A stretch of DNA of 64,000 bases from Candidatus Kapaibacterium sp. (lineage in GTDB: Bacteria > Bacteroidota > Ignavibacteria > Kapaibacteriales > UBA4661), in the NCBI GenBank assembly GCA_025455065.1, contig JALONG010000012.1, positions 1 through 64,000 of the forward strand, written 5' to 3'. A program made the position numbers and the translations under genes. Positions 1 to 64,000 of this stretch are shown piece by piece; positions within the stretch are counted from its first letter, which is position 1, and each line of letters begins with the position of its first letter. The notes below the pieces were generated by a model that was given only the letters and a program-made list of their open reading frames with translations, ran no database searches and was not told where the DNA came from.

Positions 1-239
1 ACGGCGCATGATGTTGAGCAACAGGTTACAAACATTGTTCTATTCAATCCAATATACAAAGAATTTATGCATAATTGTCAACTCAAATTGGTATTACTCA
101 GGGGCTATATTCTTCGCAGATAAGTATTTCCAAGGGCGTAGGTTTCCAAGAGATTGCGCATCAACGTTTAGTTGGCGACGGTTTGAACGGATATGCGAAT
201 GCTACCTACAAAATTAAATCCTACGCACTCAAACCATAA
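1..239 (+). pseudogene. possible 3' end of a frameshifted or eroded gene
   Basis: I do not recognise this. One frame is open from base 1 to a TAA at 121-123 (40 codons). A second frame is open from 75 to a TAA at 237-239 and has a protein-like composition, ending in NGYANATYKIKSYALKP. The two overlap at 75-120, so a single frameshift there would give one reading frame that ends 40 bp before the terminator at 279-322. That position is what one expects for the tail of a plus-strand gene entering from the left edge. It could equally be chance open frames in intergenic DNA, since neither piece has a recognisable motif. Confidence 0.2.
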
Positions 240-278
240 AGCAACAGAATCCCCTGTTTCATTCCGATTTCAGACACC

Positions 279-322
279 AAAAAAGCCCGCTCGAATCACA
301 ATTCAAGCGGGCTTTTGTTTTT
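279..322. terminator. bidirectional rho-independent terminator
   Basis: A stem with the arms AAAAGCCCGCT and AGCGGGCTTTT is flanked by an A-run on the left and a T-run on the right, so it can terminate in both directions. It lies 47 bp past the rpsA stop codon on the minus strand, and 40 bp past a possible plus-strand gene end at 239. Confidence 0.85.
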
Positions 323-368
323 TTCGACAATCTGTGCCTATCTCGGCAGTTCAGCTAATCGGGTGAGA

Positions 369-2159
369 TTAGTCTGTCAAATTGTTCACACTGAGTTCAG
401 CAACGTAGTTTTCAGCGCCCGGAACGGGGTGGTTCGCATTGTAGGCGTTGATAGATGCTTGGTCAAGTGTTTTGAGGTGTTCCACTGCCGAAAGAACAAT
501 TTTCTTTGCGTCTTTGTCAAATTCAATGACGCGAAGCGGCAATGTTTCATCAACACGGAAGAAATCCGCAATGTTCTTCACCGGAGCGAAGGAAAGCTGC
601 GAAGTCGGGACAAAACCGTCCACGCCTTGCGGCAATTCCACAATCACGCCTTTTTCGATGATGCGAACAATGCGACCTTGTGTGCCAATGCCCACTTTGT
701 ACTCTTCCGAGAACACATCCCACGGGTTATCGCGGACTTGCTTGTGTCCAAGCGAGATGCGGCGTTGGTCGAGGTCAATGCCCAAGATAACAACGTCAAT
801 TTCCTCGCCTTTTTTCACAAACTCGCCGGGGTGACGAATTTTCTTCGTCCACGACAGGTCGCTAATGTGAACAAGACCATCCACGCCCGGTTCCAGTTCA
901 ACAAACACACCAAAGTTGGTGATATTGCGAACAGCGCCGCGATGTGCCGAATTAACCGGATATTTTTGAAGAAGTTCCTGCCACGGGTCAGGCGTGAGTT
1001 GCTTCATACCGAGCGACAATTTTTTGCCGTCGCGGTCAATGTTGAGGACGATAGCATCAACCATTTGTCCCATCGAAACGAACTGCGACGGGTGTTTGAT
1101 ATGCTCTGTCCACGACATTTCGCTGATGTGGATAAGACCTTCGATACCTTTTTCGATTTCGATAAATGCACCGTAATCGGTAAGGCTGACAACTTTGCCC
1201 TGTACGCGGGAACTCGGCTCGTATTTTTCGCCGATAGTATTCCACGGGTGCGGTGTGAGTTGCTTCATACCGAGCGAAATGCGGCGCTTTTCGGAATCAA
1301 AGTCAAGAACAACGACTTTAACTTTTTCGTCAAGCTGGACAATTTCTGACGGATGTGTAACACGACCCCATGAAAGATCGGTAATGTGAACAAGACCGTC
1401 CACACCGCCAAGGTCAATAAACACGCCGAAATCAGCGATTGCTTTGACATGACCTTCCAAGACAAGACCTTTTTCGAGGCGCTCCAAGACTTCTTGGCGA
1501 ACACCTGCGATTTGCTCTTCGAGGAGAACTTTGTGGCTAACGACAACATTTTCGTTAGGATGGTTGATTTTCACCACGCGAACATCCAAGTTACGACCAA
1601 TCCACGCATCAAAGTCACGCACGGGCTTCACGTCAATTTGCGAACCCGGCAAGAAAGCATCAATGCCCATAAGATCCACAACCATACCACCTTTGATACG
1701 GCGCAGAATCTTGGCTTGCACGATGTCTTGTGTTTCAAATGCTTTGTTGATGCGCTCCCAAATCCGCATGAAATCAGCGCGGCGGCGCGAAAGTACCATT
1801 TTACCGTCAGAATCCTCAATATTTTCGAGGAATACTTCAACTTCATCGCCGATTTTGAGTTCATCGCGGTTGGTAAATTCGGAAAGCGGTACGATGCCTT
1901 CCGACTTAAAACCAATATCAATAGCAACTTCGCTGTTGTTAATAGCGACGATGCGCCCTGTGATGATTTCGTTCTCGCTGATGGTCGAAAGGGTTTTCTC
2001 AAACATTGAGGTCAGCTGACCCGGGTCCATCATCTCAAAATCGAAATCATCATCCATAATGGATGTTACGGAATACTTCTTGTGCATTGCCGTTGGCTTT
2101 TTGCCTGCGGCGATTGCCATTTGTTCATCGGCAACCTGCGCGGTTACTTGTTCAGACAT
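369..2159 (-). CDS. rpsA: 30S ribosomal protein S1
   Basis: Ribosomal protein S1 binds mRNA on the 30S subunit and helps load leaders with weak Shine-Dalgarno sites, which suits a genome with few of them. Six S1 (OB-fold) repeats are visible, at roughly residues 55-130, 140-205, 225-295, 310-380, 395-465 and 480-550. The central ones carry the typical GVFIDLGGVDGLVHITDLSW-type core, and the sixth is the most diverged. The length (596 aa) fits the six-domain form. I place the start at 2159: a GGAGAA sequence lies 5 nt upstream, whereas the ATG at 2171 overlaps that Shine-Dalgarno. The gene is monocistronic: 208 bp separate it from the terD-like gene and a terminator follows. Confidence 0.96.
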   Translation of the reverse strand: MSEQVTAQVADEQMAIAAGKKPTAMHKKYSVTSIMDDDFDFEMMDPGQLTSMFEKTLSTISENEIITGRIVAINNSEVAIDIGFKSEGIVPLSEFTNRDELKIGDEVEVFLENIEDSDGKMVLSRRRADFMRIWERINKAFETQDIVQAKILRRIKGGMVVDLMGIDAFLPGSQIDVKPVRDFDAWIGRNLDVRVVKINHPNENVVVSHKVLLEEQIAGVRQEVLERLEKGLVLEGHVKAIADFGVFIDLGGVDGLVHITDLSWGRVTHPSEIVQLDEKVKVVVLDFDSEKRRISLGMKQLTPHPWNTIGEKYEPSSRVQGKVVSLTDYGAFIEIEKGIEGLIHISEMSWTEHIKHPSQFVSMGQMVDAIVLNIDRDGKKLSLGMKQLTPDPWQELLQKYPVNSAHRGAVRNITNFGVFVELEPGVDGLVHISDLSWTKKIRHPGEFVKKGEEIDVVILGIDLDQRRISLGHKQVRDNPWDVFSEEYKVGIGTQGRIVRIIEKGVIVELPQGVDGFVPTSQLSFAPVKNIADFFRVDETLPLRVIEFDKDAKKIVLSAVEHLKTLDQASINAYNANHPVPGAENYVAELSVNNLTD

Positions 2160-2367
2160 TGCGTTCTCCATATCGCATTGCTTCTTGGCTCGCGGCTGTT
2201 TTTCGTTTCATCGTTGCTCTTCAAAAAAAACTTCAAGTGCGCGAAAACGGCTTCAAAACGTCGTGAAGGTGCGATATTGTCAAAAAATAGTGAGAAAAAT
2301 TGTGAATTGGAAAAGGCTTTTAAAATACTACTTTTTGTGGAGATTTGCAAATTTTCTTCCACCGTTA

Positions 2368-3027
2368 TCACAAATACCGCTCACCGATAAATCGTATCGT
2401 TTCCTCAATGCCGCTCACGGGCGCAGGTTCACCGATTGCGACAAACTCCCAATTTCCGTTGGGCTTGCGCACAATCTTCCCCATCACCATTGACACAAAC
2501 CCGCGAAACTGCGCTTCGGAAGCGAGGTTAAACGTCGCCAATACGTCATCAACGCGGTGCTTTGAGCCTTCAAACACGCGGATTTTCGCGTAAGGAATCG
2601 CAGCAAAATCTTGTCCTTTGAAGGAGTTCAAGTACAGCACAATCGTCTGAACACGGCTATCAACGCGGCGGAGGTCAATTTCGATAATTTCGTTATCCCG
2701 CCCGTCGTCGCCATTGCGGTCGCCCGTGAGGTCGTCGCCGCTATGCGCGATTGCACCATCGTCGGAGTGCAGTTTCCGATAATACACTGTGTCAAGATAG
2801 GTTTTATCGGCTGCGAAGGTCGAAACACTGCCGTCCAAATCCACACTCCACGTTTGTTTGTCCTCCCACTTGATAAAACCCAGAAACGAGTGTTTTTCGG
2901 TGCGCTCAATCACACCCCAATTCAAGCCCACACACACGTGTTCAAGCCGCTTCCCGTCTTTTTCAAGGGAAATGGTCGAGCCTTTTTTGAGATTGATGCC
3001 TGTTTTTTTGTTGAGTTCGATTGCCAT
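2368..3027 (-). CDS. TerD-family stress protein (long form)
   Basis: A 219-residue member of the TerD/CABP family, Ca2+-binding proteins of tellurite- and membrane-stress clusters that act at the inner face of the membrane. The visible marks are the N-terminal LKKGSTISL, the VGLNWGV and VDLDGSVSTF strands, and an acidic metal-binding stretch around residues 95-112 (HSGDDLTGDRNGDDGRDNE), followed by the usual IEIDL segment. It is longer than the typical 190 residues, with an insertion near residue 45 and a C-terminal extension. It is the last gene of the pspA-terD-terD run, 108 bp after the other terD copy. No Shine-Dalgarno is seen. Confidence 0.88.
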   Translation of the reverse strand: MAIELNKKTGINLKKGSTISLEKDGKRLEHVCVGLNWGVIERTEKHSFLGFIKWEDKQTWSVDLDGSVSTFAADKTYLDTVYYRKLHSDDGAIAHSGDDLTGDRNGDDGRDNEIIEIDLRRVDSRVQTIVLYLNSFKGQDFAAIPYAKIRVFEGSKHRVDDVLATFNLASEAQFRGFVSMVMGKIVRKPNGNWEFVAIGEPAPVSGIEETIRFIGERYL

Positions 3028-3075
3028 GATATTTTACGTTATTGGTTGAGAATTTGGGATTTGGTCTGATGTACT

Positions 3076-3120
3076 GCGAGGCTCTCAATTTCGGTGTCTT
3101 CCCGGGTCAAAGAGCCTCGC
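3076..3120. repeat. 10-bp inverted repeat between the two terD genes
   Basis: GCGAGGCTCT (3076-3085) pairs perfectly with AGAGCCTCGC (3111-3120) across a 25-nt loop. A short T-run follows only on the plus strand, the wrong direction for the minus-strand terD genes. It is therefore more likely an mRNA-stabilising or processing hairpin between the two cistrons than their terminator. Confidence 0.5.
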
Positions 3121-3135
3121 TTTTCTCAAGTTTCC

Positions 3136-3696
3136 TCACGCATACTTGTTCACATAACCGTCCAAACCAATCTGTGTTCCTGCACCGGAAGCAACAAACT
3201 CCCACTCGCCGTTTACTTTGGAAAGCCGCCCAAATTCTACTTCGGTGGCAGTCGGATAATCATGCGCAAGGTCGTACCGCACGATTTCGCGGTTCGATTC
3301 CACATCCACCAAACGGATGTACGCATTTTGAATCATGCTGAAATTCTGCCGCCGCGTCGCTGCGTCGTGGATCGTCACAATCATCAAAATTTCCGTGATG
3401 TTTTCGTTCAGCATCGGCAAATACGCCATAATCACTTCATCGTCTCCGTCGCCAACGCCCGTGCGATTGTCGCCCGTGTGCTGCACCGCACCGTCGGGAG
3501 ATTTCAAATTATTGTAAAACACAAAATACTCGTCTTGCGGAATTTTACCGCCCGCAGCCAGCATAAACACTGATGCGTCGAGGTCGAGTGTGTGTCCGGG
3601 CTTTACGTCCCAACCCAAACCGATAAATATTTTTTTCAGCGACGGTTCTTTTTTGCTCAGATTGAAGCGACCGCCTTTTTGCAGCGAAATAGCCAT
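3136..3696 (-). CDS. terD: TerD-family stress protein
   Basis: A 186-residue protein of typical TerD length. It shows the family order: SLQKGGRFNLSKK at the N-terminus, IFIGLGWDVKPG, LDLDASVFML, then the Ca2+-binding segment HTGDNRTGVGDGDDEVI at about residues 93-109, and a C-terminal WEFVASGAG strand. TerD proteins are known from tellurite, phage and membrane-stress islands, and partner with PspA-like proteins in many phyla. Here a PspA-like gene is 23 bp upstream, consistent with one transcript. The start at 3696 is supported by AGGAG 8 nt upstream, one of the few good Shine-Dalgarno sites in the window. Confidence 0.92.
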   Translation of the reverse strand: MAISLQKGGRFNLSKKEPSLKKIFIGLGWDVKPGHTLDLDASVFMLAAGGKIPQDEYFVFYNNLKSPDGAVQHTGDNRTGVGDGDDEVIMAYLPMLNENITEILMIVTIHDAATRRQNFSMIQNAYIRLVDVESNREIVRYDLAHDYPTATEVEFGRLSKVNGEWEFVASGAGTQIGLDGYVNKYA

Positions 3697-3719
3697 TGGT
3701 GCGACTCCTGTGGAATGTT

Positions 3720-4784
3720 TTACGGGTTGTGTAAAAAAAAATTTCTGATTTTATCGTCGGTTGATTCTGCGGATTGCTCTGTCTGTGATGTTGAAACAGG
3801 CGTTGAAGCAGGCGTTGGAACAGGCTTCGGAACAGGCGGTGAAACGGTCTTCGTGGCTTGCTCCGCAAAAAATTCTTCCATTGTGCGGCGTTGCTGCTCC
3901 TGATTCATCACATTCAGCGCTGCGTTGTGTGCTGTTGTACTTTGCGCGGTTGTGCTTTGTACGGTTGTGGTTTGCGCAGATGATGATTGCTTGGTTTCCG
4001 GCGCTTTTTCACGCAAAGGCGTGGGCGATTGTTGTTGCTTTTCTGCTGCCGCGAAAGCAGTGTGAAAGCGCTTCAGCGAGGCTTCATTGCGCAAACGCTC
4101 TTTTTCGGCACGTTCTTGGGCAATTTCTTTGGCAATGCTGTTTTCAAGCGCTTGTAAAGCGGCTTCTGTGGTAGCGGCATGAAAGTCGCTTTGCTGCTTG
4201 TGTGAGGCTGCGAAGCCCTCCGAACCCGCTCCGCTCTCCAATTCCACACGCAATTCCGCATGAATTGTTTCGCGCTCCAAAAGTTCGTGCGACGCACCGG
4301 AAAGCCTGAGTTTTTCGACAAATTCCTCGTGCGAAGTCGCCGAAGCAAGTTGCGCCGTCAGCACAGTGCGCCGTGCTTTTAATTCCTCACGCTGAAGCCG
4401 CATAGAATCTATCTGCGTAACAAGTTTCTGCACAGCCGCGCTCATGTTCCCGACAATTCGCTCAAAAGAAGCAATGACCGTTTCGAGATTATGCTGCTCG
4501 CCAAGCATTGCCCGTGCTTCATCGGAGCGCCCTTCTTGCACAAGCGCCTTGGCGCGTTGCGTAGCGGCGGCATGAGCAGTCTTGTAACTGTGTAATTGTG
4601 CGGCAGCTTCGTCGCGCTCGGTTTGCGCACGAGTTTTTGCGGCTGTGAGGCGCTCAATGACCTCACCCATTTCGCGGAGCGCTTCGTCAATGACCCGCGA
4701 CGCATCATCCGCAGAAGGCGCTTGATTGCTCACATCCGGGGCATTTTCCCGTGTTTGCAACAGTGAGAAGAGACTACGAAACAT
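3720..4784 (-). CDS. PspA/IM30-like coiled-coil membrane-stress protein
   Basis: A 354-residue protein dominated by helical heptads from about residue 28 to 245, rich in A/E/K/R/Q. It has an N-terminal amphipathic helix (MFRSLFSLLQTREN) like that which anchors PspA/IM30 to membranes. The order (amphipathic helix, DEALREMGEVIERL, long coiled coil with repeated cysteine-free heptads) matches PspA/Vipp1, ESCRT-III-like proteins that stabilise inner membranes. Unlike the standard form of about 225 residues, it carries a C-terminal extension of more than 100 residues with low-complexity TTTVQSTTAQSTTA and PVPKPVPTPASTPVST stretches. It sits between a small membrane protein (17 bp away) and terD (23 bp), supporting the assignment. 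The family call rests on pattern and context. Confidence 0.7.
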   Translation of the reverse strand: MFRSLFSLLQTRENAPDVSNQAPSADDASRVIDEALREMGEVIERLTAAKTRAQTERDEAAAQLHSYKTAHAAATQRAKALVQEGRSDEARAMLGEQHNLETVIASFERIVGNMSAAVQKLVTQIDSMRLQREELKARRTVLTAQLASATSHEEFVEKLRLSGASHELLERETIHAELRVELESGAGSEGFAASHKQQSDFHAATTEAALQALENSIAKEIAQERAEKERLRNEASLKRFHTAFAAAEKQQQSPTPLREKAPETKQSSSAQTTTVQSTTAQSTTAHNAALNVMNQEQQRRTMEEFFAEQATKTVSPPVPKPVPTPASTPVSTSQTEQSAESTDDKIRNFFLHNP

Positions 4785-4801
4785 ACTACACGTTCCTACG
4801 A

Positions 4802-5038
4802 TTACTTTGTGGGTTGTTGTCCGCGCTCGTATTGCCCGTTTTCGTACTGAGAGCGGCGCACGGAATCTTTGTACAAATCCCGCGCCGTCCGCGCAGAATC
4901 TATCATTTGCTGCATATATCCGCGCCGACGTGCCTTCATGTCTTGCTTCAGTTGCAAGCGGTCTTTGGAAAGCAGCACAAAACCTATTGCGGCGGTGGCA
5001 ATAACGATGAGAATGAGAAAAAGACGAAGGGGAGACAT
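4802..5038 (-). CDS. small single-pass membrane protein
   Basis: A 78-residue protein with one N-terminal transmembrane helix (LFLILIVIATAAIGFVLL, residues 6-23) followed by a basic, charged helix (about 25-70) of heptad character. I do not recognise a family. It lies 6 bp downstream of higA and 17 bp upstream of the pspA-like gene on the same strand, so it is probably co-transcribed. It could act as a membrane anchor or partner for the PspA-like protein, in the position PspB or PspC takes elsewhere; that role is inference from location and topology only. Confidence 0.65.
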   Translation of the reverse strand: MSPLRLFLILIVIATAAIGFVLLSKDRLQLKQDMKARRRGYMQQMIDSARTARDLYKDSVRRSQYENGQYERGQQPTK

Positions 5039-5044
5039 AAAAAA

Positions 5045-5338
5045 TCAGTGAAAAGGTTGAATGGCGCTAAGGCTCTCGTTTTTTGATTGTGAAACCGACC
5101 ACAAATCAACTTGTTGTTGCAAATGCAGCCAAAAATTAGGGGTTGTACCCCAAAATCGGCTAAGGCGCAAAGCAATCTCCGGCGATATTCTGCCTCGCTC
5201 TCGAATAATATCACTCAAAGTATGAGTTGAAATGCCTAAGCGTTCAGCAAATTCCTTCTGCGTGATATTATGTGGCAAAAGAAATTCTTCTCGCAGCACT
5301 TCTCCGGGATGCGTAGGTTTGCGGTGTGTAGGAAGCAT
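5045..5338 (-). CDS. higA: HigA-family antitoxin (XRE helix-turn-helix)
   Basis: A 97-residue antitoxin of the HigA type, which binds HigB toxin and represses its own operon. It shows the characteristic HPGEVLREEFLLPHNITQ start, then the helix-turn-helix EFAERLGISTHTLSDIIRER (residues about 28-47), ISPEIALRLSRFWGTTPNFW and a short C-terminal tail. The ATG at 5338 is preferred over 5374, because it starts 4 nt after the higB stop and gives the usual N-terminus MLPTHRKPTHPGE. The higher start would overlap higB by 32 bp. Toxin-before-antitoxin order is normal for higBA. Confidence 0.9.
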   Translation of the reverse strand: MLPTHRKPTHPGEVLREEFLLPHNITQKEFAERLGISTHTLSDIIRERGRISPEIALRLSRFWGTTPNFWLHLQQQVDLWSVSQSKNESLSAIQPFH

Positions 5339-5342
5339 AGAA

Positions 5343-5630
5343 TTATTCGTCGTAATGTTTTGAGATGCGAACATCGTGTAAATGACCTTGGATTATACGA
5401 AATTCAATACGCCATTGTTGGTTAATCCGAATGCTGCATATACCCGTTTTATCACCGGAAAGACGCTTAAAACGATTTCCGGGCGGAACTCTCAAATCCT
5501 CTTCGCTACTTGCAGCATGAAGCATATCAAGTTTTCTACGAGCAATACCTTCCAATGAACTTGGAAAAGCAGCATAGCGCTTACCATGAAAAAGCGCTTC
5601 CGTTCCTTTATCACCAAACGAGTGAATCAT
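5343..5630 (-). CDS. higB: HigB toxin (RelE/ParE-superfamily mRNA interferase)
   Basis: A 95-residue HigB toxin, known to cut mRNA on the translating ribosome. The family pattern is clear: MIHSFGDKGTEALFHGKR at the N-terminus, ARRKLDMLHAASSEEDLRVP in the middle, PPGNRFKRLSGDKTGICSIR, and the C-terminal strand INQQWRIEFR with the usual W and R residues. It is complete and paired with higA. It begins only 16 bp after the thrC stop codon with no obvious promoter between, so read-through from thrBC is possible besides any internal higBA promoter. Confidence 0.92.
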   Translation of the reverse strand: MIHSFGDKGTEALFHGKRYAAFPSSLEGIARRKLDMLHAASSEEDLRVPPGNRFKRLSGDKTGICSIRINQQWRIEFRIIQGHLHDVRISKHYDE

Positions 5631-5646
5631 ATCTCACACAGACATT

Positions 5647-6972
5647 TTAATTTCCCAGCAAATACGCCTTCAACCGCGCATAATCATTCGGAATAACCGT
5701 TGAACGTTTTTCTTTGCGAACATAGTCCTGAAGCCGCTCAGGAAGTGCAACGGTTTTGCCGAGTGCCGGCTCAATAACCGTTCCAAACTTCGCCGGATGC
5801 GCTGTTGCAAGCACGATTCCAACGCTGTCCGCAAACTCAGGCTCTGCCAAAAGGCGCTCCGTTGCTGCATACCCGACGGCGGTATGCGGACACATCAAGT
5901 AACCATGCTCTTTTTCCACGCGCACAACCGTTGCCAGCGTTTCTTCGTCACTGACGCTTGCGGAGCGAATATCCCGCCGCACCGCATCAATGCTGCCGTT
6001 GTAGAGTTCTTGAATACGCACAAAATTGCTCGGATTACCCACATCCATAGCATTGGACGGCGTTTCCACAGACGGTTTGGCGTTGTAGGTGCCGCTCAGA
6101 AGGTACTGCGGGAAGGTGTCATTGCGGTTTGTTGCGGCAAGGAATTTTTTTACGGGAAGCCCCATTTTTTGTGCAAATAAGCCGCCCGTCAAATTACCAA
6201 AATTCCCGCTTGGCGTACAGAAAACCGCGCTGTTCCTTGCTTCTGCGGGTAATTGCGCCCATGCGCGGAAATAATACAGGCTCTGCGGTAACAACCGTGC
6301 GATGTTGATAGAATTTGCCGACGTGAGTTCGATTTCTTGCGTGAGCGAAGCATCTTGAAACGCCCGTTTTACCAGCGCTTGGCAATCATCAAACGTGCCT
6401 TGTACTTCCAAGGCAGCGATATTCGCGCCCATCGTGGTCAGTTGTTTTTCCTGCACATCGCTCACTTTGCCTTGCGGGTAGAGAATCACGACGCGGATAC
6501 CCGGAACATTCCAAAAACCATGTGCCACAGCACTTCCCGTGTCGCCGGAGGTTGCCACCAGCACACATAAATCGCCTCCTTTGGGGTGCGTCGTCCCAAA
6601 GATTTTCCGCGAATAACTCATCGCCCGCGCCATAAACCGTGCGCCGAAGTCCTTGAAGGCAAGCGTCGGACCATGAAACAGTTCCAGCGCATAGAGGCGG
6701 TCACTCACGCGCACAAGCGGTGCGTCAAAATTGAAAGCATCGCGCACAAACGGCTCTAAATCTTGTGCTGGGACTTCATCGCCGATGTATGCCTGCATGA
6801 CACGCACAGCCATTTCAGCAAAACTGAGCGACGGCAAGTCGTGAAAAAACTCCGCAGACAAGCGCGGAAGCGCTTCCGGCATCCACAAACCGCCGTCACC
6901 CGCAAGACCTTGCATTGCAGCGTGAAGAAAATCCGTATGGAGAGCGTGAGAATTAGTGCTGTAAAGATTCAT
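5647..6972 (-). CDS. thrC: threonine synthase
   Basis: A PLP enzyme that converts O-phosphohomoserine to threonine, the last step of threonine synthesis. The N-terminus (MNLYSTNSHALHTDFLHAAM, then GLAGDGGLWMPE) is typical of the class-I bacterial/fungal type. The PLP-binding lysine is K107 in GPTLAFKDFGARF. The phosphate-binding region shows VATSGDTGSAVAHGF, and a later ANSINIARLLPQSLYYF segment matches the family. At 441 residues it is full length. It follows thrB by 50 bp, completing an rsfS-thrB-thrC run. Confidence 0.96.
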   Translation of the reverse strand: MNLYSTNSHALHTDFLHAAMQGLAGDGGLWMPEALPRLSAEFFHDLPSLSFAEMAVRVMQAYIGDEVPAQDLEPFVRDAFNFDAPLVRVSDRLYALELFHGPTLAFKDFGARFMARAMSYSRKIFGTTHPKGGDLCVLVATSGDTGSAVAHGFWNVPGIRVVILYPQGKVSDVQEKQLTTMGANIAALEVQGTFDDCQALVKRAFQDASLTQEIELTSANSINIARLLPQSLYYFRAWAQLPAEARNSAVFCTPSGNFGNLTGGLFAQKMGLPVKKFLAATNRNDTFPQYLLSGTYNAKPSVETPSNAMDVGNPSNFVRIQELYNGSIDAVRRDIRSASVSDEETLATVVRVEKEHGYLMCPHTAVGYAATERLLAEPEFADSVGIVLATAHPAKFGTVIEPALGKTVALPERLQDYVRKEKRSTVIPNDYARLKAYLLGN

Positions 6973-7022
6973 AGTGACAAATTCATACTGAAAAATTCAT
7001 ACTAAAAAATGTTGGTCAAATC

Positions 7023-7982
7023 TTACCGAAGCGAAACAATACGCGGTGCGCCGTCCGAAAGGCGCGAAATGTAGAGCGTTCCTTCGGTACAAGCCTCAGT
7101 GAGTGCTTCGTGCATGGCTTTCCCGATTGCTTCTGCGGCTTCACGCGAGGCGGAAAGCGCAAACACCGACGGACCGGAGCCGGAGATACTGCATCCAAGC
7201 GCCCCAGCGCCGATTGCGGCTTGTTTCATTGCGTGAAAGCCCGGAATAAGCGCCGCTCTGTGCGGTTCGGCAACAACGTCTTGCAAGGAGCGTGAAATCA
7301 AGCCTTCATCGCATTTCATCAAACCCGCAATCAAACCTGCAAGATTGCCCCACTGCGTAATGGCGGTTTTCATCGGGATTTCTTTGGGTAAAATGCCCCG
7401 CGCTTCTTTGGTTGAAACTTCGCAATGCGGGCGAATGACGGTGCAGTAAAGGTTGTTGGGTGAAGGAATCCGCACAACGTCCGTGGGTTGGTAGCCGCGA
7501 ATAAGCACGATTCCGCCCATAATCGCCGGAGCAACGTTGTCGGCGTGTTCCGAGCCGCTTGCGATTGCCTCGCCTTTCATACCGTAGTCCACCAGCGCTT
7601 CCGGCGTAAGCGGCGTTTCCACAAGGGCGTTCAGCGCCACAAGCGCAGCCGCAGCACTCGCCGCACTAGACCCCATGCCGCTTCCGGCAGGCATACGTTT
7701 ACGAATGGACATCTCAACGCCAAATTCCGCCTTTTCACCGTCTAAATATGCCAAAACAGCGCCTCCGGCGGTGTTTTCTTGCGGGTTCGTCGGTAAGTTC
7801 AAATCGGGCAGACCGTCATCGCTGGAAATAGCCGTGATGCGCACTCCGCGCTCTTCTGTTACCCGCACCGTTACTTCGTCGCCGGGGGATTCTAAGGCAA
7901 ACCCCAGCACATCAAACCCGCACGCCACATTTGCCACCGTCGCAGGAGCGAAGGCGGTTGCTTCTGTTTTTACTGCTTTCAT
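7023..7982 (-). CDS. thrB: homoserine kinase
   Basis: A GHMP-superfamily kinase that phosphorylates homoserine for ThrC. The ATP-binding loop PAGSGMGSSAASAAAALVAL lies at residues about 98-117, the first motif is APATVANVACGFDVLGFALE, and the third GHMP motif is GAGALGCSISGSGPSVFAL. The length (319 aa) is normal. Its ATG overlaps the rsfS stop in an ATGA (7979-7982), so translation is probably coupled to rsfS. The substrate thrC lies directly downstream. Confidence 0.96.
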   Translation of the reverse strand: MKAVKTEATAFAPATVANVACGFDVLGFALESPGDEVTVRVTEERGVRITAISSDDGLPDLNLPTNPQENTAGGAVLAYLDGEKAEFGVEMSIRKRMPAGSGMGSSAASAAAALVALNALVETPLTPEALVDYGMKGEAIASGSEHADNVAPAIMGGIVLIRGYQPTDVVRIPSPNNLYCTVIRPHCEVSTKEARGILPKEIPMKTAITQWGNLAGLIAGLMKCDEGLISRSLQDVVAEPHRAALIPGFHAMKQAAIGAGALGCSISGSGPSVFALSASREAAEAIGKAMHEALTEACTEGTLYISRLSDGAPRIVSLR

Positions 7983-8764
7983 GCCGCGCCCTTACTCGCT
8001 TTCTTGGCTGATGTCGTAGCAGTTTTCGTGCTTGTTTTGGTACTCGTTTTTGCCGATGTTTTCGGAGACGATTTTGCAGGCGCTTTGGGTTTGGTTTCTG
8101 CTGTACTGCCTTCTGCAACACTGGTTTTCACGGTCTTTTTGGCGGTACTTGCTGTCGCTTTTGCGGGGGATTTTTTTACCGTTGTTTTTGTAGCCGCGCT
8201 TGTTGTTTTGGTGCCGGATTTTTTTGTGCCTGCTTTTTCCGTGCTTGCTTTTTCCGTGCTTACTTTTTCTGCACTTGTCTTTTCTGCATTTGCCTTGGAA
8301 GCAGCTTTTGGTGCGGCTTTAGCAGTTTTTTTTGCAGGTTTCGGCTCACCAGCTTTTGTGCCGCTTACGGTAGTTTTCGCTGTTTTTGCCGCTTTGGATT
8401 TTTCTTCTAATTGCTTCAAGTCCAGCACCGGAGCGTCGCCCCAGAGTTTTTCCAGTTTGTAATACTCCCGCGCTTCCATGCGGAAAATATGCACAACGAC
8501 ATCGAAATAATCCAGCAAGACCCAATCGCCCACATCACGCCCTTCGGTGCGCGGGCGGCGCTCACCGACGCTCACGGTAGCACGTGCAAGCGCGTCATTC
8601 AGCGCCCGTGCGTGGGTGTCGGAATTGGCAGAGCATATCACAAAATAATCCGCCGGAGAAGAATCAATGTTCCGTAAATCAAGCGCGATAATGTTTTCGC
8701 CTTTGAGATTGTCCAAAGTGCGGACGCAAAGCGCCGCCAAAGCAGTAGAGGGGGAAGAACTCAT
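7979..8764 (-). CDS. rsfS: ribosome silencing factor RsfS with a histone H1-like Lys/Ala-rich tail
   Basis: Residues 1-120 form a complete RsfS domain: LDNLKGENIIALDLRN, ADYFVICSANSDTHARALND, then DWVLLDYFDVVVHIFRMEAR and YYKLEKLWGDAP. RsfS binds L14 and blocks subunit joining in starved cells. RsfS proteins normally end near here, but this one continues for about 140 residues of K, A, T, S and P in short repeats (for example KVSTEKASTEKAG, KTSTKTSTKTA), resembling eukaryotic H1 or bacterial HU/Hc1-type nucleic-acid-binding tails. I chose the ATG at 8764: the longer frame to 8890 adds 42 residues with no family match. It overlaps thrB by 4 bp. The domain call is firm; a role for the tail in nucleic-acid binding is inference. 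Confidence 0.88.
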   Translation of the reverse strand: MSSSPSTALAALCVRTLDNLKGENIIALDLRNIDSSPADYFVICSANSDTHARALNDALARATVSVGERRPRTEGRDVGDWVLLDYFDVVVHIFRMEAREYYKLEKLWGDAPVLDLKQLEEKSKAAKTAKTTVSGTKAGEPKPAKKTAKAAPKAASKANAEKTSAEKVSTEKASTEKAGTKKSGTKTTSAATKTTVKKSPAKATASTAKKTVKTSVAEGSTAETKPKAPAKSSPKTSAKTSTKTSTKTATTSAKKASKGAA

Positions 8765-8860
8765 CAAGGTTTGTTGGTTGGTAAGGTGTTGTTGGTTAGA
8801 TGTAGCGTTTCTTTCAAGCCAATAGACATTGGACATTATCAAAAATGATATGCCTCTGCT

Positions 8861-9011
8861 TTTCGTAGCACAGACATCGTATGTTAGCATTCCTGTCTGT
8901 GTCCAAAATGAGCGGAGCGAATAATCTTCTCAGCCAGTCTTATTACCTTGTATTTGATAATTACGCCTAGCGGCGTTAAGGGCACAGACAAGAATGTCTG
9001 TGCTACCGAAG
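8861..9011. mobile_element. MITE-like non-coding element with inverted ends
   Basis: The left end reads TTTCGTAGCACAGACAT (from 8861) and the right end ATGTCTGTGCTACCGAA (to 9010). These are inverted copies with one gap. Each end also has a partly palindromic CACAGACA...TGTCTG core. The 150-bp span between rsfS and deoC has no open frame. The layout (terminal inverted repeats, no gene, intergenic) fits a miniature transposable or REP-type element. No target-site duplication was established. Confidence 0.5.
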
Positions 9012-9064
9012 CCTGATTTTTCACCATTATCATTTTTCACTATTAGCAAAGAGCTTTCAGATTT

Positions 9065-9790
9065 CTAATACCCTTGCGGCGCAGCAGAACTGACTTTACC
9101 GGCAAGCGCTTCGACAATCGCAACTCCGGCGCTTGCTCCGATGCGCGTCGCACCAGCCTCAATAAGTGCTTGTGCAAATGCAAGGTCGCGGATGCCGCCC
9201 GAAGCCTTGATATGGACGTTTGCGCCGACGTGTTTTTTCATCAGTTCAATGTCTGCCACTGTTGCGCCGCCTGTGGAAAAACCCGTTGAAGTCTTGATAA
9301 AATCTGCTCCCGCACGGGTAACTGCTCCGCAAGCGGCTATTTTCTGTTCTTCGTTCAAAAGTGCGGTTTCAATAATCACTTTCAAGACAGCATTTGCGCG
9401 GTCTTCGCGCTTGTGTGCCACATACGCAAGCGCAAAAATTTCGTCCTCTACCGCTTGAAGATTACCACTGACCAATGCGCCGATATTCAGCACCATATCT
9501 ACTTCCGAAGCGCCTGCGTCAATGTTCGCAATCGCTTCGTACATCTTGGTTTCCGTGGTATTTGCGCCCAAAGGAAATCCAATGACCGTGCAGACTTTGA
9601 CCGCAGAACCCTGAAGTTCCTGTACGGCGCGTTTGACGTGACAAGGATTCACGCACACCGACGCAAAGCCGTAATCACGCGCTTCGGCGCAGAGGTTGAT
9701 AACGGCGGCTTCTGTCGCTTCCGGCTTGAGCAAGGTGTGATCTATCATCGCGGCGAGGCGCTGCTGCTCTGGTGTTAGGCTAAGGGGCAT
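9065..9790 (-). CDS. deoC: deoxyribose-phosphate aldolase
   Basis: A class-I aldolase that splits 2-deoxyribose-5-phosphate into glyceraldehyde-3-phosphate and acetaldehyde in nucleoside salvage. The diagnostic segments are AAMIDHTLLKPEAT at the N-terminus, ASVCVNPCHVKRAVQ, CTVIGFPLGANTTETKMYE, then the Schiff-base lysine in GADFIKTSTGF and the second lysine in HIKASGGIRD. I use the ATG at 9790 (MPLSLTPEQQRL), giving 241 residues; the frame extends to 9841 but those residues are not family-like. It is transcribed away from the receiver-like gene across a 259-bp gap in which I find no convincing promoter. Confidence 0.94.
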   Translation of the reverse strand: MPLSLTPEQQRLAAMIDHTLLKPEATEAAVINLCAEARDYGFASVCVNPCHVKRAVQELQGSAVKVCTVIGFPLGANTTETKMYEAIANIDAGASEVDMVLNIGALVSGNLQAVEDEIFALAYVAHKREDRANAVLKVIIETALLNEEQKIAACGAVTRAGADFIKTSTGFSTGGATVADIELMKKHVGANVHIKASGGIRDLAFAQALIEAGATRIGASAGVAIVEALAGKVSSAAPQGY

Positions 9791-10049
9791 AAAGGTTGTT
9801 GGTAATTGGGTGCGAATTGAAATTGTGTCAAGCGTATGCAAAACGGTACGACACTGAAAACCTTCAAACTTAGAGATTATTGCCCATTTTGCCTAATGTT
9901 TTTTCGGCTTGCGGCTCTTCCCTTACCATTCGCCCCAACCTGATGTCGTTTCGCCCCAAAGTTCTTGAATTTTTCCGCAAAAAGGAGAATGTTTGTGGTG
10001 TATCATCTTCCATAATTGGTTACACGCTGCTAATCCCTTTACGTCCGCC

Positions 10050-10421
10050 ATGCAGAATCACGAACAGAACATACAAACACTGATTCTCAGCAATGACGAG
10101 CATATTGGCGCAACCTTGCGTGTGTTGCTTGCCTCCTTATCACAATCAGGAACGTGCGCCATTGTCGAAACCGCATCCGGTCTTACGTCCATGCTGCATC
10201 ATGGGCTGAAGACAGTTTTTGTGGATGCTCGGGAGTTGCAGGGACAGAAGGGGAAGGGATTAGCACAGCGTGTTACCAGCGAAGCCGCGTTGATTGTCAT
10301 TGCCCGCGACAGCCGCGATGCCGTGCTTGCCTTTGAATTAGAAGCCACCGATTGTATTTCCCTCCCGCTCCTTGCTTCACGGCTTGATTTGGCGCTGGAA
10401 CGGGCGGGAGCGAAGGGCTGA
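10050..10421 (+). CDS. stand-alone receiver-like protein, probably degenerate
   Basis: A 123-residue protein with the alternating strand/helix pattern of a response-regulator receiver: TLILSNDEHIGATLRVLLAS (beta1-alpha1), TVFVDAREL (beta3, with an Asp at the phospho-acceptor position), AALIVIARDS (beta4) and CISLPLLASRLDLALERA (beta5-alpha5). The lysine usually found at the end of beta5 (K-P) is replaced (SLPL), and only one acidic residue replaces the normal pair near beta1, so phosphorylation may be lost. There is no output domain and no kinase nearby. It converges on sprA with a 14-bp gap. The fold assignment is by pattern only. Confidence 0.6.
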   Translation: MQNHEQNIQTLILSNDEHIGATLRVLLASLSQSGTCAIVETASGLTSMLHHGLKTVFVDARELQGQKGKGLAQRVTSEAALIVIARDSRDAVLAFELEATDCISLPLLASRLDLALERAGAKG

Positions 10422-10438
10422 GAGAAGTCTTTTCTCTA
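10420..10438. terminator. short hairpin between convergent genes
   Basis: AGAGAA and TTCTCT arms with a short loop and neighbouring T/A runs lie exactly between the receiver-like gene and sprA, overlapping the sprA stop codon. It is a weak candidate for a bidirectional terminator; the stem is only about 6 bp. Confidence 0.3.
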
Positions 10439-13400
10439 AAAACTCCTACCACCGCTCAGATTCAACCGTAAATCCACTCCAAACTGCGTAACGGTGCTGC
10501 CTGCGGCGTTTGCGCCTTCGGAGAGGTTTGCTTCGTAACGGAAGAAAAGCCGCGCCGTTACTTGTTTGCTGATAGTGTAACGCATGGACGGTTCAAAGAG
10601 AATGTTCGTCGTTCCGTCTATGCGGCGGGATTGATTCGCTGTTGCGTCTCTCGGCGTAGGCGTTGCAATCACATTGGTCGAAGTGCGCAAACTGCTTCGG
10701 TAGGTCGTCTGCAAGCCAAATTCAATATCGTTGTTCATTTCAAAATCAATGCCGAGCAGTTTCAAAAGTCCCACACCGCCGATTTTCGGGAGTTCAAAAC
10801 CGCGCCGTTGGTATGTGGCTTGCAAGGTCAATTCAAACGTGTTGTCGCTTTGCACGATGCCTTGTTGGGATTGCATAATACCCAAACTTGTTTTGGTCGA
10901 AACCCGCATATTTCCTTGCAAAATCCCGTCCACTGCCTTGTCGTCGAACTGTGCCGTTACGCCGATAAGCGGCTCAAAGGAACTTTGAACAGACTGCTGG
11001 TCTAAGGTCGTAACGCCCGCTTCATTCCGCTGCGTTGCTGTGTACCGTCCTTGATACTTGCTCTCCAGTGAACCGCTCCGCAATATTCCTTTCAAAAACG
11101 GTAACTGTTCCAAGCCGTTCCAGCGAATGGCAAAATTTATATTGGGCATCAAAAAACGAAATCTTGTTGTATCTCCGTTCAGCCAGTGGAGCGCCTCTAA
11201 ACCATCTATAAACGCACTGTTCAACGCTTTTTGTCGTTTTGCCGTTGCTTCCGGAGTGTTATCTGTAATCTTCGCGGTGGCAGTATCGTATAACTTCTTT
11301 ATATTGTCTAATCCGCCAAAAGGAACCATAAGGAACGAGCGCCCGAAGGTTTCCAAACTGATTTGGTTTGAAATGCGGTATGTGTCGTTCAATATCTGAA
11401 CATTTGCCTCACGAATTTGCGTAAAAATGCGGTTATTCGTACTATCGTTTTTCGATTGCCACGACAATTCCACCTGCAAGCCCGGAATAATCTCGCGTTG
11501 CGCACGAATGTCCAACGTTGCGCCGATTTTACTCATGTCCGGCAAGTCCACACCCACAGGACGCGAGCCTTGCACACGGCGCATTTCAAAAAACGGGAAT
11601 TGATTCGACGGTTGAAACCAGCTTGTATGAGGGTCTGTCACCAAGCCCATTTGATACTCAAAGGATGGACCATAACCATTCGAGCTTGTCAAAAAGCCCG
11701 TTCCGCCGCGCACACCCGGATTTGTGGCGCTGCCTTGTTGAGTGAAACTGACGGTGAATTGGTCCCAATCAAAAACCGCACTTTTCAAGCCACGCATAAT
11801 CATCATCGCAATACTCGTATCGCTGCCGCCGGAAGGCGTTGGAACGATAGTCGCTTGCAGCCCCGGTTGGAACGTATTTTGTCCACCGCCCATTGGCGAA
11901 CTCAGCGAGGGGAAAAGTGCATTGCCCAGTTCCTTCGGACGAATACTGAATGCGGCGGTGAGGTTGTTCTGGAAACCAGCACCGTTATTGAGTGCATTCG
12001 CATCAGCAGGAGTAACGGGGAGCGCACCACCTGTTGTGGGCGTTGTCAGCGTAACGGGGCGCAAAAGCCGCTCCCAGCCGTATTGAACGCCGTAATTGCC
12101 CGTCAGATTGAAAAATTTATTGCCACCCATAAATTCAGGAAATTTCGGGCGGAAGGTGATGCGGAAATTCTGCCCGTGCCGCGTGTCCGTGCCGATATTC
12201 AGTATGGAATTTCCCTGCCCCAAACGCTCCCAAATCCGGCGCTGCACCTCGCCTGCCGGCAACGGTTTGTCGCGGGAACCGTCTTCTAACCACAAAGGAA
12301 CAAGCGTTCCGACGGTGTTCACGCTGTAATCAATGGTCGGATTCAGGAGTTCATTTTCCGACATTTTGTAGGTCAGTTGTAATTGCCGCGCTGCCTCGAA
12401 ATTGAGGATATTCGGGATGCTCACATCGGGTTGAATCCGCGAAATTTCCCGTTGGAAACTTTGGTTTGCCTCCACAGCCGCCGTAATCGTGTTCGGCACA
12501 GGCGCAAAAATTGTCCAACCACTCAACCACTGCAACACCGGTACATTTTCTGCCCACCCGAAGGGTTTTATCGGCAGTGGCGGCAAGGTGTGGTTGTAGG
12601 CAGTGCGAAAACGCCAGCCTTCAAAGGTTTTGAGCGTGACAACAGGCGATTCTTCCTTGCGGCGCACATAGTTGTAATCAACGCTGATGCGGTTCAGAAT
12701 ATCACGGAACAGGAAGAAATAAATCGGGATATTCAGCCGTGCGCCCGTGACGGCGACTTGTAAATCTTCGGTGCGGGTGCTTTGTGCCTTAATTGTTTCT
12801 TGTGCTGCATTGACCCGACTGGCAGAATCTGTTGGAAAACGTTTCTCTGCTTCGTTAAATGCTGCGACGGACAAATTCACATCATTTTGCGGCAAAAAGC
12901 GTGGCGTACTTTCCAAATTGTTGTAAGTAACCGAGAGTGGGAGCGAACTTCCTGCCCAATCTTCAGGCAAAAAGCGTTCAAAATTAAACTGCCCCGTTAC
13001 GGCAAGAGTGCGCCTATCATTGCGGTTTCCAAAGCGCTCTTCCAAGCGCGTAAAATACGGCGTTTGCATATTCAGCGTTGCCGTAACCGTTCCCAAGTCC
13101 GCAATTTTCGCCGAAGCCGTACCGACGGCGGCGAAATTTTGCATCAAATTTTCACTTATATCAGGCTTAATAAGCCTGAGTTCATTCACCCAGACAGAGG
13201 TTGTCAATTCGCTGGGAGCAACGGCAGGATTACGCACACCAAAGCTCACAAACTGGATGCGCGTCAGTGTTGGACTGCCTTTGATGCGGTATTCCCCCAA
13301 GCTGTCCGCAGGAATGACCGTCAAACCTGCGTTTGCGCCGCTCAGTTGGACAATGGGCTTTAGCGCGGTCAATTCGGGAAGTTTGATAGCGACTGCCTGC

Positions 13401-16400
13401 CAGCCGGGTTGCAAAGGAACGCTGTACTCGTAATAATTCAGCGTATCCACGCCAAAGCGGATAAAACCGAGTGCCTGCGCTTCGCTGCGTCGTGTGGGCG
13501 TGTAGGTGATATTTTCGCCCCCGTGCAGGAAAAACTTCATTTCCTTGTAAAAGAAGGCATCAAACGGGCGGAAAAACCGCGCCACAGAGCGCTCGTCGCC
13601 TTGTCGCAAGCCGTTTACCTGCATGAGCAACGATTGTTCGTTGCCGAACTGCGTCGGGTTCAAAAAGTTATTGCGATTGACCGGAGGAAACACTCCGGGA
13701 GGCATCGTGTAGAAAAATGGCGCTCCGGAATTTTCCTCTCGCCCGACAAAACCGACACTCAGCGTGGTGGAATCCAAAAGCGGAACGCCTCGCTCGGTGC
13801 GCCCCACTTGAACGGGCTGCCGAATCCACTGCGAGCCGACAAAGCGCCAATCAATAATTTGCGCCTTAAACCGCCCACCAACCCAGAGCGCCCGCACATA
13901 CTGAATGTTCGTAAAAAGCGGTCTGCCGACTTCCGTCCGTGCGCCGCGAAGCGGGATGCGGAGCGTTATCCAGCCGTTCACACTATTGACAAACTGCGGA
14001 TTGGTCGCCCTGTCCGGCGTGAGATTGACTTCGTAGCGGAAGTAATCATCGGCGCGGGCAATGATTTGACCGTTGTTCTGGTTTTGAATTTCCGTGTCGG
14101 GAAATTGAAAATCGGTAAACTGGTTGTTATTTTCTAAGCCGTTGAAGGACACAAAATCGGAATCACGCTGCTGCGCATTCGCCGCAACAGTGCTGAATCG
14201 GCGGAAATCGTAATTAAAATCATCCCGTGCAGGGTCTCGTTCACGGCGGATATTCGGGTTTGAATACAACTGTGCGGTCAAATTACGGTATTTTGCTTGC
14301 ACAAGTGGCGAAACGCTGCTTAGAGCGCTGACCAAACTATCCGATTTTTCCTGCGCATTGTTCAAACCGTCAATCCCGACATCTTCGCCCAATTCGCCTT
14401 CGGCAATACGTCCGTTGGGAGTTTCGCGTCCGGGGACAATACCGTCTTCCGTGTCTAAAATACCATTCGGAATAATGTCTTCGCTAATCTGCCCAACGTC
14501 AATGTACATCTTGGTTTGCGGGTCGCTTCGCCCATCAACGCGGAGAACAATCTCGATAAAATCCATGTTCTCGTTGTCGAAATTGAGGTTAAATGCCGAG
14601 AGCGTGCGCATAATTCCGCCCCAAATCCTGTTTTTTTCGCGGAAACCAAAGAGCGTATTTCGGAGAATGGGGTCGGCTGCGAGGCGCTTGTATTCTGTCG
14701 TGTCGCCAAGTCCCGTTGGTGGGGGAGCAGGGTTAAACAGATACGTCAAGCTGTCCACAAACGAGGGGTTGGTATTGTAAATGCCGCGTTCATAGGGATT
14801 AAAATCAATCTCCAAGGGGCGAAGCGGTGGTGTTCCCGCAATGCCGACTGCCACAGCGCGGTTCGGATACACCTGCGTCGGCGGCACACGCCCTTCGTTG
14901 AAGGTGTACCAGCGCATCGCGCCACGATAGCGTTGCGCCGAATCCAGCCGCGTCAGCGTTTGCAAATTCGGAATACCCGTATTTTGCGGAGGCGATGCGT
15001 ACTTCCACTGTGCTGCTTGCACACCAAGCGCGTAAATACGCTGTGTTGCCTCGAAATCGTCAATGTACACAGCTGCTTTGTTACTGTCGCTGGCGATTTC
15101 GGACGGGCGCGTATTCGGGTTCGAGAGCGACCACGCAGCCTCGCCTTTGATGTTGAAGCTGGACGGCGCTTTAGTGTCGTAAAAAGGCAGCCAATCCAGC
15201 GCTTTGGTCAGCCAATCCGCGTTCAATGTTGCTTGCCCGTCCACGCCAAGCATCGTGTTACTGAGCGGCTCTTCGCTAAGGCGGATGCGGGCTGCGGGGT
15301 TGTCCATGGAATAATTCACCACCGTCAGCCCAAGGTCAAGTTTCAAATCCCGCGAGCGCAAAAAGGATTTCGTGTCGAGGTCAAGCCTGAGTCCAAGCAT
15401 GGAGCGGGTTGCGAGGTTAAATGCGTCGTTTTGTTCGTATTCCACTTCCACATTCGCATTGGGCAAAAGCGCTTGCGGATTCAAAATTTCCACCTGCCCC
15501 GTAAAATACTCCACGCGAAAATCTTGAAACTCCGTCAAAACCGCACCATTCAAGCGCACTTTCACGCTGCCGGGCGCAAGGTTAAAGGCATTGGGAAGGT
15601 TAATACGATTGCTCGCCTGCCCCGACACTTCACCCGAAATAACGAAACGGTCAAAACGCGCATCAAGCCTTGCGGCATCACGTGTTGTGTCGTACACGGA
15701 GGCAAAAATAAACTGATTCGCTTGGTCGGCATTGCCTTTGGAAGTGAAATAATCAATCAACCCTCGGCGAAACGGCTCAAGGCTTGTGAAGGTGATTTCA
15801 CCACGTGCTTGGTCGAAAATATATCCCAAATGAATATCAAACAGACCGTCGGGAGTAGCAGCACCGCTTGTGTTGTTTACCCTATCCACACCAAGCACCG
15901 TAGCGAGTTTATCTTGTGCACCCGGCAAAATATCGGTAGAATCGTTGTTTTGACGGAGATACCAAAAATTGATGCGTGTGTCTTTGGGGTCGCGGCTGAC
16001 ATTGGTTGCGCCGATAAAATAGACGTTCTGACGCTGCCGCGCCCAAATATTGCGAAAGGCGGGCTGCATATTCGGGCGATAAATAAGTTGCAAGACCGAT
16101 ATTTTTGCTGTGTCAATAGCGGGGTCAATGGTGTTTTGTAGCGTTCCATAGACAATATCGTCTTCATTCGCCTGTGTCGCGCCTTCCAAGCGGTAAGCAA
16201 TCGCGTAACTGCGGTCGCGGCGTAAATTCAAAATGCGGAGTGTTCCCAAGTTGGCATCAAAGGTGTAGCGCTCGTTTTCACGGAGCAGACGGAATCGCCC
16301 TTTTTCGACAAATCCCGCATTGATGCCGGTTGAATCAAACAAACGGCGTTTTTCGGCAAGCGTGTAAGAAGGAGTGCCGTTGATAAGCGTGTCACGGCGG

Positions 16401-18163
16401 GCTTCGGAGAGCGGACGCAGTGTATCTATGGCAAGCACGTCTGCTGCTTGCACATCACGCAAATCGGGTGTACTTTCCCAGACTTCAACCGCTTTGACAC
16501 GGTAGAGCTGCGTGTTTACGGTTGCCTGAAGCGGAAAACCACCGCGCTCGAAAACGGGCCAAACAACGGTTTTGTGGGCAAGATTAATAAAAAAGTGGTT
16601 GTCGGCGTAGTCATATGCACGAAGCATAATCGGCTGTTTCACCGAACCGCCTTTGACCGTAGCGACGCGGCTTTGACCACGTTTCATCGAAGCAACGGTT
16701 TTGAGATAAACGGGACCAAATTGAAAATCCGCCCGAACACCAAAGAGCGCCTGACTTCCGCCAATAAACGCCGACGGCGAGTTCAAACTGACATTGCCAA
16801 ATTCGATGCGACGGAAGATTTCATCGGGTTCGCCGTCGTAGGCAAGGCGCGTGAGGTTGTCGAACTCGAATTGGCGCAGCGTGTTCATATCCAAATTGAT
16901 ATTGAACTTATCGCCCAATTTCGCATCCACGTTTGCTTGCACATTCGGCTGAAAAACCGGAACCCACTGCACTTGACCAAGCGTTGAAGCCTGTCCGCCA
17001 AGCGAAGTATTCCACATAGAACCGATGCGTAAATTTATCTCAATGTTCGCATTTAAGCGCAATTCAGGCTTGCCGAAGATAGTCGTGAGGGGGTTTTGCG
17101 GAAACGGCACGTTAAAATTATTCGCCTGCCCCAAAATGCTGGACAGTTCAAGTTTGAAGGGACGACGAAAATCGTAATGCTGCAAAATAGAATCCTGCGC
17201 TTGACGGCGCATAAAATCGGTGCGATTGTTCAAATACTCATCCAAAGGCAGCGTTTGTTCAGGGCGGTATTCCGACCCCAAAAGCCTGTCGCCGAGTTTC
17301 ATACGGAGCGCATTAGAAAGCTGCGTCGAATCAAACTTCGCTTGAAAATTGTAGGTCTGACCGCCAAAGGGAATTGCCTCCGTACCTTTCCGCGAAACAG
17401 CCCCGTCCACCGCACCACGCCTTACGCCGAGCGAATCCGCCCAAGCATTCACATCCACCGAGGGCGTACTGAGCAAGGACAAACGCTGTGCCGCTAAAGC
17501 ACGGATGATGTTTTCCGTCGTGAGCGCTGCGCTCGTGCTGAGAACAGCATTGGTACTTAAAGAAGCATTTGTGCTGAGCGGCGCATTGATACTGGTTTGG
17601 GGAGTATCGTCGGGCGGCGTTGTGTTTTTGGGTTGCTGCTGGTTCAGTGTCCGCGAAGTGCGCTGTACGCGGCGCGGAATGGGGCGTGAGGTGGTGTCTT
17701 GCCCCTCACCCTGCCCTCTCCCAAGGGGAGAGGGTTCCAGAGGCAGTAGAGACAGTCTTGGATTTTGCCCCTCGCCCTTTGGGAGAGGGGTTGGGGTGAG
17801 GGAAAAAGCAACATCATCTAACAGAATCTCATATTTCAACATTGCCGCATGATTCTTGCACAAATACGCCAAACTGCTTGCATAGGGCGATTCTACTAGG
17901 ATTGTGCGCTCTAATGCGGGATTTTTCCCCAGCACACTCCAAAAACCTAAGGCAAGGTCAAATTCGAGAAATTCTATTTCGGCAAGTAATTCCAGCGAGA
18001 ATACTGCGCCGGAAGGAGCAGCACTCAAAGCCGCAGCGCTCAAAAGAATACTGCACAAAGCAAGCACAATCAATGCGTAGCGGTGCAGCAGCGACAGCGA
18101 GAACGAGCGTTGAGATTGGGGACGCAAAGGAGCAAGTGTGGTATGGCGCGAGGAGAACGGCAT
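10436..18163 (-). CDS. sprA: cell-surface protein SprA (T9SS outer-membrane translocon)
   Basis: A 2,575-residue protein. SprA is the 36-stranded outer-membrane barrel through which type IX secretion cargo leaves the cell, and is needed for gliding in Flavobacterium. An N-terminal signal peptide (hydrophobic LIVLALCSILLSAAALSAA, residues 31-49) precedes a very long chain of short amphipathic strands with no other domain type. Family-like stretches include DRSYAIAYRLEGAT, AAVYIDDFEATQR, and repeated NGW/WVNELRL blocks. It is slightly longer than the usual 2,350-2,450 residues. Part of the excess is residues 121-155, which are encoded by an inserted palindromic repeat (17702-17802). It is complete and unbroken, stands apart from other T9SS genes, and agrees with the T9SS-tailed proteins elsewhere in the window. 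Confidence 0.93.
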   Translation of the reverse strand: MPFSSRHTTLAPLRPQSQRSFSLSLLHRYALIVLALCSILLSAAALSAAPSGAVFSLELLAEIEFLEFDLALGFWSVLGKNPALERTILVESPYASSLAYLCKNHAAMLKYEILLDDVAFSLTPTPLPKGEGQNPRLSLLPLEPSPLGRGQGEGQDTTSRPIPRRVQRTSRTLNQQQPKNTTPPDDTPQTSINAPLSTNASLSTNAVLSTSAALTTENIIRALAAQRLSLLSTPSVDVNAWADSLGVRRGAVDGAVSRKGTEAIPFGGQTYNFQAKFDSTQLSNALRMKLGDRLLGSEYRPEQTLPLDEYLNNRTDFMRRQAQDSILQHYDFRRPFKLELSSILGQANNFNVPFPQNPLTTIFGKPELRLNANIEINLRIGSMWNTSLGGQASTLGQVQWVPVFQPNVQANVDAKLGDKFNINLDMNTLRQFEFDNLTRLAYDGEPDEIFRRIEFGNVSLNSPSAFIGGSQALFGVRADFQFGPVYLKTVASMKRGQSRVATVKGGSVKQPIMLRAYDYADNHFFINLAHKTVVWPVFERGGFPLQATVNTQLYRVKAVEVWESTPDLRDVQAADVLAIDTLRPLSEARRDTLINGTPSYTLAEKRRLFDSTGINAGFVEKGRFRLLRENERYTFDANLGTLRILNLRRDRSYAIAYRLEGATQANEDDIVYGTLQNTIDPAIDTAKISVLQLIYRPNMQPAFRNIWARQRQNVYFIGATNVSRDPKDTRINFWYLRQNNDSTDILPGAQDKLATVLGVDRVNNTSGAATPDGLFDIHLGYIFDQARGEITFTSLEPFRRGLIDYFTSKGNADQANQFIFASVYDTTRDAARLDARFDRFVISGEVSGQASNRINLPNAFNLAPGSVKVRLNGAVLTEFQDFRVEYFTGQVEILNPQALLPNANVEVEYEQNDAFNLATRSMLGLRLDLDTKSFLRSRDLKLDLGLTVVNYSMDNPAARIRLSEEPLSNTMLGVDGQATLNADWLTKALDWLPFYDTKAPSSFNIKGEAAWSLSNPNTRPSEIASDSNKAAVYIDDFEATQRIYALGVQAAQWKYASPPQNTGIPNLQTLTRLDSAQRYRGAMRWYTFNEGRVPPTQVYPNRAVAVGIAGTPPLRPLEIDFNPYERGIYNTNPSFVDSLTYLFNPAPPPTGLGDTTEYKRLAADPILRNTLFGFREKNRIWGGIMRTLSAFNLNFDNENMDFIEIVLRVDGRSDPQTKMYIDVGQISEDIIPNGILDTEDGIVPGRETPNGRIAEGELGEDVGIDGLNNAQEKSDSLVSALSSVSPLVQAKYRNLTAQLYSNPNIRRERDPARDDFNYDFRRFSTVAANAQQRDSDFVSFNGLENNNQFTDFQFPDTEIQNQNNGQIIARADDYFRYEVNLTPDRATNPQFVNSVNGWITLRIPLRGARTEVGRPLFTNIQYVRALWVGGRFKAQIIDWRFVGSQWIRQPVQVGRTERGVPLLDSTTLSVGFVGREENSGAPFFYTMPPGVFPPVNRNNFLNPTQFGNEQSLLMQVNGLRQGDERSVARFFRPFDAFFYKEMKFFLHGGENITYTPTRRSEAQALGFIRFGVDTLNYYEYSVPLQPGWQAVAIKLPELTALKPIVQLSGANAGLTVIPADSLGEYRIKGSPTLTRIQFVSFGVRNPAVAPSELTTSVWVNELRLIKPDISENLMQNFAAVGTASAKIADLGTVTATLNMQTPYFTRLEERFGNRNDRRTLAVTGQFNFERFLPEDWAGSSLPLSVTYNNLESTPRFLPQNDVNLSVAAFNEAEKRFPTDSASRVNAAQETIKAQSTRTEDLQVAVTGARLNIPIYFFLFRDILNRISVDYNYVRRKEESPVVTLKTFEGWRFRTAYNHTLPPLPIKPFGWAENVPVLQWLSGWTIFAPVPNTITAAVEANQSFQREISRIQPDVSIPNILNFEAARQLQLTYKMSENELLNPTIDYSVNTVGTLVPLWLEDGSRDKPLPAGEVQRRIWERLGQGNSILNIGTDTRHGQNFRITFRPKFPEFMGGNKFFNLTGNYGVQYGWERLLRPVTLTTPTTGGALPVTPADANALNNGAGFQNNLTAAFSIRPKELGNALFPSLSSPMGGGQNTFQPGLQATIVPTPSGGSDTSIAMMIMRGLKSAVFDWDQFTVSFTQQGSATNPGVRGGTGFLTSSNGYGPSFEYQMGLVTDPHTSWFQPSNQFPFFEMRRVQGSRPVGVDLPDMSKIGATLDIRAQREIIPGLQVELSWQSKNDSTNNRIFTQIREANVQILNDTYRISNQISLETFGRSFLMVPFGGLDNIKKLYDTATAKITDNTPEATAKRQKALNSAFIDGLEALHWLNGDTTRFRFLMPNINFAIRWNGLEQLPFLKGILRSGSLESKYQGRYTATQRNEAGVTTLDQQSVQSSFEPLIGVTAQFDDKAVDGILQGNMRVSTKTSLGIMQSQQGIVQSDNTFELTLQATYQRRGFELPKIGGVGLLKLLGIDFEMNNDIEFGLQTTYRSSLRTSTNVIATPTPRDATANQSRRIDGTTNILFEPSMRYTISKQVTARLFFRYEANLSEGANAAGSTVTQFGVDLRLNLSGGRSF
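17702..17802. repeat. palindromic repeat inserted in frame in sprA
   Basis: The two ends are inverted copies: CCCTCACCCTGCCCTCTCCC at the left and, read on the other strand, CCCTCACCCCAACCCCTCTC at the right, separated by a short unique stretch. The whole unit is C-rich on the plus strand, unlike the flanks, and stays open in the sprA frame, giving LTPTPLPKGEG ... PSPLGRGQGEG at residues 121-155. It lies just after the predicted exported N-terminus, where extra residues may be tolerated. C-rich palindromes with this look are known as dispersed intergenic repeats in several bacteria. Confidence 0.75.
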
Positions 18164-18542
18164 CGGACTATCGGAAAGTTCAACAAGAACGAATTAAGAA
18201 CAATCATATCCTCCGTTTGTCAGCATTAGTCGGGCAAAGCCGACGGTGATGCGTTTTTGATATGAAAGTAAGAGTAACGATGCTGTCCGATAGGCGAAGA
18301 ATCAAGTGCGTCGAAAAAACAGGGCGTTGGATTACGGAGGAATAAGAGCTAAAGCTAAAATGCCAAGGCATTGCTAAAGCAAGACAACGAACTTCAAATT
18401 TACGCGGAAGGAATGTTTTTTGGAAATATTTTTTTTCGATAAAAAATGGTTTACGATGAATTAGCCTTGTTTTATGCCGCTTTCAAAGTGTATCTTTGTT
18501 GTGATATTTTTCTTCTTTGAGGCTTGATTTGTCAATTTGACT
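18164..18542. other. divergent intergenic region, sprA to cca
   Basis: About 380 bp between two divergently transcribed genes, with no convincing open frame. It becomes AT-rich from 18,410 on, and holds the cca promoter candidate at 18467-18498. A lone TAAATTTG on the minus strand (18395-18402) could be a -7 element for sprA, but has no matching TTG at the right distance. Confidence 0.6.
18467..18498 (+). promoter_or_regulatory. Bacteroidetes-type promoter for cca
   Basis: TTG at 18467-18469, 21 nt, then TATCTTTG at 18491-18498. This fits the known Bacteroidetes sigma consensus (-33 TTG, -7 TAnnTTTG). It lies 45 bp before the cca start codon. Confidence 0.65.
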
Positions 18543-20069
18543 ATGATATTTCCCCTTCACGAACCTTTACTGACAACCGTCGGCAATTTTGCTGACGAAC
18601 TCGGCGTGGAACTACACGTTGTTGGCGGCTACGTGCGCGACATGATGCGCTCTGCCGTGCGCAAAGACCTTGATTTTACGCTTGTCGGCGATGCGGTGCA
18701 GTTTGCCAAACGTTTTGCCGAGCGCATGAATACTCACGCTATTGTGTACGAACGCTTCCGCACGGCGCTTGTTCCCATTCACACACCGGAAGGCTTGTAT
18801 CAATGCGAGTTTGTCGGTACGCGGAAAGAGGAGTATTTGCCCAATTCCCGCAAACCGATTGTCAGCGAAGGCACATTTGAAGACGATTTGCGGAGGCGTG
18901 ATTTTACGGTAAACGCAATGGCTCTTTGTCTCAATCGTGAGCGTTTTGGCGCGTTGGTGGATTTGTTTGAAGGGCAGCAGGACATGGCGGCAAAACTGCT
19001 CCGCACACCCTTAGACCCGCACATTACCTTCAGCGACGACCCGCTCCGCATGATGCGAGCAGCGCGATTTGCAGCACAATTAGGCTTCCGCGTGGATGAC
19101 AAAGCGCTTGCAGCGATGCGGGACATGGCGGAGCGCATCACGATTATTTCCCAAGAGCGCATTACCGATGAGTTTTTGAAAACCTTAGCAGCGCCAAAAC
19201 CGAGTATTGGTCTGGAACTGCTCTATAAAACAGGCCTCATGCGGCACATTTTTCCCGAAGTTCATGCGCTTGCCGGTGTAGATTTGAAGCGGGTGGAAGG
19301 TCATGCCTATCGCCACAAGGACGTGTTTTACCACACGCTGCAAGTGGTGGACAATGTTGCTGAGGCAAGCGATAATATCTGGCTCCGCTTCGCAACGCTC
19401 ATGCACGACGTGGCAAAGCCGAAAACCAAGCGTTTTCTGGACGGCATAGGCTGGTCGTTTCACGGACACGAGGAATTAGGCGCTCGTTGGCAAGACCGCA
19501 TTTTTCGCAAACTGAAGCTGCCCTTACATCATTTGGAATACGTCAAAACGCTTGTACGCTTGCATCAGCGCCCGATGGCACTTGTGGATGAAGAGGTTAC
19601 GGATTCTGCCATTCGCCGCTTAATTGTTCAAGCCGAAGAAGCGGGAGAAACGGGCTTAAACGACCTTTTTACGCTCTGCCGCGCCGATATTACCACGAAA
19701 AACCCACACCGCGCCGAAACGTATTTGCAGAATTACGAATTGGTCTATCAAAAAACGCTCGTTGTGCGGGAACGCGATAATCTTATGGCGTTTCAGTCGC
19801 CCTTGCGCGGTGAGGAAATCATGTTGTTGTGCGGTCTTCCGGCATCTCGCGCTGTCGGCATTTTGAAAACAGCAATCGAAACAGCAATTTTGGACGGCAT
19901 TATTCCGAATGAATACGAAGCCGCAAAAACCTACCTTCTCGCACACAAAGACAGCCTTTTAGCACAAACAGACGCGCCATCGAACCGCAGAGGTGATGTA
20001 GAACGCCGCATTGCGGACAAACGCGAAGCAACGCGGAAACCCGCAGCAGCGCGGAAATCAAAGACATAG
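18543..20069 (+). CDS. cca: CCA-adding tRNA nucleotidyltransferase with HD domain
   Basis: A class-II nucleotidyltransferase that adds or repairs the 3' CCA end of tRNAs. The catalytic region is at the N-terminus: VVGGYVRDMMR, then KDLDFTLVGDA with the two metal-binding aspartates, and RRRDFTVNAMAL. The CCA-enzyme neck motif follows in DPLRMMRAARFAAQLGF. An HD domain occupies about residues 240-330 (RHKDVFYHTLQVVDN, FATLMHDVAKP, HGHEELGA). A basic tail ends the protein. I use the ATG at 18543 rather than the in-frame TTG at 18537. A promoter of the local type lies upstream, and the MBL-fold gene follows 43 bp later. Confidence 0.93.
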   Translation: MIFPLHEPLLTTVGNFADELGVELHVVGGYVRDMMRSAVRKDLDFTLVGDAVQFAKRFAERMNTHAIVYERFRTALVPIHTPEGLYQCEFVGTRKEEYLPNSRKPIVSEGTFEDDLRRRDFTVNAMALCLNRERFGALVDLFEGQQDMAAKLLRTPLDPHITFSDDPLRMMRAARFAAQLGFRVDDKALAAMRDMAERITIISQERITDEFLKTLAAPKPSIGLELLYKTGLMRHIFPEVHALAGVDLKRVEGHAYRHKDVFYHTLQVVDNVAEASDNIWLRFATLMHDVAKPKTKRFLDGIGWSFHGHEELGARWQDRIFRKLKLPLHHLEYVKTLVRLHQRPMALVDEEVTDSAIRRLIVQAEEAGETGLNDLFTLCRADITTKNPHRAETYLQNYELVYQKTLVVRERDNLMAFQSPLRGEEIMLLCGLPASRAVGILKTAIETAILDGIIPNEYEAAKTYLLAHKDSLLAQTDAPSNRRGDVERRIADKREATRKPAAARKSKT

Positions 20070-20112
20070 GGCGCAACAATTTTGTCTTGTACAATTCTTA
20101 TCTCTGAAAATT

Positions 20113-20760
20113 ATGCACCAAAATACATCCCTAAAAATTTTCCCGATTGAAGCCGGACCTGTCGCCACATACGGTTACATGGTCTCTGACGGCGAAGCCG
20201 GAATAGCGGCAGTGATTGATGTTCCGCTCGGCAGCGCTGAGTATTTTTTGGAAAATGCTCAAAAGGAAAATGTCACAATCACCCACATCCTGCTGACGCA
20301 CTCGCATTGGGACCACACGGGCGATGCGGCAAAACTTCAACAGGCAACATCCGCGAAAATTCTTGTTCATCCCGACGACGAATACCGAATGGCAGAGCCG
20401 AACAAGCACACCAGCATCCCGCTCCCCTTCGTACTGGAAGGTTGCAAGGCTGATGGATACTTACGCGGCGGGGATAGTTTTTCGCTGGGTGCGTGGCAAT
20501 TCGAGGTGCGTCACACGCCCGGGCATACCGAAGGCGGCATCTGCTTTATTGACCATGAGCGAAACCTCGCATTTGTTGGCGATACGCTTTTTCAAGGCAG
20601 CATCGGGCGCACAGACTTGGCAGGCGGTGATATGCCAACGCTGTTGAACGCGATCCGCACACAGCTTTTTACGCTTTCCGATGACGTTATTGTCCTGCCC
20701 GGACACGGTGAGCGCACGAGAATTGGTATTGAGAAGCGCACGAATCCTTTTTTGATGTAG
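20113..20760 (+). CDS. metallo-beta-lactamase-fold hydrolase (glyoxalase II-like)
   Basis: A 215-residue MBL-fold enzyme of the short YcbL/hydroxyacylglutathione-hydrolase-like group. The metal ligands are in THSHWDHTGD (residues about 59-68), HTPGHTEGG and GDTLFQGSIGRTDL, and the C-terminal PGHGERTRIGIEKRTNPFL matches the group. Members hydrolyse thioesters such as S-lactoylglutathione or related compounds; the substrate here is not predictable. The ATG at 20113 begins the conserved part; the frame upstream to 20011 overlaps the end of cca and looks non-coding. Confidence 0.9.
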   Translation: MHQNTSLKIFPIEAGPVATYGYMVSDGEAGIAAVIDVPLGSAEYFLENAQKENVTITHILLTHSHWDHTGDAAKLQQATSAKILVHPDDEYRMAEPNKHTSIPLPFVLEGCKADGYLRGGDSFSLGAWQFEVRHTPGHTEGGICFIDHERNLAFVGDTLFQGSIGRTDLAGGDMPTLLNAIRTQLFTLSDDVIVLPGHGERTRIGIEKRTNPFLM

Positions 20761-20785
20761 TTTGGGGTAAGTAACGGTGAATTTG

Positions 20786-20880
20786 AACGCAGAAGGCGCA
20801 AATAACGCGGATTTTCGCGGATTTTCCAAAAACACCAAATCCCAAGCAACCAAGCCCCAAGTAACCAATGACTAATAAAC
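20786..20880. repeat. low-complexity repetitive intergenic stretch
   Basis: It contains a perfect tandem pair of CGCGGATTTT (20806-20815, 20816-20825), followed by near-repeats CCAAGCAACCAAG and CCCAAGTAACCAATG. There is no open frame. The text resembles dispersed intergenic repeats rather than a gene or RNA. Confidence 0.4.
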
Positions 20881-20898
20881 AATGATTCACAATACTAT

Positions 20899-20929
20899 TT
20901 GGTGGTTATGAAAAAAAATTCTATGTTTG
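20899..20929 (+). promoter_or_regulatory. Bacteroidetes-type promoter for tRNA-Cys (and efp)
   Basis: TTG at 20899-20901, 20 nt, then TATGTTTG at 20922-20929, matching the TTG/TAnnTTTG consensus. It is 112 bp before tRNA-Cys and 220 bp before efp, so it could drive both. Confidence 0.65.
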
Positions 20930-21041
20930 TAGTCTTCGTTTGAAAATTCGCCGTTCTAAAAACTTGTATAGATAAAGCGAGTTATTTTGCGAACTCCCCG
21001 TTACGGACCCACTCTCACCCGTAGCGGCGTATGCACAGCAA

Positions 21042-21112
21042 GGAGACGTGGCCGAGAGGTTAGGCAGAGGTCTGCAAAACCTTGTACAGCGGTTCAAATC
21101 CGCTCGTCTCCT
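21042..21112 (+). tRNA. tRNA-Cys (anticodon GCA)
   Basis: A 71-nt cloverleaf: acceptor arms GGAGACG and CGTCTCC, D-stem GCC/GGC, anticodon stem GAGGT/ACCTT with loop CTGCAAA (anticodon GCA), T-arm AGCGG-TTCAAAT-CCGCT, discriminator U as expected for tRNA-Cys. The CCA end is not encoded (the next bases are CAC), so CCA addition would depend on an enzyme such as the cca product upstream. efp starts 37 bp downstream. Confidence 0.95.
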
Positions 21113-21149
21113 CACTTTTTACCATTTATTTTCGTATTAACGTCTTTTT

Positions 21150-21713
21150 ATGGCTACAACAGCAGATTTGAAAAAAGGCGCGGTGTTAAAATTCAACAAT
21201 GAGCCGTGCTTGATTCTTGAATCCGAACACCGCACTCCCGGTAACCTTCGTGCTTTTTATCAAGTGAAAATGCGTAATTTGCGCACGGGAAAACTGTCTG
21301 AAACCCGCTTCCGTTCTGGTGAAACGTTGGAATTTTTGCGTGTGGAAAAGCGTGATTTCCAGTATCTTTACAAAGACGGCGACAGTTTTGTGTTCATGGA
21401 TAAAGCCAACTACGACCAAGTAAGTGTTGAGCCGAAAAGTGTCGGTGATTACGCAAAATTCCTCAAAGAAGGCTCGGATGCGTTTTTGACCTTCAACGAC
21501 ACAGAAATTTTATCGGTTGAGATGCCCGCACACGCGAATTTGCGCGTTGTACAGACGGAGCCGGGTGTAAAGGGTGATTCGGTGAACAACATTATGAAGC
21601 CCGCTACACTCGAAACCGGTGCCGAAATTCAAGTACCGATTTTCGTGAACGAAGGCGACCTGCTCCGCATTGACACAAGCACTGGAGCGTATATTGAGCG
21701 TGTCAAAGGATAA
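21150..21713 (+). CDS. efp: elongation factor P, PGNLRAF subtype
   Basis: A 187-residue EF-P, which relieves ribosomes stalled at proline runs. The KOW-like domain I (ADLKKGAVLKFNNEPCLILE), central domain (FQYLYKDGDSFVFMDKANYD) and C-terminal OB domain (VKGDSVNNIMKPATLETGAEIQVPIFVNEGDLLRIDT) are all present. The loop at the domain I tip reads TPGNLRAF. The residue normally modified (Lys34 in E. coli, Arg32 in Pseudomonas) is Asn32 here, with an Arg two places later. This suggests an unmodified or differently modified EF-P. It is followed by accB (66 bp) and accC, a gene order seen in many bacteria. Confidence 0.94.
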   Translation: MATTADLKKGAVLKFNNEPCLILESEHRTPGNLRAFYQVKMRNLRTGKLSETRFRSGETLEFLRVEKRDFQYLYKDGDSFVFMDKANYDQVSVEPKSVGDYAKFLKEGSDAFLTFNDTEILSVEMPAHANLRVVQTEPGVKGDSVNNIMKPATLETGAEIQVPIFVNEGDLLRIDTSTGAYIERVKG

Positions 21714-21779
21714 TGCACTTCACAAGACAAAACATCACACGCAGAACCATTAGTTTGTAACCACATTTCCTTACTGAAT

Positions 21780-22286
21780 ATGGACTTGCAGTATCTTCGC
21801 CGCTTGCTGAAAATCTTTGATGAAAGTTCGGCTGTTGATTTAGAAATCGAAGAAGAGGGAGTAACACTGCGGATGTCGAAGTTCTCGGAGCATCAAGCCG
21901 CATTTGCAAGCGCTCCGCAAGTTATTCATGTTCCTCAGCAGATGGCTTCAATGCCTGTGGCTATGGCAGCACCCGCCTCAGCGCCCACTCCGGCGGCTGC
22001 GCCCACAGCAGCACCCGCCGCCACTTCCTCCGATTCCGGCAAAAAAACGCACCAAGTCTGCTCGCCTATTGTTGGTACGTTCTACCGCGCCCCTGCGCCT
22101 GACGCGGACGCATTTGTCCAAGTTGGTTCGCGTGTAAGCGTTGGTACAACGCTGTGTATCGTTGAAGCGATGAAATTGATGAACGAAATTGAGAGCGACG
22201 CTGCGGGAACAGTCGTAAAAATTCTCGTTGAAAACGGTCAGCCCGTTGAGTACAACCAACCCCTGATGCTGGTTGAAGTTGAGTAA
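21780..22286 (+). CDS. accB: biotin carboxyl carrier protein of acetyl-CoA carboxylase
   Basis: A 168-residue carrier that bears biotin for malonyl-CoA synthesis. The N-terminal part ([20 protein letters not shown]) is joined by an Ala/Pro-rich linker (residues about 60-82) to the biotinyl domain. That domain contains [20 protein letters not shown] and the biotinylation site [10 protein letters not shown] (Lys133), and ends with the usual LMLVEVE. It lies between efp and accC, 162 bp before the accC start. Confidence 0.97.
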
Positions 22287-22448
22287 GGTGAAAAACAAGC
22301 AGCAATAATCTTTACAAATTACGCGAGTGTTGAGTTTTGGCAGTTGAGTTTTGAGTGAAAAAGCCTTTGTGTTGTAGGCTTCAATGCTAGTGTTTATGCG
22401 CTCTTCAACGTGAAACTCACCGCGCAAACCTTAACACTATCGGTGATT

Positions 22449-23792
22449 ATGTTTAAGAAAGTCCTCATTGCCAATCGCGGTGAAATTGCCTTGCGCATTA
22501 TTCGTGCTTGCCGCGAACTTGGCGTAAAAACGGTTGCGGTTTACTCTGAAGCCGACCGCAACTCCCTCCACGTGCGCTTTGCTGACGAAGCTATTTGTAT
22601 TGGCGCAGCCGCCAGCAAACAAAGCTACCTCTACATTCCCTCCATCATTGCCGCAGCCGAGATTAGCGAAGCCGATGCTATTCATCCGGGATACGGCTTT
22701 CTTTCCGAAAATGCTGATTTTGCTGAGATTTGTACCGATTGCGGGTTCAAATTTATCGGACCGCAGCCATTTTCCATTTCCAAAATGGGCAACAAATCCG
22801 TTGCGAAAGAAACGATGCGAGAAGCAAACGTTCCTGTCATTCCGGGCAGCAAAGGTATTGTTTCCACGCTGGAAGAAGCACAAAAACTCGTGGCAGAAAT
22901 TGGCGTTCCCGTGATGCTCAAAGCATCTGCAGGTGGGGGCGGGAAAGGTATGCGCTTGGTAACATCGCTGGACGGCGTAGAACAAGCATTTATCACCGCT
23001 CGTACCGAAGCGGAAGCGGCATTTAGCAATCCCGATTTGTACATCGAAAAATTTGTCGAAGAGCCGCGCCACGTGGAAATTCAGGTCTTCGGCGACCAAC
23101 ACGGAAATGTCGTGCATTTGAACGAGCGCGAATGTTCGATTCAACGCCGTCACCAGAAACTTATCGAAGAAGCGCCCTCGCCGATTTTGGATGAGGAATT
23201 ACGCCGTAAAATGGGTGATGCCGCCGTCAAAGCCGCAAAAGCAGTAGATTACGAAGGTGCAGGCACGATTGAATTTCTTGTTGATAAACATCGTAATTTC
23301 TACTTTATGGAGATGAACACCCGTATTCAGGTGGAACATCCCGTAACGGAAGAAGCGCTTGGGATTGACCTTGTGAAAGAGCAGATTCGGGTGGCTGCGG
23401 GAGAAAAACTTTCAATATCGTCTGCTCCGCCGCGCCGCCATTCGATTGAGTGCCGCATCAATGCTGAAGACCCGTACCATAATTATCGCCCCTCGCCCGG
23501 CAAAATCACGGCACTCCATTTCCCCGGAGGTCCCGGAATCCGCATAGATTCTCACATCTACGAAGGCTATTCCATTCCGCCCTATTACGATTCGCTTATT
23601 GCAAAACTTATTTCTATCGGCGAAACACGCGATGAAGCCATTGCCCGCATGAAACGTGCCTTGCAGGAATTTGTGATTGAGGGTATTCAAACGACAATCC
23701 CATTCCATATTAAGATGATGGGAAATAAAGACTTCATCGCAGGTGAATTTGATACCAAATACCTCGACAATCATAATTGGCAAGAGTTTTGA
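22449..23792 (+). CDS. accC: biotin carboxylase subunit of acetyl-CoA carboxylase
   Basis: A 447-residue ATP-grasp enzyme that carboxylates the biotin on AccB. The features are [20 protein letters not shown] at the N-terminus, [16 protein letters not shown], the glycine-rich ATP loop [11 protein letters not shown], and the catalytic region [15 protein letters not shown] with the C-terminal [18 protein letters not shown]. The ATG at 22449 gives the canonical start; the frame upstream to 22410 is not family-like. The transcarboxylase genes accA/accD are not in the window. Confidence 0.97.
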
Positions 23793-24018
23793 GGAAAAGA
23801 TGAATGATGAAGTATGAAATGAAGAAGTGTAGTATTTAAGCGCTTTTCAGGTGTTTTTGCTCCTCTACTGAGCCGTTTATTCTTTCACCGTTTCCCTACA
23901 CACAGACAAACGACGTGCGCACGTAACAATGCCGCAACAAGGTATAGTTGCAGTCATTCTTCGATTTCATCATTTTTACCTCACCCTTCAAACCTCATTT
24001 TTCATACTTTCTCCACGC

Positions 24019-24819
24019 ATGATAACCATTCTTTTTATCGGCGATGTCGTCGGTCAGCCAAGTTTACAGGGGTTGTTAAAAGCGATGCCCGGACTTCGTG
24101 AACGCTACGCGCCGCATGGAATCATCGTCAATGGCGAAAATATTGTTGATGGCAAAGGATTAAGCGACCGCGAAGCAACAATGCTTTTTCAAGCCGGGGC
24201 GCACGTTATCACGACAGGAAATCATATTTGGGAGAATTGGAAATCGCGCCCACTTTTGGCGACCAATCCTCTTGTTTTACGCCCCCACAATTATCCTCCT
24301 GAAAATCCCGGACGCGGCATCACCACTGCGACCATAGCCAACGGTTATCGCATGGGAGTAATTCAAGTGCAAGGCAGGACGTATATGCAGACGATTGACT
24401 GCCCCTTCAAAACGCTGGATGCGGCTATTGAAGAGGTCTCCGCAGAAACGCAGATTATCATCGTAGATTTTCACGCCGAAGCGACAGGCGAAAAGGTTGC
24501 CTTGGGATATTATGCCGACGGGCGCGTCAGTGCTGTGTTGGGAACGCATACCCACATTCAAACCGCCGATGCACAGATACTTCCCCAAGGAACAGCGTAT
24601 ATCACCGATGTCGGCATGACCGGTCCGGCAATGTCGGTCTTGGGGATGAACATTGATGTTGCCTTGAACCGATTTCTCCTTCAAACAGCGCATAAATACG
24701 AGCTTGGCGAAGGTGTAACACGCATTTCGGGCGTAGTGCTGAAAATTGACGATACAACAGGTAAAGCACATTCGATTGAGCCGTTTGTGCAGCCAGAGTT
24801 TTTACAAACGGGCTTGTAA
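24019..24819 (+). CDS. YmdB-family metallophosphoesterase
   Basis: A 266-residue calcineurin-like phosphoesterase of the YmdB/TIGR00282 group, characterised elsewhere as 2',3'-cyclic nucleotide phosphodiesterases. The metal ligands are in FIGDVVGQPSLQGL, VNGENIVDGKGLSDREA, TTGNHIWENW, DFHAEATGEKVALGYYADGR and LGTHTHIQTADAQILP, followed by ITDVGMTGP. I take the ATG at 24019, which begins the conserved core. It follows accC by 226 bp, a gap that shows no further gene. Confidence 0.92.
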   Translation: MITILFIGDVVGQPSLQGLLKAMPGLRERYAPHGIIVNGENIVDGKGLSDREATMLFQAGAHVITTGNHIWENWKSRPLLATNPLVLRPHNYPPENPGRGITTATIANGYRMGVIQVQGRTYMQTIDCPFKTLDAAIEEVSAETQIIIVDFHAEATGEKVALGYYADGRVSAVLGTHTHIQTADAQILPQGTAYITDVGMTGPAMSVLGMNIDVALNRFLLQTAHKYELGEGVTRISGVVLKIDDTTGKAHSIEPFVQPEFLQTGL

Positions 24820-24878
24820 ATTGGGCTTGCAGTGGGCTTGTAAATCAGACTTTTCATTTCTTCTTTCACATTTTTGTT

Positions 24879-25808
24879 ATGAATACACGCTTACAACAAC
24901 GCTCTGCGATTCCAAAAAGATTCTGTGCGCCTCTGTGCCTCGTTTTGTGCATTGCTGTTGTCTCATGCACATCTGAAAACAAAGATGAAAAACCTATCCA
25001 AACCGCAGCAATGACGCGCACTGCGCCCTTTACGCTGCCTTCAGACCTTGTTGCCCTCAAAACCGATATTCGCCGAATTGATTTGCAGCAGCACGGCTAC
25101 GAAGATGCGCTGGTTACGGTCTATCCGAAAGATTCGATGGGTGCGCGTTTGGGATTTGAGGCATTGCAAATTTTCGAGTTTGACACGACAAAGCAAGTAT
25201 TTGTGCGCTCGCACGAGGAAAAAGTGTTTTACGGCAAATCGCTTGATGTGCGCGATTTAGACGGCGACGGAACGCAAGAAATCTGCATCCGCACTGACGG
25301 CGGAGGAAATAGCGAGATTGCAAGTATCGGTATGACGGTCTTAAAAAAACGCAACGGACGGTATGCACGCATTGTCGGCTTTGATAGCGGAAATCCCGAA
25401 ATTATCTTGCTTCCCAATGGGACAACAAGCGTTAATGCGGTCTTGATGAACGGCGAATATGTGCCGGAATATCTTCCCCGCACTGAAGCAGTTACGGTTG
25501 TAGATTCTATCATTGTTTTGGCACAAAACGCAGAAGAATCCGAAAAACTTCGCAGAAAGTTTTTTGATGAAAGCCTCGCCAAAGCGGAACAGCGCTATGC
25601 CGACGCAAAAAATGTTTTGAAAAGCAATCGTAGCGAACCTGCCGCTTACAATGCTTACACGGAAGCCGTTACTGTTCTGAGGCTTATGAGTAAATCCTCA
25701 CGGAGTGCGTCATTAGCAGCATACATTAGCACTGAACGGGCTTACTGGCGTGCAATGTTGCCTGCGCGGTATCAACAGGCGTTGGGCGATGTGTTTGTGA
25801 AAGAGTGA
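24879..25808 (+). CDS. hypothetical lipoprotein with a DxDxDG-like loop
   Basis: A 309-residue protein with a lipobox: a hydrophobic segment LCLVLCIAVVSC ends at Cys30, followed by a charged, flexible stretch, so it is probably exported and lipidated. The middle contains SLDVRDLDGDGTQEICIR, resembling one FG-GAP/EF-hand-like calcium loop, within a beta-rich domain. The C-terminal 80 residues are helical (KLRRKFFDESLAKAEQRYAD and so on). I do not recognise a named family. The gene is 59 bp after the ymdB-like gene and 42 bp before the ABC ATPase on the same strand. Confidence 0.75.
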   Translation: MNTRLQQRSAIPKRFCAPLCLVLCIAVVSCTSENKDEKPIQTAAMTRTAPFTLPSDLVALKTDIRRIDLQQHGYEDALVTVYPKDSMGARLGFEALQIFEFDTTKQVFVRSHEEKVFYGKSLDVRDLDGDGTQEICIRTDGGGNSEIASIGMTVLKKRNGRYARIVGFDSGNPEIILLPNGTTSVNAVLMNGEYVPEYLPRTEAVTVVDSIIVLAQNAEESEKLRRKFFDESLAKAEQRYADAKNVLKSNRSEPAAYNAYTEAVTVLRLMSKSSRSASLAAYISTERAYWRAMLPARYQQALGDVFVKE

Positions 25809-25850
25809 ACAAAAAACTGCACACCATACGCATACATTTCACCGCTCATC

Positions 25851-26693
25851 ATGCGACACCGCACCCACACACATACTTCCCCGGCTCCAAGCACAAGCAT
25901 ACCTCACGGCGCAACAAGCCCCGATGCGGTTTCCAATGCAGTTTCCGACGCGATAATTCGTGTGCGTGATTTGACGGTGCGGTTCGGAGAGCGCACAATT
26001 TTTGAAAATATCTCGTTTGATGTGCCGCGTGGGAAAGTTTTCGTAATTTTAGGCGGAAGCGGTTGTGGAAAAAGTACGCTTTTGCGCACCTTGACGGGCT
26101 TGGTTACACCTGTTAGCGGCAGTATTGAGTATGACGGCACAGAATTTCTTGGAAGCCGCGATGAAGCCCGACGTGCTATTTTGCGAAAATTTGGTATTTT
26201 GTTCCAATCCGGCGGTCTGTTTGCTTCGATGACACTGGCGGAAAATGTTGCCCTGCCTTTGCAAGATGCAACAAGCCTCAGCGAAGAGCGCTTGGGCGAA
26301 ATTGTTGCGATGAAACTCGCTTCCGTCGGTTTGCAAGGATTCGAGGCATTTTTGCCCGCAGAAATTTCGGGCGGCATGAAAAAACGCGCCGGAATAGCCC
26401 GCGCAATGGCGCTCGACCCCGAAATTCTCTTTTTCGATGAACCTTCGGCAGGCTTAGACCCGATTAGTTCTGCAGCGTTGGACAATCTCATTTGCGAACT
26501 CAATACCGCACTCGGAACGACCATGATTGTCGTAACGCACGAACTCCAAAGCATTGACGACATTGCCGACGAAGTGATTATGCTCGACCGCTCCGCAAAA
26601 GGCATCATTGCTCGCGGTACGCTGGACGAGGTAAAAGCAATCACCGACGACAAGCGTGTCTATAACTTTTTTCACCGGATTGTCGAAGCATGA
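25851..26693 (+). CDS. mlaF: ABC transporter ATPase of the MlaF type
   Basis: An ATPase subunit for an intermembrane lipid transporter (MlaFEDB-like, retained inner-membrane complex). Walker A is GGSGCGKST (about residues 73-81), the Q-loop region FQSGGLFASMTLAENVALPL is of the Mla/Ttg2 type, the signature is ISGGMKKRAGIARAMALDP, Walker B is EILFFDEPSAGLDP, and the H-loop is VVTHEL. The first 35 residues (MRHRTHTHTSPAPSTS...) are poor in structure, and a later start is possible. The MCE-protein gene follows 87 bp downstream. The expected MlaE permease is not next to it. Confidence 0.9.
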   Translation: MRHRTHTHTSPAPSTSIPHGATSPDAVSNAVSDAIIRVRDLTVRFGERTIFENISFDVPRGKVFVILGGSGCGKSTLLRTLTGLVTPVSGSIEYDGTEFLGSRDEARRAILRKFGILFQSGGLFASMTLAENVALPLQDATSLSEERLGEIVAMKLASVGLQGFEAFLPAEISGGMKKRAGIARAMALDPEILFFDEPSAGLDPISSAALDNLICELNTALGTTMIVVTHELQSIDDIADEVIMLDRSAKGIIARGTLDEVKAITDDKRVYNFFHRIVEA

Positions 26694-26780
26694 GTGTTCC
26701 AAATCCCGCATGAATGCTTGATAGCGGCGATATATGACATTCAACACCTCTGTTTTTTTTCACCATTCCGCCCTCCTGAT

Positions 26781-27794
26781 ATGAGCATTCCTACTCGTCG
26801 CGTGAGCAGTCCGTTTATGATTGGCGCATTTGTGCTGGTTGGCTTGACAGCGTTGGTTGTGCTAACGTTGTGGCTGGGTGCGGCAAAATTTTTTCAAGAA
26901 TACAACGAATACAACACCTACTTTGACACCTCTGTACAAGGCTTGGAAGCTGGTCAGCCGGTGAAATACCAAGGTGTTCCGGTGGGAAATATTCAACGGT
27001 TGCGTTTGGCGGATGACGGAAAATTGATTGAAGTAGCGGTGCGAATAAACAAAAACGTCGCAATCAACGATAGTATGCGGCTTCGCATCGAAATGGCGAG
27101 TATTGCGGGGTCGCGGTATTTGCTGCTGTTTTATCCGACGGAAAATATTTTGATGGTTTCACACCCCAAACTTGGCTTCAAACCTGACCACCCGGTCATC
27201 CCGTCTGCACCGTCGGCGATTGAGGAATTGCGCGTAAGCCTGAACGAAGCGCTGAATAACGTCTTAGCGATTGATACACGCGGCATTTCCAAAGAATCTG
27301 TCAGAGCGTTGAAATCTATCGCCGAGGCAATGGAAAATCCTGAAATTGCAGAAATTTTACACAATGTCAATGTATCTGCACGAGGCGTAGGAAGGCTTGT
27401 CGGAGCATTTGACACGGCACGAATTGTCGGTAAAGCAGGAAATGTGATGAACGATGCGCAGGAAACAAGCAAAAACCTGATTGCGATGAGCGAAACGCTG
27501 CTCCGCACCGCCGAACAACTCGAAAAAATCACCGCCCGTGTGGATAGAGAAATTGACCAAATTCAAGTTGCAAAACAAGCGGAAAAGATAGTCAGCCGCT
27601 ACGATACAACGATGCTCGGCATCCAAACATCCGTTGCAACCTTAACGCGCCGCGCCGATAATTCCGTCAGTAACCTCGCAGTGCTGATTCAAGAACTGAA
27701 AGCCACGAACCGCGATTTACGCAAGGCGCTACGAACCGTGAATGACAACCCTTCACAAATGCTCTTTGCCGAACCACCGCCGAAAGAAAAATAA
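26781..27794 (+). CDS. MCE-domain protein (MlaD-like lipid carrier)
   Basis: A 337-residue protein: a short cytosolic start, one transmembrane helix (FMIGAFVLVGLTALVVLTLWL, residues 13-33), and then a single MCE domain with YFDTSVQGLEAGQPVKYQGV, GNIQRL, and the following EVAVRINKNVAINDSMRLRI. A long helical region (about residues 155-337) follows. MCE proteins form periplasmic hexamers that carry phospholipids. The ATG at 26781 gives a short N-terminus before the helix. Together with mlaF and the PqiC-like lipoprotein it forms a lipid transport locus. Confidence 0.9.
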   Translation: MSIPTRRVSSPFMIGAFVLVGLTALVVLTLWLGAAKFFQEYNEYNTYFDTSVQGLEAGQPVKYQGVPVGNIQRLRLADDGKLIEVAVRINKNVAINDSMRLRIEMASIAGSRYLLLFYPTENILMVSHPKLGFKPDHPVIPSAPSAIEELRVSLNEALNNVLAIDTRGISKESVRALKSIAEAMENPEIAEILHNVNVSARGVGRLVGAFDTARIVGKAGNVMNDAQETSKNLIAMSETLLRTAEQLEKITARVDREIDQIQVAKQAEKIVSRYDTTMLGIQTSVATLTRRADNSVSNLAVLIQELKATNRDLRKALRTVNDNPSQMLFAEPPPKEK

Positions 27795-27875
27795 ACGATT
27801 GACGTTTGGTTTCTCCTTCACAACCTTTTCACCGTTTTGCCGCATTTATGATTGCCACTGCCTACGTTGTTCTTC

Positions 27876-27950
27876 AGCGCTTTACTATTCAGCGCTTTAC
27901 TATTCAGCGCTTTACTATTCAGCGTTTTGCTATTCAGCATTTTGCTCAAC
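27876..27950 (+). repeat. 15-bp tandem repeat, five units
   Basis: AGCGCTTTACTATTC is repeated exactly at 27876, 27891 and 27906, then slightly changed at 27921 (AGCGTTTTGCTATTC) and more so at 27936. The 15-bp length keeps any reading frame, giving QRFTI repeats if translated in the frame of the downstream lipoprotein. It lies 20 bp before that gene's likely ATG. Confidence 0.75.
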
Positions 27951-27970
27951 ATCGCTCTACACAAGGTTTT

Positions 27971-28594
27971 ATGAGCCTTCGCGGACTTTTACCTATTCTG
28001 CTTGGAAGCATGGTGATGACTGTCTTCACAGGCTGCATTTCCTTCAAAACCGAGTACCCGAAAACAGCATATTACCGCCTTGAAGACCGCGCCATTACGC
28101 CTTCCGCAAAAACAACACCCGACGGGCTTCTTGTCAAACCCTTCACGATTGACAGCGAATTTAATACCGACCGCATTATCGTCATGGCAAATGCGACCGA
28201 AGCGCAACCGCTCATGTATCACCGTTGGACAAGCGAACCGCAGGAACTCATCACGGCAAATTTGACACACCGCTTGCAGCAAAGCGGATTTTTTGCAGGC
28301 GGCGTGTTTACTCCGGCTTCATCGGTTATTCCGGCATTGCAGTTGGAGGGGCATATTACCGAGTGTTTGGCACGAACAACGCAGGAGGGAAATGTCGTGA
28401 GTTTGCGGGTGCATTGCACCGTACAGCGCATAGATGCTGCGGGAAAGACGAGCGTTGTGTTGCAGAAAGTCTATACACAAACAGCACGACGCACCAGCGA
28501 CGCGGGGGCGGCGATTGCTCCGGCAATGAGTGAAGCCGTCAGTGCGCTTGGTGATGCGCTTTTGGGGGATATTGCGAGACTGCTTACTCCGTAA
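27971..28594 (+). CDS. PqiC-like ABC transport auxiliary lipoprotein
   Basis: A 207-residue lipoprotein: signal MSLRGLLPILLGSMVMTVFT with a lipobox at Cys22 (FTGC), then an alpha/beta domain typical of the PqiC/YbjN-neighbour family PF03886. It includes YYRLEDRAIT, LLVKPFTIDSEF, RIIVMANATEAQPLMYHRW, LITANLTHRLQQSGFF and the C-terminal ALGDALLGDIARLL. In Pqi systems such lipoproteins connect the MCE tunnel to the outer membrane. The ATG at 27971 follows the tandem repeat; a longer frame (ATG 27848) would put the repeat-encoded residues before the signal, which I consider unlikely. It converges with a minus-strand gene 14 bp away. Confidence 0.82.
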   Translation: MSLRGLLPILLGSMVMTVFTGCISFKTEYPKTAYYRLEDRAITPSAKTTPDGLLVKPFTIDSEFNTDRIIVMANATEAQPLMYHRWTSEPQELITANLTHRLQQSGFFAGGVFTPASSVIPALQLEGHITECLARTTQEGNVVSLRVHCTVQRIDAAGKTSVVLQKVYTQTARRTSDAGAAIAPAMSEAVSALGDALLGDIARLLTP

Positions 28595-28607
28595 ACGAAG
28601 TATGTTT

Positions 28608-29048
28608 TTAGCTACGATCGTTAATCTGATACACAATTTTACGAAGGGTGTCAAATTGCAGGTAGGGGTAGAGAGTTTGCAAACGCTCAATCGCCTGATG
28701 AGCGCTTAAATGCTGGGCGCGGAGTTCGCGAAAGGTTTTGCGGATATGCACATCACGGAGAACTTTCTCATTGAGCAAGCCAAGTTTACGCAGTGATTGA
28801 TACTGCTCGTCGGAAATAATATCGCGGAGGATGTTTTCTTGCACCAAAACATCATGCCCACCGGCACTAAAGGGCAAGGAATGGGACGGCATACCACCGG
28901 AATACGCACCCGAACCGTCGTTCATATCCGAAGAAACATTGTCGGCAACTACATCCTCGTCGGATTGAGTAAAAGAGAGACTTTCCGCAGAGAAATCTAC
29001 GGAGTAAGCCTCAGAAGAGGCATAAAATGAGGATTCGTGAGCGTTCAT
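28608..29048 (-). CDS. small Mor-like helical protein, family not recognised
   Basis: A 146-residue protein with an acidic, serine-rich first half and a helical C-terminal half (about residues 77-146), with segments ISDEQYQSLRKLGLLNEK, IRKTFRELRAQHLSAHQA and YPYLQFDTLRKIVYQI. The last part has the helix order of Mor-type or other DNA-binding HTH proteins, but I cannot place it in a family. The ATG at 29048 is preferred to 29072 because the added residues are hydrophobic and uncharacteristic. It points away from pcm across a 248-bp gap and stands alone, with no clear promoter. Confidence 0.6.
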   Translation of the reverse strand: MNAHESSFYASSEAYSVDFSAESLSFTQSDEDVVADNVSSDMNDGSGAYSGGMPSHSLPFSAGGHDVLVQENILRDIISDEQYQSLRKLGLLNEKVLRDVHIRKTFRELRAQHLSAHQAIERLQTLYPYLQFDTLRKIVYQINDRS

Positions 29049-29296
29049 GGATATAAAGTAAAATGATAGCAAAGACGTGATGCCATATGCTGCCCAAAAT
29101 GTCCAACCCGAAGTATAAAAGTATCAATTCTGCACCAAAATTTCGTACCTGTATTTGCTAATCTTACCAGACGGTGCAATAACCCAAATATTGTAACCAT
29201 AAACCGAAGAGAACTCGAAGGCATAGTCAGGCGATGTAAGTGATAGAACATTGCCGACGGTGAAAAAGTTCCCGAATAGTATTTCCCCCCGTTCTT

Positions 29297-29998
29297 ATGC
29301 TCGACCATGTTCCCAATTTTGTCCGCTCCACTGTCTTAGAAGCCCAGAAAACCGCGCTTTTGGAAGAATTACGCAGCAAAGGGATTCGTCAGGAAGCCGT
29401 TTTGAGGGCATTAAAGAGCGTTCCCCGCGAACTCTTTTTGCCGCAAGCCCTTCACGGCAAAGCATACACCAACGTTTCGCTGCCTATCGGTGCAGGACAG
29501 ACGATTTCGCAGCCCTATACCGTTGCGTTTATGACGGAACTTTTATCGTTGCGAAAAGAAGATTTCACGAAAGAAAAAGTGCTGGAAATCGGCACAGGAA
29601 GCGGCTATCAAGCAGCGATTCTCGCCGCAATGGGCTTGCAGCGTATTTATTCGGTCGAGCGTGTACCGGAACTGCTCACAGAAGCGCAAGAACGCTTGCA
29701 ACGGCTTGGAATGGCAGTCCATACTCGCTTATCGGATGGTACGCTGGGATGGCGGGAAGAAGCGCCGTTTGATGCAATTATCGTTACGGCGGCTTCGCCC
29801 GATGTGCCGGAGGCATTGGCGCAACAATTAGCACTCGGCGGCAGATTGGTTTTGCCGGTGGGAACAAAAACACAGCAAAAATTATACAGAATTACAAGGA
29901 TTCATGAGGGTTCTGAGCCGGAGGCGTTTCGGGCGGAGGAGTTTCAGAATTTCCGCTTTGTACCGCTTGTGGGCGAGCAGGGGTGGCGTGAAGGCTGA
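29297..29998 (+). CDS. pcm: protein-L-isoaspartate O-methyltransferase
   Basis: A 233-residue SAM-dependent methyltransferase that repairs isoaspartyl residues. The diagnostic start RKSVPRELF-like motif appears as SVPRELFLPQALHGKAY, followed by GAGQTISQPYTVAFM (isoaspartate binding) and the SAM site VLEIGTGSGYQAAILAAMG. VERVPELLTEAQERL and a DAIIVTAASPDVPEAL segment complete it. No Shine-Dalgarno is visible. It lies 125 bp upstream of mraY, which has its own promoter candidate. Confidence 0.93.
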   Translation: MLDHVPNFVRSTVLEAQKTALLEELRSKGIRQEAVLRALKSVPRELFLPQALHGKAYTNVSLPIGAGQTISQPYTVAFMTELLSLRKEDFTKEKVLEIGTGSGYQAAILAAMGLQRIYSVERVPELLTEAQERLQRLGMAVHTRLSDGTLGWREEAPFDAIIVTAASPDVPEALAQQLALGGRLVLPVGTKTQQKLYRITRIHEGSEPEAFRAEEFQNFRFVPLVGEQGWREG

Positions 29999-30049
29999 TG
30001 AACTCCTTGTTTACCTGAGTCGTGTATCTTTAATGCCGAAAAAGCCACT

Positions 30050-30079
30050 TTGCCAAACGCGCATTTGTCCGTATCTTTG
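30050..30079 (+). promoter_or_regulatory. Bacteroidetes-type promoter for mraY
   Basis: TTG at 30050-30052, 19 nt, then TATCTTTG at 30072-30079, again the TTG/TAnnTTTG pair. The first codon of mraY is 44 bp further on, so mraY may not depend on pcm read-through. Confidence 0.65.
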
Positions 30080-30123
30080 CGCTTTGTAATTCACCATTCC
30101 ACGCCTTTCCTATTTCCTTGATT

Positions 30124-31254
30124 ATGCTCTATTTTTTCGCTCGGTATCTTGAACAAACCTTTGCGCCGCCGGGATTTGGCGTGTTTCAGTACGTGTGGTT
30201 TCGTTCTGCGGCAGCTGCAATTACGGCACTACTGATAAGTTTTATCGTCGGACCGCGCATTATTCAGGCTTTGAAGCGAAATCAAATTGGGGAACAAGCA
30301 AAAACCGAACTTGCATCCACCGGCAACCACGTGAACAAAGCCGGTACGCCAACAATGGGCGGTTTAATTGTCCTCACAGCACTGCTCGTGCCGACGCTGT
30401 TGTGGGCGAATGTGCTGAATCCATATGTGGTGTTGATAGTGCTGGTAACGGCGTGGCTCGGCGGTGTCGGATTTTTGGACGACTATTTGAAAGTGATAAA
30501 AAAGTACAAGAAGGGCTTAATCGGGCGTTACAAAATTGTGGGACAAGTGGGCATCGGTTTAATTCTAGGCGGAAGTATTTTCTTCTTTCCCGATTGGTTT
30601 GGTGCGGGTTTTGGTAAGGTCAATACGCTAACAACGATACCGTTTGCAAAAAATATCAATCTTGATTTCGGGTGGCTGTATTTACCAATGGTGATTTTCA
30701 TTATCACCGCTACATCCAATGCAGTAAATCTTACCGACGGTCTGGACGGTTTAGCTATTGGCACAGTCAGCATCACGGCTCTTGCGCTGGCGCTTATTTG
30801 CTACGTTTCGGGCAATGCGAAATTTGCGAATTACCTCAATATCATTCATCTGCGCGGTTCGGACGAACTAACAATTTTTTGTGCGGCGCTTATTGGTGCG
30901 GGTTTGGGGTTCATGTGGTTTAATGCGTTTCCCGCGCAAGTGTTTATGGGCGATACAGGCTCGTTAGCACTTGGCGGCGCAATCGGCGGTTTGTGCATTT
31001 TAGTCAAAAAAGAACTGCTTTTGCCGATTTTAGGCGGTATTTTCTTTGCGGAAACAGTCTCGGTGATTTTGCAAGTTTCCTATTTCCGCTACACCAAACG
31101 CAAGTACGGAGAAGGGCGAAGGCTCTTCAAAATGGCTCCGCTTCATCATCATTTTGAAAAAAGCGGCTGGCATGAATCCAAGATTGTTGCACGGTTTTAT
31201 ATTATCGCGGTTTTGCTGGCAATTATCACGCTGGCGACCTTCAAAATCCGATAA
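30124..31254 (+). CDS. mraY: phospho-N-acetylmuramoyl-pentapeptide-transferase
   Basis: An integral membrane enzyme that makes lipid I of peptidoglycan synthesis. Ten transmembrane segments are visible. The catalytic motifs are NKAGTPTMGGLIV (about residue 80), FLDDYLKVIKK (the DD pair), NAVNLTDGLDGLAIG, FMGDTGSLALGGAIGG and PLHHHFEKSGWHESKIVARF. The length (376 aa) is normal. The start is the ATG at 30124. Flanking genes are pcm and a TPR protein, not murE/murF/murD, which is unusual because mraY normally sits in the dcw cluster. A terminator follows directly. Confidence 0.95.
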   Translation: MLYFFARYLEQTFAPPGFGVFQYVWFRSAAAAITALLISFIVGPRIIQALKRNQIGEQAKTELASTGNHVNKAGTPTMGGLIVLTALLVPTLLWANVLNPYVVLIVLVTAWLGGVGFLDDYLKVIKKYKKGLIGRYKIVGQVGIGLILGGSIFFFPDWFGAGFGKVNTLTTIPFAKNINLDFGWLYLPMVIFIITATSNAVNLTDGLDGLAIGTVSITALALALICYVSGNAKFANYLNIIHLRGSDELTIFCAALIGAGLGFMWFNAFPAQVFMGDTGSLALGGAIGGLCILVKKELLLPILGGIFFAETVSVILQVSYFRYTKRKYGEGRRLFKMAPLHHHFEKSGWHESKIVARFYIIAVLLAIITLATFKIR

Positions 31255-31289
31255 ATACTACGGTTTCGAGGTGTTTGTACATTGAATTG

Positions 31290-31326
31290 AGGTGCGATTT
31301 ACTTCAAGAGTGAACTGCACCTTTTT
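31290..31326 (+). terminator. rho-independent terminator after mraY
   Basis: AGGTGC (31290-31295) pairs with GCACCT (31317-31322) in an imperfect extended stem and is followed by TTTT, 36 bp after the mraY stop. It supports mraY being monocistronic. The 240-bp gap to the TPR gene shows nothing else. Confidence 0.6.
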
Positions 31327-31494
31327 CATTAGGTGATACTTTTCCCAAACATTATCTGCTGTTTATCTGCCGCATTTTCAGTAAGTTTGCAATGCTTTTT
31401 CCACCACCGTCATCGGCGCGTTTCATCAAACTTTGCACAAGCGCTTACCGTCTGACAGATATAATTCTCAAGTTTTTGTTTTTCTTTTTTTCGT

Positions 31495-33204
31495 ATGAAT
31501 TTGCTTACACCACGCACAAATTTCCGCCATCCGTATCTTGGTAATTTCGTCAGTACCACTGCTTTGTGCGTCCTTCTGCTTTTGACGGCAAGTGCCCGCG
31601 TTCTTGCTTTTCCGCCTGCCCCACAAGGCTCATTTCCGCAAGGCTCATATTCGTCAGGCTCATTGTATGGGCTTGTTGAGCGGTATGCGGAAAACCCAAT
31701 GGAGGCGTATCTCGAAAATCCCGCGATGCCGCCTATTATAGGGCTTTCCGGAATGAAAGATTACGACGAATACATGAAAGAGCGTGTATTAGCAGGTATT
31801 GATGCGTTTTATTCCATGCGCTACGACGTGGCGACAGTGATTTACGATGACATTATCGCCAAATATCCGACCGACCCGACGGGCTATTTTTTCCGCTCGC
31901 AAATTTTCCTCTGGCGTTATCTTTTTGATTACAGCGAACCGGATTACAAAAAATTTATTGCTGCTTGCGACAAATCCATCGCTGTTGCGGAAGATGCGCT
32001 CAAAGCAAACCCTGATAACAACTACGCTCGCACTATTATCGGCGCAATTTACGGCTTCCGCGCTATTGCTAATTTCCGTGCGGAAAACCTTGTCAAAGCA
32101 ACATTGGACGGGCGCTCTTGCTACACCTACCTCAGCGAGGCGCTCAAACGCGACCCGAAACAGTATGATGCGTATTTGGGCATGGGATTTTTTCACTTTG
32201 GAATTGCCGTCATGCCAAGCAGTGTGCGCTTTGCAGCGAATTTTGCCGGATTAAAAGGTGACAGAGAATTGGGCTTAAAAGAAATCAATATCGCTGCGGA
32301 AAAATCGCTGTTTTCGCGCAGTGATGCGAAAATTTTCTTGTCGTTTATTGAGGTGTATTTCAACAAAGATTACGGCAAAGGATTCAAGTATTTGCAAGAT
32401 TTGTTGGAAAAATATCCGACTAACGTCCCAACGCTCTATACTATGGGCAACGTACAAACGTTTCTCAAAAAGATGAATTATGCGAATGATTTTTACCAAA
32501 AAGTTGTCAAACTTGCCGATACGAACTTCCGTACATTCAACACCTTAGCGAATTACCGCATGGGCGAAGCCTACTTCCGCTTGAATGAATTTGACAAAGC
32601 AAAACCTTGTTTCCAGAAATATTTCAAAGCCCGCTTTGAGCGGTCATTCCGGGGCATTGCATTTTACCGTTTGTCGCTCATTTACGAAATATCCGGCAAC
32701 CGTGCGGACGCGCTGAAAGGCTATCAAAAATGCCTCGAAGTTGCACCATTTGAGCCGGAAGACAAATACGCGATTCGCAAAGCTAAAGAGCGCATAAAAA
32801 CACCGCTTGATGCAACAGAGATACAACTTATCAAAGGCGCAAATGCGGCGGAATCTTCACGCTGGACAGAAGTGGAGCCGTTTTTAAAGCCTTTGGCAGA
32901 CAACAATGCCACCAACAAAGAAATTCGCGCCGAAGCCTGCTACTATATGGGGGAGGCGTATCGCGGTCAGCAGCGTTATCAAGAAGCAATCACGTACTAT
33001 TTGAAAGCCGTCGAAGCACAACCGGAGCGTGAACGATGGTTTATGCCTTGGAGCTATTTCCGCATTTCGGAAATTTACAATGCGCAAAACAACCGTGAAA
33101 AATCTCGGGTGTATCTCGACAAAGCCAAAGCCTTCAGCGAATACGACTTCCAAGAACCGCTTGCGTTCTTGATTGAGCGGGATGTAACCTTGCTCAAATA
33201 CTGA
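31495..33204 (+). CDS. exported tetratricopeptide-repeat protein
   Basis: A 569-residue protein with an N-terminal signal peptide (TALCVLLLLTASARVLA, residues about 22-38) and a short low-complexity stretch rich in G, S, P and Q. It then has TPR-type helix pairs over most of its length, with typical motif pieces such as ALKANPDNNYARTIIGAIYG, AYFRLNEFDKAKPCFQKYFK and ACYYMGEAYRGQQRYQEAIT. A repeated alternation of A/G/Y/F marks is seen from about residue 95 to the end. Its partner and role are not predictable; secreted TPR proteins often assemble periplasmic or outer-membrane complexes. No operon partner is obvious: a terminator follows. Confidence 0.85.
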   Translation: MNLLTPRTNFRHPYLGNFVSTTALCVLLLLTASARVLAFPPAPQGSFPQGSYSSGSLYGLVERYAENPMEAYLENPAMPPIIGLSGMKDYDEYMKERVLAGIDAFYSMRYDVATVIYDDIIAKYPTDPTGYFFRSQIFLWRYLFDYSEPDYKKFIAACDKSIAVAEDALKANPDNNYARTIIGAIYGFRAIANFRAENLVKATLDGRSCYTYLSEALKRDPKQYDAYLGMGFFHFGIAVMPSSVRFAANFAGLKGDRELGLKEINIAAEKSLFSRSDAKIFLSFIEVYFNKDYGKGFKYLQDLLEKYPTNVPTLYTMGNVQTFLKKMNYANDFYQKVVKLADTNFRTFNTLANYRMGEAYFRLNEFDKAKPCFQKYFKARFERSFRGIAFYRLSLIYEISGNRADALKGYQKCLEVAPFEPEDKYAIRKAKERIKTPLDATEIQLIKGANAAESSRWTEVEPFLKPLADNNATNKEIRAEACYYMGEAYRGQQRYQEAITYYLKAVEAQPERERWFMPWSYFRISEIYNAQNNREKSRVYLDKAKAFSEYDFQEPLAFLIERDVTLLKY

Positions 33205-33218
33205 TTCTTGTTCGGTAC

Positions 33219-33252
33219 AAGAGGCATTGCTGAGGGCAGTGCCTCTTTTTTG
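33219..33252 (+). terminator. rho-independent terminator after the TPR gene
   Basis: A stem AAGAGGCATTGC / GGCAGTGCCTCTT with a short loop and one wobble is followed by a T-run, beginning 15 bp after the TPR stop codon. Confidence 0.8.
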
Positions 33253-33304
33253 TTTTTGTGGGATTTTGCTAATATCATCCTCTTCTCACCACCTTCGACA
33301 ACGC

Positions 33305-34195
33305 ATGAATACTCGTTCTTCGGCAATGCCGTTTGTTATTCTCGGCATTTTAGCACTCATTTGGGGCAGTTCATTTATTTTGATGAAACGTGGTTTGGTC
33401 GTTTTTGAGCCGACGCACGTTGCAGCACTGCGTGTTGTGGTTTCGGGCATTGTGCTGTTACCATTTGCCATTCGTGCGTGGAAAAACGTGGATAAACGTT
33501 TACTGAAATATCTGTTTCTGTCCGGTGTGCTTGGAAACAGTATTCCTGCGATACTTTTTGCGACAGCACAGCGCCATTTGAACAGTTCGACAAGCGCGTT
33601 GCTCAATTCGCTCACGCCGCTTTTTACTTTGCTTATCGGAGTTGTGGTGTTCAAACTTTCCTTCCGCAGAACGCAAGTTATCGGTGTTTTGCTGGGATTT
33701 GTGGGTGCAGTGGCGCTGGTGATGGCGGCTCACAACGAGGCAGCAAGCGGCGAAACGACATGGTATGCGCTTTTGCCCGTGTTGGCAACTGTTTGTTACG
33801 GAATGAACGGCAACATTGTCGGACGGTATTTGAAGGGCGTTCCTGTAATGACGATAAACAGCATTGCGATTGTGAGCGTCACTATGCTTTTTCTGCCGTA
33901 TTTGGTTTGGAGCGGTTTTTTCACCGAAACGATTCCCGCAGTGCAATCGCACCCACAATTTGCGCTTGCTTTGGGAAGTATCGTTGCGCTCTCGGTGCTT
34001 GGAACAGCCTTTAGTAATGCGCTGTTCACGCATTTGATTCAAATTTCCAGCCCCGTGTTCAGTTCGTCGGTAACGTATCTGATTCCGATTGTTGCGATTG
34101 TCTGGGGTGTGCTGGACGGTGAGCATTTATCGGCTCTGCACGGTATCGGGATTAGTATTATCCTTGTTGGTATTTACCTTGTAAACAAGCGTTGA
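33305..34195 (+). CDS. DMT-superfamily transporter (EamA)
   Basis: A 296-residue membrane protein with ten predicted helices in two EamA halves: MPFVILGILALIWGSSFILM begins the first, and the second starts with WYALLPVLATVCYGMNGNIV. EamA proteins export metabolites such as amino acids or drug-like compounds; the substrate here is unknown. The ATG at 33305 begins at the first helix. The next gene is a GNAT acetyltransferase 51 bp later, with no clear functional link. Confidence 0.92.
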   Translation: MNTRSSAMPFVILGILALIWGSSFILMKRGLVVFEPTHVAALRVVVSGIVLLPFAIRAWKNVDKRLLKYLFLSGVLGNSIPAILFATAQRHLNSSTSALLNSLTPLFTLLIGVVVFKLSFRRTQVIGVLLGFVGAVALVMAAHNEAASGETTWYALLPVLATVCYGMNGNIVGRYLKGVPVMTINSIAIVSVTMLFLPYLVWSGFFTETIPAVQSHPQFALALGSIVALSVLGTAFSNALFTHLIQISSPVFSSSVTYLIPIVAIVWGVLDGEHLSALHGIGISIILVGIYLVNKR

Positions 34196-34246
34196 AGTAA
34201 GTATTGATGAGGTTTTTAGGGCAATATCATTTTTTCTTCTGGACAG

Positions 34247-34771
34247 ATGAACACCGAAACACCAAGCGAAATCCGCATCATCCATGCCGAAACACAAGAC
34301 GATATGCGGCTTTTCCGGCATTTAGCAGGAGAATTACTGACAGAATACGGCTTCGACCTTAGTTTTCAGAATGTGGATGAAGAAATGCAGCACCTTCCGG
34401 GCAAATACGCTGCGCCCGAAGGTGCTATTTTGCTTGCGTTTGTGGATAAAACTCCTGCGGGATGTGTTGCCATGCGCCCTTTGCAGCGCGGAGTTTGCGA
34501 AATGAAACGTTTGTATGTACGCCCGGAGTTTCGCTCATTGAAAGTAGGGCGGCTTTTGAGTGAAGAACTTCTCCGCGTGGCAAAAGAGCGTGATTATCGC
34601 TTCATGCGGCTCGACACGCGGCGTGAAATGATGCCTCGCGCAGTAGCGCTCTACTCCGCGCTTGGATTTTACGAAATTCCGCCGTATAATGTAAATCCGT
34701 TTCCTGATATTTACTACATGGAGTGCGATATTTCGCGCTCTGTAAGACTGTTTCATTCTCTCAAACCTTGA
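34247..34771 (+). CDS. GNAT-family N-acetyltransferase
   Basis: A 174-residue GNAT fold protein. The acetyl-CoA-binding signature spans EMKRLYVRPEFRSLKVGRLL with motif A (R-x-x-x-V-G-R-x-L), followed by the YRFMRLDTRREMMPRAVALY and GFYEIPPYN strands. The residues before it (LAGELLTEYGFDLSFQNVDE) fit the N-terminal region of small-molecule acetyltransferases. The substrate cannot be told from sequence. It lies 54 bp before gcvH. Confidence 0.9.
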   Translation: MNTETPSEIRIIHAETQDDMRLFRHLAGELLTEYGFDLSFQNVDEEMQHLPGKYAAPEGAILLAFVDKTPAGCVAMRPLQRGVCEMKRLYVRPEFRSLKVGRLLSEELLRVAKERDYRFMRLDTRREMMPRAVALYSALGFYEIPPYNVNPFPDIYYMECDISRSVRLFHSLKP

Positions 34772-34825
34772 TTCTTATTACCTGATAATTCCTTATTTTT
34801 CGTCTTTCTCATTTTCGGAGGCAAT

Positions 34826-35206
34826 ATGAATTTTCCCGATACCCTCAAATACACCAAAGAACACGAATGGATTCGCGTTGAAGGAAACATCGGCACTATC
34901 GGCATTACCGACCACGCACAAAGCGAACTTGGCGACATTGTGTATGTGGATATTCCCGATGCCGGAGCAACGGTGAAACAAGGCGATGTGTTCGGCACAA
35001 TCGAAGCCGTGAAAACCGTTGCAGACCTTTTTGCGCCCGTGAGCGGCACCATTACCGAGTTCAACAGCGCCATTAACGACGCACCGGAGTCCGTTAATAG
35101 CGACCCCTATAATACCGGATGGGTTATCAAAATGGAATTGTCAAACCCCTCCGAAGTCGCAGCATTGCTGGATGTGGCTTCGTATAAGGCGCTTGTTGGG
35201 CAGTAA
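34826..35206 (+). CDS. gcvH: glycine cleavage system H protein
   Basis: A 126-residue carrier for the lipoyl arm of glycine cleavage. The marks are [29 protein letters not shown] and the lipoylation site [13 protein letters not shown] (Lys63), then [15 protein letters not shown] and WVIKMEL. A strong Shine-Dalgarno, GGAGG, is 5 nt before the ATG at 34826, rare in this window. No gcvT/gcvP is near. No glycine riboswitch is seen upstream. Confidence 0.96.
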
Positions 35207-35235
35207 CAGTCGGGCAAATGTTTAGTTGATGAAAC

Positions 35236-35473
35236 TTTGACACAGATTTTCATGATTGCGCCGATTTTCATGATTCCTTATGCAAAAAGCCGTAAACAAC
35301 ATAGTGTATGGGACTTTCGCAAACACAAGTTGCAAGGGACTAAAGCCCCTTGTTCAACAATGACTTACGCAACAAGGGGTTTCAACCCCTTGCCTCAAAA
35401 GTATGGTGTTGCGAAAGTCCTAGTGTAGATAAGAATCTGCGTAACCTATTCAATCATGAAAATCTGTGTCAAA
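35236..35473. mobile_element. nested inverted-repeat element (MITE-like)
   Basis: The 22-bp ends are a perfect inverted match: TTTGACACAGATTTTCATGA TT at 35236-35257 and its complement at 35452-35473. Inside is a second inverted pair, GGACTTTCGCAA (35311-35322) and TTGCGAAAGTCC (35409-35420). Inside that are two 20-bp hairpins, CAAGGG...CCCCTTG at 35333-35352 and CAAGGGG...CCCCTTG at 35373-35392. There is no open frame of note. The nesting suggests one repeat inserted into another. It lies between gcvH and a small antitoxin-like gene. Confidence 0.8.
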
Positions 35474-35516
35474 AAATTTCTGCAAGTGACAAGATTTGAA
35501 CTCATGAAGAGCCGCA

Positions 35517-35723
35517 ATGTTGATATGGAATGATGAAATATTACATGAAATTCACGCCTTTCGCTTGGAACATGGTCGGCAATTTGACTATGATATACAT
35601 CGAATTGTTCAAGATATTCAACGCCAAGAACATGAAAGTACGAGACCATTTGCCACCATTCCCGTTCAAAAGAGAAAGCCTAAACAACCCGTCGGTACTG
35701 ATGAAACCATAGTTCAAGATTAA
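35517..35723 (+). CDS. small antitoxin-like protein, orphan
   Basis: A 68-residue protein, MLIWNDEILHEIHAFR..., continuing with LEHGRQFDYDIHRIVQDIQR and a basic, proline-containing tail. It resembles a widespread family of about 60-80-residue small proteins (DEIVEEVRKARDAYAAQF-type starts, with FNYDLDAIYRDIKRQE-type cores) that often pair with PIN or similar toxins. No toxin is adjacent: gcvH and the inverted-repeat element precede, and the CcmC-like gene follows. The family link is from memory of pattern, and its function is not known. Confidence 0.5.
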   Translation: MLIWNDEILHEIHAFRLEHGRQFDYDIHRIVQDIQRQEHESTRPFATIPVQKRKPKQPVGTDETIVQD

Positions 35724-35789
35724 CTCTGAATACATTTTTACCCCCTTTGTACAAATCACCTCTCTTCCTCGTTTTTCCCGCTATTCACC

Positions 35790-36869
35790 ATGAAATTCCT
35801 CATTCAATTCTCCGGCGTTGCACTCGGTTTACTTCTCAGTTTGTACATCCCGCTTGAAAAGCCGCGTCCCGTCTGGTGGAAATGGCTCGTCGTGCTGATG
35901 CTCACTGTTACAACCATTTTCGCCCTTGCACCGCGTACCGCAGGAACATTCGCCGATGCCGTTCTTATGCGGCGTGTGGGCGCTGCTAATCCCGTTGTTC
36001 CCGTGAAAGTGCTGGTGAATGAGGCTGTCAAGCAGGAACAATCGGAAGTTGAAGCAAAGCCTGTTGCAACGATGCCACTTTTTACGATGACCGATTTCCG
36101 CGAAAACGATCCTGTGCAAGCAATGGTGCGCGTTCCCCAGAACATCGCATCACAACTAGCTTCGGGGCAAGTCGTGATTTTGCAAATGGAACGCGACAGC
36201 TTGGGCGCGGATAATATGTTCACAGCCAAAAGCCTCGTTGCCACCAGCCCTTGGCTTACGCTGCCGTATATCCCGCAGTTGGAAGAGCGGGCGCGAAACC
36301 TGTATTTCCACGTACCAATGTCATGGGTGGCAATGCTCGCCTACGTTGTGGCAATGGTCTTTGGATTTCGTTACCTCAAAACCCGTGATATTTCGTACGA
36401 CATCAAATCATCGGCAGCGGCGGCATTAGGAACGCTTTTTACGATTTTGGCAACGGTAACAGGGGCAATTTGGGCGAAGTTTAACTGGGGGGAATTTTGG
36501 AATTGGGACCCGCGTCAAACCTCAATCTTCATCTTGCTCCTTATGTACGGCGCATATTTCGCGCTTCGTCAGGCGATTGACAACGACGAGCGGTGCGGGC
36601 GTTTGTCGGCGGTGTATGTGATATTTGCTGTTGTTCCGGCAGTGTTTTTGATGTTTATTATGCCACGAATTTTAGACGGATTGCATCCTGGCGCAGGCAA
36701 TGACAGTAATGCCGGACCACTGTTGAGCGCGAACAAAGACGACCTCAATATCGTCAAACAGGTCATTTTTTCGCTGGCGTTTGGCGGCTTTACAATGCTC
36801 TTTTTTTGGATGCTCTCGTTGCAGGTGCGGATAAAGCAGATTGAGCTTTTCCGGCGTAATGACGGCTAA
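35790..36869 (+). CDS. CcmC-like haem-handling protein with an extra N-terminal domain
   Basis: A 359-residue membrane protein. Residues about 165-359 form a CcmC/CcsA-type domain: YFHVPMSWVAMLAYVVAMVF, then the WWD haem motif WGEFWNWDPRQTSIFILLLM at about residue 233, and helices with the conserved RCGRLSAVYVIFAVVPAVFL. Such proteins pass haem during cytochrome c maturation. About 160 residues precede this: two transmembrane helices (FSGVALGLLLSLYIPL, WLVVLMLTVTTIFALAP), then a soluble stretch (about 60-160) of beta-rich character, DPVQAMVRVPQNIASQLASG, facing out of the cytoplasm. Normal CcmC proteins (about 240 aa) lack it. No ccmA/B/E/F/G is nearby. Confidence 0.85.
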   Translation: MKFLIQFSGVALGLLLSLYIPLEKPRPVWWKWLVVLMLTVTTIFALAPRTAGTFADAVLMRRVGAANPVVPVKVLVNEAVKQEQSEVEAKPVATMPLFTMTDFRENDPVQAMVRVPQNIASQLASGQVVILQMERDSLGADNMFTAKSLVATSPWLTLPYIPQLEERARNLYFHVPMSWVAMLAYVVAMVFGFRYLKTRDISYDIKSSAAAALGTLFTILATVTGAIWAKFNWGEFWNWDPRQTSIFILLLMYGAYFALRQAIDNDERCGRLSAVYVIFAVVPAVFLMFIMPRILDGLHPGAGNDSNAGPLLSANKDDLNIVKQVIFSLAFGGFTMLFFWMLSLQVRIKQIELFRRNDG

Positions 36870-36891
36870 CATTCAACTCTCTCAATCCCTA

Positions 36892-37007
36892 TCCACGAAT
36901 CGCACGAATGTTCATGAATCCTTGAATATTTCTCAAAACAGATGAACATTAGATAAAACCACGCTTGGTTTATTTCTTCATTTGTGAAGATTCGTGCGAT
37001 TCGTGGA
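36892..37007. mobile_element. inverted-repeat element (MITE-like)
   Basis: The ends TCCACGAATCGCACGAAT (36892-36909) and ATTCGTGCGATTCGTGGA (36990-37007) are a perfect 18-bp inverted pair around an 80-bp non-coding centre. The centre contains a weaker inner pair (GTTCAT.../...ATGAAC). It lies in the gap between the ccmC-like gene and the duplicated membrane protein. No open frame of note. Confidence 0.65.
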
Positions 37008-37037
37008 CAACGTTGTCGCTCACTTTTGCAGTACACC

Positions 37038-37775
37038 ATGAAGCAAATAGACTTCCAAAGTGCGCTTATTTCCTCGTTTGTCGGCTCGGTGATTACGCTG
37101 TTTTTAGCGTTCATTAGCGGCTCGTCATTCTCAGCGCTACCCTTCCCGATGATTGCGATTTTATCGGGCTTCGTGGTTACGGGCATTGTGGAAGGCATTT
37201 TGTCGAAAGGCGTAACGATTCTGGAACCCGCCATTGGTGCGGTCTTGGTGTCGGTGGTGTTGTTTATTGTGCTGCCGATGATGAATGTGCGTGGCTTTCG
37301 GGATTTGGACAGTGCGGTTTTGGTGGTGATGCTCATTAACGGCGTGATTTTATCGGCACTCGGCGGCTGGGTGGGTGAAAAATTGCAGGGTACACTTGAC
37401 GACGACATCCCCGACGAAAGCCCGATAGATTGGGGTTGGGTTCTCTGCGGAGCAGCACTTGCCACAACAATTACGATGCTCTGCGCAAGTTCACTGGTCG
37501 TGATTTTGGGGTATCATCTAACGAATCATGTTCTCGCATTTTTTCTGGGGCTGTTTGTTGCGGGCTTGATTATCGGGCTACGCTCACCGGGCATTGCGAT
37601 TAAAGAAGCAGGCGTGGCAGGGTTTATCGGCGTGGTCTTGAACATTGATATTGTTTCGGTTGCACTGGGGATGTTGGATATTACGATGGTCTTGAGCGGT
37701 ATTGTGCTGGGGATGCTCACAACGCTACTAGGCGGCTGGGTTGGGGAGAAAATTCAGGAAGCGCGTGCGGAGTAG
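37038..37775 (+). CDS. membrane protein with internal duplication
   Basis: A 245-residue protein with about eight hydrophobic segments. The two halves end alike, GGWVGEKLQGTLDDDIPDE (about residues 113-131) and GGWVGEKIQEARAE (the C-terminus), each preceded by a glycine-rich helix pattern. This indicates a tandem gene duplication within the protein. I do not recognise a named family. The ATG at 37038 begins MKQIDFQSALISSF; the frame upstream overlaps the inverted-repeat element and looks non-coding. No operon partner is evident. Confidence 0.75.
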   Translation: MKQIDFQSALISSFVGSVITLFLAFISGSSFSALPFPMIAILSGFVVTGIVEGILSKGVTILEPAIGAVLVSVVLFIVLPMMNVRGFRDLDSAVLVVMLINGVILSALGGWVGEKLQGTLDDDIPDESPIDWGWVLCGAALATTITMLCASSLVVILGYHLTNHVLAFFLGLFVAGLIIGLRSPGIAIKEAGVAGFIGVVLNIDIVSVALGMLDITMVLSGIVLGMLTTLLGGWVGEKIQEARAE

Positions 37776-37903
37776 CATGAGAGCGGGTTTGTACGGTGCG
37801 GTACATTTTTCCACAATTCTCAGATTGGTAATTCAACAGCTTTTTTGCAAATTATTTTATCATCCTCTCATTGTTTTGTTCATTCTGATATTCGGAAACT
37901 AAT

Positions 37904-38215
37904 ATGGCAGCACTCGAAATAAGCGCACAATTACTCGGTATTTCTCCGACAGAACTTTTGCGAAGCAGCCTGCTGATGTTCGTGCAGCATCGTTTACAGC
38001 AGGTTGAAGCGGAATTATTTATCCTTGCAAAAAAATATGGTGTGCGGACTATCGCTGAATTTGATGCGGCTGTTCAGCAAGGGACATTTTCTGAAGCCTT
38101 CGCACATGATGATTATTTTCGTTTCGACAACCTGGAAGCAGAATGCGACGCGCTCAAAAATGCTCTTGGGAATATACGAACAGAAAGCATGGATACTAGT
38201 GTTGATTGTTTTTAG
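37904..38215 (+). CDS. small acidic helical protein, unrecognised
   Basis: A 103-residue acidic protein, mostly helical by composition: LEISAQLLGISPTELLRSSL, VQHRLQQVEAELFILAKKYG, then FSEAFAHDDYFRFDNLEAEC. It resembles small proteins found beside toxin genes, but has no partner here, and I cannot place it in a family. No Shine-Dalgarno is seen. The next 266 bp hold no gene, only a short inverted-repeat element. Confidence 0.45.
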   Translation: MAALEISAQLLGISPTELLRSSLLMFVQHRLQQVEAELFILAKKYGVRTIAEFDAAVQQGTFSEAFAHDDYFRFDNLEAECDALKNALGNIRTESMDTSVDCF

Positions 38216-38232
38216 TTCCTAACGGTTGTTCT

Positions 38233-38324
38233 GCCACAGAGTTCACAGATTCCACAGATTCCACAGATTCCACAGAGCCTCAAACAATACCTCGTTTCTC
38301 GGCGAACTCTGAGTCCTCTGTGGC
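38233..38324. mobile_element. short inverted-repeat element with tandem 9-mers
   Basis: GCCACAGAG (38233-38241) is inverted against CTCTGTGGC (38316-38324). Between them are three exact tandem CACAGATTC units (38244-38252, 38253-38261, 38262-38270) and part of a fourth. There is no open frame. It resembles other small intergenic repeats of this window in layout (inverted ends, no gene), but not in sequence. The rest of the 266-bp gap between 38216 and 38481 shows nothing else. Confidence 0.5.
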
Positions 38325-38481
38325 TTACCAAATCTAGGTTTTCACAAATGCGTTAGGTACTCACGTTGCTTGTTATTCATCCTTGAATTTCCCTGCCTCT
38401 TTTTTCTTAGGCTTTCGAGAGTTCCTTGATTTTGTGCGCAAAAAAACAATCCCACAAGATTGAATATTTCCCTCCCTCCTT

Positions 38482-39090
38482 TTGTCTAATTTCCAACGAC
38501 AACAATTATTCAGCACAAGCAAGCATTTGCACGACCACATTTCCGATAACGACCTCGTAGCGGCGGTGTTGCGCGGTGAAACGCAAGCCTTCGCCGGCAT
38601 AGTTCGCCGATATGAGCGCCCGATTGCGGCGACCATTACGGGTATGCTGGGGCGTACCGAAGAAGTCGAAGAAATCGGGCAGCAAGTCTTTATCCGCTTT
38701 TACGAGGCATTGCCAAATTTTCGCGGCGATGCTTCGGTGAAAACATATCTGACGCGCATAGCTATCAATCTTTCGCTCAATGAACTGAAGCGCCGCAAAC
38801 GGCGATTTTCCTTGTTTCGCTCCGTAGATGATGCCCTTGAATTGCCGTCAGAAGCAGATGACCATGCCGAAAGCAGCGCCGACCGAGAACTTATCGAACA
38901 GGCATTGAAGCGCATTCCGGCGGGTATGCGGGAAGTTGTGGTGCTGAGGCTTGTCAATGGGTATTCGACCGAAGAAACCGCTACGATGCTGAATATCCCT
39001 GAAGGCACGGTGCTTTCACGGCTTTCCCTTGCACGAAAACAATTACAAACCTTGCTCAAACCGTTTTTTGGAGAAGAGTATGCCAAATAA
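38482..39090 (+). CDS. ECF-family RNA polymerase sigma factor
   Basis: A 202-residue extracytoplasmic-function sigma factor. Region 2 is FAGIVRRYERPIAATITGML ... EIGQQVFIRFYEALPNFRGD with the DNA-melting/core-binding pattern, then LTRIAINLSLNELKRRKRR. Region 4 is LKRIPAGMREVVVLRLVNGY STEETATMLNIPEGTVLSRL SLARKQL, with its HTH. The start is uncertain: no ATG lies near the expected N-terminus, and TTG at 38482 is the best in-frame choice. Its stop overlaps the next gene by 11 bp, which points to a sigma/anti-sigma pair and coupled translation. Confidence 0.9.
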   Translation: MSNFQRQQLFSTSKHLHDHISDNDLVAAVLRGETQAFAGIVRRYERPIAATITGMLGRTEEVEEIGQQVFIRFYEALPNFRGDASVKTYLTRIAINLSLNELKRRKRRFSLFRSVDDALELPSEADDHAESSADRELIEQALKRIPAGMREVVVLRLVNGYSTEETATMLNIPEGTVLSRLSLARKQLQTLLKPFFGEEYAK

Positions 39091-39439
39091 TTCTCACGAG
39101 CATCCCGAAGAGAAGATGCCCCAAAGCAGGATAGCAACGGCTCTCCGCGAATATGGCAACAAAGCAGCCTTTGCGCCGATGTTTGCTGACCGTGTGCAAC
39201 GCCGCATCAACGCTGCTCCTGCAAACAATCCCGCAATGCAAGCACTCACGCCGCTTGACGCTTTGGCGCAAGAATTGGTCTGGATGTTTCGGCGGGTGGC
39301 AATTGTCGGAACATCGCTTGTGGTGCTGCTTGCAGGCTATAATCTCTATACCAACGATGATGTGTCCTTCGATGCCGTTTTTGGTCTGCCGAATGAAGCA
39401 CACAGTTTATCCGTCGAATCAGTATTGATGCCGGATTGA
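39080..39439 (+). CDS. probable anti-sigma factor (single-pass membrane protein)
   Basis: A 119-residue protein with a polar N-terminal half, one transmembrane helix (about residues 73-92, VAIVGTSLVVLLAGYNLY) and a short outer tail of about 27 residues ending in VLMPD. This topology is that of small membrane anti-sigma factors (cytosolic sigma-binding part, one helix, short periplasmic part). It overlaps the sigma gene by 11 bp and carries GGAGAAG 5-6 nt before its ATG. No zinc-binding motif (HxxxCxxC) is seen, so if it is an anti-sigma factor it is not of the ZAS type. The role is from context. Confidence 0.65.
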   Translation: MPNNSHEHPEEKMPQSRIATALREYGNKAAFAPMFADRVQRRINAAPANNPAMQALTPLDALAQELVWMFRRVAIVGTSLVVLLAGYNLYTNDDVSFDAVFGLPNEAHSLSVESVLMPD

Positions 39440-39495
39440 CGCTGTTTCTTCGTCATTTGCCCTTATTTCTTTTCCCTCATCCTTTTTCCCTTACT

Positions 39496-39897
39496 ATGTC
39501 TTCGCGCACGAAATCTTTTCTTACCATTGCCGGAACGCTTGTTTTGGGTATGGTTCTGGGCGGTTTGCTGACGGGTGCTGTTATTGGCAAACGCGCTCGC
39601 ACGGTGGGTGGAATCCTGACGAATGAAAAGCGCTTTGTTGCTATGGCGGAGCGCCTTATCCAGCCACAAGAACACCAACGCGACACGCTCGGCAAACTCT
39701 TAAACAGCTACGGTGCGGCATTTGCCGGGCGCAACCGCGCACACCAGCAATGGCAAGCACATTTGCTTGATTCCCTCCGACGAGATATTATGCCGCTTTT
39801 GAAGCCCGACCAGCAAGAACGCTTCGGCAAACGGCTTGCGACTATGGAAGCACAACGTAAAAAATTTTTTGACCAACACAACACCACGGAACCATGA
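39496..39897 (+). CDS. Spy/CnrX-like periplasmic protein
   Basis: A 133-residue protein with one N-terminal membrane helix (LTIAGTLVLGMVLGGLLTGAV, about residues 9-29), then a helical periplasmic part. Its C-terminal KPDQQERFGKRLATMEAQRKK resembles the LTxxQ/Spy or heavy-metal-resistance (CnrX-like) repeats. Histidines at QEHQRD and RAHQQWQAH are possible metal ligands. In CnrYXH-like systems a sigma factor, anti-sigma and CnrX sensor occur together, as here. The protein is shorter than CnrX. It follows the anti-sigma candidate by 56 bp and overlaps the next gene by 4 bp. Confidence 0.65.
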   Translation: MSSRTKSFLTIAGTLVLGMVLGGLLTGAVIGKRARTVGGILTNEKRFVAMAERLIQPQEHQRDTLGKLLNSYGAAFAGRNRAHQQWQAHLLDSLRRDIMPLLKPDQQERFGKRLATMEAQRKKFFDQHNTTEP

Positions 39898-41174
39898 AAA
39901 AATCACGCTTCTTCGTGAGTATTCATGCGGTATTATTTGCTGCACTAGGTTTTATCAATCTTACCCATACCAATCTTGCACACGCACAACCACAATTACA
40001 AGTGCAGAGCTACAACATTGCACCACGAACAACCGATAGCCGCATAGATACTGCGTTGGATGACCATTTTGCGTTTATCAACCGCACGGCAACCCCACGT
40101 GGGCGCTTGGTCGTCTTTTTTCCCGGTACAGGCGCAATCGCACGAAATTATCGCCTTTTTCCGGCTGTGGCGGCAAATCTGGGCTTTCACGCCATCGGGC
40201 TGACGTATCCGAATGATGAAACCGTAAACGGGCGCTGCGGCACGGCAAACCGAGATTTAGAGTGTGCCGGAGCTATTCGCGGCGAAACGCTCGACGGCAT
40301 AGACCGCACACCGCTTGCGACAATCAGTCGCGCAAATTCTATCGAAAATCGTTTAGTGAAACTGCTCCAACATTTGCAGCGCCTTTATCCGCAAGATAAT
40401 TGGACGCAATATCTGGAACGTGCGGCAAACGGCGATACCGTGCCACGTTGGGGGAATATCGTTGTAGCGGGACACTCGCAAGGCGGCGGGTATGCGGGTT
40501 ACATCGCTGTTGTGAAGCGGGTTGCGCGGTGTATCATGTTTGGTGCGATGGATTACAACGTCGCCACAAGAAGCATGGCTGCTTGGATGACGGGCGCTAA
40601 AACTACGCCGCAAGGAGAATTTTTTGCAATGGGACATCTGCGCGATGAACTTGTGCCATACAGCCTTTTGTCGCAAGAAGCGTGGACTGCCTACGGTATT
40701 CCTGCCGCCGGAGCGACTCTTAATGCGGATTCTGTTCGTGCGCCTTTTCCCCAAACACGCTCGTTTTTCACCAACCGCGAATCAACACCCGTTGGCGCTA
40801 TGCTCACTATGTCACCACGACACAATGTACCGGTGGTGGATGCAAATACACCTTTGGAGCAAGGTCGTCCGTTTTTTCAACCGGTGTGGGAATATATGCT
40901 GACCGCTCCGGCACTGACAACAAGCGTCCGGGCGACAGAGGAACGAACACAGGCTATTGCCCCAAACCCCTCATCAAATCTCATCACACTGGCAGGCGAG
41001 GGCGAAATTTCTTCTCTTACGGTAACGAATGTTTTGGGGCAAATTGTTATGCAAATCCCAACTCAACAACTGCCCGCAACGCTTGATATTTCCCCGCTTT
41101 CGCAAGGGTTATACTTCCTTCGTTATCAATCCGATTTCGGCATAATTCGTACTTCGTTCCATGTTGCTCGGTAA
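39894..41174 (+). CDS. T9SS-exported alpha/beta-hydrolase-like protein
   Basis: A 426-residue secreted protein. It has a signal peptide (VSIHAVLFAALGFINLTHTNLAHA, residues about 7-30) and an alpha/beta-hydrolase-type core with RLVVFFPGTGAIARNYRLFP (oxyanion region) and the nucleophile elbow VAGHSQGGGYAG (Ser195). The end is a T9SS sorting domain (APNPSSNLITLAGEGE ... LYFLRYQSDFGIIRTSFHVA). The SprA-dependent route is therefore likely. It overlaps the Spy-like gene by 4 bp (ATGA), so it belongs to the sigma-factor operon. The substrate is unknown; the acid/histidine residues of the triad could not be fixed by eye. Confidence 0.8.
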   Translation: MKKSRFFVSIHAVLFAALGFINLTHTNLAHAQPQLQVQSYNIAPRTTDSRIDTALDDHFAFINRTATPRGRLVVFFPGTGAIARNYRLFPAVAANLGFHAIGLTYPNDETVNGRCGTANRDLECAGAIRGETLDGIDRTPLATISRANSIENRLVKLLQHLQRLYPQDNWTQYLERAANGDTVPRWGNIVVAGHSQGGGYAGYIAVVKRVARCIMFGAMDYNVATRSMAAWMTGAKTTPQGEFFAMGHLRDELVPYSLLSQEAWTAYGIPAAGATLNADSVRAPFPQTRSFFTNRESTPVGAMLTMSPRHNVPVVDANTPLEQGRPFFQPVWEYMLTAPALTTSVRATEERTQAIAPNPSSNLITLAGEGEISSLTVTNVLGQIVMQIPTQQLPATLDISPLSQGLYFLRYQSDFGIIRTSFHVAR

Positions 41175-41261
41175 GAAAAAATTGTAACGTTTTGTGTGTT
41201 GAATTGTTGTTACAACAAGAATAGCGACCCAGAACGCAAGTATTGACGAGGCTTTGCGATT

Positions 41262-41281
41262 AAACGTTGCACCCAACGTTT
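41262..41281. promoter_or_regulatory. small inverted repeat upstream of the repetitive exported protein
   Basis: AAACGTTG (41262-41269) and CAACGTTT (41274-41281) form a perfect 8-bp inverted pair with a 4-nt loop, 76 bp before the ATG at 41357. It could be an operator or a leader hairpin. The surrounding 182 bp hold no gene. Confidence 0.35.
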
Positions 41282-41356
41282 GCATCAAAAGAGTATCACG
41301 TACAATCAAATCACAACATCCACTGTTCTTTTTTTATTCACTTTTGGAGTACGCAA

Positions 41357-41707
41357 ATGTCAAACAAAAAAATGCTCGTTGCCCTTGCAACAATCGCCGT
41401 AACCACGCTTGGTGCGGGTTCACTTCCTACCGTCTATGCTCAAGAAGCCACCGCAACAGGTAAAGAAGCGGCAAAAGCAAAATGGGAATCCCTCAGCCCC
41501 GAAGAACGCTCTAAACTCAAGGCTGAGTTCAAAGAAAAAGCCAAAGAAAAATGGGAAGCAATGACTCCCGAAGAGCGCGAAGCAGCAAAAGCGAAATTCA
41601 AAGAAAAAGCCAAAGAGCGCTGGAATAATGCGACTCCCGAGCAAAAAGAAAAAATGAAGGAACGTGCGAAAGAACGTCGTGAACAACGTAAAAACGACGG
41701 AAAGTAA
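41357..41707 (+). CDS. small exported protein of charged tandem repeats
   Basis: A 116-residue protein with a signal peptide (MLVALATIAVTTLGAGSLPTVYA, cleaved near residue 28), then three tandem units of about 20 residues built on KWESLSPEERSKLKAEFKEK, KWEAMTPEEREAAKAKFKEK and RWNNATPEQKEKMKERAKER, ending in basic residues. The pattern resembles DUF3106-type repetitive periplasmic proteins, but the match is by eye. GGAGT 6-7 nt before the ATG supports the start. A strong terminator follows, so it is monocistronic. Its job is unknown; the very high K/E content suggests a soluble charged helix. Confidence 0.75.
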   Translation: MSNKKMLVALATIAVTTLGAGSLPTVYAQEATATGKEAAKAKWESLSPEERSKLKAEFKEKAKEKWEAMTPEEREAAKAKFKEKAKERWNNATPEQKEKMKERAKERREQRKNDGK

Positions 41708-41724
41708 CACCCGATGAAATTATT

Positions 41725-41764
41725 GTGAGCCAATACCGAAAATGGTATTGGCTCACCTTTTTTC
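41725..41764 (+). terminator. strong rho-independent terminator
   Basis: GTGAGCCAATACC and GGTATTGGCTCAC form a perfect 13-bp stem with a 6-nt loop (GAAAAT), followed by CTTTTTT. It begins 18 bp after the stop codon of the small repetitive protein. Confidence 0.93.
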
Positions 41765-41810
41765 GTTTTCGTATCAGTTTACCTTGTTTTCAAACACTTC
41801 TTGAATTTGT

Positions 41811-42764
41811 ATGAAACACATTGCCGTCGTTATACTTACGTGCTGTTTGTCGGTGTGCCTTTGCAACAACCTCGCAGCCCAATCCGCCAAACCCCAAAAA
41901 ACACGTATCGCCGCCGACACAATCTCTCAAAAACTCAAAAGCAAGAGTACGCTTATGAACAAAGATTCCGTCGTATTTACCGATGAAGAGTTAGCGGAAA
42001 TCCTCGCCGATGAAGAAGCAAACGAATCCTACAAACACTGGACGTTGCGAGCAAAGGTTTCTGCAACAAACCGCCGCACCCGCTTGGGGGTGGATGTGAG
42101 CAATGACAAGCCCTCTATCAACCCAAAACTTGGCGTTGATTACGATGTCAGTGATGAATTTGGTCTAAGCGCAATGTCAGGAGTCTATGCGATTGTGGGC
42201 GAAGGTATTCAAGGCTATTGGTGGAGTGCAAGCGCGACGTATTCTCCAACATCGTGGCTTGCGCTGACGGTGGATTATAATCGGGATATTTACCCGACTG
42301 ACCCGGGCAATGTTTTTGGCGATTTAGTTCACACTATTTCCGGCACTGCCACTGGTACGTGGGACTGGTTTACGGCATCATTTTCATACATGAACCTACC
42401 GTCAGAAACGGCTCCGGCGGAGTATTTTGACGGCAGTGTAGGAGGCGATTTTGCTTGGGAAAATTTTTCATTATCACCGTCCTTGAACATCTCCTTTGTG
42501 CGGCAGCGCGTGAGAAATGAACGGATTGCACAGTTACTGGAACGCTCACGGCGCACTCTTCCGGCAGCATTACAGCGCCGTTTGTACACCGATATTAGTG
42601 GATTAAGTTCCTTCAGCATTGATGCGCGATTGCAATATACGATTGTGCCGCGTTTGCGCATTAGTCTCACACCGTCGTTCCTTGTCACTCCTCAAACAAC
42701 GATTGCCACGCGGCAAACGCAATTTATTATTAGCGCCGGAATCCAGTACGCCCTAAGTTTTTGA
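41811..42764 (+). CDS. outer-membrane beta-barrel protein
   Basis: A 317-residue protein with a signal peptide (KHIAVVILTCCLSVCLCNNLAAQ) and, after about residue 75, a run of amphipathic strands with alternating hydrophobic residues (WTLRAKVSATN, LGVDYDVSDEFGLSAMSGVY, WWSASATYSPTSWLALTVDY and so on). It ends in a C-terminal ISAGIQYALSF with a final Phe, the usual outer-membrane insertion signal. An acidic segment (FTDEELAEILADEEANESYK) sits before the barrel. I cannot name a function. It converges with the 695-residue envelope protein 51 bp away, with no clear terminator between. Confidence 0.75.
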   Translation: MKHIAVVILTCCLSVCLCNNLAAQSAKPQKTRIAADTISQKLKSKSTLMNKDSVVFTDEELAEILADEEANESYKHWTLRAKVSATNRRTRLGVDVSNDKPSINPKLGVDYDVSDEFGLSAMSGVYAIVGEGIQGYWWSASATYSPTSWLALTVDYNRDIYPTDPGNVFGDLVHTISGTATGTWDWFTASFSYMNLPSETAPAEYFDGSVGGDFAWENFSLSPSLNISFVRQRVRNERIAQLLERSRRTLPAALQRRLYTDISGLSSFSIDARLQYTIVPRLRISLTPSFLVTPQTTIATRQTQFIISAGIQYALSF

Positions 42765-42815
42765 TATGTCGTGCTATACCTTGCCCTGAGCAAAATACTT
42801 CTCCTCCTGAAAAAA

Positions 42816-44903
42816 CTATTCTTCCAGTAGCACTCGAATACACCCACCATGCTCTAAATGCTCCATATTGATTTCCGCACTATACACGACAAACCGCACG
42901 GAGGCTTTCATCACACGTGCCACTTCGCGCAACACCTCTGAATATGGCTCTGCAACGGTATTTGTTCCTTGTTTTTTCACGCTTGGCACAAGAGCATACA
43001 CCATACAATTTTTTACCGATGGCGTACCACCACGTTTACTCATGGTTTTTTGAAGATACGACAATAACGCTTGTGATTGCGGAGTGAGCGTATATGCGCC
43101 TTGTGAGGAATTATTCTCCAAAGAATCCTTCTTGAGGTGAAGCGGCATTTGCACCAGCGTCCACCGCGATTGTTGTTTTGCCGCAGCCGACAGCCGTGCA
43201 TTGGCACTTGCATCAGAGCGCTCGGAGCGCTCAACGGTGATATTGACCGTATCGGTGCGGTAGATTTGTGCTTCGTTGTCCATTAGGCTCATCCATGCAA
43301 ACAATGTGTCGGAAAGCGAGTTTTGATGAGGTTTTGCGCCCGTAGCAGTTTGAAAATTCGGTAATATTCTTGGGAACAGCATCATTTGTGCATCCCAATC
43401 AAACGGCGTAGCTGCGCCGGATTGTGATGTGAGGAAGTGTAATTCCGTAAACACTGCTTCATTGCTTGCGTTTGGCGTTATGACGATAGTTTGCTGCTTC
43501 ACGCCAACTTCGCTGGAAATTTTCGGAACAAAGCGTACAAGCGGCATACGCACTGCTTCTACGGTGTCAGACACTTCTTTCCACGCCGATTGCGCGTCAG
43601 AACTTGCCTCCCAAGCAGCAATCAACGAGCGCACAATCATCGGCTTTTCAACGAAACGTGATGTTTGCTGCGATTCCGTTGTTTTTGGCGCAGCCAGCAC
43701 AGGAATAAAGCGCACGTTCATTGTTCCGACAAGGAACGGCTTGGGTTTTGGAACGTCGTGCTGAAATGATTCCGTGATGCTGAGTTGTTCGCTGCTGGTT
43801 GTCGTGGATATGCGCTGCGATGTTCTTTGCAAAAGCCGTACCGTGTCGGAGGCGCTCCACGCCACGATTCGCACCGTTGTATCACGCTGAAAAATCGTAT
43901 CGCGGCGAATAACGGTCGTCGCCGCTTGCACCTGAGAATCAAGTTTTGATGCGGCAGCAAGCGTATTTATCCGAGCAGAAAGGCTGTCTTTTAATGTAGT
44001 TTGTGGATAAAGCGGTTTTTCTTGCTGTTCGGGAAAAACTTCTTTTGAAGGAAGAGCTTGCGGTGTGAGAAAACCCAGAATTAACGCCACGTTCAGTCGT
44101 ACCGTTGGCTGCGAAAGTTGAGTACGCTCCGGCGTAACGCCACGAAAGGGCTGGAAAATCGGCTGCGCCTGAAGTTCTGCCATGAGGCGGGTCCGTCCAA
44201 GCGGTAGAGCCACGCCCAACGAAACAATCGGAGAAACAGAAAGTGGCGCAATCGCTGACGGAGCGCGAAAGGCTGAATCAATCGTGCGAAGCGGGGTAAC
44301 AACAAACGAGGAACTAGGCGGCTCCAGCAGGGTATTTTGAAAACGAAACGAGGTTTGAAGAGGCAAATCAAATCTTGCTCCGGCACTCAAAAACAACACG
44401 TCGCCCAAAAACAAGCGGAGAAGCGGTGTTGCAGACACGATTTGAACTTCTGCACCAAATACATTCCGAATACGCGCCAATGTTGGTACACGCACACCCA
44501 GTGTCGGATTCCATACCGCCACAGGCAAACGCTCATCGGCAGCCACCTCAAATGATGTGCGAAGGTACTGCCCTCTGAGACCGATTTCCCATGTAGGACT
44601 GAGGCGATACGCTGCTTCCAATCCAATTTCCGGCAGAAAAAACGGCGTGTATTCGTTCAACACCACCGGAAACGGCTGCACACCTGCGATTGCAGCTAAC
44701 GGCTCAAGCGGAAAACTTCTCCCGACACCACCCACAATACCAATCCGAAACGGCAGTAATGATGCGGTATTGGAAACAATACTCTGAGGAATGGCTGTAC
44801 TTGTGTCTTGCGCTTTCGTCGCACCGAAAGGCACAAACATCAAGCAGCAAAGCAAGGTTTGGAGAGCTTTTGAGATTGATTGCCGGAAATTCGTCGTACT
44901 CAT
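42816..44903 (-). CDS. outer-membrane-associated protein, barrel-like N-terminus
   Basis: A 695-residue exported protein. The signal peptide is about ALQTLLCCLMFVPFGATKAQ. Residues about 50-290 have the alternating strand pattern of an outer-membrane barrel (FRIGIVGGVGRSFPLEPL, LPEIGLEAAYRLSPTWEIGL, LSVSPIVSLGVALPLG). A long middle and C-terminal part, rich in S/T/Q, follows without a recognised domain. The final 90 residues look helical-strand (ALLSYLQKTMSKRGG ... RFVVYSAEINMEHLEHGG), like the globular ends of OmpA-type proteins, but no OmpA motif is seen. It is the last gene of a minus-strand operon, overlapping the previous one by 4 bp. Confidence 0.65.
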   Translation of the reverse strand: MSTTNFRQSISKALQTLLCCLMFVPFGATKAQDTSTAIPQSIVSNTASLLPFRIGIVGGVGRSFPLEPLAAIAGVQPFPVVLNEYTPFFLPEIGLEAAYRLSPTWEIGLRGQYLRTSFEVAADERLPVAVWNPTLGVRVPTLARIRNVFGAEVQIVSATPLLRLFLGDVLFLSAGARFDLPLQTSFRFQNTLLEPPSSSFVVTPLRTIDSAFRAPSAIAPLSVSPIVSLGVALPLGRTRLMAELQAQPIFQPFRGVTPERTQLSQPTVRLNVALILGFLTPQALPSKEVFPEQQEKPLYPQTTLKDSLSARINTLAAASKLDSQVQAATTVIRRDTIFQRDTTVRIVAWSASDTVRLLQRTSQRISTTTSSEQLSITESFQHDVPKPKPFLVGTMNVRFIPVLAAPKTTESQQTSRFVEKPMIVRSLIAAWEASSDAQSAWKEVSDTVEAVRMPLVRFVPKISSEVGVKQQTIVITPNASNEAVFTELHFLTSQSGAATPFDWDAQMMLFPRILPNFQTATGAKPHQNSLSDTLFAWMSLMDNEAQIYRTDTVNITVERSERSDASANARLSAAAKQQSRWTLVQMPLHLKKDSLENNSSQGAYTLTPQSQALLSYLQKTMSKRGGTPSVKNCMVYALVPSVKKQGTNTVAEPYSEVLREVARVMKASVRFVVYSAEINMEHLEHGGCIRVLLEE

Positions 44904-45817
44904 TCCGCAATCACCACCATTCGCGTAACGGAAAATCCACCATAGGCAAAACGAAAGAAATAGATACCACGCGGCAAAGTGCGAGGAATGGGGAGAGTAA
45001 AAGTATGTGACGCTTTTCCTCGTAAACCCTCAATAGCGGTATTGAGCGCCAAGCTAGGTACATCGCGCCCTGTGGGTGCATACAACACCAGTGATGGTAT
45101 GCCCAATTCAGGCGGTGGCGGTAAATTCCCAATACTGACATCCACACGTGCTGTTGTTTGAATCGGACTCGGTGAGATATTGAGCGATAGTTCGCCCGAA
45201 TTAGTGTTCACCGTGCGCAAAAGCGAATTCCACCGTGCATTGGTAACGCGAAGTAAGCCGCTTGCGGGGTCTGTAACGGGAATCGTGAAATACGGTTCGC
45301 CATTGATTGCCACACGAAAAGGATAACCCGCCAGCGCACCGTCTATCGAAATTTCCGTTATCTCTACATCGCCCAACATCACCAGCATCGGAATTCGCAA
45401 AAGAGTGTCGCCTGCTTGCCTCAAGCGCCTTCCCACGCGGAGCGTAATTACACCTTCTGTAAGATTTGGGCGTGGGTTCAGCGATTGAAACTGCTCACGA
45501 CGCAACGGAAAAAGAACAGAGGGATTAAAACGAAAAAAAAAGTTGCAAGAGTCCATGATTGCTTGTGCGGCGACGGGGCTGAGATTCCGCACGATGATTG
45601 GAATAAGTATCGTGTCTCCGGCTTTGGCACTTAAATTATTCGGGATAAATGGCTCAAGGCGGTAATTCACAGGCTGCGCACGGAGATTGAGTGTTGCAAA
45701 GAGCATGAGAAAAATAAGGCACAGTGCGGCTTGCAGGCTGCTTATTGTTTGAGGATACCTGATGACGCAAGCATTATTGCCTACCAAGCGCGATATGTTC
45801 TTGCTTCCCACGCTCAT
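44900..45817 (-). CDS. exported protein with T9SS-type C-terminus
   Basis: A 305-residue secreted protein. After a 30-residue N-region comes a hydrophobic signal (AALCLIFLMLFATLNLRA). The mature part begins with a beta-sandwich of cohesin-like look (SAKAGDTILIPIIVRNLSPV ... LLRIPMLVMLGDVEITEIS). The C-terminus (LPRGIYFFRFAYGGFSVTRM VVIAE) matches the end of a T9SS sorting domain. It overlaps its neighbours by 4 bp on both sides, so its synthesis is probably coupled to that of the lipoprotein before and the barrel-like protein after. Confidence 0.75.
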   Translation of the reverse strand: MSVGSKNISRLVGNNACVIRYPQTISSLQAALCLIFLMLFATLNLRAQPVNYRLEPFIPNNLSAKAGDTILIPIIVRNLSPVAAQAIMDSCNFFFRFNPSVLFPLRREQFQSLNPRPNLTEGVITLRVGRRLRQAGDTLLRIPMLVMLGDVEITEISIDGALAGYPFRVAINGEPYFTIPVTDPASGLLRVTNARWNSLLRTVNTNSGELSLNISPSPIQTTARVDVSIGNLPPPPELGIPSLVLYAPTGRDVPSLALNTAIEGLRGKASHTFTLPIPRTLPRGIYFFRFAYGGFSVTRMVVIAE

Positions 45818-46800
45818 TTTGTCAAGCCCAATTCTTGAAGATAGTGTTCATCGGCTGTTGCGTTCAATTTCCAATAGGGCAGCCTCGCGGATTCATGTAG
45901 TTCCGCTTGTTCGATAACGCGCCCGTTTTCGGCAAACTGAAATGCCAAAATACGGCGCGGATACTGCTTTTCGACGGTAAATTTCCATTCAAAATTTTCA
46001 CCCGCAAGCGTCCATGCGGTTACGGGAACATCTGCACCGCGAAAGCGCGTCATTGCGTCGCTTTTAGAAACAGTAACTTCCGCAGCCATGAGCGCTTTAT
46101 GGCTTATACGGGCGTGTTCGAGCGTGTGATAAAATTTGCGTTTTCCGGTTGCAAGCGGCTTCAGGACTTCACGCACAGCAATAAAAACATCGTCACCAAA
46201 GAGCGTTTCATCATCGGCAGCAAAGGATTCTTGCTTGTCGCCTTCGACTTCAAAATAACTCCGCGAGTGCGAAAGCATGGATTTGTCGGCTTGGCGGTTC
46301 AGTTGGTGAAAAACCATTCCGCACCATTCCTGCCCGGAGAACGTGATTTTAAGCGGTGCGGCGGGGTTGTACACGGCTTTCCCGACAGTAGTGGGCGTGA
46401 GCGGGGTAAAGACTGAAGTCATCAGTGAATACGCATAGATGCCTGTTTGGAAGCGCTTCACGTGGTTGAGTTTCAAGACGCTGGTGTAAATGCCGCTTCC
46501 GTCGGGTGCATCGGCTTTGACCTGCTTTTCGGCGTTGAACGGCTCGGAAACGAAAATCAGAACACTCGTGCAGGGACGCTCTTCGTTGTAGCGAACTTGT
46601 GTGCCTTTGTAGGTACTGATTTCCGCTTTCCCGTCGCTCCAAAACTGCCAAAATTCTGCGGGAATCTGCACGGTGTTTTTTAGCTCAGAAGCGCTTTGTG
46701 ACTCGGTTTGCGGAGATTTAGCTTCACCCGTTTTTTTTGTGCAAGCAAAAGCAATGAGCGCGAAAGCAAGTATGGAGGCGATGTTGAGGAAGCGGTTCAT
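45814..46800 (-). CDS. lipoprotein, first gene of an envelope operon
   Basis: A 328-residue lipoprotein: signal MNRFLNIASILAFALIAFAC with the lipobox at Cys20, a T/E/S-rich linker, and a domain with FWQFWSDGKAEISTYKGTQV, SVLIFVSEPFNAEKQVKADA, TGIYAYSLMTSVFTP and ITFSGQEWCGMVFHQLNRQA. Related proteins are, as I recall, sometimes misnamed Maf-like in Bacteroidota genomes; I give no function. The ATG at 46800 is preferred to 46872, because it begins exactly at the signal. The next gene overlaps by 4 bp. The rpoN stop lies 135 bp upstream, with no promoter of the TAnnTTTG type found. Confidence 0.75.
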   Translation of the reverse strand: MNRFLNIASILAFALIAFACTKKTGEAKSPQTESQSASELKNTVQIPAEFWQFWSDGKAEISTYKGTQVRYNEERPCTSVLIFVSEPFNAEKQVKADAPDGSGIYTSVLKLNHVKRFQTGIYAYSLMTSVFTPLTPTTVGKAVYNPAAPLKITFSGQEWCGMVFHQLNRQADKSMLSHSRSYFEVEGDKQESFAADDETLFGDDVFIAVREVLKPLATGKRKFYHTLEHARISHKALMAAEVTVSKSDAMTRFRGADVPVTAWTLAGENFEWKFTVEKQYPRRILAFQFAENGRVIEQAELHESARLPYWKLNATADEHYLQELGLTK

Positions 46801-46935
46801 TGGAAAGGCAGTTGAGATGTGAGTAAAGAAGCGGGATAGAGATGCAGTATTGATGCTTTGAGGTATAAGCAAAAAATACAGGGATAATCTTTTAATATCA
46901 ATCGTACAAGATATTCACTTATTTTCAAAGGGTCA

Positions 46936-48777
46936 CTACAACTCCCGACGCAAGCGTGCAGGCGGTATTCCGGCTAAATCGCGGTATTTTGCGACCGTGC
47001 GCCGAGCAATCGTAAAACCGATTTTTGCGAGTTCCTGAACGAGTTTGTCGTCGCTGAGGGGCTTGTCTTTTGGCTCTGCGGCGATAAGTTCTTTGAGTTT
47101 TTCTTTGATAACGCGGGTTGAAATTTCGGTATCGCCGTCGCCGTCATCGCCCAAAACCTCTCCGGTGCTTGCTTCTATCGGTGCAACGCCCAGAGTACCG
47201 CCTACAACCGGGTCTTTCGGCATGGGCAAGCCTTCGCTAAAGAAATAGCGCAGTTCATAGACCCCAAAGTCTGTTTGTGCATATTTGTTATTCACCACGC
47301 GGCAGACAGTCGAAATATCCACACCCGTATCTTCGGCAATATCCTTGTAAATAAGCGGTCGGACGTAGTTTTTACCGCGCAAGAAAAACTCGCGCTGGCG
47401 ATAGACAATCGCCGTCATCACACGAATCATCGTGTGGCGACGCTGTTTCAGTGCCAAAATAAGAAACTTCGCGTCGTCAAATTTTTGCTTGAGAAATTTC
47501 CGTGTGTCTTTGTTCATGCGCTGGCTTTTCATGCCGCGTTGGGTGAACTCACGGACGTGATTTTTCATCTGTTCGTACATCTTGTTCACACGCACAGTCG
47601 GCACACGGGAATCATTCAGTTGAATGAGAAAATCGGACTTTTCCTCTTCAAAGGAAATGAGAAAATCAGGAATAATAGAACTTGTCGCACCGCCTGTTTC
47701 TAAGCCGCCCGGCTTAGGATTCAGCGCACGAATTGCCTTTAGCGCCTCCCGCAAATACACGTCGTTCACTTTCAATTCCCGCATAATCACTTCATAATGC
47801 TTCATGCGAAAAGCGTCGTAGGTTTTCTCCAAAACCAACTTCGCAAGTTGCTGTGCGGCATTGCGCTTAGGCAGTGCTTGTAATTGTGCCAGCAAACATT
47901 CCCGTAAATCCCGCGAACCTATGCCGGGCGGGTCTAAGGTCTGAATTTCAAAGAGCATTTCTTCAACCATGTCCAAATTCACGTGTTGAAGCAAATTTGC
48001 CGGGTTTGCAATGTGCTGTGCAGGTGCGGTTTGGGGCGCAGGTTTACGTTTGACGAGCGACAAATCCATGCTTTCAAAATCTCCGTCCTCGTCTTCATCG
48101 TCGTCCTGCTTGTAAGCGTTCATGTAATCACGCTTGTAATAGCCGTTGGTATGCGGTGCAGCGGTGAGTGCTTCCTTTTTGCGGAGGTCGTTCAGCGCAT
48201 CAATTTTTTCGTTTACCGCAATCACAATTTCCGCTAAATCGCGGTACAAATAGCCCGACGGCTCAATACTCCCCAAAATTTCTTCGCTGATAATCTGCTC
48301 TTCTTCGCTCAAATTCAGCAGTCGCAGTTGGTCTTCCAAATCATCCAAGACCGAGCGGGCATCCGGCATCGGAAATCCTTCGTCGTCGTCATCGTCGCCG
48401 TTGTATTTGGCGGTGCTGCTTTCGTCTTCGATAAAATCAATCCACGTTTGTTCTTCGTCATTTACGCCCTGTTCGCGGTCGAATATTTCATAGTCATTGT
48501 CCGCGTCACCGCTTGTAGTCGGGTCTTCGGGTATATCGTTGTTGTCGGCTTCGTTTGGTGCATCTTCGGCGATAGTTTCAACGGAACTTAGTTCAGTGTC
48601 TTCCCCAAACTCGGTTTCCCCACTGCCTTCTTCAAGCATGGGGTTCATTTCCAATTCTTGCGAGATATGCTGCTCAAGTTGCAATCCCGTGAGTTGGAGG
48701 AGTTTGAGATATTGTACCTGCTGGGGAGTGAGTTTCTGCTCTAACCCCAGTTCTAAGCCCAGACCGAGACCTATCAT
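46936..48777 (-). CDS. rpoN: RNA polymerase sigma-54 factor
   Basis: A 613-residue sigma-54. The N-terminal activator-interacting region is GLELGLEQKLTPQQVQYLKL LQLTG. A long acidic insertion (about residues 50-150, rich in D, E and N) separates it from the core-binding part. The DNA-binding HTH follows (about 480-530, IYKDIAEDTGVDISTVCRVV), and the C-terminal RpoN box ARRTVAKYRDLAGIPPARLR matches the consensus. It is longer than typical (about 480) because of the acidic stretch. Sigma-54 recognises -24/-12 promoters and needs an ATPase activator; none lies in this window. Confidence 0.95.
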   Translation of the reverse strand: MIGLGLGLELGLEQKLTPQQVQYLKLLQLTGLQLEQHISQELEMNPMLEEGSGETEFGEDTELSSVETIAEDAPNEADNNDIPEDPTTSGDADNDYEIFDREQGVNDEEQTWIDFIEDESSTAKYNGDDDDDEGFPMPDARSVLDDLEDQLRLLNLSEEEQIISEEILGSIEPSGYLYRDLAEIVIAVNEKIDALNDLRKKEALTAAPHTNGYYKRDYMNAYKQDDDEDEDGDFESMDLSLVKRKPAPQTAPAQHIANPANLLQHVNLDMVEEMLFEIQTLDPPGIGSRDLRECLLAQLQALPKRNAAQQLAKLVLEKTYDAFRMKHYEVIMRELKVNDVYLREALKAIRALNPKPGGLETGGATSSIIPDFLISFEEEKSDFLIQLNDSRVPTVRVNKMYEQMKNHVREFTQRGMKSQRMNKDTRKFLKQKFDDAKFLILALKQRRHTMIRVMTAIVYRQREFFLRGKNYVRPLIYKDIAEDTGVDISTVCRVVNNKYAQTDFGVYELRYFFSEGLPMPKDPVVGGTLGVAPIEASTGEVLGDDGDGDTEISTRVIKEKLKELIAAEPKDKPLSDDKLVQELAKIGFTIARRTVAKYRDLAGIPPARLRREL

Positions 48778-49198
48778 AATTGTAATGCTTTCTCGTTATG
48801 CTGAAAAACTGTATGCACAAGGAATGACGCTTGCGGAGAGTGTACTTTTTTCAAGTACTTGAAATTTCCAGTGGTTGGAATTTTAACTACTTGAAAAACA
48901 ACACCCAACAAAATGTGGAACACAATTTGCATAGCCGCACGGTCATTGCGCACCCAAAATGCGAAAAAAGTACCAGAAAGACAAGGAAAAATCACAGCAT
49001 TGATATAATTGGAATGACTTTTGCTATGCAATTTTCTTTCGCAGATTTTGCTGTCGTTTGTTTGTGCGATAACTACTGATAGGCAAGACAGGGAGCGGTC
49101 TGCATGGCAGCAAACCAGCCTTCTGAATTTATGCGAAAAAATGCTATATTAGTCTGCTTTAATGTTCCTTTTTTCTCCCTCCTTCTAAGGGTAATTGT
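48778..49198. other. divergent intergenic region, rpoN to the giant protein
   Basis: About 420 bp with no convincing open frame. It is AT-rich. It contains a perfect 16-bp palindrome near the rpoN start and a nearby near-copy of its half. No TTG/TAnnTTTG pair with the usual spacing was found for either gene, and no -24/-12 sigma-54 promoter was convincing. Confidence 0.6.
48849..48864. promoter_or_regulatory. 16-bp perfect palindrome, possible operator for rpoN
   Basis: TTTCAAGTACTTGAAA is self-complementary, and is followed 22 bp later by the similar half TTTTAACTACTTGAAAA. It lies 72 bp upstream of the rpoN ATG on the transcribed side, and 335 bp before the giant-protein gene. Binding by a regulator is an inference from symmetry. 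Confidence 0.4.
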
Positions 49199-52100
49199 AT
49201 GACTAAGCGCGTTATCCGCTCGCTATTTCCTTTGTTACTCACATTGTTACTAACATTACTCCACAATCAATACGCTCAGGCACAAGCCGCAGGAGCGCTT
49301 GTTCCATGCTTCAATACAGGGACAGGCTTTAACGGCAACACCAATGCTTTTATTCCCTTACCGACGGGAAAAATCCTCTGCGCAGGGAACTTTACCGACT
49401 ATAACGGTACGCCCGTAAACCGCATCTGCCGCTTGAATGCTGATGGTTCATTGGACGCTACTTTTCTTGGCAGTATCCCGAATAATGAGATTACCAGCAT
49501 GGCGGTTCTGAGCAATGGGCAAATCCTCATTGCTGGCTCATTTACTGCTCCCAAATTTGGCATTGCGCGGTTAAATGCCGATGGAAGCGTTGATGGAACG
49601 TTTAACATGGCGGGAACAGGCATCAACGGCGGACGCATACAGTCTTTTGCGGTGCAGTCCGACGGGAAGATTATTGTAGTTGGCAACCCGGGGTTTACGC
49701 AATACAACGACGGAACTCCTTATACCGTCAATTCCATAGCCCGCCTTAATCCAAACGGCTCATTGGATGCCACCTTTAATAGCGGTGCAGGGAGCGGCGT
49801 TAATGCCGCCGTCACGAAAACTATCGTCCAGCCCGACGGCAAAATTCTCGTTGCGGGAGATTTCACTACTTATAAGTCCATGCCCGTTCCGCGAGGCTTC
49901 ATGCGCCTCAACAGCGATGGCGCACTCGACCCGACGTTCCTCGTCAGTGGTATCGGAACGGACAACGTTGGCTCGGTAACAGCAATACTCTTGCAAAGCG
50001 ATGGTAAAATTATTCTCGGCGGTGCGTTTGTAACCTTTAGTAACGCCACTCGCAACGGCATGGCACGGTTGAATCCCGACGGAACACTCGACAACACCTT
50101 CAATCCGGCAGCTTTTGCCTCACCTGCTTCCTATCCCGAACGAATAGTGATGCTACCGGACGGAAAGTTGATGATTGGCGGCTTTTTCACCCAGTATGAC
50201 GGTATAACACGCAATCGCATTGCGCGTTTGAATTCCAACGGTACACTTGACCCAAGTTTCGCGCCCATCGGAGCAAACAATCGCATCTGGGAAATAACGC
50301 TCCTTCCTGACGGAACAGCAATACTCGGTGGCTTTTCGTTTTCGTCATACAACAACGTTTCGGTTGGTCGCATCGCCCGCATCTACACCGACATTCCGCC
50401 TAGCATCAGCAGCAGCACTCCCCTCCGCAACACTCACAACAACGCCCTTTCCACGCCACTAAACCTCAATTTCACCCAAGCTATGAGCGCCGGAACAGCC
50501 TCGCAAAGCGCCTTCCGCGTCTGGGGCGGACAGTCGGGGCTGCGCAGTGGCACATACTCCGGCGGGGGAACAAGCACGATTGGCTTTACGCCCGCACAAG
50601 CCTACAAGCCGGGCGAACTTATCTCGGCAACGCTGCTGTGTGGAGCGCAGACCAGTACGGGTGCGCCTGTCAGCCCAAGTGTGATGCAGTTTCGGGCAAG
50701 GGCAATAGGTGGATCCGGTACATTCCCGGGACAGGCGCTGTTTTCACCGTTCTACTTGGGCGCAATAACAACGCCCATCGGCATTGCCACAGCAGATTTT
50801 AATAATGACGGCACTGCCGACCTTGTAACGGCGGATAATTTTGGCGCTGCACAGCGTGTTTCTGTTTTGACCAATAACGGACAAGCAAACTTTACCATAA
50901 CGCCATATTCGTGTACAGGCTATAATCCCCGTGCTGTTACAACCGGAGATGTCAATAACGATGGCTGGCAGGATATTATTGCTGTTGATCAGGGCGGAAC
51001 GGCTTTGATTTGGATGAATAATGGTTCCGGCAGCTTTGGAAGTGTAATTCTACGAACTACTTTGTCTGATATTGTGAGCGTTGCTGTTGCAGATATTGAT
51101 GCCGACGGAGATTTAGACCTCATTGTTAGTGGGAATAGCAATGGTGTTCAAATGCTCCTGAATAACGGCTCAGGAACGTTCGGTACTGCAACAAGTATTG
51201 GCAGTGGACACACCACAACGACAGGTGACGTAGATAACGATGGTGATATTGACCTAATCTCGGCAACGGCGAGTGGTAGTGTGAATGTGTTTCTAAATAA
51301 TGGTTCGGGAGCATTTACTTCAAACAACTACCTCACAGGAGGGGCAAATAACAATAATATTGCTGTTGGCGATTTGAATGGTGATGGTTATTTGGATATC
51401 GCAACGGCACATGATGCCGGAATAAGCAGTGTTGCTGTGTTACTGAATAATGGTACGGCTTCGTTTAGTGCTGCTGGTTTGCCGTTTCCTCTTTCACTTG
51501 GAGCGAATCCCCGTGCAATTGCCCTAGGCGATGTGGATGGTGATGGGGATTTGGATATTGCCACAGGAAACAGTACCTCTAATGACGTAGCGGTGCTTAT
51601 CAATAACGGTGCGGCTTCCTTTACATTTGCGGTAGGCTCTCCTTATCCTGTTGGTGGTAATGCTCCTTGGGGGATAACAATGGGCGATTTTGATGGCGAC
51701 GGTGATATTGATATTGCTACACCCAATAATCAGACAAACAATGTTTCTGTCATGCTCAATGCACCCGCCACGCAGCTTATTTCCACGAATCCCGTTCGCA
51801 ACTCTAACACACAAACGGCGACAAACCTCACGCTTTCGTGGTCGCAGCCAATGACGACTGCAACTGCTTCTCTGCCCACGCCTGCTTCTGTGCCGCACAG
51901 TCTCTACGTTTGGGGCAATATGTCCGGCTACCGAAGCCTTCCACTTTCCGGTACACTTGGTGGAACAGCCACGCAAAGCGGTAACACGACGACGTTCACA
52001 CCGAATGCTACACGTCCTTTCCGTCCGGGGGAGGAAGTATCGGTGACAGTGGTGAATGCTCAGGCTACAAGCGGTGTGCGGGCAAAGCCGACAGTGTATA

Positions 52101-55100
52101 GTTTTCGGGCTGGAGCAGGCAGTGGTCCCGGAACATTGTACCAAACAGCAGCAATTAGCACTGGAGTAGCAGACTTGTACTCGACTGCAGCGGCAGACGT
52201 GAATAACGATGGCAAATTGGATGCTATTATCGTTGAAAGAGGCGGACCACCGAATATGAATGTTGCTCTTGGCAATGGCGACGGTACATTCGCCGCACCT
52301 GTTTCTTACCCGCTTGGTTCTCCACAGGGGCGCTTAGTAACGACGGGTGATATGAACAATGATGGTTTGGTAGATATTATCGTTGCTAACGATGGTGGCG
52401 GACCAGGATCGGTGAAGGTATTTTTGAATAATAACGGTGCGGCAGGTACATTCTTCCCAGCAGTGAGTGTGGGCAGTGGAGCGAGTGCCAAAGCTGTTGC
52501 TGTTGCAGATTTTAATGCTGACGGGCAGTTGGATATTGCCGTTACATACTTTGGTGATACAAAAATTGATGTGTATTCCAGAGATAATCTCGGTGTTTTC
52601 TACACCTTGAGTACAATTCCCGTTGCTATCCAAACAAACTTTCTCACAAGCGGCGATTTTGATAATGATGGCGATATTGACTTGTTTGCAACGAATAATG
52701 GCGGGTTTTCTACTGTGTTTTTTAATAATGGGCAAGGTAACTTTCCAAGTAATTCGACCATCATGGGAGCAAGTATCCCCAATGAAATGATCTTCCCTGT
52801 AGACATCAACGGCGACGGTAATCTTGATATTGTCTATCACAACGGCAATATAGAGGCGCTGATAAATAACGGTTCAGGTAGTTTCAATCCCGCCACTCTG
52901 ATTGCGAACGGCTTTAGCTTTATAAGTATGGCAGTGGGGAACTTCGATAATGACCCGCGTCCCGACATATTCACCAACGACAACACGAAATTTCAGGTCT
53001 TCCGTAATAACGGAAGTTTTTCGTTTTCCCCATTACCGCAGACAATTTCGGCAGGATACTACGGCGCTACAGCCCCGGAATCAATCGGCGATTTTGATAA
53101 CGACGGCGATGTGGATATACTTGCCTTACGGTTTAATGGCGCAGCCAATGATTTTGTCGCGCTTCTCAAAAACGGCATCCAGCCGACGCTCACCACTCTT
53201 TCTCCGCCACGCAATGCTGTATCTGCCCCCAACGCTTCCAGCATATCCCTCACCTACTCCCAGAGTATGACGACTGCCACTGCGAGCGTCCCTGTACTCA
53301 ATATCTGGGGCGGCTTTTCAGGCTACAAAACAGGCGGGACGCGCTCTGTGGCAGGCAGCACCGTAACGGCAAACGTCGGCGGCTTCCGCGCAGGCGAGCA
53401 GGTCTGGGTAACAGCAAATCCGGCACAGTCAGGTGTGGTGGGAAGCGTCGGTGTTTCTGCACGTCCGAACGTGTATGGCTTCACAGCGAAGGCGGGGGTG
53501 GGACCAGGGACATTTGTATTATCTTCTCAGCCGATTACCTCTGGTGTGCCATTTACAACCGTTTCCGGTGACATAGATGCGGACGGAGATTTAGATATAG
53601 TCGCCTGCTCTCCAAGTGGTGTAGAAATCTTGCTCAATGACGGTAAAGCTGCGTTTACGACCGCTGTAGGCTCACCGTATGCGGTAGGTACCGGACCTAT
53701 TGTATTGGGAGACGTAGATAATGATGGTGATATAGATATAGTTCTTGCTATCTCTGGCCCCCCGGGACAAATCCTTGTTTTGAAAAATAACGGAAGTGGT
53801 AGTTTTACACCACAAGCTGCGATTTTTACGGGAGGTGCTTACTCCGTACCGAATTTATGCGATTTTGACGGTGATGGCGACCTTGATTTGGTAACAGCTA
53901 ATAATTCCAACGATACATTCTCATGGTACACAAACGACAGTAGTGGAAATTTTACCCTTATCACCACAATTGGGACGGGTGGAACAGTACCGAATGGTTT
54001 AGCTGTCGGTGATGTCGATAATGATGGCGATATTGATGTTGTTGTTGCTAACACGGGTGTTGGCTCGAATAACCTTGCTCTCATGTTAAACACTGGTGCC
54101 TCAGGTAGTGGGCTTTTTATCCTGCAAAACATAGCGACCCCCGAAGTAACCCAGCCCTGCATCGTAGCCTTAGGTGATGTAAACAATGACGGGAGTCTTG
54201 ATATTGCAACTGTTGGGCAGGCAAATCAACTGACAGTCAGGCTCAATAACGGCTTGGGAGGCTTTTCGACTGTTGCAAGCGGCGCGCCGTATTCAGTGCC
54301 TTTCCTCAATAATCCCTCATATCCACTTATGCTTGCGGATGTGGATGGCGATGGCGACCTTGATATTGGAACAACATTTTACAATGGAAGTGGGACTGTA
54401 ACAGTATTATTGAATAATGGGGCAGGAAACTTTGGTGCTTCTGCTCTCGGTTCGCCATTTCCTGCGGGTTCAAATCCATATGCAATAGCCACAGGTGATA
54501 TAGATGGCGATGGTGATATAGACATGGTTGTAGGAAGCCAAAACACAACACGGGTGACCGTCCTCCTCAACGCCACCCAACCCGTTCTTACATCTTTCTC
54601 CCCATCCCGCAACACGTCCAACATCCCGTCCACAACACCCGTGAGTCTGGCGTACAACCAAAGTATGACCACCGCAACTGCTTCCGTCCAGCCTTTCCGC
54701 GTCTGGGGCAGTATGCGCGGCTTCCGCTCTGGCACGTATTCGCAGCCGTCGAGCGCGGCATCGGCACAAATAACGCTTTCCCCGCCTTTGCTGCCGAATG
54801 AAGAAGTGTTTGTGAGTGTTACCAATGCACAGAACGCGAACGGCATTGCCGCCAGACCAATAAGCCTGCAATATCGCACGGGTAGCGCCTCTGCTTCGGC
54901 AACGTTTTTTGCTGCCGCCCCTGTACAAGCAGGAACGATGCTATCCTCCGTCCGGCGCTCGGTGGCGCTGGATTACAACGCCGACGGTTTTGTGGATATA
55001 GCCTTTGTGAATGGGGCGGTAAACGGCGTACAAATCATGCAGGGAAGTGCTTCGGGGGCTTTTACGCTGGGTCCGCTCGTGGGCGTTGGCGGAGGAACGC

Positions 55101-58100
55101 AGCCACGCTACATCGCGGTTGGAGATTTCAACAACGACGGGCGGCAGGATATGGTCGTTTCGTGCATTGGTGGCTTGGGTACGGTTGCGGTGCTGATGAA
55201 CACAGGTGGCGCGTTTAATGCTTCTTCATTTACAATAAATGATGCCCGTCAAATCACCGTTGCGGACTTCAATAGCGACGGAGCGATGGATTTTGCTGTG
55301 ATGCGTGCAATGGGAAGTACGAGTGTTTCCATCTACTTCGGCGCAAGTAACGGGACATTTCCCATGACGACGGTCTTGTCTCCTGCTGCTTCCAACGGCA
55401 GAGGCATAGCTGCTGCGGACTTCGATAATGACGGAAGAATAGATATTGTGAGTTTCTCGCCGAGTATTGCGAATGCGTTATATTTCCGTAATAACGGCAT
55501 TTTGCCCAATGGCACTGCCACCTTCGATAATGCAGTTACGCTGGGGGCGGGTGTAAACGAAGCCCCCGAAACCGCACAAATAGGCGATTTCAACGGCGAC
55601 GGCAACATGGACATAGTAACAAGTGCGCTCAATTCACCACTTTCCGCACTTTTCACAGTGTGGCTTGGAAACGGCGCAGGCGGCTTCACTGCGACCAATT
55701 ACGGCACTGGCTCGGCAAACAATTTTGAACTCACCACAGGCGATTTTAACGGCGACGGGCGTTTGGATATTGCCGTAGGAAACGCACAAGACAATATCGA
55801 AATCTGGATGAATAGCGGCTCCGGAACATTCGCCCTGAGCGGTGTTGCTAATGGCGCAAAAGCTGCCTTCCCCGTAGCTGCGGATATTGACCGCGACGGC
55901 GACCTTGACCTTTTGGCGACGGATGCAGATATGCAGTTTATTCCCTTCTACAACCAAGCCGCACCAACACTCACCGCCACGCCCACACTTCTGGATTTCG
56001 GCTCCGTAACCGTTGGTCAAAGCGCTTCATTAACGGCTTCGTTCAATGGTACAAACCTTGTAAGCGGCATTATCACAGGTATTACACGTGCAACCATAAC
56101 GGCATTTTCCTACGCCGTGAACATGGGTGCAAGCCAAACGCAAGGCACGGTGAGCATTCCGGGCGGTGTACCGCTTTCGCCAACGCTGAATGTGCCATTT
56201 CGCGCCACCTTCACGCCCTCCACGAGCGGCATAGTTACGACTACCGTAACTGTTACAACCGCAAGCGTAACGCCGCTTACACTCACGCTCACAGGCATCG
56301 GCGTACTGCCACGAATCCCCACGCCGCCTGTGATTACGGCACTTTCCACCAATGCACTGCTTATCGGTCTGCCTGTCAGGGTGTCGGGACTGAATTTTAC
56401 CAATGTCTCCCAAGCAAGTATTGGCGGCATTCCAACGACGGTGAATGTGCTTTCGGCAACCGAGGCGAATGTGTTTTTGCCCACAGGCTTGAGTATTGGT
56501 CAAGTGGTGCTGACAAACATTGACGGAACAGCCGTGAGCCGAGATTCTGTGCGAGCGTTAGTACCGTTTTCTCCACCACCTGTGGTAACAGCAGCCGCAC
56601 CGCTTCTCGCTGTGCCGGGAGAATTTTTAGTGATTACAGGAGCAAACTTTGCGACCGGCGCAACGACCGTTATTCTTGGCGCGGTGCAAGTTCCCGCCAC
56701 CTTTGTTTCCACAACGCGCATGACGGTCATTCTACAAATCGGGATGCAAGGTGCAATCAGCATTCGCACACCCAACGGCTCGACTACATCGTCGTTTGTA
56801 GTGCGCGTGATTCCGCCGCCGACGATTCAAAGTATCAGCCCCACACAAGCAAGGAACGGTGAGACCTTCACGCTCTTTGGCGAAAATTATTTCAACGTGC
56901 TGTCGGTAACGGCAGCAAATATGCGCTTAGACAGCACATCGTGGGAAACGGATTCACTGCGGACGCGCCTCACGGTACGGGTTTTAGAGAATACCGCCGA
57001 AAACGGCACGATTGGCACAATTACCCTTCTCACCCGAAGCGGCATTGCGCGGTACACGCAAGCATATACCGCAACAGGCGCACCAATAGGCGTTCCTGAG
57101 CCGCGTCTCATTGCCGTGCAGCCCATTACTTCCAGCACAATTCTCCAAGGTGAAGCAATCGTCCAAGAAGGTGATGAAATCTTGCTTTCCACCGTGAACA
57201 TCCCCACAGGCGCAACACTTACTTTGTCCGTAAATGGCATCACGGCGACTATTTCAAGCGTTACGCTGAGTTCGACGGGTGCGGTATTGCGTTTGCGACT
57301 GCCCGTCGGTGTTGTACAGCTTGCCCAGCAAAGCGCTTCAAACCTTGTTTTCCGTTTGCAATATGGTACACTTTCGACCAGCGCCACATTTTTTCTGCCC
57401 GTCCGCGCAGCGAATTTGCCTACATTTGCGCGATTTTCGCCAACCATCGGCGGGACGTGTTCGACGATTTCGATTACAGGGCAGAACTTCGGCATAGAGC
57501 CACGAGGGCGCGTGGTGAATGTGTTTGTGGGTGGCGCTCCGGTGCAAGCGTTCCGCGTTGTGTCGCCGACGGTGCTTCAAGCCACGCTGGGAACGGTCAG
57601 AAGCGGCATCGTTACAGTGCTTCTGAGTAGTGGCATGATGACGACGCAACTTTCCACAAGTGCTATTTTCACGTTTGATTCCACCTTCCGTTGCCTGCCT
57701 CCAATGCGACGTGAAGACTCGCTTGCGCTGGATGCGTTTTATGTGGCGACGGTTGGCTTAAATTGGACAACCTCGACGAATTGGACAAATCCTGATGTTC
57801 CGGCAGCGCTGCGTTTCGGCGTAAAAACCGACGGCGACCGCGTAACGGAAATTCGTATGCCGAACAACAACGTCAGCGGCTCTATTCCTGAGTTTGTGAT
57901 GCAGAACTTACGCACCTTGCGTGTGTTGGATTTGCAGGACAACCTCGTTTCGTCAGCCCTGCCGAATGCACTTGGAGAAGCGCGGGAGATGGAAATTTTG
58001 CGGCTTGGTAATAACCGTTTCACAGGCTCCATGCCGGATTTGCGTCCGCTTCAGCGCCTCAGAGAATTGGATGTTTCGCGCAATGATATTACCGCAACGC

Positions 58101-60712
58101 TTGATTCGACGTGGGTTTGGGAGCGTTTGGAAATTCTGAATTTGAGCCGCAACCGCTTTGCGGGGCGCTTGACAAGCAGCATCGGGCGAATGAAACTGCT
58201 CAAAAGCCTGAATCTAAGCGGAAACCTCCTCACGGGAACACTGCCCGATGAACTTGGTTTGCTGACGGAATTACAAATGCTGAATCTTGCCAACAACCGC
58301 TTCACAGGGCGCATTCCACCTGCATTAGCAACCAGCAACAGCGTGAGAATTACGGCGGCAAAAACACTACAACTCACGGCGGCAGAAGGCTTACAAACGC
58401 TCAATGTGAGCAATAATCAACTTTCAGGGGTAATCCCATTTGAACTTGGGAATTTGACCGCTCTGCGCTCATTGTCGCTGGATAACAACGCTTTTTCAGG
58501 TGCTGTTCCCCAAGAAGTAACGCGCTTGCAACGCCTGACGACGCTTGGTTTGTCGGGGAATCGTTTGCAGGATGTTCCGCCGCTAACCAGTATCGTGCGC
58601 CTAGACACGGTGCGGCTTGCGGGGAATGTGCTGGAATTTGGCGTATTGGAAAAGCAAGCAACAATGCGGCTTTTGGTGAATACTTCGCAGGCATCACCTC
58701 AGCAAATTCCGCAATCGCCCAAGTTCACCTATTCCGACCAGAAGCCCGTATTGCGTATTGCCGGCGCAGACGTAACAGTAGCAACGATTGATGCCTCCTT
58801 CCAATTCCGCATCAATACAAGCGGCGCGAGGAATCGTTACGAATGGCGGAAAGACTCAGGAGACACGACAATTATCGTGCAAGCCGCTTCCACACTTGCG
58901 ACGTTCACTATTCCCGTCGTAGCGCCGAGTGATAGCGGCGTTTACAGGTGCGTTGTCACAAACACCATGTTTCCTGACCTTGTGCTGACAAGCGCGACAG
59001 TGCGATTGACCACCGTTCAGCCCACTTCGCCGCCGGAAGAGTCTCTCCGCCTCATTGCTCCGATAATCGGCGCAGAGGATGTTTCGCCTGTGCCGACGTT
59101 TGTGTGGTCGAGTGTGCGCGGGGCGCGGCAGTACCGTTTGGAGGTTTCCGGCTCGGCTAATTTTACAACGCTGTTGGCAAGCGCTATTGTCCCGCAAAGC
59201 TCACAAACACTTGCTTCGGGGCAGGTGGAATTTTCGGCGGCGAGGATGACGGGATTCCCACTTGCGTCTTCTGCGCGAGTATTCTGGCGGGTTCGGGCGG
59301 AAAACGCTCGTGGATTGGGCGCGGCTGCCGTCGGTGATTTTACGACGGCTTCGGGCGACGCTCTGGTAAGTGCGGAGCGGCTGGATTTCGGTCGTGTGCC
59401 GCGTGGTGATACGGCGTTGCGGTTGATTCGTTTACGGAACATCAGTGCTGAAGCACTTCGCATCGAATCCTGTGCGCCGGACAACGCTGCTTTCCGCACA
59501 CCGCTTCAAAACGCATTTGTGCTGGCGGCAGGGCGCGATACCCTGCTTCGTGCGGAGTTCCGCCCAACGGCACTGACAGATTATCAAGCAGCGTTAGCCA
59601 TCCAATTCCGCATTGTTGATGCAAACGGAACGCAGGGCGCAATGCAATCGCAAACCTTACGCGACCGCTTGCGTGGGCGCGGCGGCGCACTGAAACTTGT
59701 TGTGCCGAATTTTGACACGGTGTCTGTGCGTGAAACCCGCATCGGTGCTGCATTGCTTATCAATGTCGGTGACAGAGATGCGGAAATCAACAGCGTTTCG
59801 CTTTTCCGCCGTAATCAGGGATTTGACTTGCGTTCTGCCGATATTCAACGAGCAACCATGCGCGTTGGCGACACGCTGCCCGTTATTATCGGTTTCCGCG
59901 CTGTGCAGGCAGGGCTGGTGTGGCGGGATTCTTTGCGGGTGCAAACGACGGTGGAAAATATCGCTGCCGAAATGCAAGCTGTCTCGAAGCCACGTTCACC
60001 AAACACCGTTCCAGTGCAGATTAGTGTTCGCGCAACAAGGAATAATCTGCCTCCGGGGGCAACAACGACGCTGGAAGTCTATGTCACAGCGTTAGAAGGT
60101 TTTTCCCTCGATAGTGTGTTCAAAGCCGCTCTGCCCTTTGTGCAGACCACGTTGCGTGTGAATCGCAACGTTCTCACTGTTGCCCCCAATGAAGCATCGG
60201 TGCGAGTTCGGCAGCAAAGCGGCAATGCAATACAAAGTATTATTTTGCCGCGTACCGCATGGAATGGACGTTCTGCGGTTCTTGCACAGGTGCAGTGTGT
60301 GGTTGTGGCGGGGAATACGGATTCCACGCAGTTGCAAATCGAACAGGCAGAATGGGGCGACGGGAATGTACTGATTGACACTCTTACGGAATCATCTTTC
60401 AAAGCGCAAGTTTCCCGTGCAGGCGGGAAGCGGCTTATTTCCTCGGCTACGGGTTCGTTCTTGTCGGCAGTTGCTCCCAATCCCGCAAACACCGAAATTG
60501 ACCTCCGATACACGCTTGCTGACGGCGGTTTTGTGAATATCGTGTTGCTGGATGTGCGTGGAAACGCGGTTTTATCGGCACTGAGCGAAGTTCAAAGCGC
60601 CGGAGCGCATACGCTTCGCGTGAAAACGGCGTGGCTTCCGAGCGGCACTTACACCGTGCAGCTTCGCAAAGGTGATGAAATCTTGATACAGCAGGTTCAG
60701 ATTGTGCGGTAG
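49199..60712 (+). CDS. giant modular secreted protein with T9SS C-terminus
   Basis: A 3,837-residue secreted protein. After a signal peptide (FPLLLTLLLTLLHNQYAQAQA) the order is: delta-60 repeats (LPTGKILCAGNFTDYNGTPV type, residues about 45-397); four units of an Ig-like segment (TTATASVPVLNIWGGFSGYK type) plus about 340 residues of VCBS/FG-GAP repeats (DVNNDGWQDIIAV, DIDADGDLDLIVS types) spanning about 399-2254; a HYDIN-like domain (LLDFGSVTVGQSASLTASFN); IPT/TIG domains (about 2376-2830); LRRs (about 2840-3170, LDLQDNLVSSALPNALGEAR); an Ig domain (GVYRCVVTN); an Fn3-like segment; and the T9SS tail (APNPANTEIDLRYTLADGGF to QIVR). It resembles an adhesin or surface scaffold. It is followed 56 bp later by a GHL10-like gene. 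Confidence 0.9.
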   Translation: MTKRVIRSLFPLLLTLLLTLLHNQYAQAQAAGALVPCFNTGTGFNGNTNAFIPLPTGKILCAGNFTDYNGTPVNRICRLNADGSLDATFLGSIPNNEITSMAVLSNGQILIAGSFTAPKFGIARLNADGSVDGTFNMAGTGINGGRIQSFAVQSDGKIIVVGNPGFTQYNDGTPYTVNSIARLNPNGSLDATFNSGAGSGVNAAVTKTIVQPDGKILVAGDFTTYKSMPVPRGFMRLNSDGALDPTFLVSGIGTDNVGSVTAILLQSDGKIILGGAFVTFSNATRNGMARLNPDGTLDNTFNPAAFASPASYPERIVMLPDGKLMIGGFFTQYDGITRNRIARLNSNGTLDPSFAPIGANNRIWEITLLPDGTAILGGFSFSSYNNVSVGRIARIYTDIPPSISSSTPLRNTHNNALSTPLNLNFTQAMSAGTASQSAFRVWGGQSGLRSGTYSGGGTSTIGFTPAQAYKPGELISATLLCGAQTSTGAPVSPSVMQFRARAIGGSGTFPGQALFSPFYLGAITTPIGIATADFNNDGTADLVTADNFGAAQRVSVLTNNGQANFTITPYSCTGYNPRAVTTGDVNNDGWQDIIAVDQGGTALIWMNNGSGSFGSVILRTTLSDIVSVAVADIDADGDLDLIVSGNSNGVQMLLNNGSGTFGTATSIGSGHTTTTGDVDNDGDIDLISATASGSVNVFLNNGSGAFTSNNYLTGGANNNNIAVGDLNGDGYLDIATAHDAGISSVAVLLNNGTASFSAAGLPFPLSLGANPRAIALGDVDGDGDLDIATGNSTSNDVAVLINNGAASFTFAVGSPYPVGGNAPWGITMGDFDGDGDIDIATPNNQTNNVSVMLNAPATQLISTNPVRNSNTQTATNLTLSWSQPMTTATASLPTPASVPHSLYVWGNMSGYRSLPLSGTLGGTATQSGNTTTFTPNATRPFRPGEEVSVTVVNAQATSGVRAKPTVYSFRAGAGSGPGTLYQTAAISTGVADLYSTAAADVNNDGKLDAIIVERGGPPNMNVALGNGDGTFAAPVSYPLGSPQGRLVTTGDMNNDGLVDIIVANDGGGPGSVKVFLNNNGAAGTFFPAVSVGSGASAKAVAVADFNADGQLDIAVTYFGDTKIDVYSRDNLGVFYTLSTIPVAIQTNFLTSGDFDNDGDIDLFATNNGGFSTVFFNNGQGNFPSNSTIMGASIPNEMIFPVDINGDGNLDIVYHNGNIEALINNGSGSFNPATLIANGFSFISMAVGNFDNDPRPDIFTNDNTKFQVFRNNGSFSFSPLPQTISAGYYGATAPESIGDFDNDGDVDILALRFNGAANDFVALLKNGIQPTLTTLSPPRNAVSAPNASSISLTYSQSMTTATASVPVLNIWGGFSGYKTGGTRSVAGSTVTANVGGFRAGEQVWVTANPAQSGVVGSVGVSARPNVYGFTAKAGVGPGTFVLSSQPITSGVPFTTVSGDIDADGDLDIVACSPSGVEILLNDGKAAFTTAVGSPYAVGTGPIVLGDVDNDGDIDIVLAISGPPGQILVLKNNGSGSFTPQAAIFTGGAYSVPNLCDFDGDGDLDLVTANNSNDTFSWYTNDSSGNFTLITTIGTGGTVPNGLAVGDVDNDGDIDVVVANTGVGSNNLALMLNTGASGSGLFILQNIATPEVTQPCIVALGDVNNDGSLDIATVGQANQLTVRLNNGLGGFSTVASGAPYSVPFLNNPSYPLMLADVDGDGDLDIGTTFYNGSGTVTVLLNNGAGNFGASALGSPFPAGSNPYAIATGDIDGDGDIDMVVGSQNTTRVTVLLNATQPVLTSFSPSRNTSNIPSTTPVSLAYNQSMTTATASVQPFRVWGSMRGFRSGTYSQPSSAASAQITLSPPLLPNEEVFVSVTNAQNANGIAARPISLQYRTGSASASATFFAAAPVQAGTMLSSVRRSVALDYNADGFVDIAFVNGAVNGVQIMQGSASGAFTLGPLVGVGGGTQPRYIAVGDFNNDGRQDMVVSCIGGLGTVAVLMNTGGAFNASSFTINDARQITVADFNSDGAMDFAVMRAMGSTSVSIYFGASNGTFPMTTVLSPAASNGRGIAAADFDNDGRIDIVSFSPSIANALYFRNNGILPNGTATFDNAVTLGAGVNEAPETAQIGDFNGDGNMDIVTSALNSPLSALFTVWLGNGAGGFTATNYGTGSANNFELTTGDFNGDGRLDIAVGNAQDNIEIWMNSGSGTFALSGVANGAKAAFPVAADIDRDGDLDLLATDADMQFIPFYNQAAPTLTATPTLLDFGSVTVGQSASLTASFNGTNLVSGIITGITRATITAFSYAVNMGASQTQGTVSIPGGVPLSPTLNVPFRATFTPSTSGIVTTTVTVTTASVTPLTLTLTGIGVLPRIPTPPVITALSTNALLIGLPVRVSGLNFTNVSQASIGGIPTTVNVLSATEANVFLPTGLSIGQVVLTNIDGTAVSRDSVRALVPFSPPPVVTAAAPLLAVPGEFLVITGANFATGATTVILGAVQVPATFVSTTRMTVILQIGMQGAISIRTPNGSTTSSFVVRVIPPPTIQSISPTQARNGETFTLFGENYFNVLSVTAANMRLDSTSWETDSLRTRLTVRVLENTAENGTIGTITLLTRSGIARYTQAYTATGAPIGVPEPRLIAVQPITSSTILQGEAIVQEGDEILLSTVNIPTGATLTLSVNGITATISSVTLSSTGAVLRLRLPVGVVQLAQQSASNLVFRLQYGTLSTSATFFLPVRAANLPTFARFSPTIGGTCSTISITGQNFGIEPRGRVVNVFVGGAPVQAFRVVSPTVLQATLGTVRSGIVTVLLSSGMMTTQLSTSAIFTFDSTFRCLPPMRREDSLALDAFYVATVGLNWTTSTNWTNPDVPAALRFGVKTDGDRVTEIRMPNNNVSGSIPEFVMQNLRTLRVLDLQDNLVSSALPNALGEAREMEILRLGNNRFTGSMPDLRPLQRLRELDVSRNDITATLDSTWVWERLEILNLSRNRFAGRLTSSIGRMKLLKSLNLSGNLLTGTLPDELGLLTELQMLNLANNRFTGRIPPALATSNSVRITAAKTLQLTAAEGLQTLNVSNNQLSGVIPFELGNLTALRSLSLDNNAFSGAVPQEVTRLQRLTTLGLSGNRLQDVPPLTSIVRLDTVRLAGNVLEFGVLEKQATMRLLVNTSQASPQQIPQSPKFTYSDQKPVLRIAGADVTVATIDASFQFRINTSGARNRYEWRKDSGDTTIIVQAASTLATFTIPVVAPSDSGVYRCVVTNTMFPDLVLTSATVRLTTVQPTSPPEESLRLIAPIIGAEDVSPVPTFVWSSVRGARQYRLEVSGSANFTTLLASAIVPQSSQTLASGQVEFSAARMTGFPLASSARVFWRVRAENARGLGAAAVGDFTTASGDALVSAERLDFGRVPRGDTALRLIRLRNISAEALRIESCAPDNAAFRTPLQNAFVLAAGRDTLLRAEFRPTALTDYQAALAIQFRIVDANGTQGAMQSQTLRDRLRGRGGALKLVVPNFDTVSVRETRIGAALLINVGDRDAEINSVSLFRRNQGFDLRSADIQRATMRVGDTLPVIIGFRAVQAGLVWRDSLRVQTTVENIAAEMQAVSKPRSPNTVPVQISVRATRNNLPPGATTTLEVYVTALEGFSLDSVFKAALPFVQTTLRVNRNVLTVAPNEASVRVRQQSGNAIQSIILPRTAWNGRSAVLAQVQCVVVAGNTDSTQLQIEQAEWGDGNVLIDTLTESSFKAQVSRAGGKRLISSATGSFLSAVAPNPANTEIDLRYTLADGGFVNIVLLDVRGNAVLSALSEVQSAGAHTLRVKTAWLPSGTYTVQLRKGDEILIQQVQIVR

Positions 60713-60768
60713 TTTCGGTTTTTTGAAGTAATTTACGTGATGTCGCTGTTGTTCAGAACAGAGATATT

Positions 60769-62580
60769 ATGCTTCTTCCACCGTATTCCTCACCCGTGAT
60801 GAGTTATCGTCTTCGCCTTTGCATAGTGCTTTGTTGTTATTTCTCCGTTGCGTCGCTTTTCGCACAAACCGCACCCAAACGTGAGTTTCGCGGTGTGTGG
60901 ATGTCGAGTGTGTTCAATTTGGATTTTCCTCCGCGCTCCGGCGATTCTCCCGAAGCGCAGCGGAGCGAATTTGTGCGTATTCTGGATTTGCATAAACAAA
61001 TGGGCATCAATGCCGTCTTTGTGCAGGTGCGCCCGTCGAGCGATGCACTCTACGCAAGCAGGATTGAGCCTTGGTCGCAGTGGCTCACGGGAGCGCAAGG
61101 TCGAGCGCCGTCGCCGCTTTGGGACCCGCTTCAATTCATGGTCGAAGAAGCGCACAAGCGCGGAATGGAACTTCATGCGTGGTTTAATCCCTTTCGGTCG
61201 GTGGTTTCGTCGTCCTCCAGCGTTGCGGAATCGCACATTTCTCGCCGCCAGCCCGCATGGCATCTTGCCTACACAAGTCCTTTCCGCCTCTTGAATCCGG
61301 GGCTACCCGAAGTGCGCGATTACGTGCTGACGGTGATTATGGATGTTCTAAGGCGCTACGACATTGACGGAGTGCATTTCGACGATTATTTTTATCCCTA
61401 CGAAGGCACGACAAACCAAGATGCAGAGACATTTCGCCAACATTCACGCGGCATCGGGAACATCGCCGATTGGCGGCGCGATAACGTGAATATCTTCGTC
61501 AAAGCTGTTTCCGATAGTATTCGTGCGGTGAAGCCGTTTGTGAAATTCGGTATCAGCCCTTTCGGAATTTGGCGGAGTGGCACACCAAGCGGCACAAGCG
61601 GCTTGGATGCTTATTCGGTCATTTATTGCGACGCGCTGGCGTGGTTACAAGCGCGGACAGTGGATTATATCGTGCCGCAACTCTATTGGAAATTTGGCGG
61701 CGGACAAGATTTTGCGCGGCTTATGCCTTGGTGGAATGCGCAAACGCGACAAGCCGGAAGGCAGATGTATTCAGGGCTGGGAGCATATCGGCTGACTGAA
61801 GCGGCATGGACGGCAAGCGATATTACGCGGCAGGTGGATTTCAACCGCACACAACAAGGCGACGGCGTGATGTTTTTCAGTTCCAATGCGCTTACGCGGG
61901 ATTTGCAGGGACTTCGCACAGCGCTGAGAGATAGCGCCATGAGAACACAGGCGCTTCCGCCCGTTATGGCGTGGAAAGATTCTGTTGCGCCGAATCCGGT
62001 GAGGAATCTTCGCGCAAGAGAAATTTCGCCGCGTGGTGTGCGAATCTCGTGGGACGCGCCCACAAGCGCCCGTGACGGCGATACGGCAGTGAAATACGTT
62101 GTTTACCGTTTCCCCGATACAGAGCAGGTCAATATCGCCAATGCCGCGTCAATCTTTGCCGTTACGCCACTGACGATACTCACCGACACGATGCCGCCTT
62201 TTCGCACGATTCCCGGCGCTGTGCGCTACGCCGTTACCGCGCTTGACCGTTTGAGTAATGAAAGTGAGCCTGTGCAGGTTGTTTACGGTACAACAAGTAT
62301 TTCCTCTGGGAACCTCTTCCATACTGCTTTACAGAGTATCACCCCCAACCCCGCACAAACACAGGCAACTGTCAATTTTTCGCTGGAACGCCCCGCAATG
62401 GTGAATGTGGTCATCGTGGACAATCTTGGGCGCACAGTCGCTGTGCCGCTTCAAGAGCAGCGCAGCGCCGGAGAGCATCATCTGGATATTCAGACGGAAG
62501 GCTTTGCAAGCGGGGTATATGCTGTGCAGATGCGGGTGGGGACGGTAGTATTGACGCGGCTTTTGGTGGTGCAGAAGTGA
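60769..62580 (+). CDS. GHL10-type glycoside hydrolase with T9SS C-terminus
   Basis: A 603-residue secreted enzyme of the GHL10/DUF187 (YngK-like) family. The signal is MSYRLRLCIVLCCYFSVASL. The TIM-barrel motifs are EFRGVWMSSVFNLDFPPRSG, MGINAVFVQVRPSSDALYAS, EEAHKRGMELHAWFNPFRS and RRYDIDGVHFDDYFYPYEGT. An Fn3-like domain with VRISWDAPTSARDG (about residues 415-510) follows, and a T9SS sorting domain ends the protein (TPNPAQTQATVNFSLERPAM to LLVVQK). The substrate is probably a polysaccharide or glycan. The ATG at 60769 is used; the ATG at 60799 begins directly at the signal and is nearly as likely. Confidence 0.88.
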   Translation: MLLPPYSSPVMSYRLRLCIVLCCYFSVASLFAQTAPKREFRGVWMSSVFNLDFPPRSGDSPEAQRSEFVRILDLHKQMGINAVFVQVRPSSDALYASRIEPWSQWLTGAQGRAPSPLWDPLQFMVEEAHKRGMELHAWFNPFRSVVSSSSSVAESHISRRQPAWHLAYTSPFRLLNPGLPEVRDYVLTVIMDVLRRYDIDGVHFDDYFYPYEGTTNQDAETFRQHSRGIGNIADWRRDNVNIFVKAVSDSIRAVKPFVKFGISPFGIWRSGTPSGTSGLDAYSVIYCDALAWLQARTVDYIVPQLYWKFGGGQDFARLMPWWNAQTRQAGRQMYSGLGAYRLTEAAWTASDITRQVDFNRTQQGDGVMFFSSNALTRDLQGLRTALRDSAMRTQALPPVMAWKDSVAPNPVRNLRAREISPRGVRISWDAPTSARDGDTAVKYVVYRFPDTEQVNIANAASIFAVTPLTILTDTMPPFRTIPGAVRYAVTALDRLSNESEPVQVVYGTTSISSGNLFHTALQSITPNPAQTQATVNFSLERPAMVNVVIVDNLGRTVAVPLQEQRSAGEHHLDIQTEGFASGVYAVQMRVGTVVLTRLLVVQK

Positions 62581-62622
62581 GTTTTTTTTAGTGAAATTTG
62601 GAAACCCGTTCTTTGTGGAAAC

Positions 62623-62652
62623 CCGTTCTATCGCTCGGAAGCGATAGGACGG
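62623..62652. repeat. 12-bp stem hairpin between convergent genes
   Basis: CCGTTCTATCGC and GCGATAGGACGG (one wobble) flank the loop TCGGAA. Just before, the sequence GGAAACCCGTTCT occurs twice (62600-62612 and 62617-62629), the second overlapping the stem. There is no T-run, so it is not a classic terminator; it lies between two convergent genes. It may be a dispersed repeat. Confidence 0.5.
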
Positions 62653-62667
62653 CGTGCGATGTATCTT

Positions 62668-64000
62668 TCAGGCAAATTCCTCTGCTTCTTTGTACACCTG
62701 TGGTGTGGTCAGTGCCTTGTATAGTATATCGGCAAGGGATTCCAAGGCTTGTTCCCATGCGGTGTTTTGCATATAGAGAAATAAACCGTCGTTGCGGTGT
62801 TGGTAAATCCAACTTGCAATAATGCGGATTTCGTCAATTTCTTCTTTGCCTGCGTGGGAAGGCGCACTCATGCTTTCGCCATAGACATCCCGCAAAGCCC
62901 GCTCCAGTTCTTTCATTGGGAGCTTTTTTCCCACCAAACGCTGAAATTTCAAGCGCCCGTGTCGAATAAAAAACACCTCGACTTTTTTGTCATATTCTTC
63001 GGTCGGAATCACGATTATCACATTATTGTCGTTGATTGAGGATGAAATCTGGCGTTGCCGAAAGAAAATTCGTTCTAATTCCTTCATCCGATTGCGGAGC
63101 AGCGCCGCTTCCTCGAACTCCAAACGCTCGGAACTCTCTTGCATAGCCGTTTTCAGCGCAGCCACAATGCCGATACGCTCTCCGCTCAGGAATTTCCGCA
63201 CGGTGTCGGTCTCGCGCTCATATTCTTCGCGGGATTGCAAAAGCGCACAAGGCGCATGGCAGCGTTTGATTTGGTAATAAAAACACGGCGTAAAGTCGTC
63301 GCTCGGCGTGAAAGGTTCGTTGCATTTGCGCAAGAAAAATGTGCGGTTGATAATATCCACAACCGCTTCAGCAGAGCCGCGTGAGCCGAAGGGACCGAAA
63401 TACTCCGCACCGTCGTCCTCAATTTCAAACCGAATGTCGAGCCGCTTAAAATCTGCATCGGACGTAGAAAAACCATGCGCAGGCGCACCCAAACGTAAAA
63501 AGGGATACCGCCGATATTTTTTGATAAGCGTGTTGTACTGCGGTTTGTGGGTTTTTATTTCTTTTGATTCCAGCAATAACGCCGATAATTCCGTTCCTGT
63601 CGTCTGCCACTGAATATCACGCACTTGGCGCACGAGGTCTTTGATTTTTCCCGTGTGCTGTGCCGACGGCAGAAAGTACGAATTGACGCGATTTTTGAGC
63701 GATTTTGCTTTACCGATGTAGAGAATATTGTCGTGTAAATCACGAAAAAAATACACACCCGGTTCATCCGGCAACAAACGCAACTGCTCTTGCAGCGCTT
63801 GAATAGATTTCGGAATTTTCTTGAAATTGTCGAGGCGCTTGTTTTGGAAGGTTAAAAGTTCATCCAGCGTTTGCACGTTAAATTGCTCTTGCAGCAAATC
63901 CAGCATCCGAATGAGTGTTTGTGCGGTTGCAAAGGCATCACCGTGTGCGCGGTGTCGGTTGGCAATGGAAATATCGAAATATCCGGCAAGAGCGCCCAGA
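62668..64000 (-). CDS. DnaQ-type exonuclease / GIY-YIG nuclease fusion (partial, 5' end outside)
   Basis: The open frame on the minus strand enters from the right edge, so the start is missing. Its first visible residues are LGALAGYFDISIANRHRAHG, then DAFATAQTLIRML, the end of a DnaQ/epsilon 3'-5' exonuclease (ExoIII motif with HRAHGDA). The GIY-YIG domain of UvrC type follows: LPDEPGVYFFRDLHDNILYI GKAKSLKNRVNSYF, and then the cysteine-containing CNEPFT...CFYYQIKRCHAPCALL. A UVR-like helical stretch (LEFEEAALLRNRMKELERIF) is also present. It matches the DnaQ-UvrC-N-terminal fusion (Cho-like) known in Bacteroidota and others. It converges with the glycosidase gene 87 bp away. Confidence 0.92.
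   Translation of the reverse strand, partial: LGALAGYFDISIANRHRAHGDAFATAQTLIRMLDLLQEQFNVQTLDELLTFQNKRLDNFKKIPKSIQALQEQLRLLPDEPGVYFFRDLHDNILYIGKAKSLKNRVNSYFLPSAQHTGKIKDLVRQVRDIQWQTTGTELSALLLESKEIKTHKPQYNTLIKKYRRYPFLRLGAPAHGFSTSDADFKRLDIRFEIEDDGAEYFGPFGSRGSAEAVVDIINRTFFLRKCNEPFTPSDDFTPCFYYQIKRCHAPCALLQSREEYERETDTVRKFLSGERIGIVAALKTAMQESSERLEFEEAALLRNRMKELERIFFRQRQISSSINDNNVIIVIPTEEYDKKVEVFFIRHGRLKFQRLVGKKLPMKELERALRDVYGESMSAPSHAGKEEIDEIRIIASWIYQHRNDGLFLYMQNTAWEQALESLADILYKALTTPQVYKEAEEFA

Follow-up and report, generated by a model that had tools for sequence, protein, structure and literature searches.

A dispersed C-rich palindromic repeat lies in frame within a sprA-like gene of Candidatus Kapaibacterium

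The window examined in this study is a stretch of 64,000 nucleotides from a Candidatus Kapaibacterium genome. It carries a sprA-like ORF on the minus strand (10436..18163) that codes for 2575 amino acids with no interruption and that includes the Pfam domain SprA_N at residues 1323-1765. Codons 122-154 of this ORF (17702..17800, minus strand) constitute a repeat-derived segment with the predicted sequence LTPTPLPKGEGQNPRLSLLPLEPSPLGRGQGEG, and the junction between SprA and the repeat can be followed in the predicted translation, for example as YEILLDDVAFSLTPTPLPK. The underlying DNA consists of two inverted units. REP unit 1 (17703..17734; CCCCTCACCCTGCCCTCTCCCAAGGGGAGAGGG) forms the C-rich hairpin CCCTCTCCCAAGGGGAGAGGG with the arm CCCCTCACCC, and a spacer of 34 nt (17735..17768) separates it from the inverted REP unit 2 (17769..17802; CCCTCGCCCTTTGGGAGAGGGGTTGGGGTGAGGG). 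The initial annotation, which proposed that a C-rich palindromic repeat is present in frame in sprA, is confirmed. Its count of about 35 inserted residues is replaced by 33, and its placement of the segment right behind the exported N-terminus holds only roughly, given that the insert is found ~75 residues downstream of the apparent membrane or signal segment. An AlphaFold model of the SprA N-terminus (5 sequences; mean pLDDT 31) was uninformative.

Against an expectation of 0.04 occurrences, the window contains the core hairpin pattern two times, in each case within the sprA insert, and the 116-nt repeat stretch yields folding z scores of -4.5 and -5.6 on the two strands when compared with dinucleotide shuffles. 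On the basis of these values, a chance origin of the hairpins is excluded. Over 21 nt (CCTCACCCCAACCCCTCTCCC), unit 2 is also identical to repeats that this genome carries on contigs C63 and C80, and this exact 21-mer is present at three genomic places, with the SprA copy counted.

The source genome (G000) comprises 5.6 Mb in 131 contigs, with sprA residing on a contig of 131 kb. As the initial annotation had anticipated, a search of this genome located the repeat elsewhere, at ~14 places besides sprA, and the majority of these copies lie between ORFs. The usual form of the element is an inverted pair of about 91-100 nt. Like the intragenic REPs described below, it is a short dispersed palindrome with many copies that are mostly extragenic, and its sprA copy is situated wholly within an ORF of known function whose frame is kept open. 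Other intragenic copies in the same genome are found in an MmeI-type restriction-methylase (L006), directly before the NPPF motif, in an exported protein (L004), directly after the signal segment, and in AddA (L209), where a single degenerate unit is present. A further copy (L005:183-3035, minus strand) is located where the ORF of an RND efflux pump meets that of an outer-membrane efflux protein. The two are read as one ORF, and this arrangement possibly represents a gene fusion made by the repeat.

Alignment of SprA with its relatives revealed that the segment is absent from the orthologues of congeners G001, G003, G004, G005, G006 and G007, wherein the conserved body of the protein aligns. 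Four of the congener sequences are identical to those of Ca. Kapaibacterium SKYG85 and 336R and from Ignavibacteria Clear-D13 and RE-18aug17-109, and these named relatives are metagenome-assembled genomes. In a member of the sister genus within the same family (G009), a REP dimer occupies the same SprA linker (PHPNLLPKGEGTRFEALSRHISVGERVGVREE). Its left hairpin is in the frame used by the source genome and its right hairpin is in another frame, and therefore the G009 dimer was most likely captured independently, at a site that tolerates insertions. The linker is of low complexity and variable length in every relative compared, which might suggest that the segment is a true, conserved Pro/Gly-rich SprA linker that merely resembles the repeat. 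The DNA is nearly identical to dispersed intergenic repeats and is palindromic beyond chance, and the congeners carry SprA without it. We consider this reading to be refuted by the orthologues that lack the segment and by the presence of the repeat elsewhere in the genome, and hence we assign it almost no probability.

Repeat copies are far from confined to this genome. Candidate places number >200 in G005 and ~20 each in G002 and G006, and >12 other genes of related bacteria were found to have captured such a repeat in frame; the interrupted host genes were identified by using Pfam and NCBIfam. In G005 and G002, in-frame dimers of 91-95 nt are present in the genes for DNA polymerase I, LeuRS, RecG, MnmE, AddA, alpha-2-macroglobulin (A2M) and an ABC/M1-peptidase protein, and in the adjoining genes for MenD and MenH, with variant dimers located in frame in MoeA and glutamate synthase (GltB). 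For several filled sites, we could identify uninserted orthologues with closely similar flanks, revealing clean gains wherein the new segment replaces between none and ~30 nt of the target. For example, MnmE reads IDLLENTPEASKDAIFEGLHLSV in G006, which is uninserted, and IDLLKASDTLIPTLLPEGEGQDFMTLQKPSPSGRGLGEGLYLSV in G005, which carries the insertion. Thus, the repeat is present in frame in several unrelated conserved genes and absent from their orthologues, which is the distribution that characterizes coding palindromic elements. The LeuS, MnmE and A2M targets show a TGARGG microhomology where the insertion ends on the right, and we make no claim on the basis of these three cases. At the peptide level, query matches were obtained in 6 of 123 genomes of the order, all in one family. 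The C-rich DNA motif is also carried by plasmids from unrelated phyla, namely those of Xanthomonas, Azospirillum, enterobacteria and cyanobacteria, including a Pseudanabaena plasmid in which the same C-rich REP dimer is read inside an annotated DNA methyltransferase (L305:2701-3471, minus strand; WP_281009867.1): PSPPSPLSQKGRGGERESEILSPSPSGRGARGEG.

The hinge of the LeuRS editing domain (L174 and L191; G000 and G002) has also received other, unrelated insertions of ~30-50 residues. The one in G000 resembles a translated heptamer-type repeat (PMTNDQSTNDQ).

Given that the repeat is multicopy and that several of the matches in related genomes fall at contig ends, a repeat-mediated misassembly might be suspected to have placed an intergenic copy into sprA. 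Such a chimera is very unlikely, however, as the two flanks form continuous SprA in one frame within the 131-kb contig, and the same in-frame pattern recurs in independent genomes and genes, which random joins would not yield.

An unbiased tiling of G005 covers 1.156 Mb (~22% of the genome), and ORFs account for 88% of the DNA in it. Among the 38 repeat clusters in this tiling, nine are inside an ORF and five are deep inside, whereas ~33 would be expected in ORFs on the basis of ORF content. Therefore, most insertions into genes must be removed or avoided. The hosts of the deep copies are MnmE, GltB, an Mfd-like protein, PolI and a 1650-aa protein.

Three of the six reading frames are open in 36-38 of the 39 full-length elements that we compiled. 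All nine deep intragenic full-length copies are in one open frame, which reads (L)IPTLLPEGEGQD...PSPSGRGLGEG and which SprA uses as well. Were the three open frames equally likely, use of this frame in 9/9 copies would be expected about once in ~20,000 trials, with the caveat that these counts are partly query-biased. Because the query that recovered four of the nine was itself in this frame, the weight of this comparison falls on the ~5 frame-blind cases, which by themselves give ~1 in 240. A further deep insertion, in a membrane protein (L103), departs from the favoured frame, as do portions of the inserts in GltB and MmeI. Thus, the frame preference is strong, yet not absolute.

The peptide encoded in the favoured frame is hydrophilic and linker-like, and this preference, together with the intact hairpins, would fit a process in which the repeat was selected as a flexible linker or as an RNA or DNA hairpin that regulates sprA expression. 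The recurrent use of certain sites across species can be cited in the same sense: SprA is occupied in G000 and G009, AddA in G000 and G002, and RecG in four species. However, the host genes are functionally unrelated and the majority of orthologues carry no repeat. Moreover, the sites are loops or linkers whose length also varies for other reasons (LeuRS of G000 and G002), so that site reuse is explained by tolerance. Overall, we give adaptive capture only a small chance of being correct.

Our preferred explanation, which we hold to be very probable, is that a dispersed and probably non-autonomous REPIN-like dimer inserted into the SprA linker and was captured in frame as a neutral addition. 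According to this model, a C-rich REP hairpin dimer would have entered SprA in the little-conserved linker that connects the export segment with the conserved part of the protein. Several frames of the element contain no stop codon, which would be accidental, and therefore an insertion whose net length preserves the frame could be read as a hydrophilic linker of 33 residues, rich in Pro, Gly, Glu and Ser, that is tolerated by the protein. Copies would be retained only where both the site and the frame are harmless. We infer that the SprA insert is translated and that its peptide is neutral. Mobilization would presumably be carried out by a HuH tyrosine transposase of the RAYT or TIRYT type. 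No C-rich REPs flanking Y1 transposase genes were found, though Y1 transposases exist in these genomes, and because no transposase gene was found next to the C-rich REPs, their distribution is the evidence from which mobility is argued.

The capture of mobile palindromes as coding sequence is already known though uncommon, since both intragenic REPs and Rickettsia palindromic elements (RPEs) have been described previously. Intragenic REPs with GTAG or CGTC tags occur in several phyla as inverted dimers coding for 20-30 amino acids (Di Nocera et al. 2013; PMC3733652), and their hosts include genes for DNA pol I, UvrD, recB and other replication or repair proteins, tRNA synthetases and tRNA modification. 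In that survey, two Xanthomonas species have REPs that differ from each other at nearly one and the same position of recB (PMC3733652). Our elements are likewise inverted dimers within ORFs, and the hosts PolI, RecG, AddA, LeuRS and MnmE closely resemble that list. They differ in being found in Kapabacteria-type genomes, in including sprA and in having many uninserted congener orthologues for comparison. Inspection of the C-rich units revealed no GTAG or CGTC tag, the feature that defines the two surveyed superfamilies, and we do not place them in either.

RPEs are found in frame in many conserved genes, between genes and also in RNA genes (Ogata et al. 2000, 2002; reviewed in PMC2229807), and biochemical work on one of their hosts, Gmk, showed that this protein functions with its insert (PMC2229807). 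The analogy to RPEs drawn in the initial annotation holds with regard to a dispersed palindrome that has become in-frame coding sequence of many conserved genes and also resides between genes. It does not extend to the element itself, which belongs to a different family, or to the host, which is a Kapabacteria/Ignavibacteria-type genome rather than Rickettsia. To our knowledge, RPE sequences are unrelated to the C-rich REP. With these adjustments, the initial interpretation is supported as essentially right, and the two conditions it had named as refuting it both turned out in its favour, since congener SprA lacks the segment and the genome holds further, mainly intergenic copies.

REPINs consist of two inverted REPs and are dispersed and mostly intergenic (Bertels and Rainey 2011; PMC3116915). 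The C-rich element shares these features, with an inverted pair of ~90-100 nt overall, and differs in that no linked cognate RAYT was found. The insertions suggest that the two REPs may move together. The terminal repeats (TIRs) of TIRYT transposases carry the motif GGGGWSAS (PMC3733652). SprA unit 2 contains GGGGTGAG, which fits this motif, and we treat this resemblance as a lead and not as a classification; a Y1 transposase flanked by the C-rich repeat was not found. With the SprA case, the few systems known to turn a mobile palindrome into protein gain both a new lineage and a secretion gene, and the many pairs of filled and empty genes should permit the rate of insertion tolerance and the frame used to be measured.

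In G006, G007 and the source genome, the recG gene carries a whole Y1/HuH transposase in frame. It is bounded by the RecG sequences DEQHRFG and VMSATPIPRT and thus lies between helicase motifs II and III. These chimeras of RecG with a RAYT-like HuH transposase are located at L202:283-2799 (minus strand) in G006, at L210:2-2479 (plus strand) in G007, and at L207/L208 in the source genome, where the chimera spans contigs C58 and C20, which overlap there. In all three, Pfam recognizes Y1_Tnp as well as the two RecG domains, and no other RecG with an embedded transposase was seen in the 123 genomes of the order. At the same RecG site, G005 has the C-rich dimer, whereas the loop is short in G001 and G002. 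The transposases are flanked by palindromes of the GTAGCACAGACATTCTTGTCTGTG type (GTAG-type) that are read as VAQTFLSV and QTRMSVP. They share 44-54% mutual identity, compared with 86-93% for the C-terminal part of RecG, and therefore they either are independent insertions or evolve rapidly; dN/dS values are saturated. The catalytic motifs are retained in the predicted proteins. A similar transposase is found in Eco57I-type DNA methylases, with an open frame in G100 (L296:1-2049, minus strand) and with one in-frame stop in G001 (L226).

We speculate, with considerable doubt, that this genus harbours a REP/RAYT system that resides partly inside host proteins, wherein the transposase within RecG would be produced as one domain of a repair helicase and thereby shielded from loss, and dimers of the SprA type would be its non-autonomous counterpart. 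An incomplete literature search found no published report of an in-frame RAYT within RecG. If the chimeras are translated whole, they would represent a host enzyme that contains an in-frame transposase, and the persistence of RAYTs as single-copy genes would become testable. GTAG-type REPs are a second, very abundant REP family in the genus, and the window includes one of them (GTAGCACAGACATTCTTGTCTGTG) between ORFs at 8983-9006 on the minus strand.
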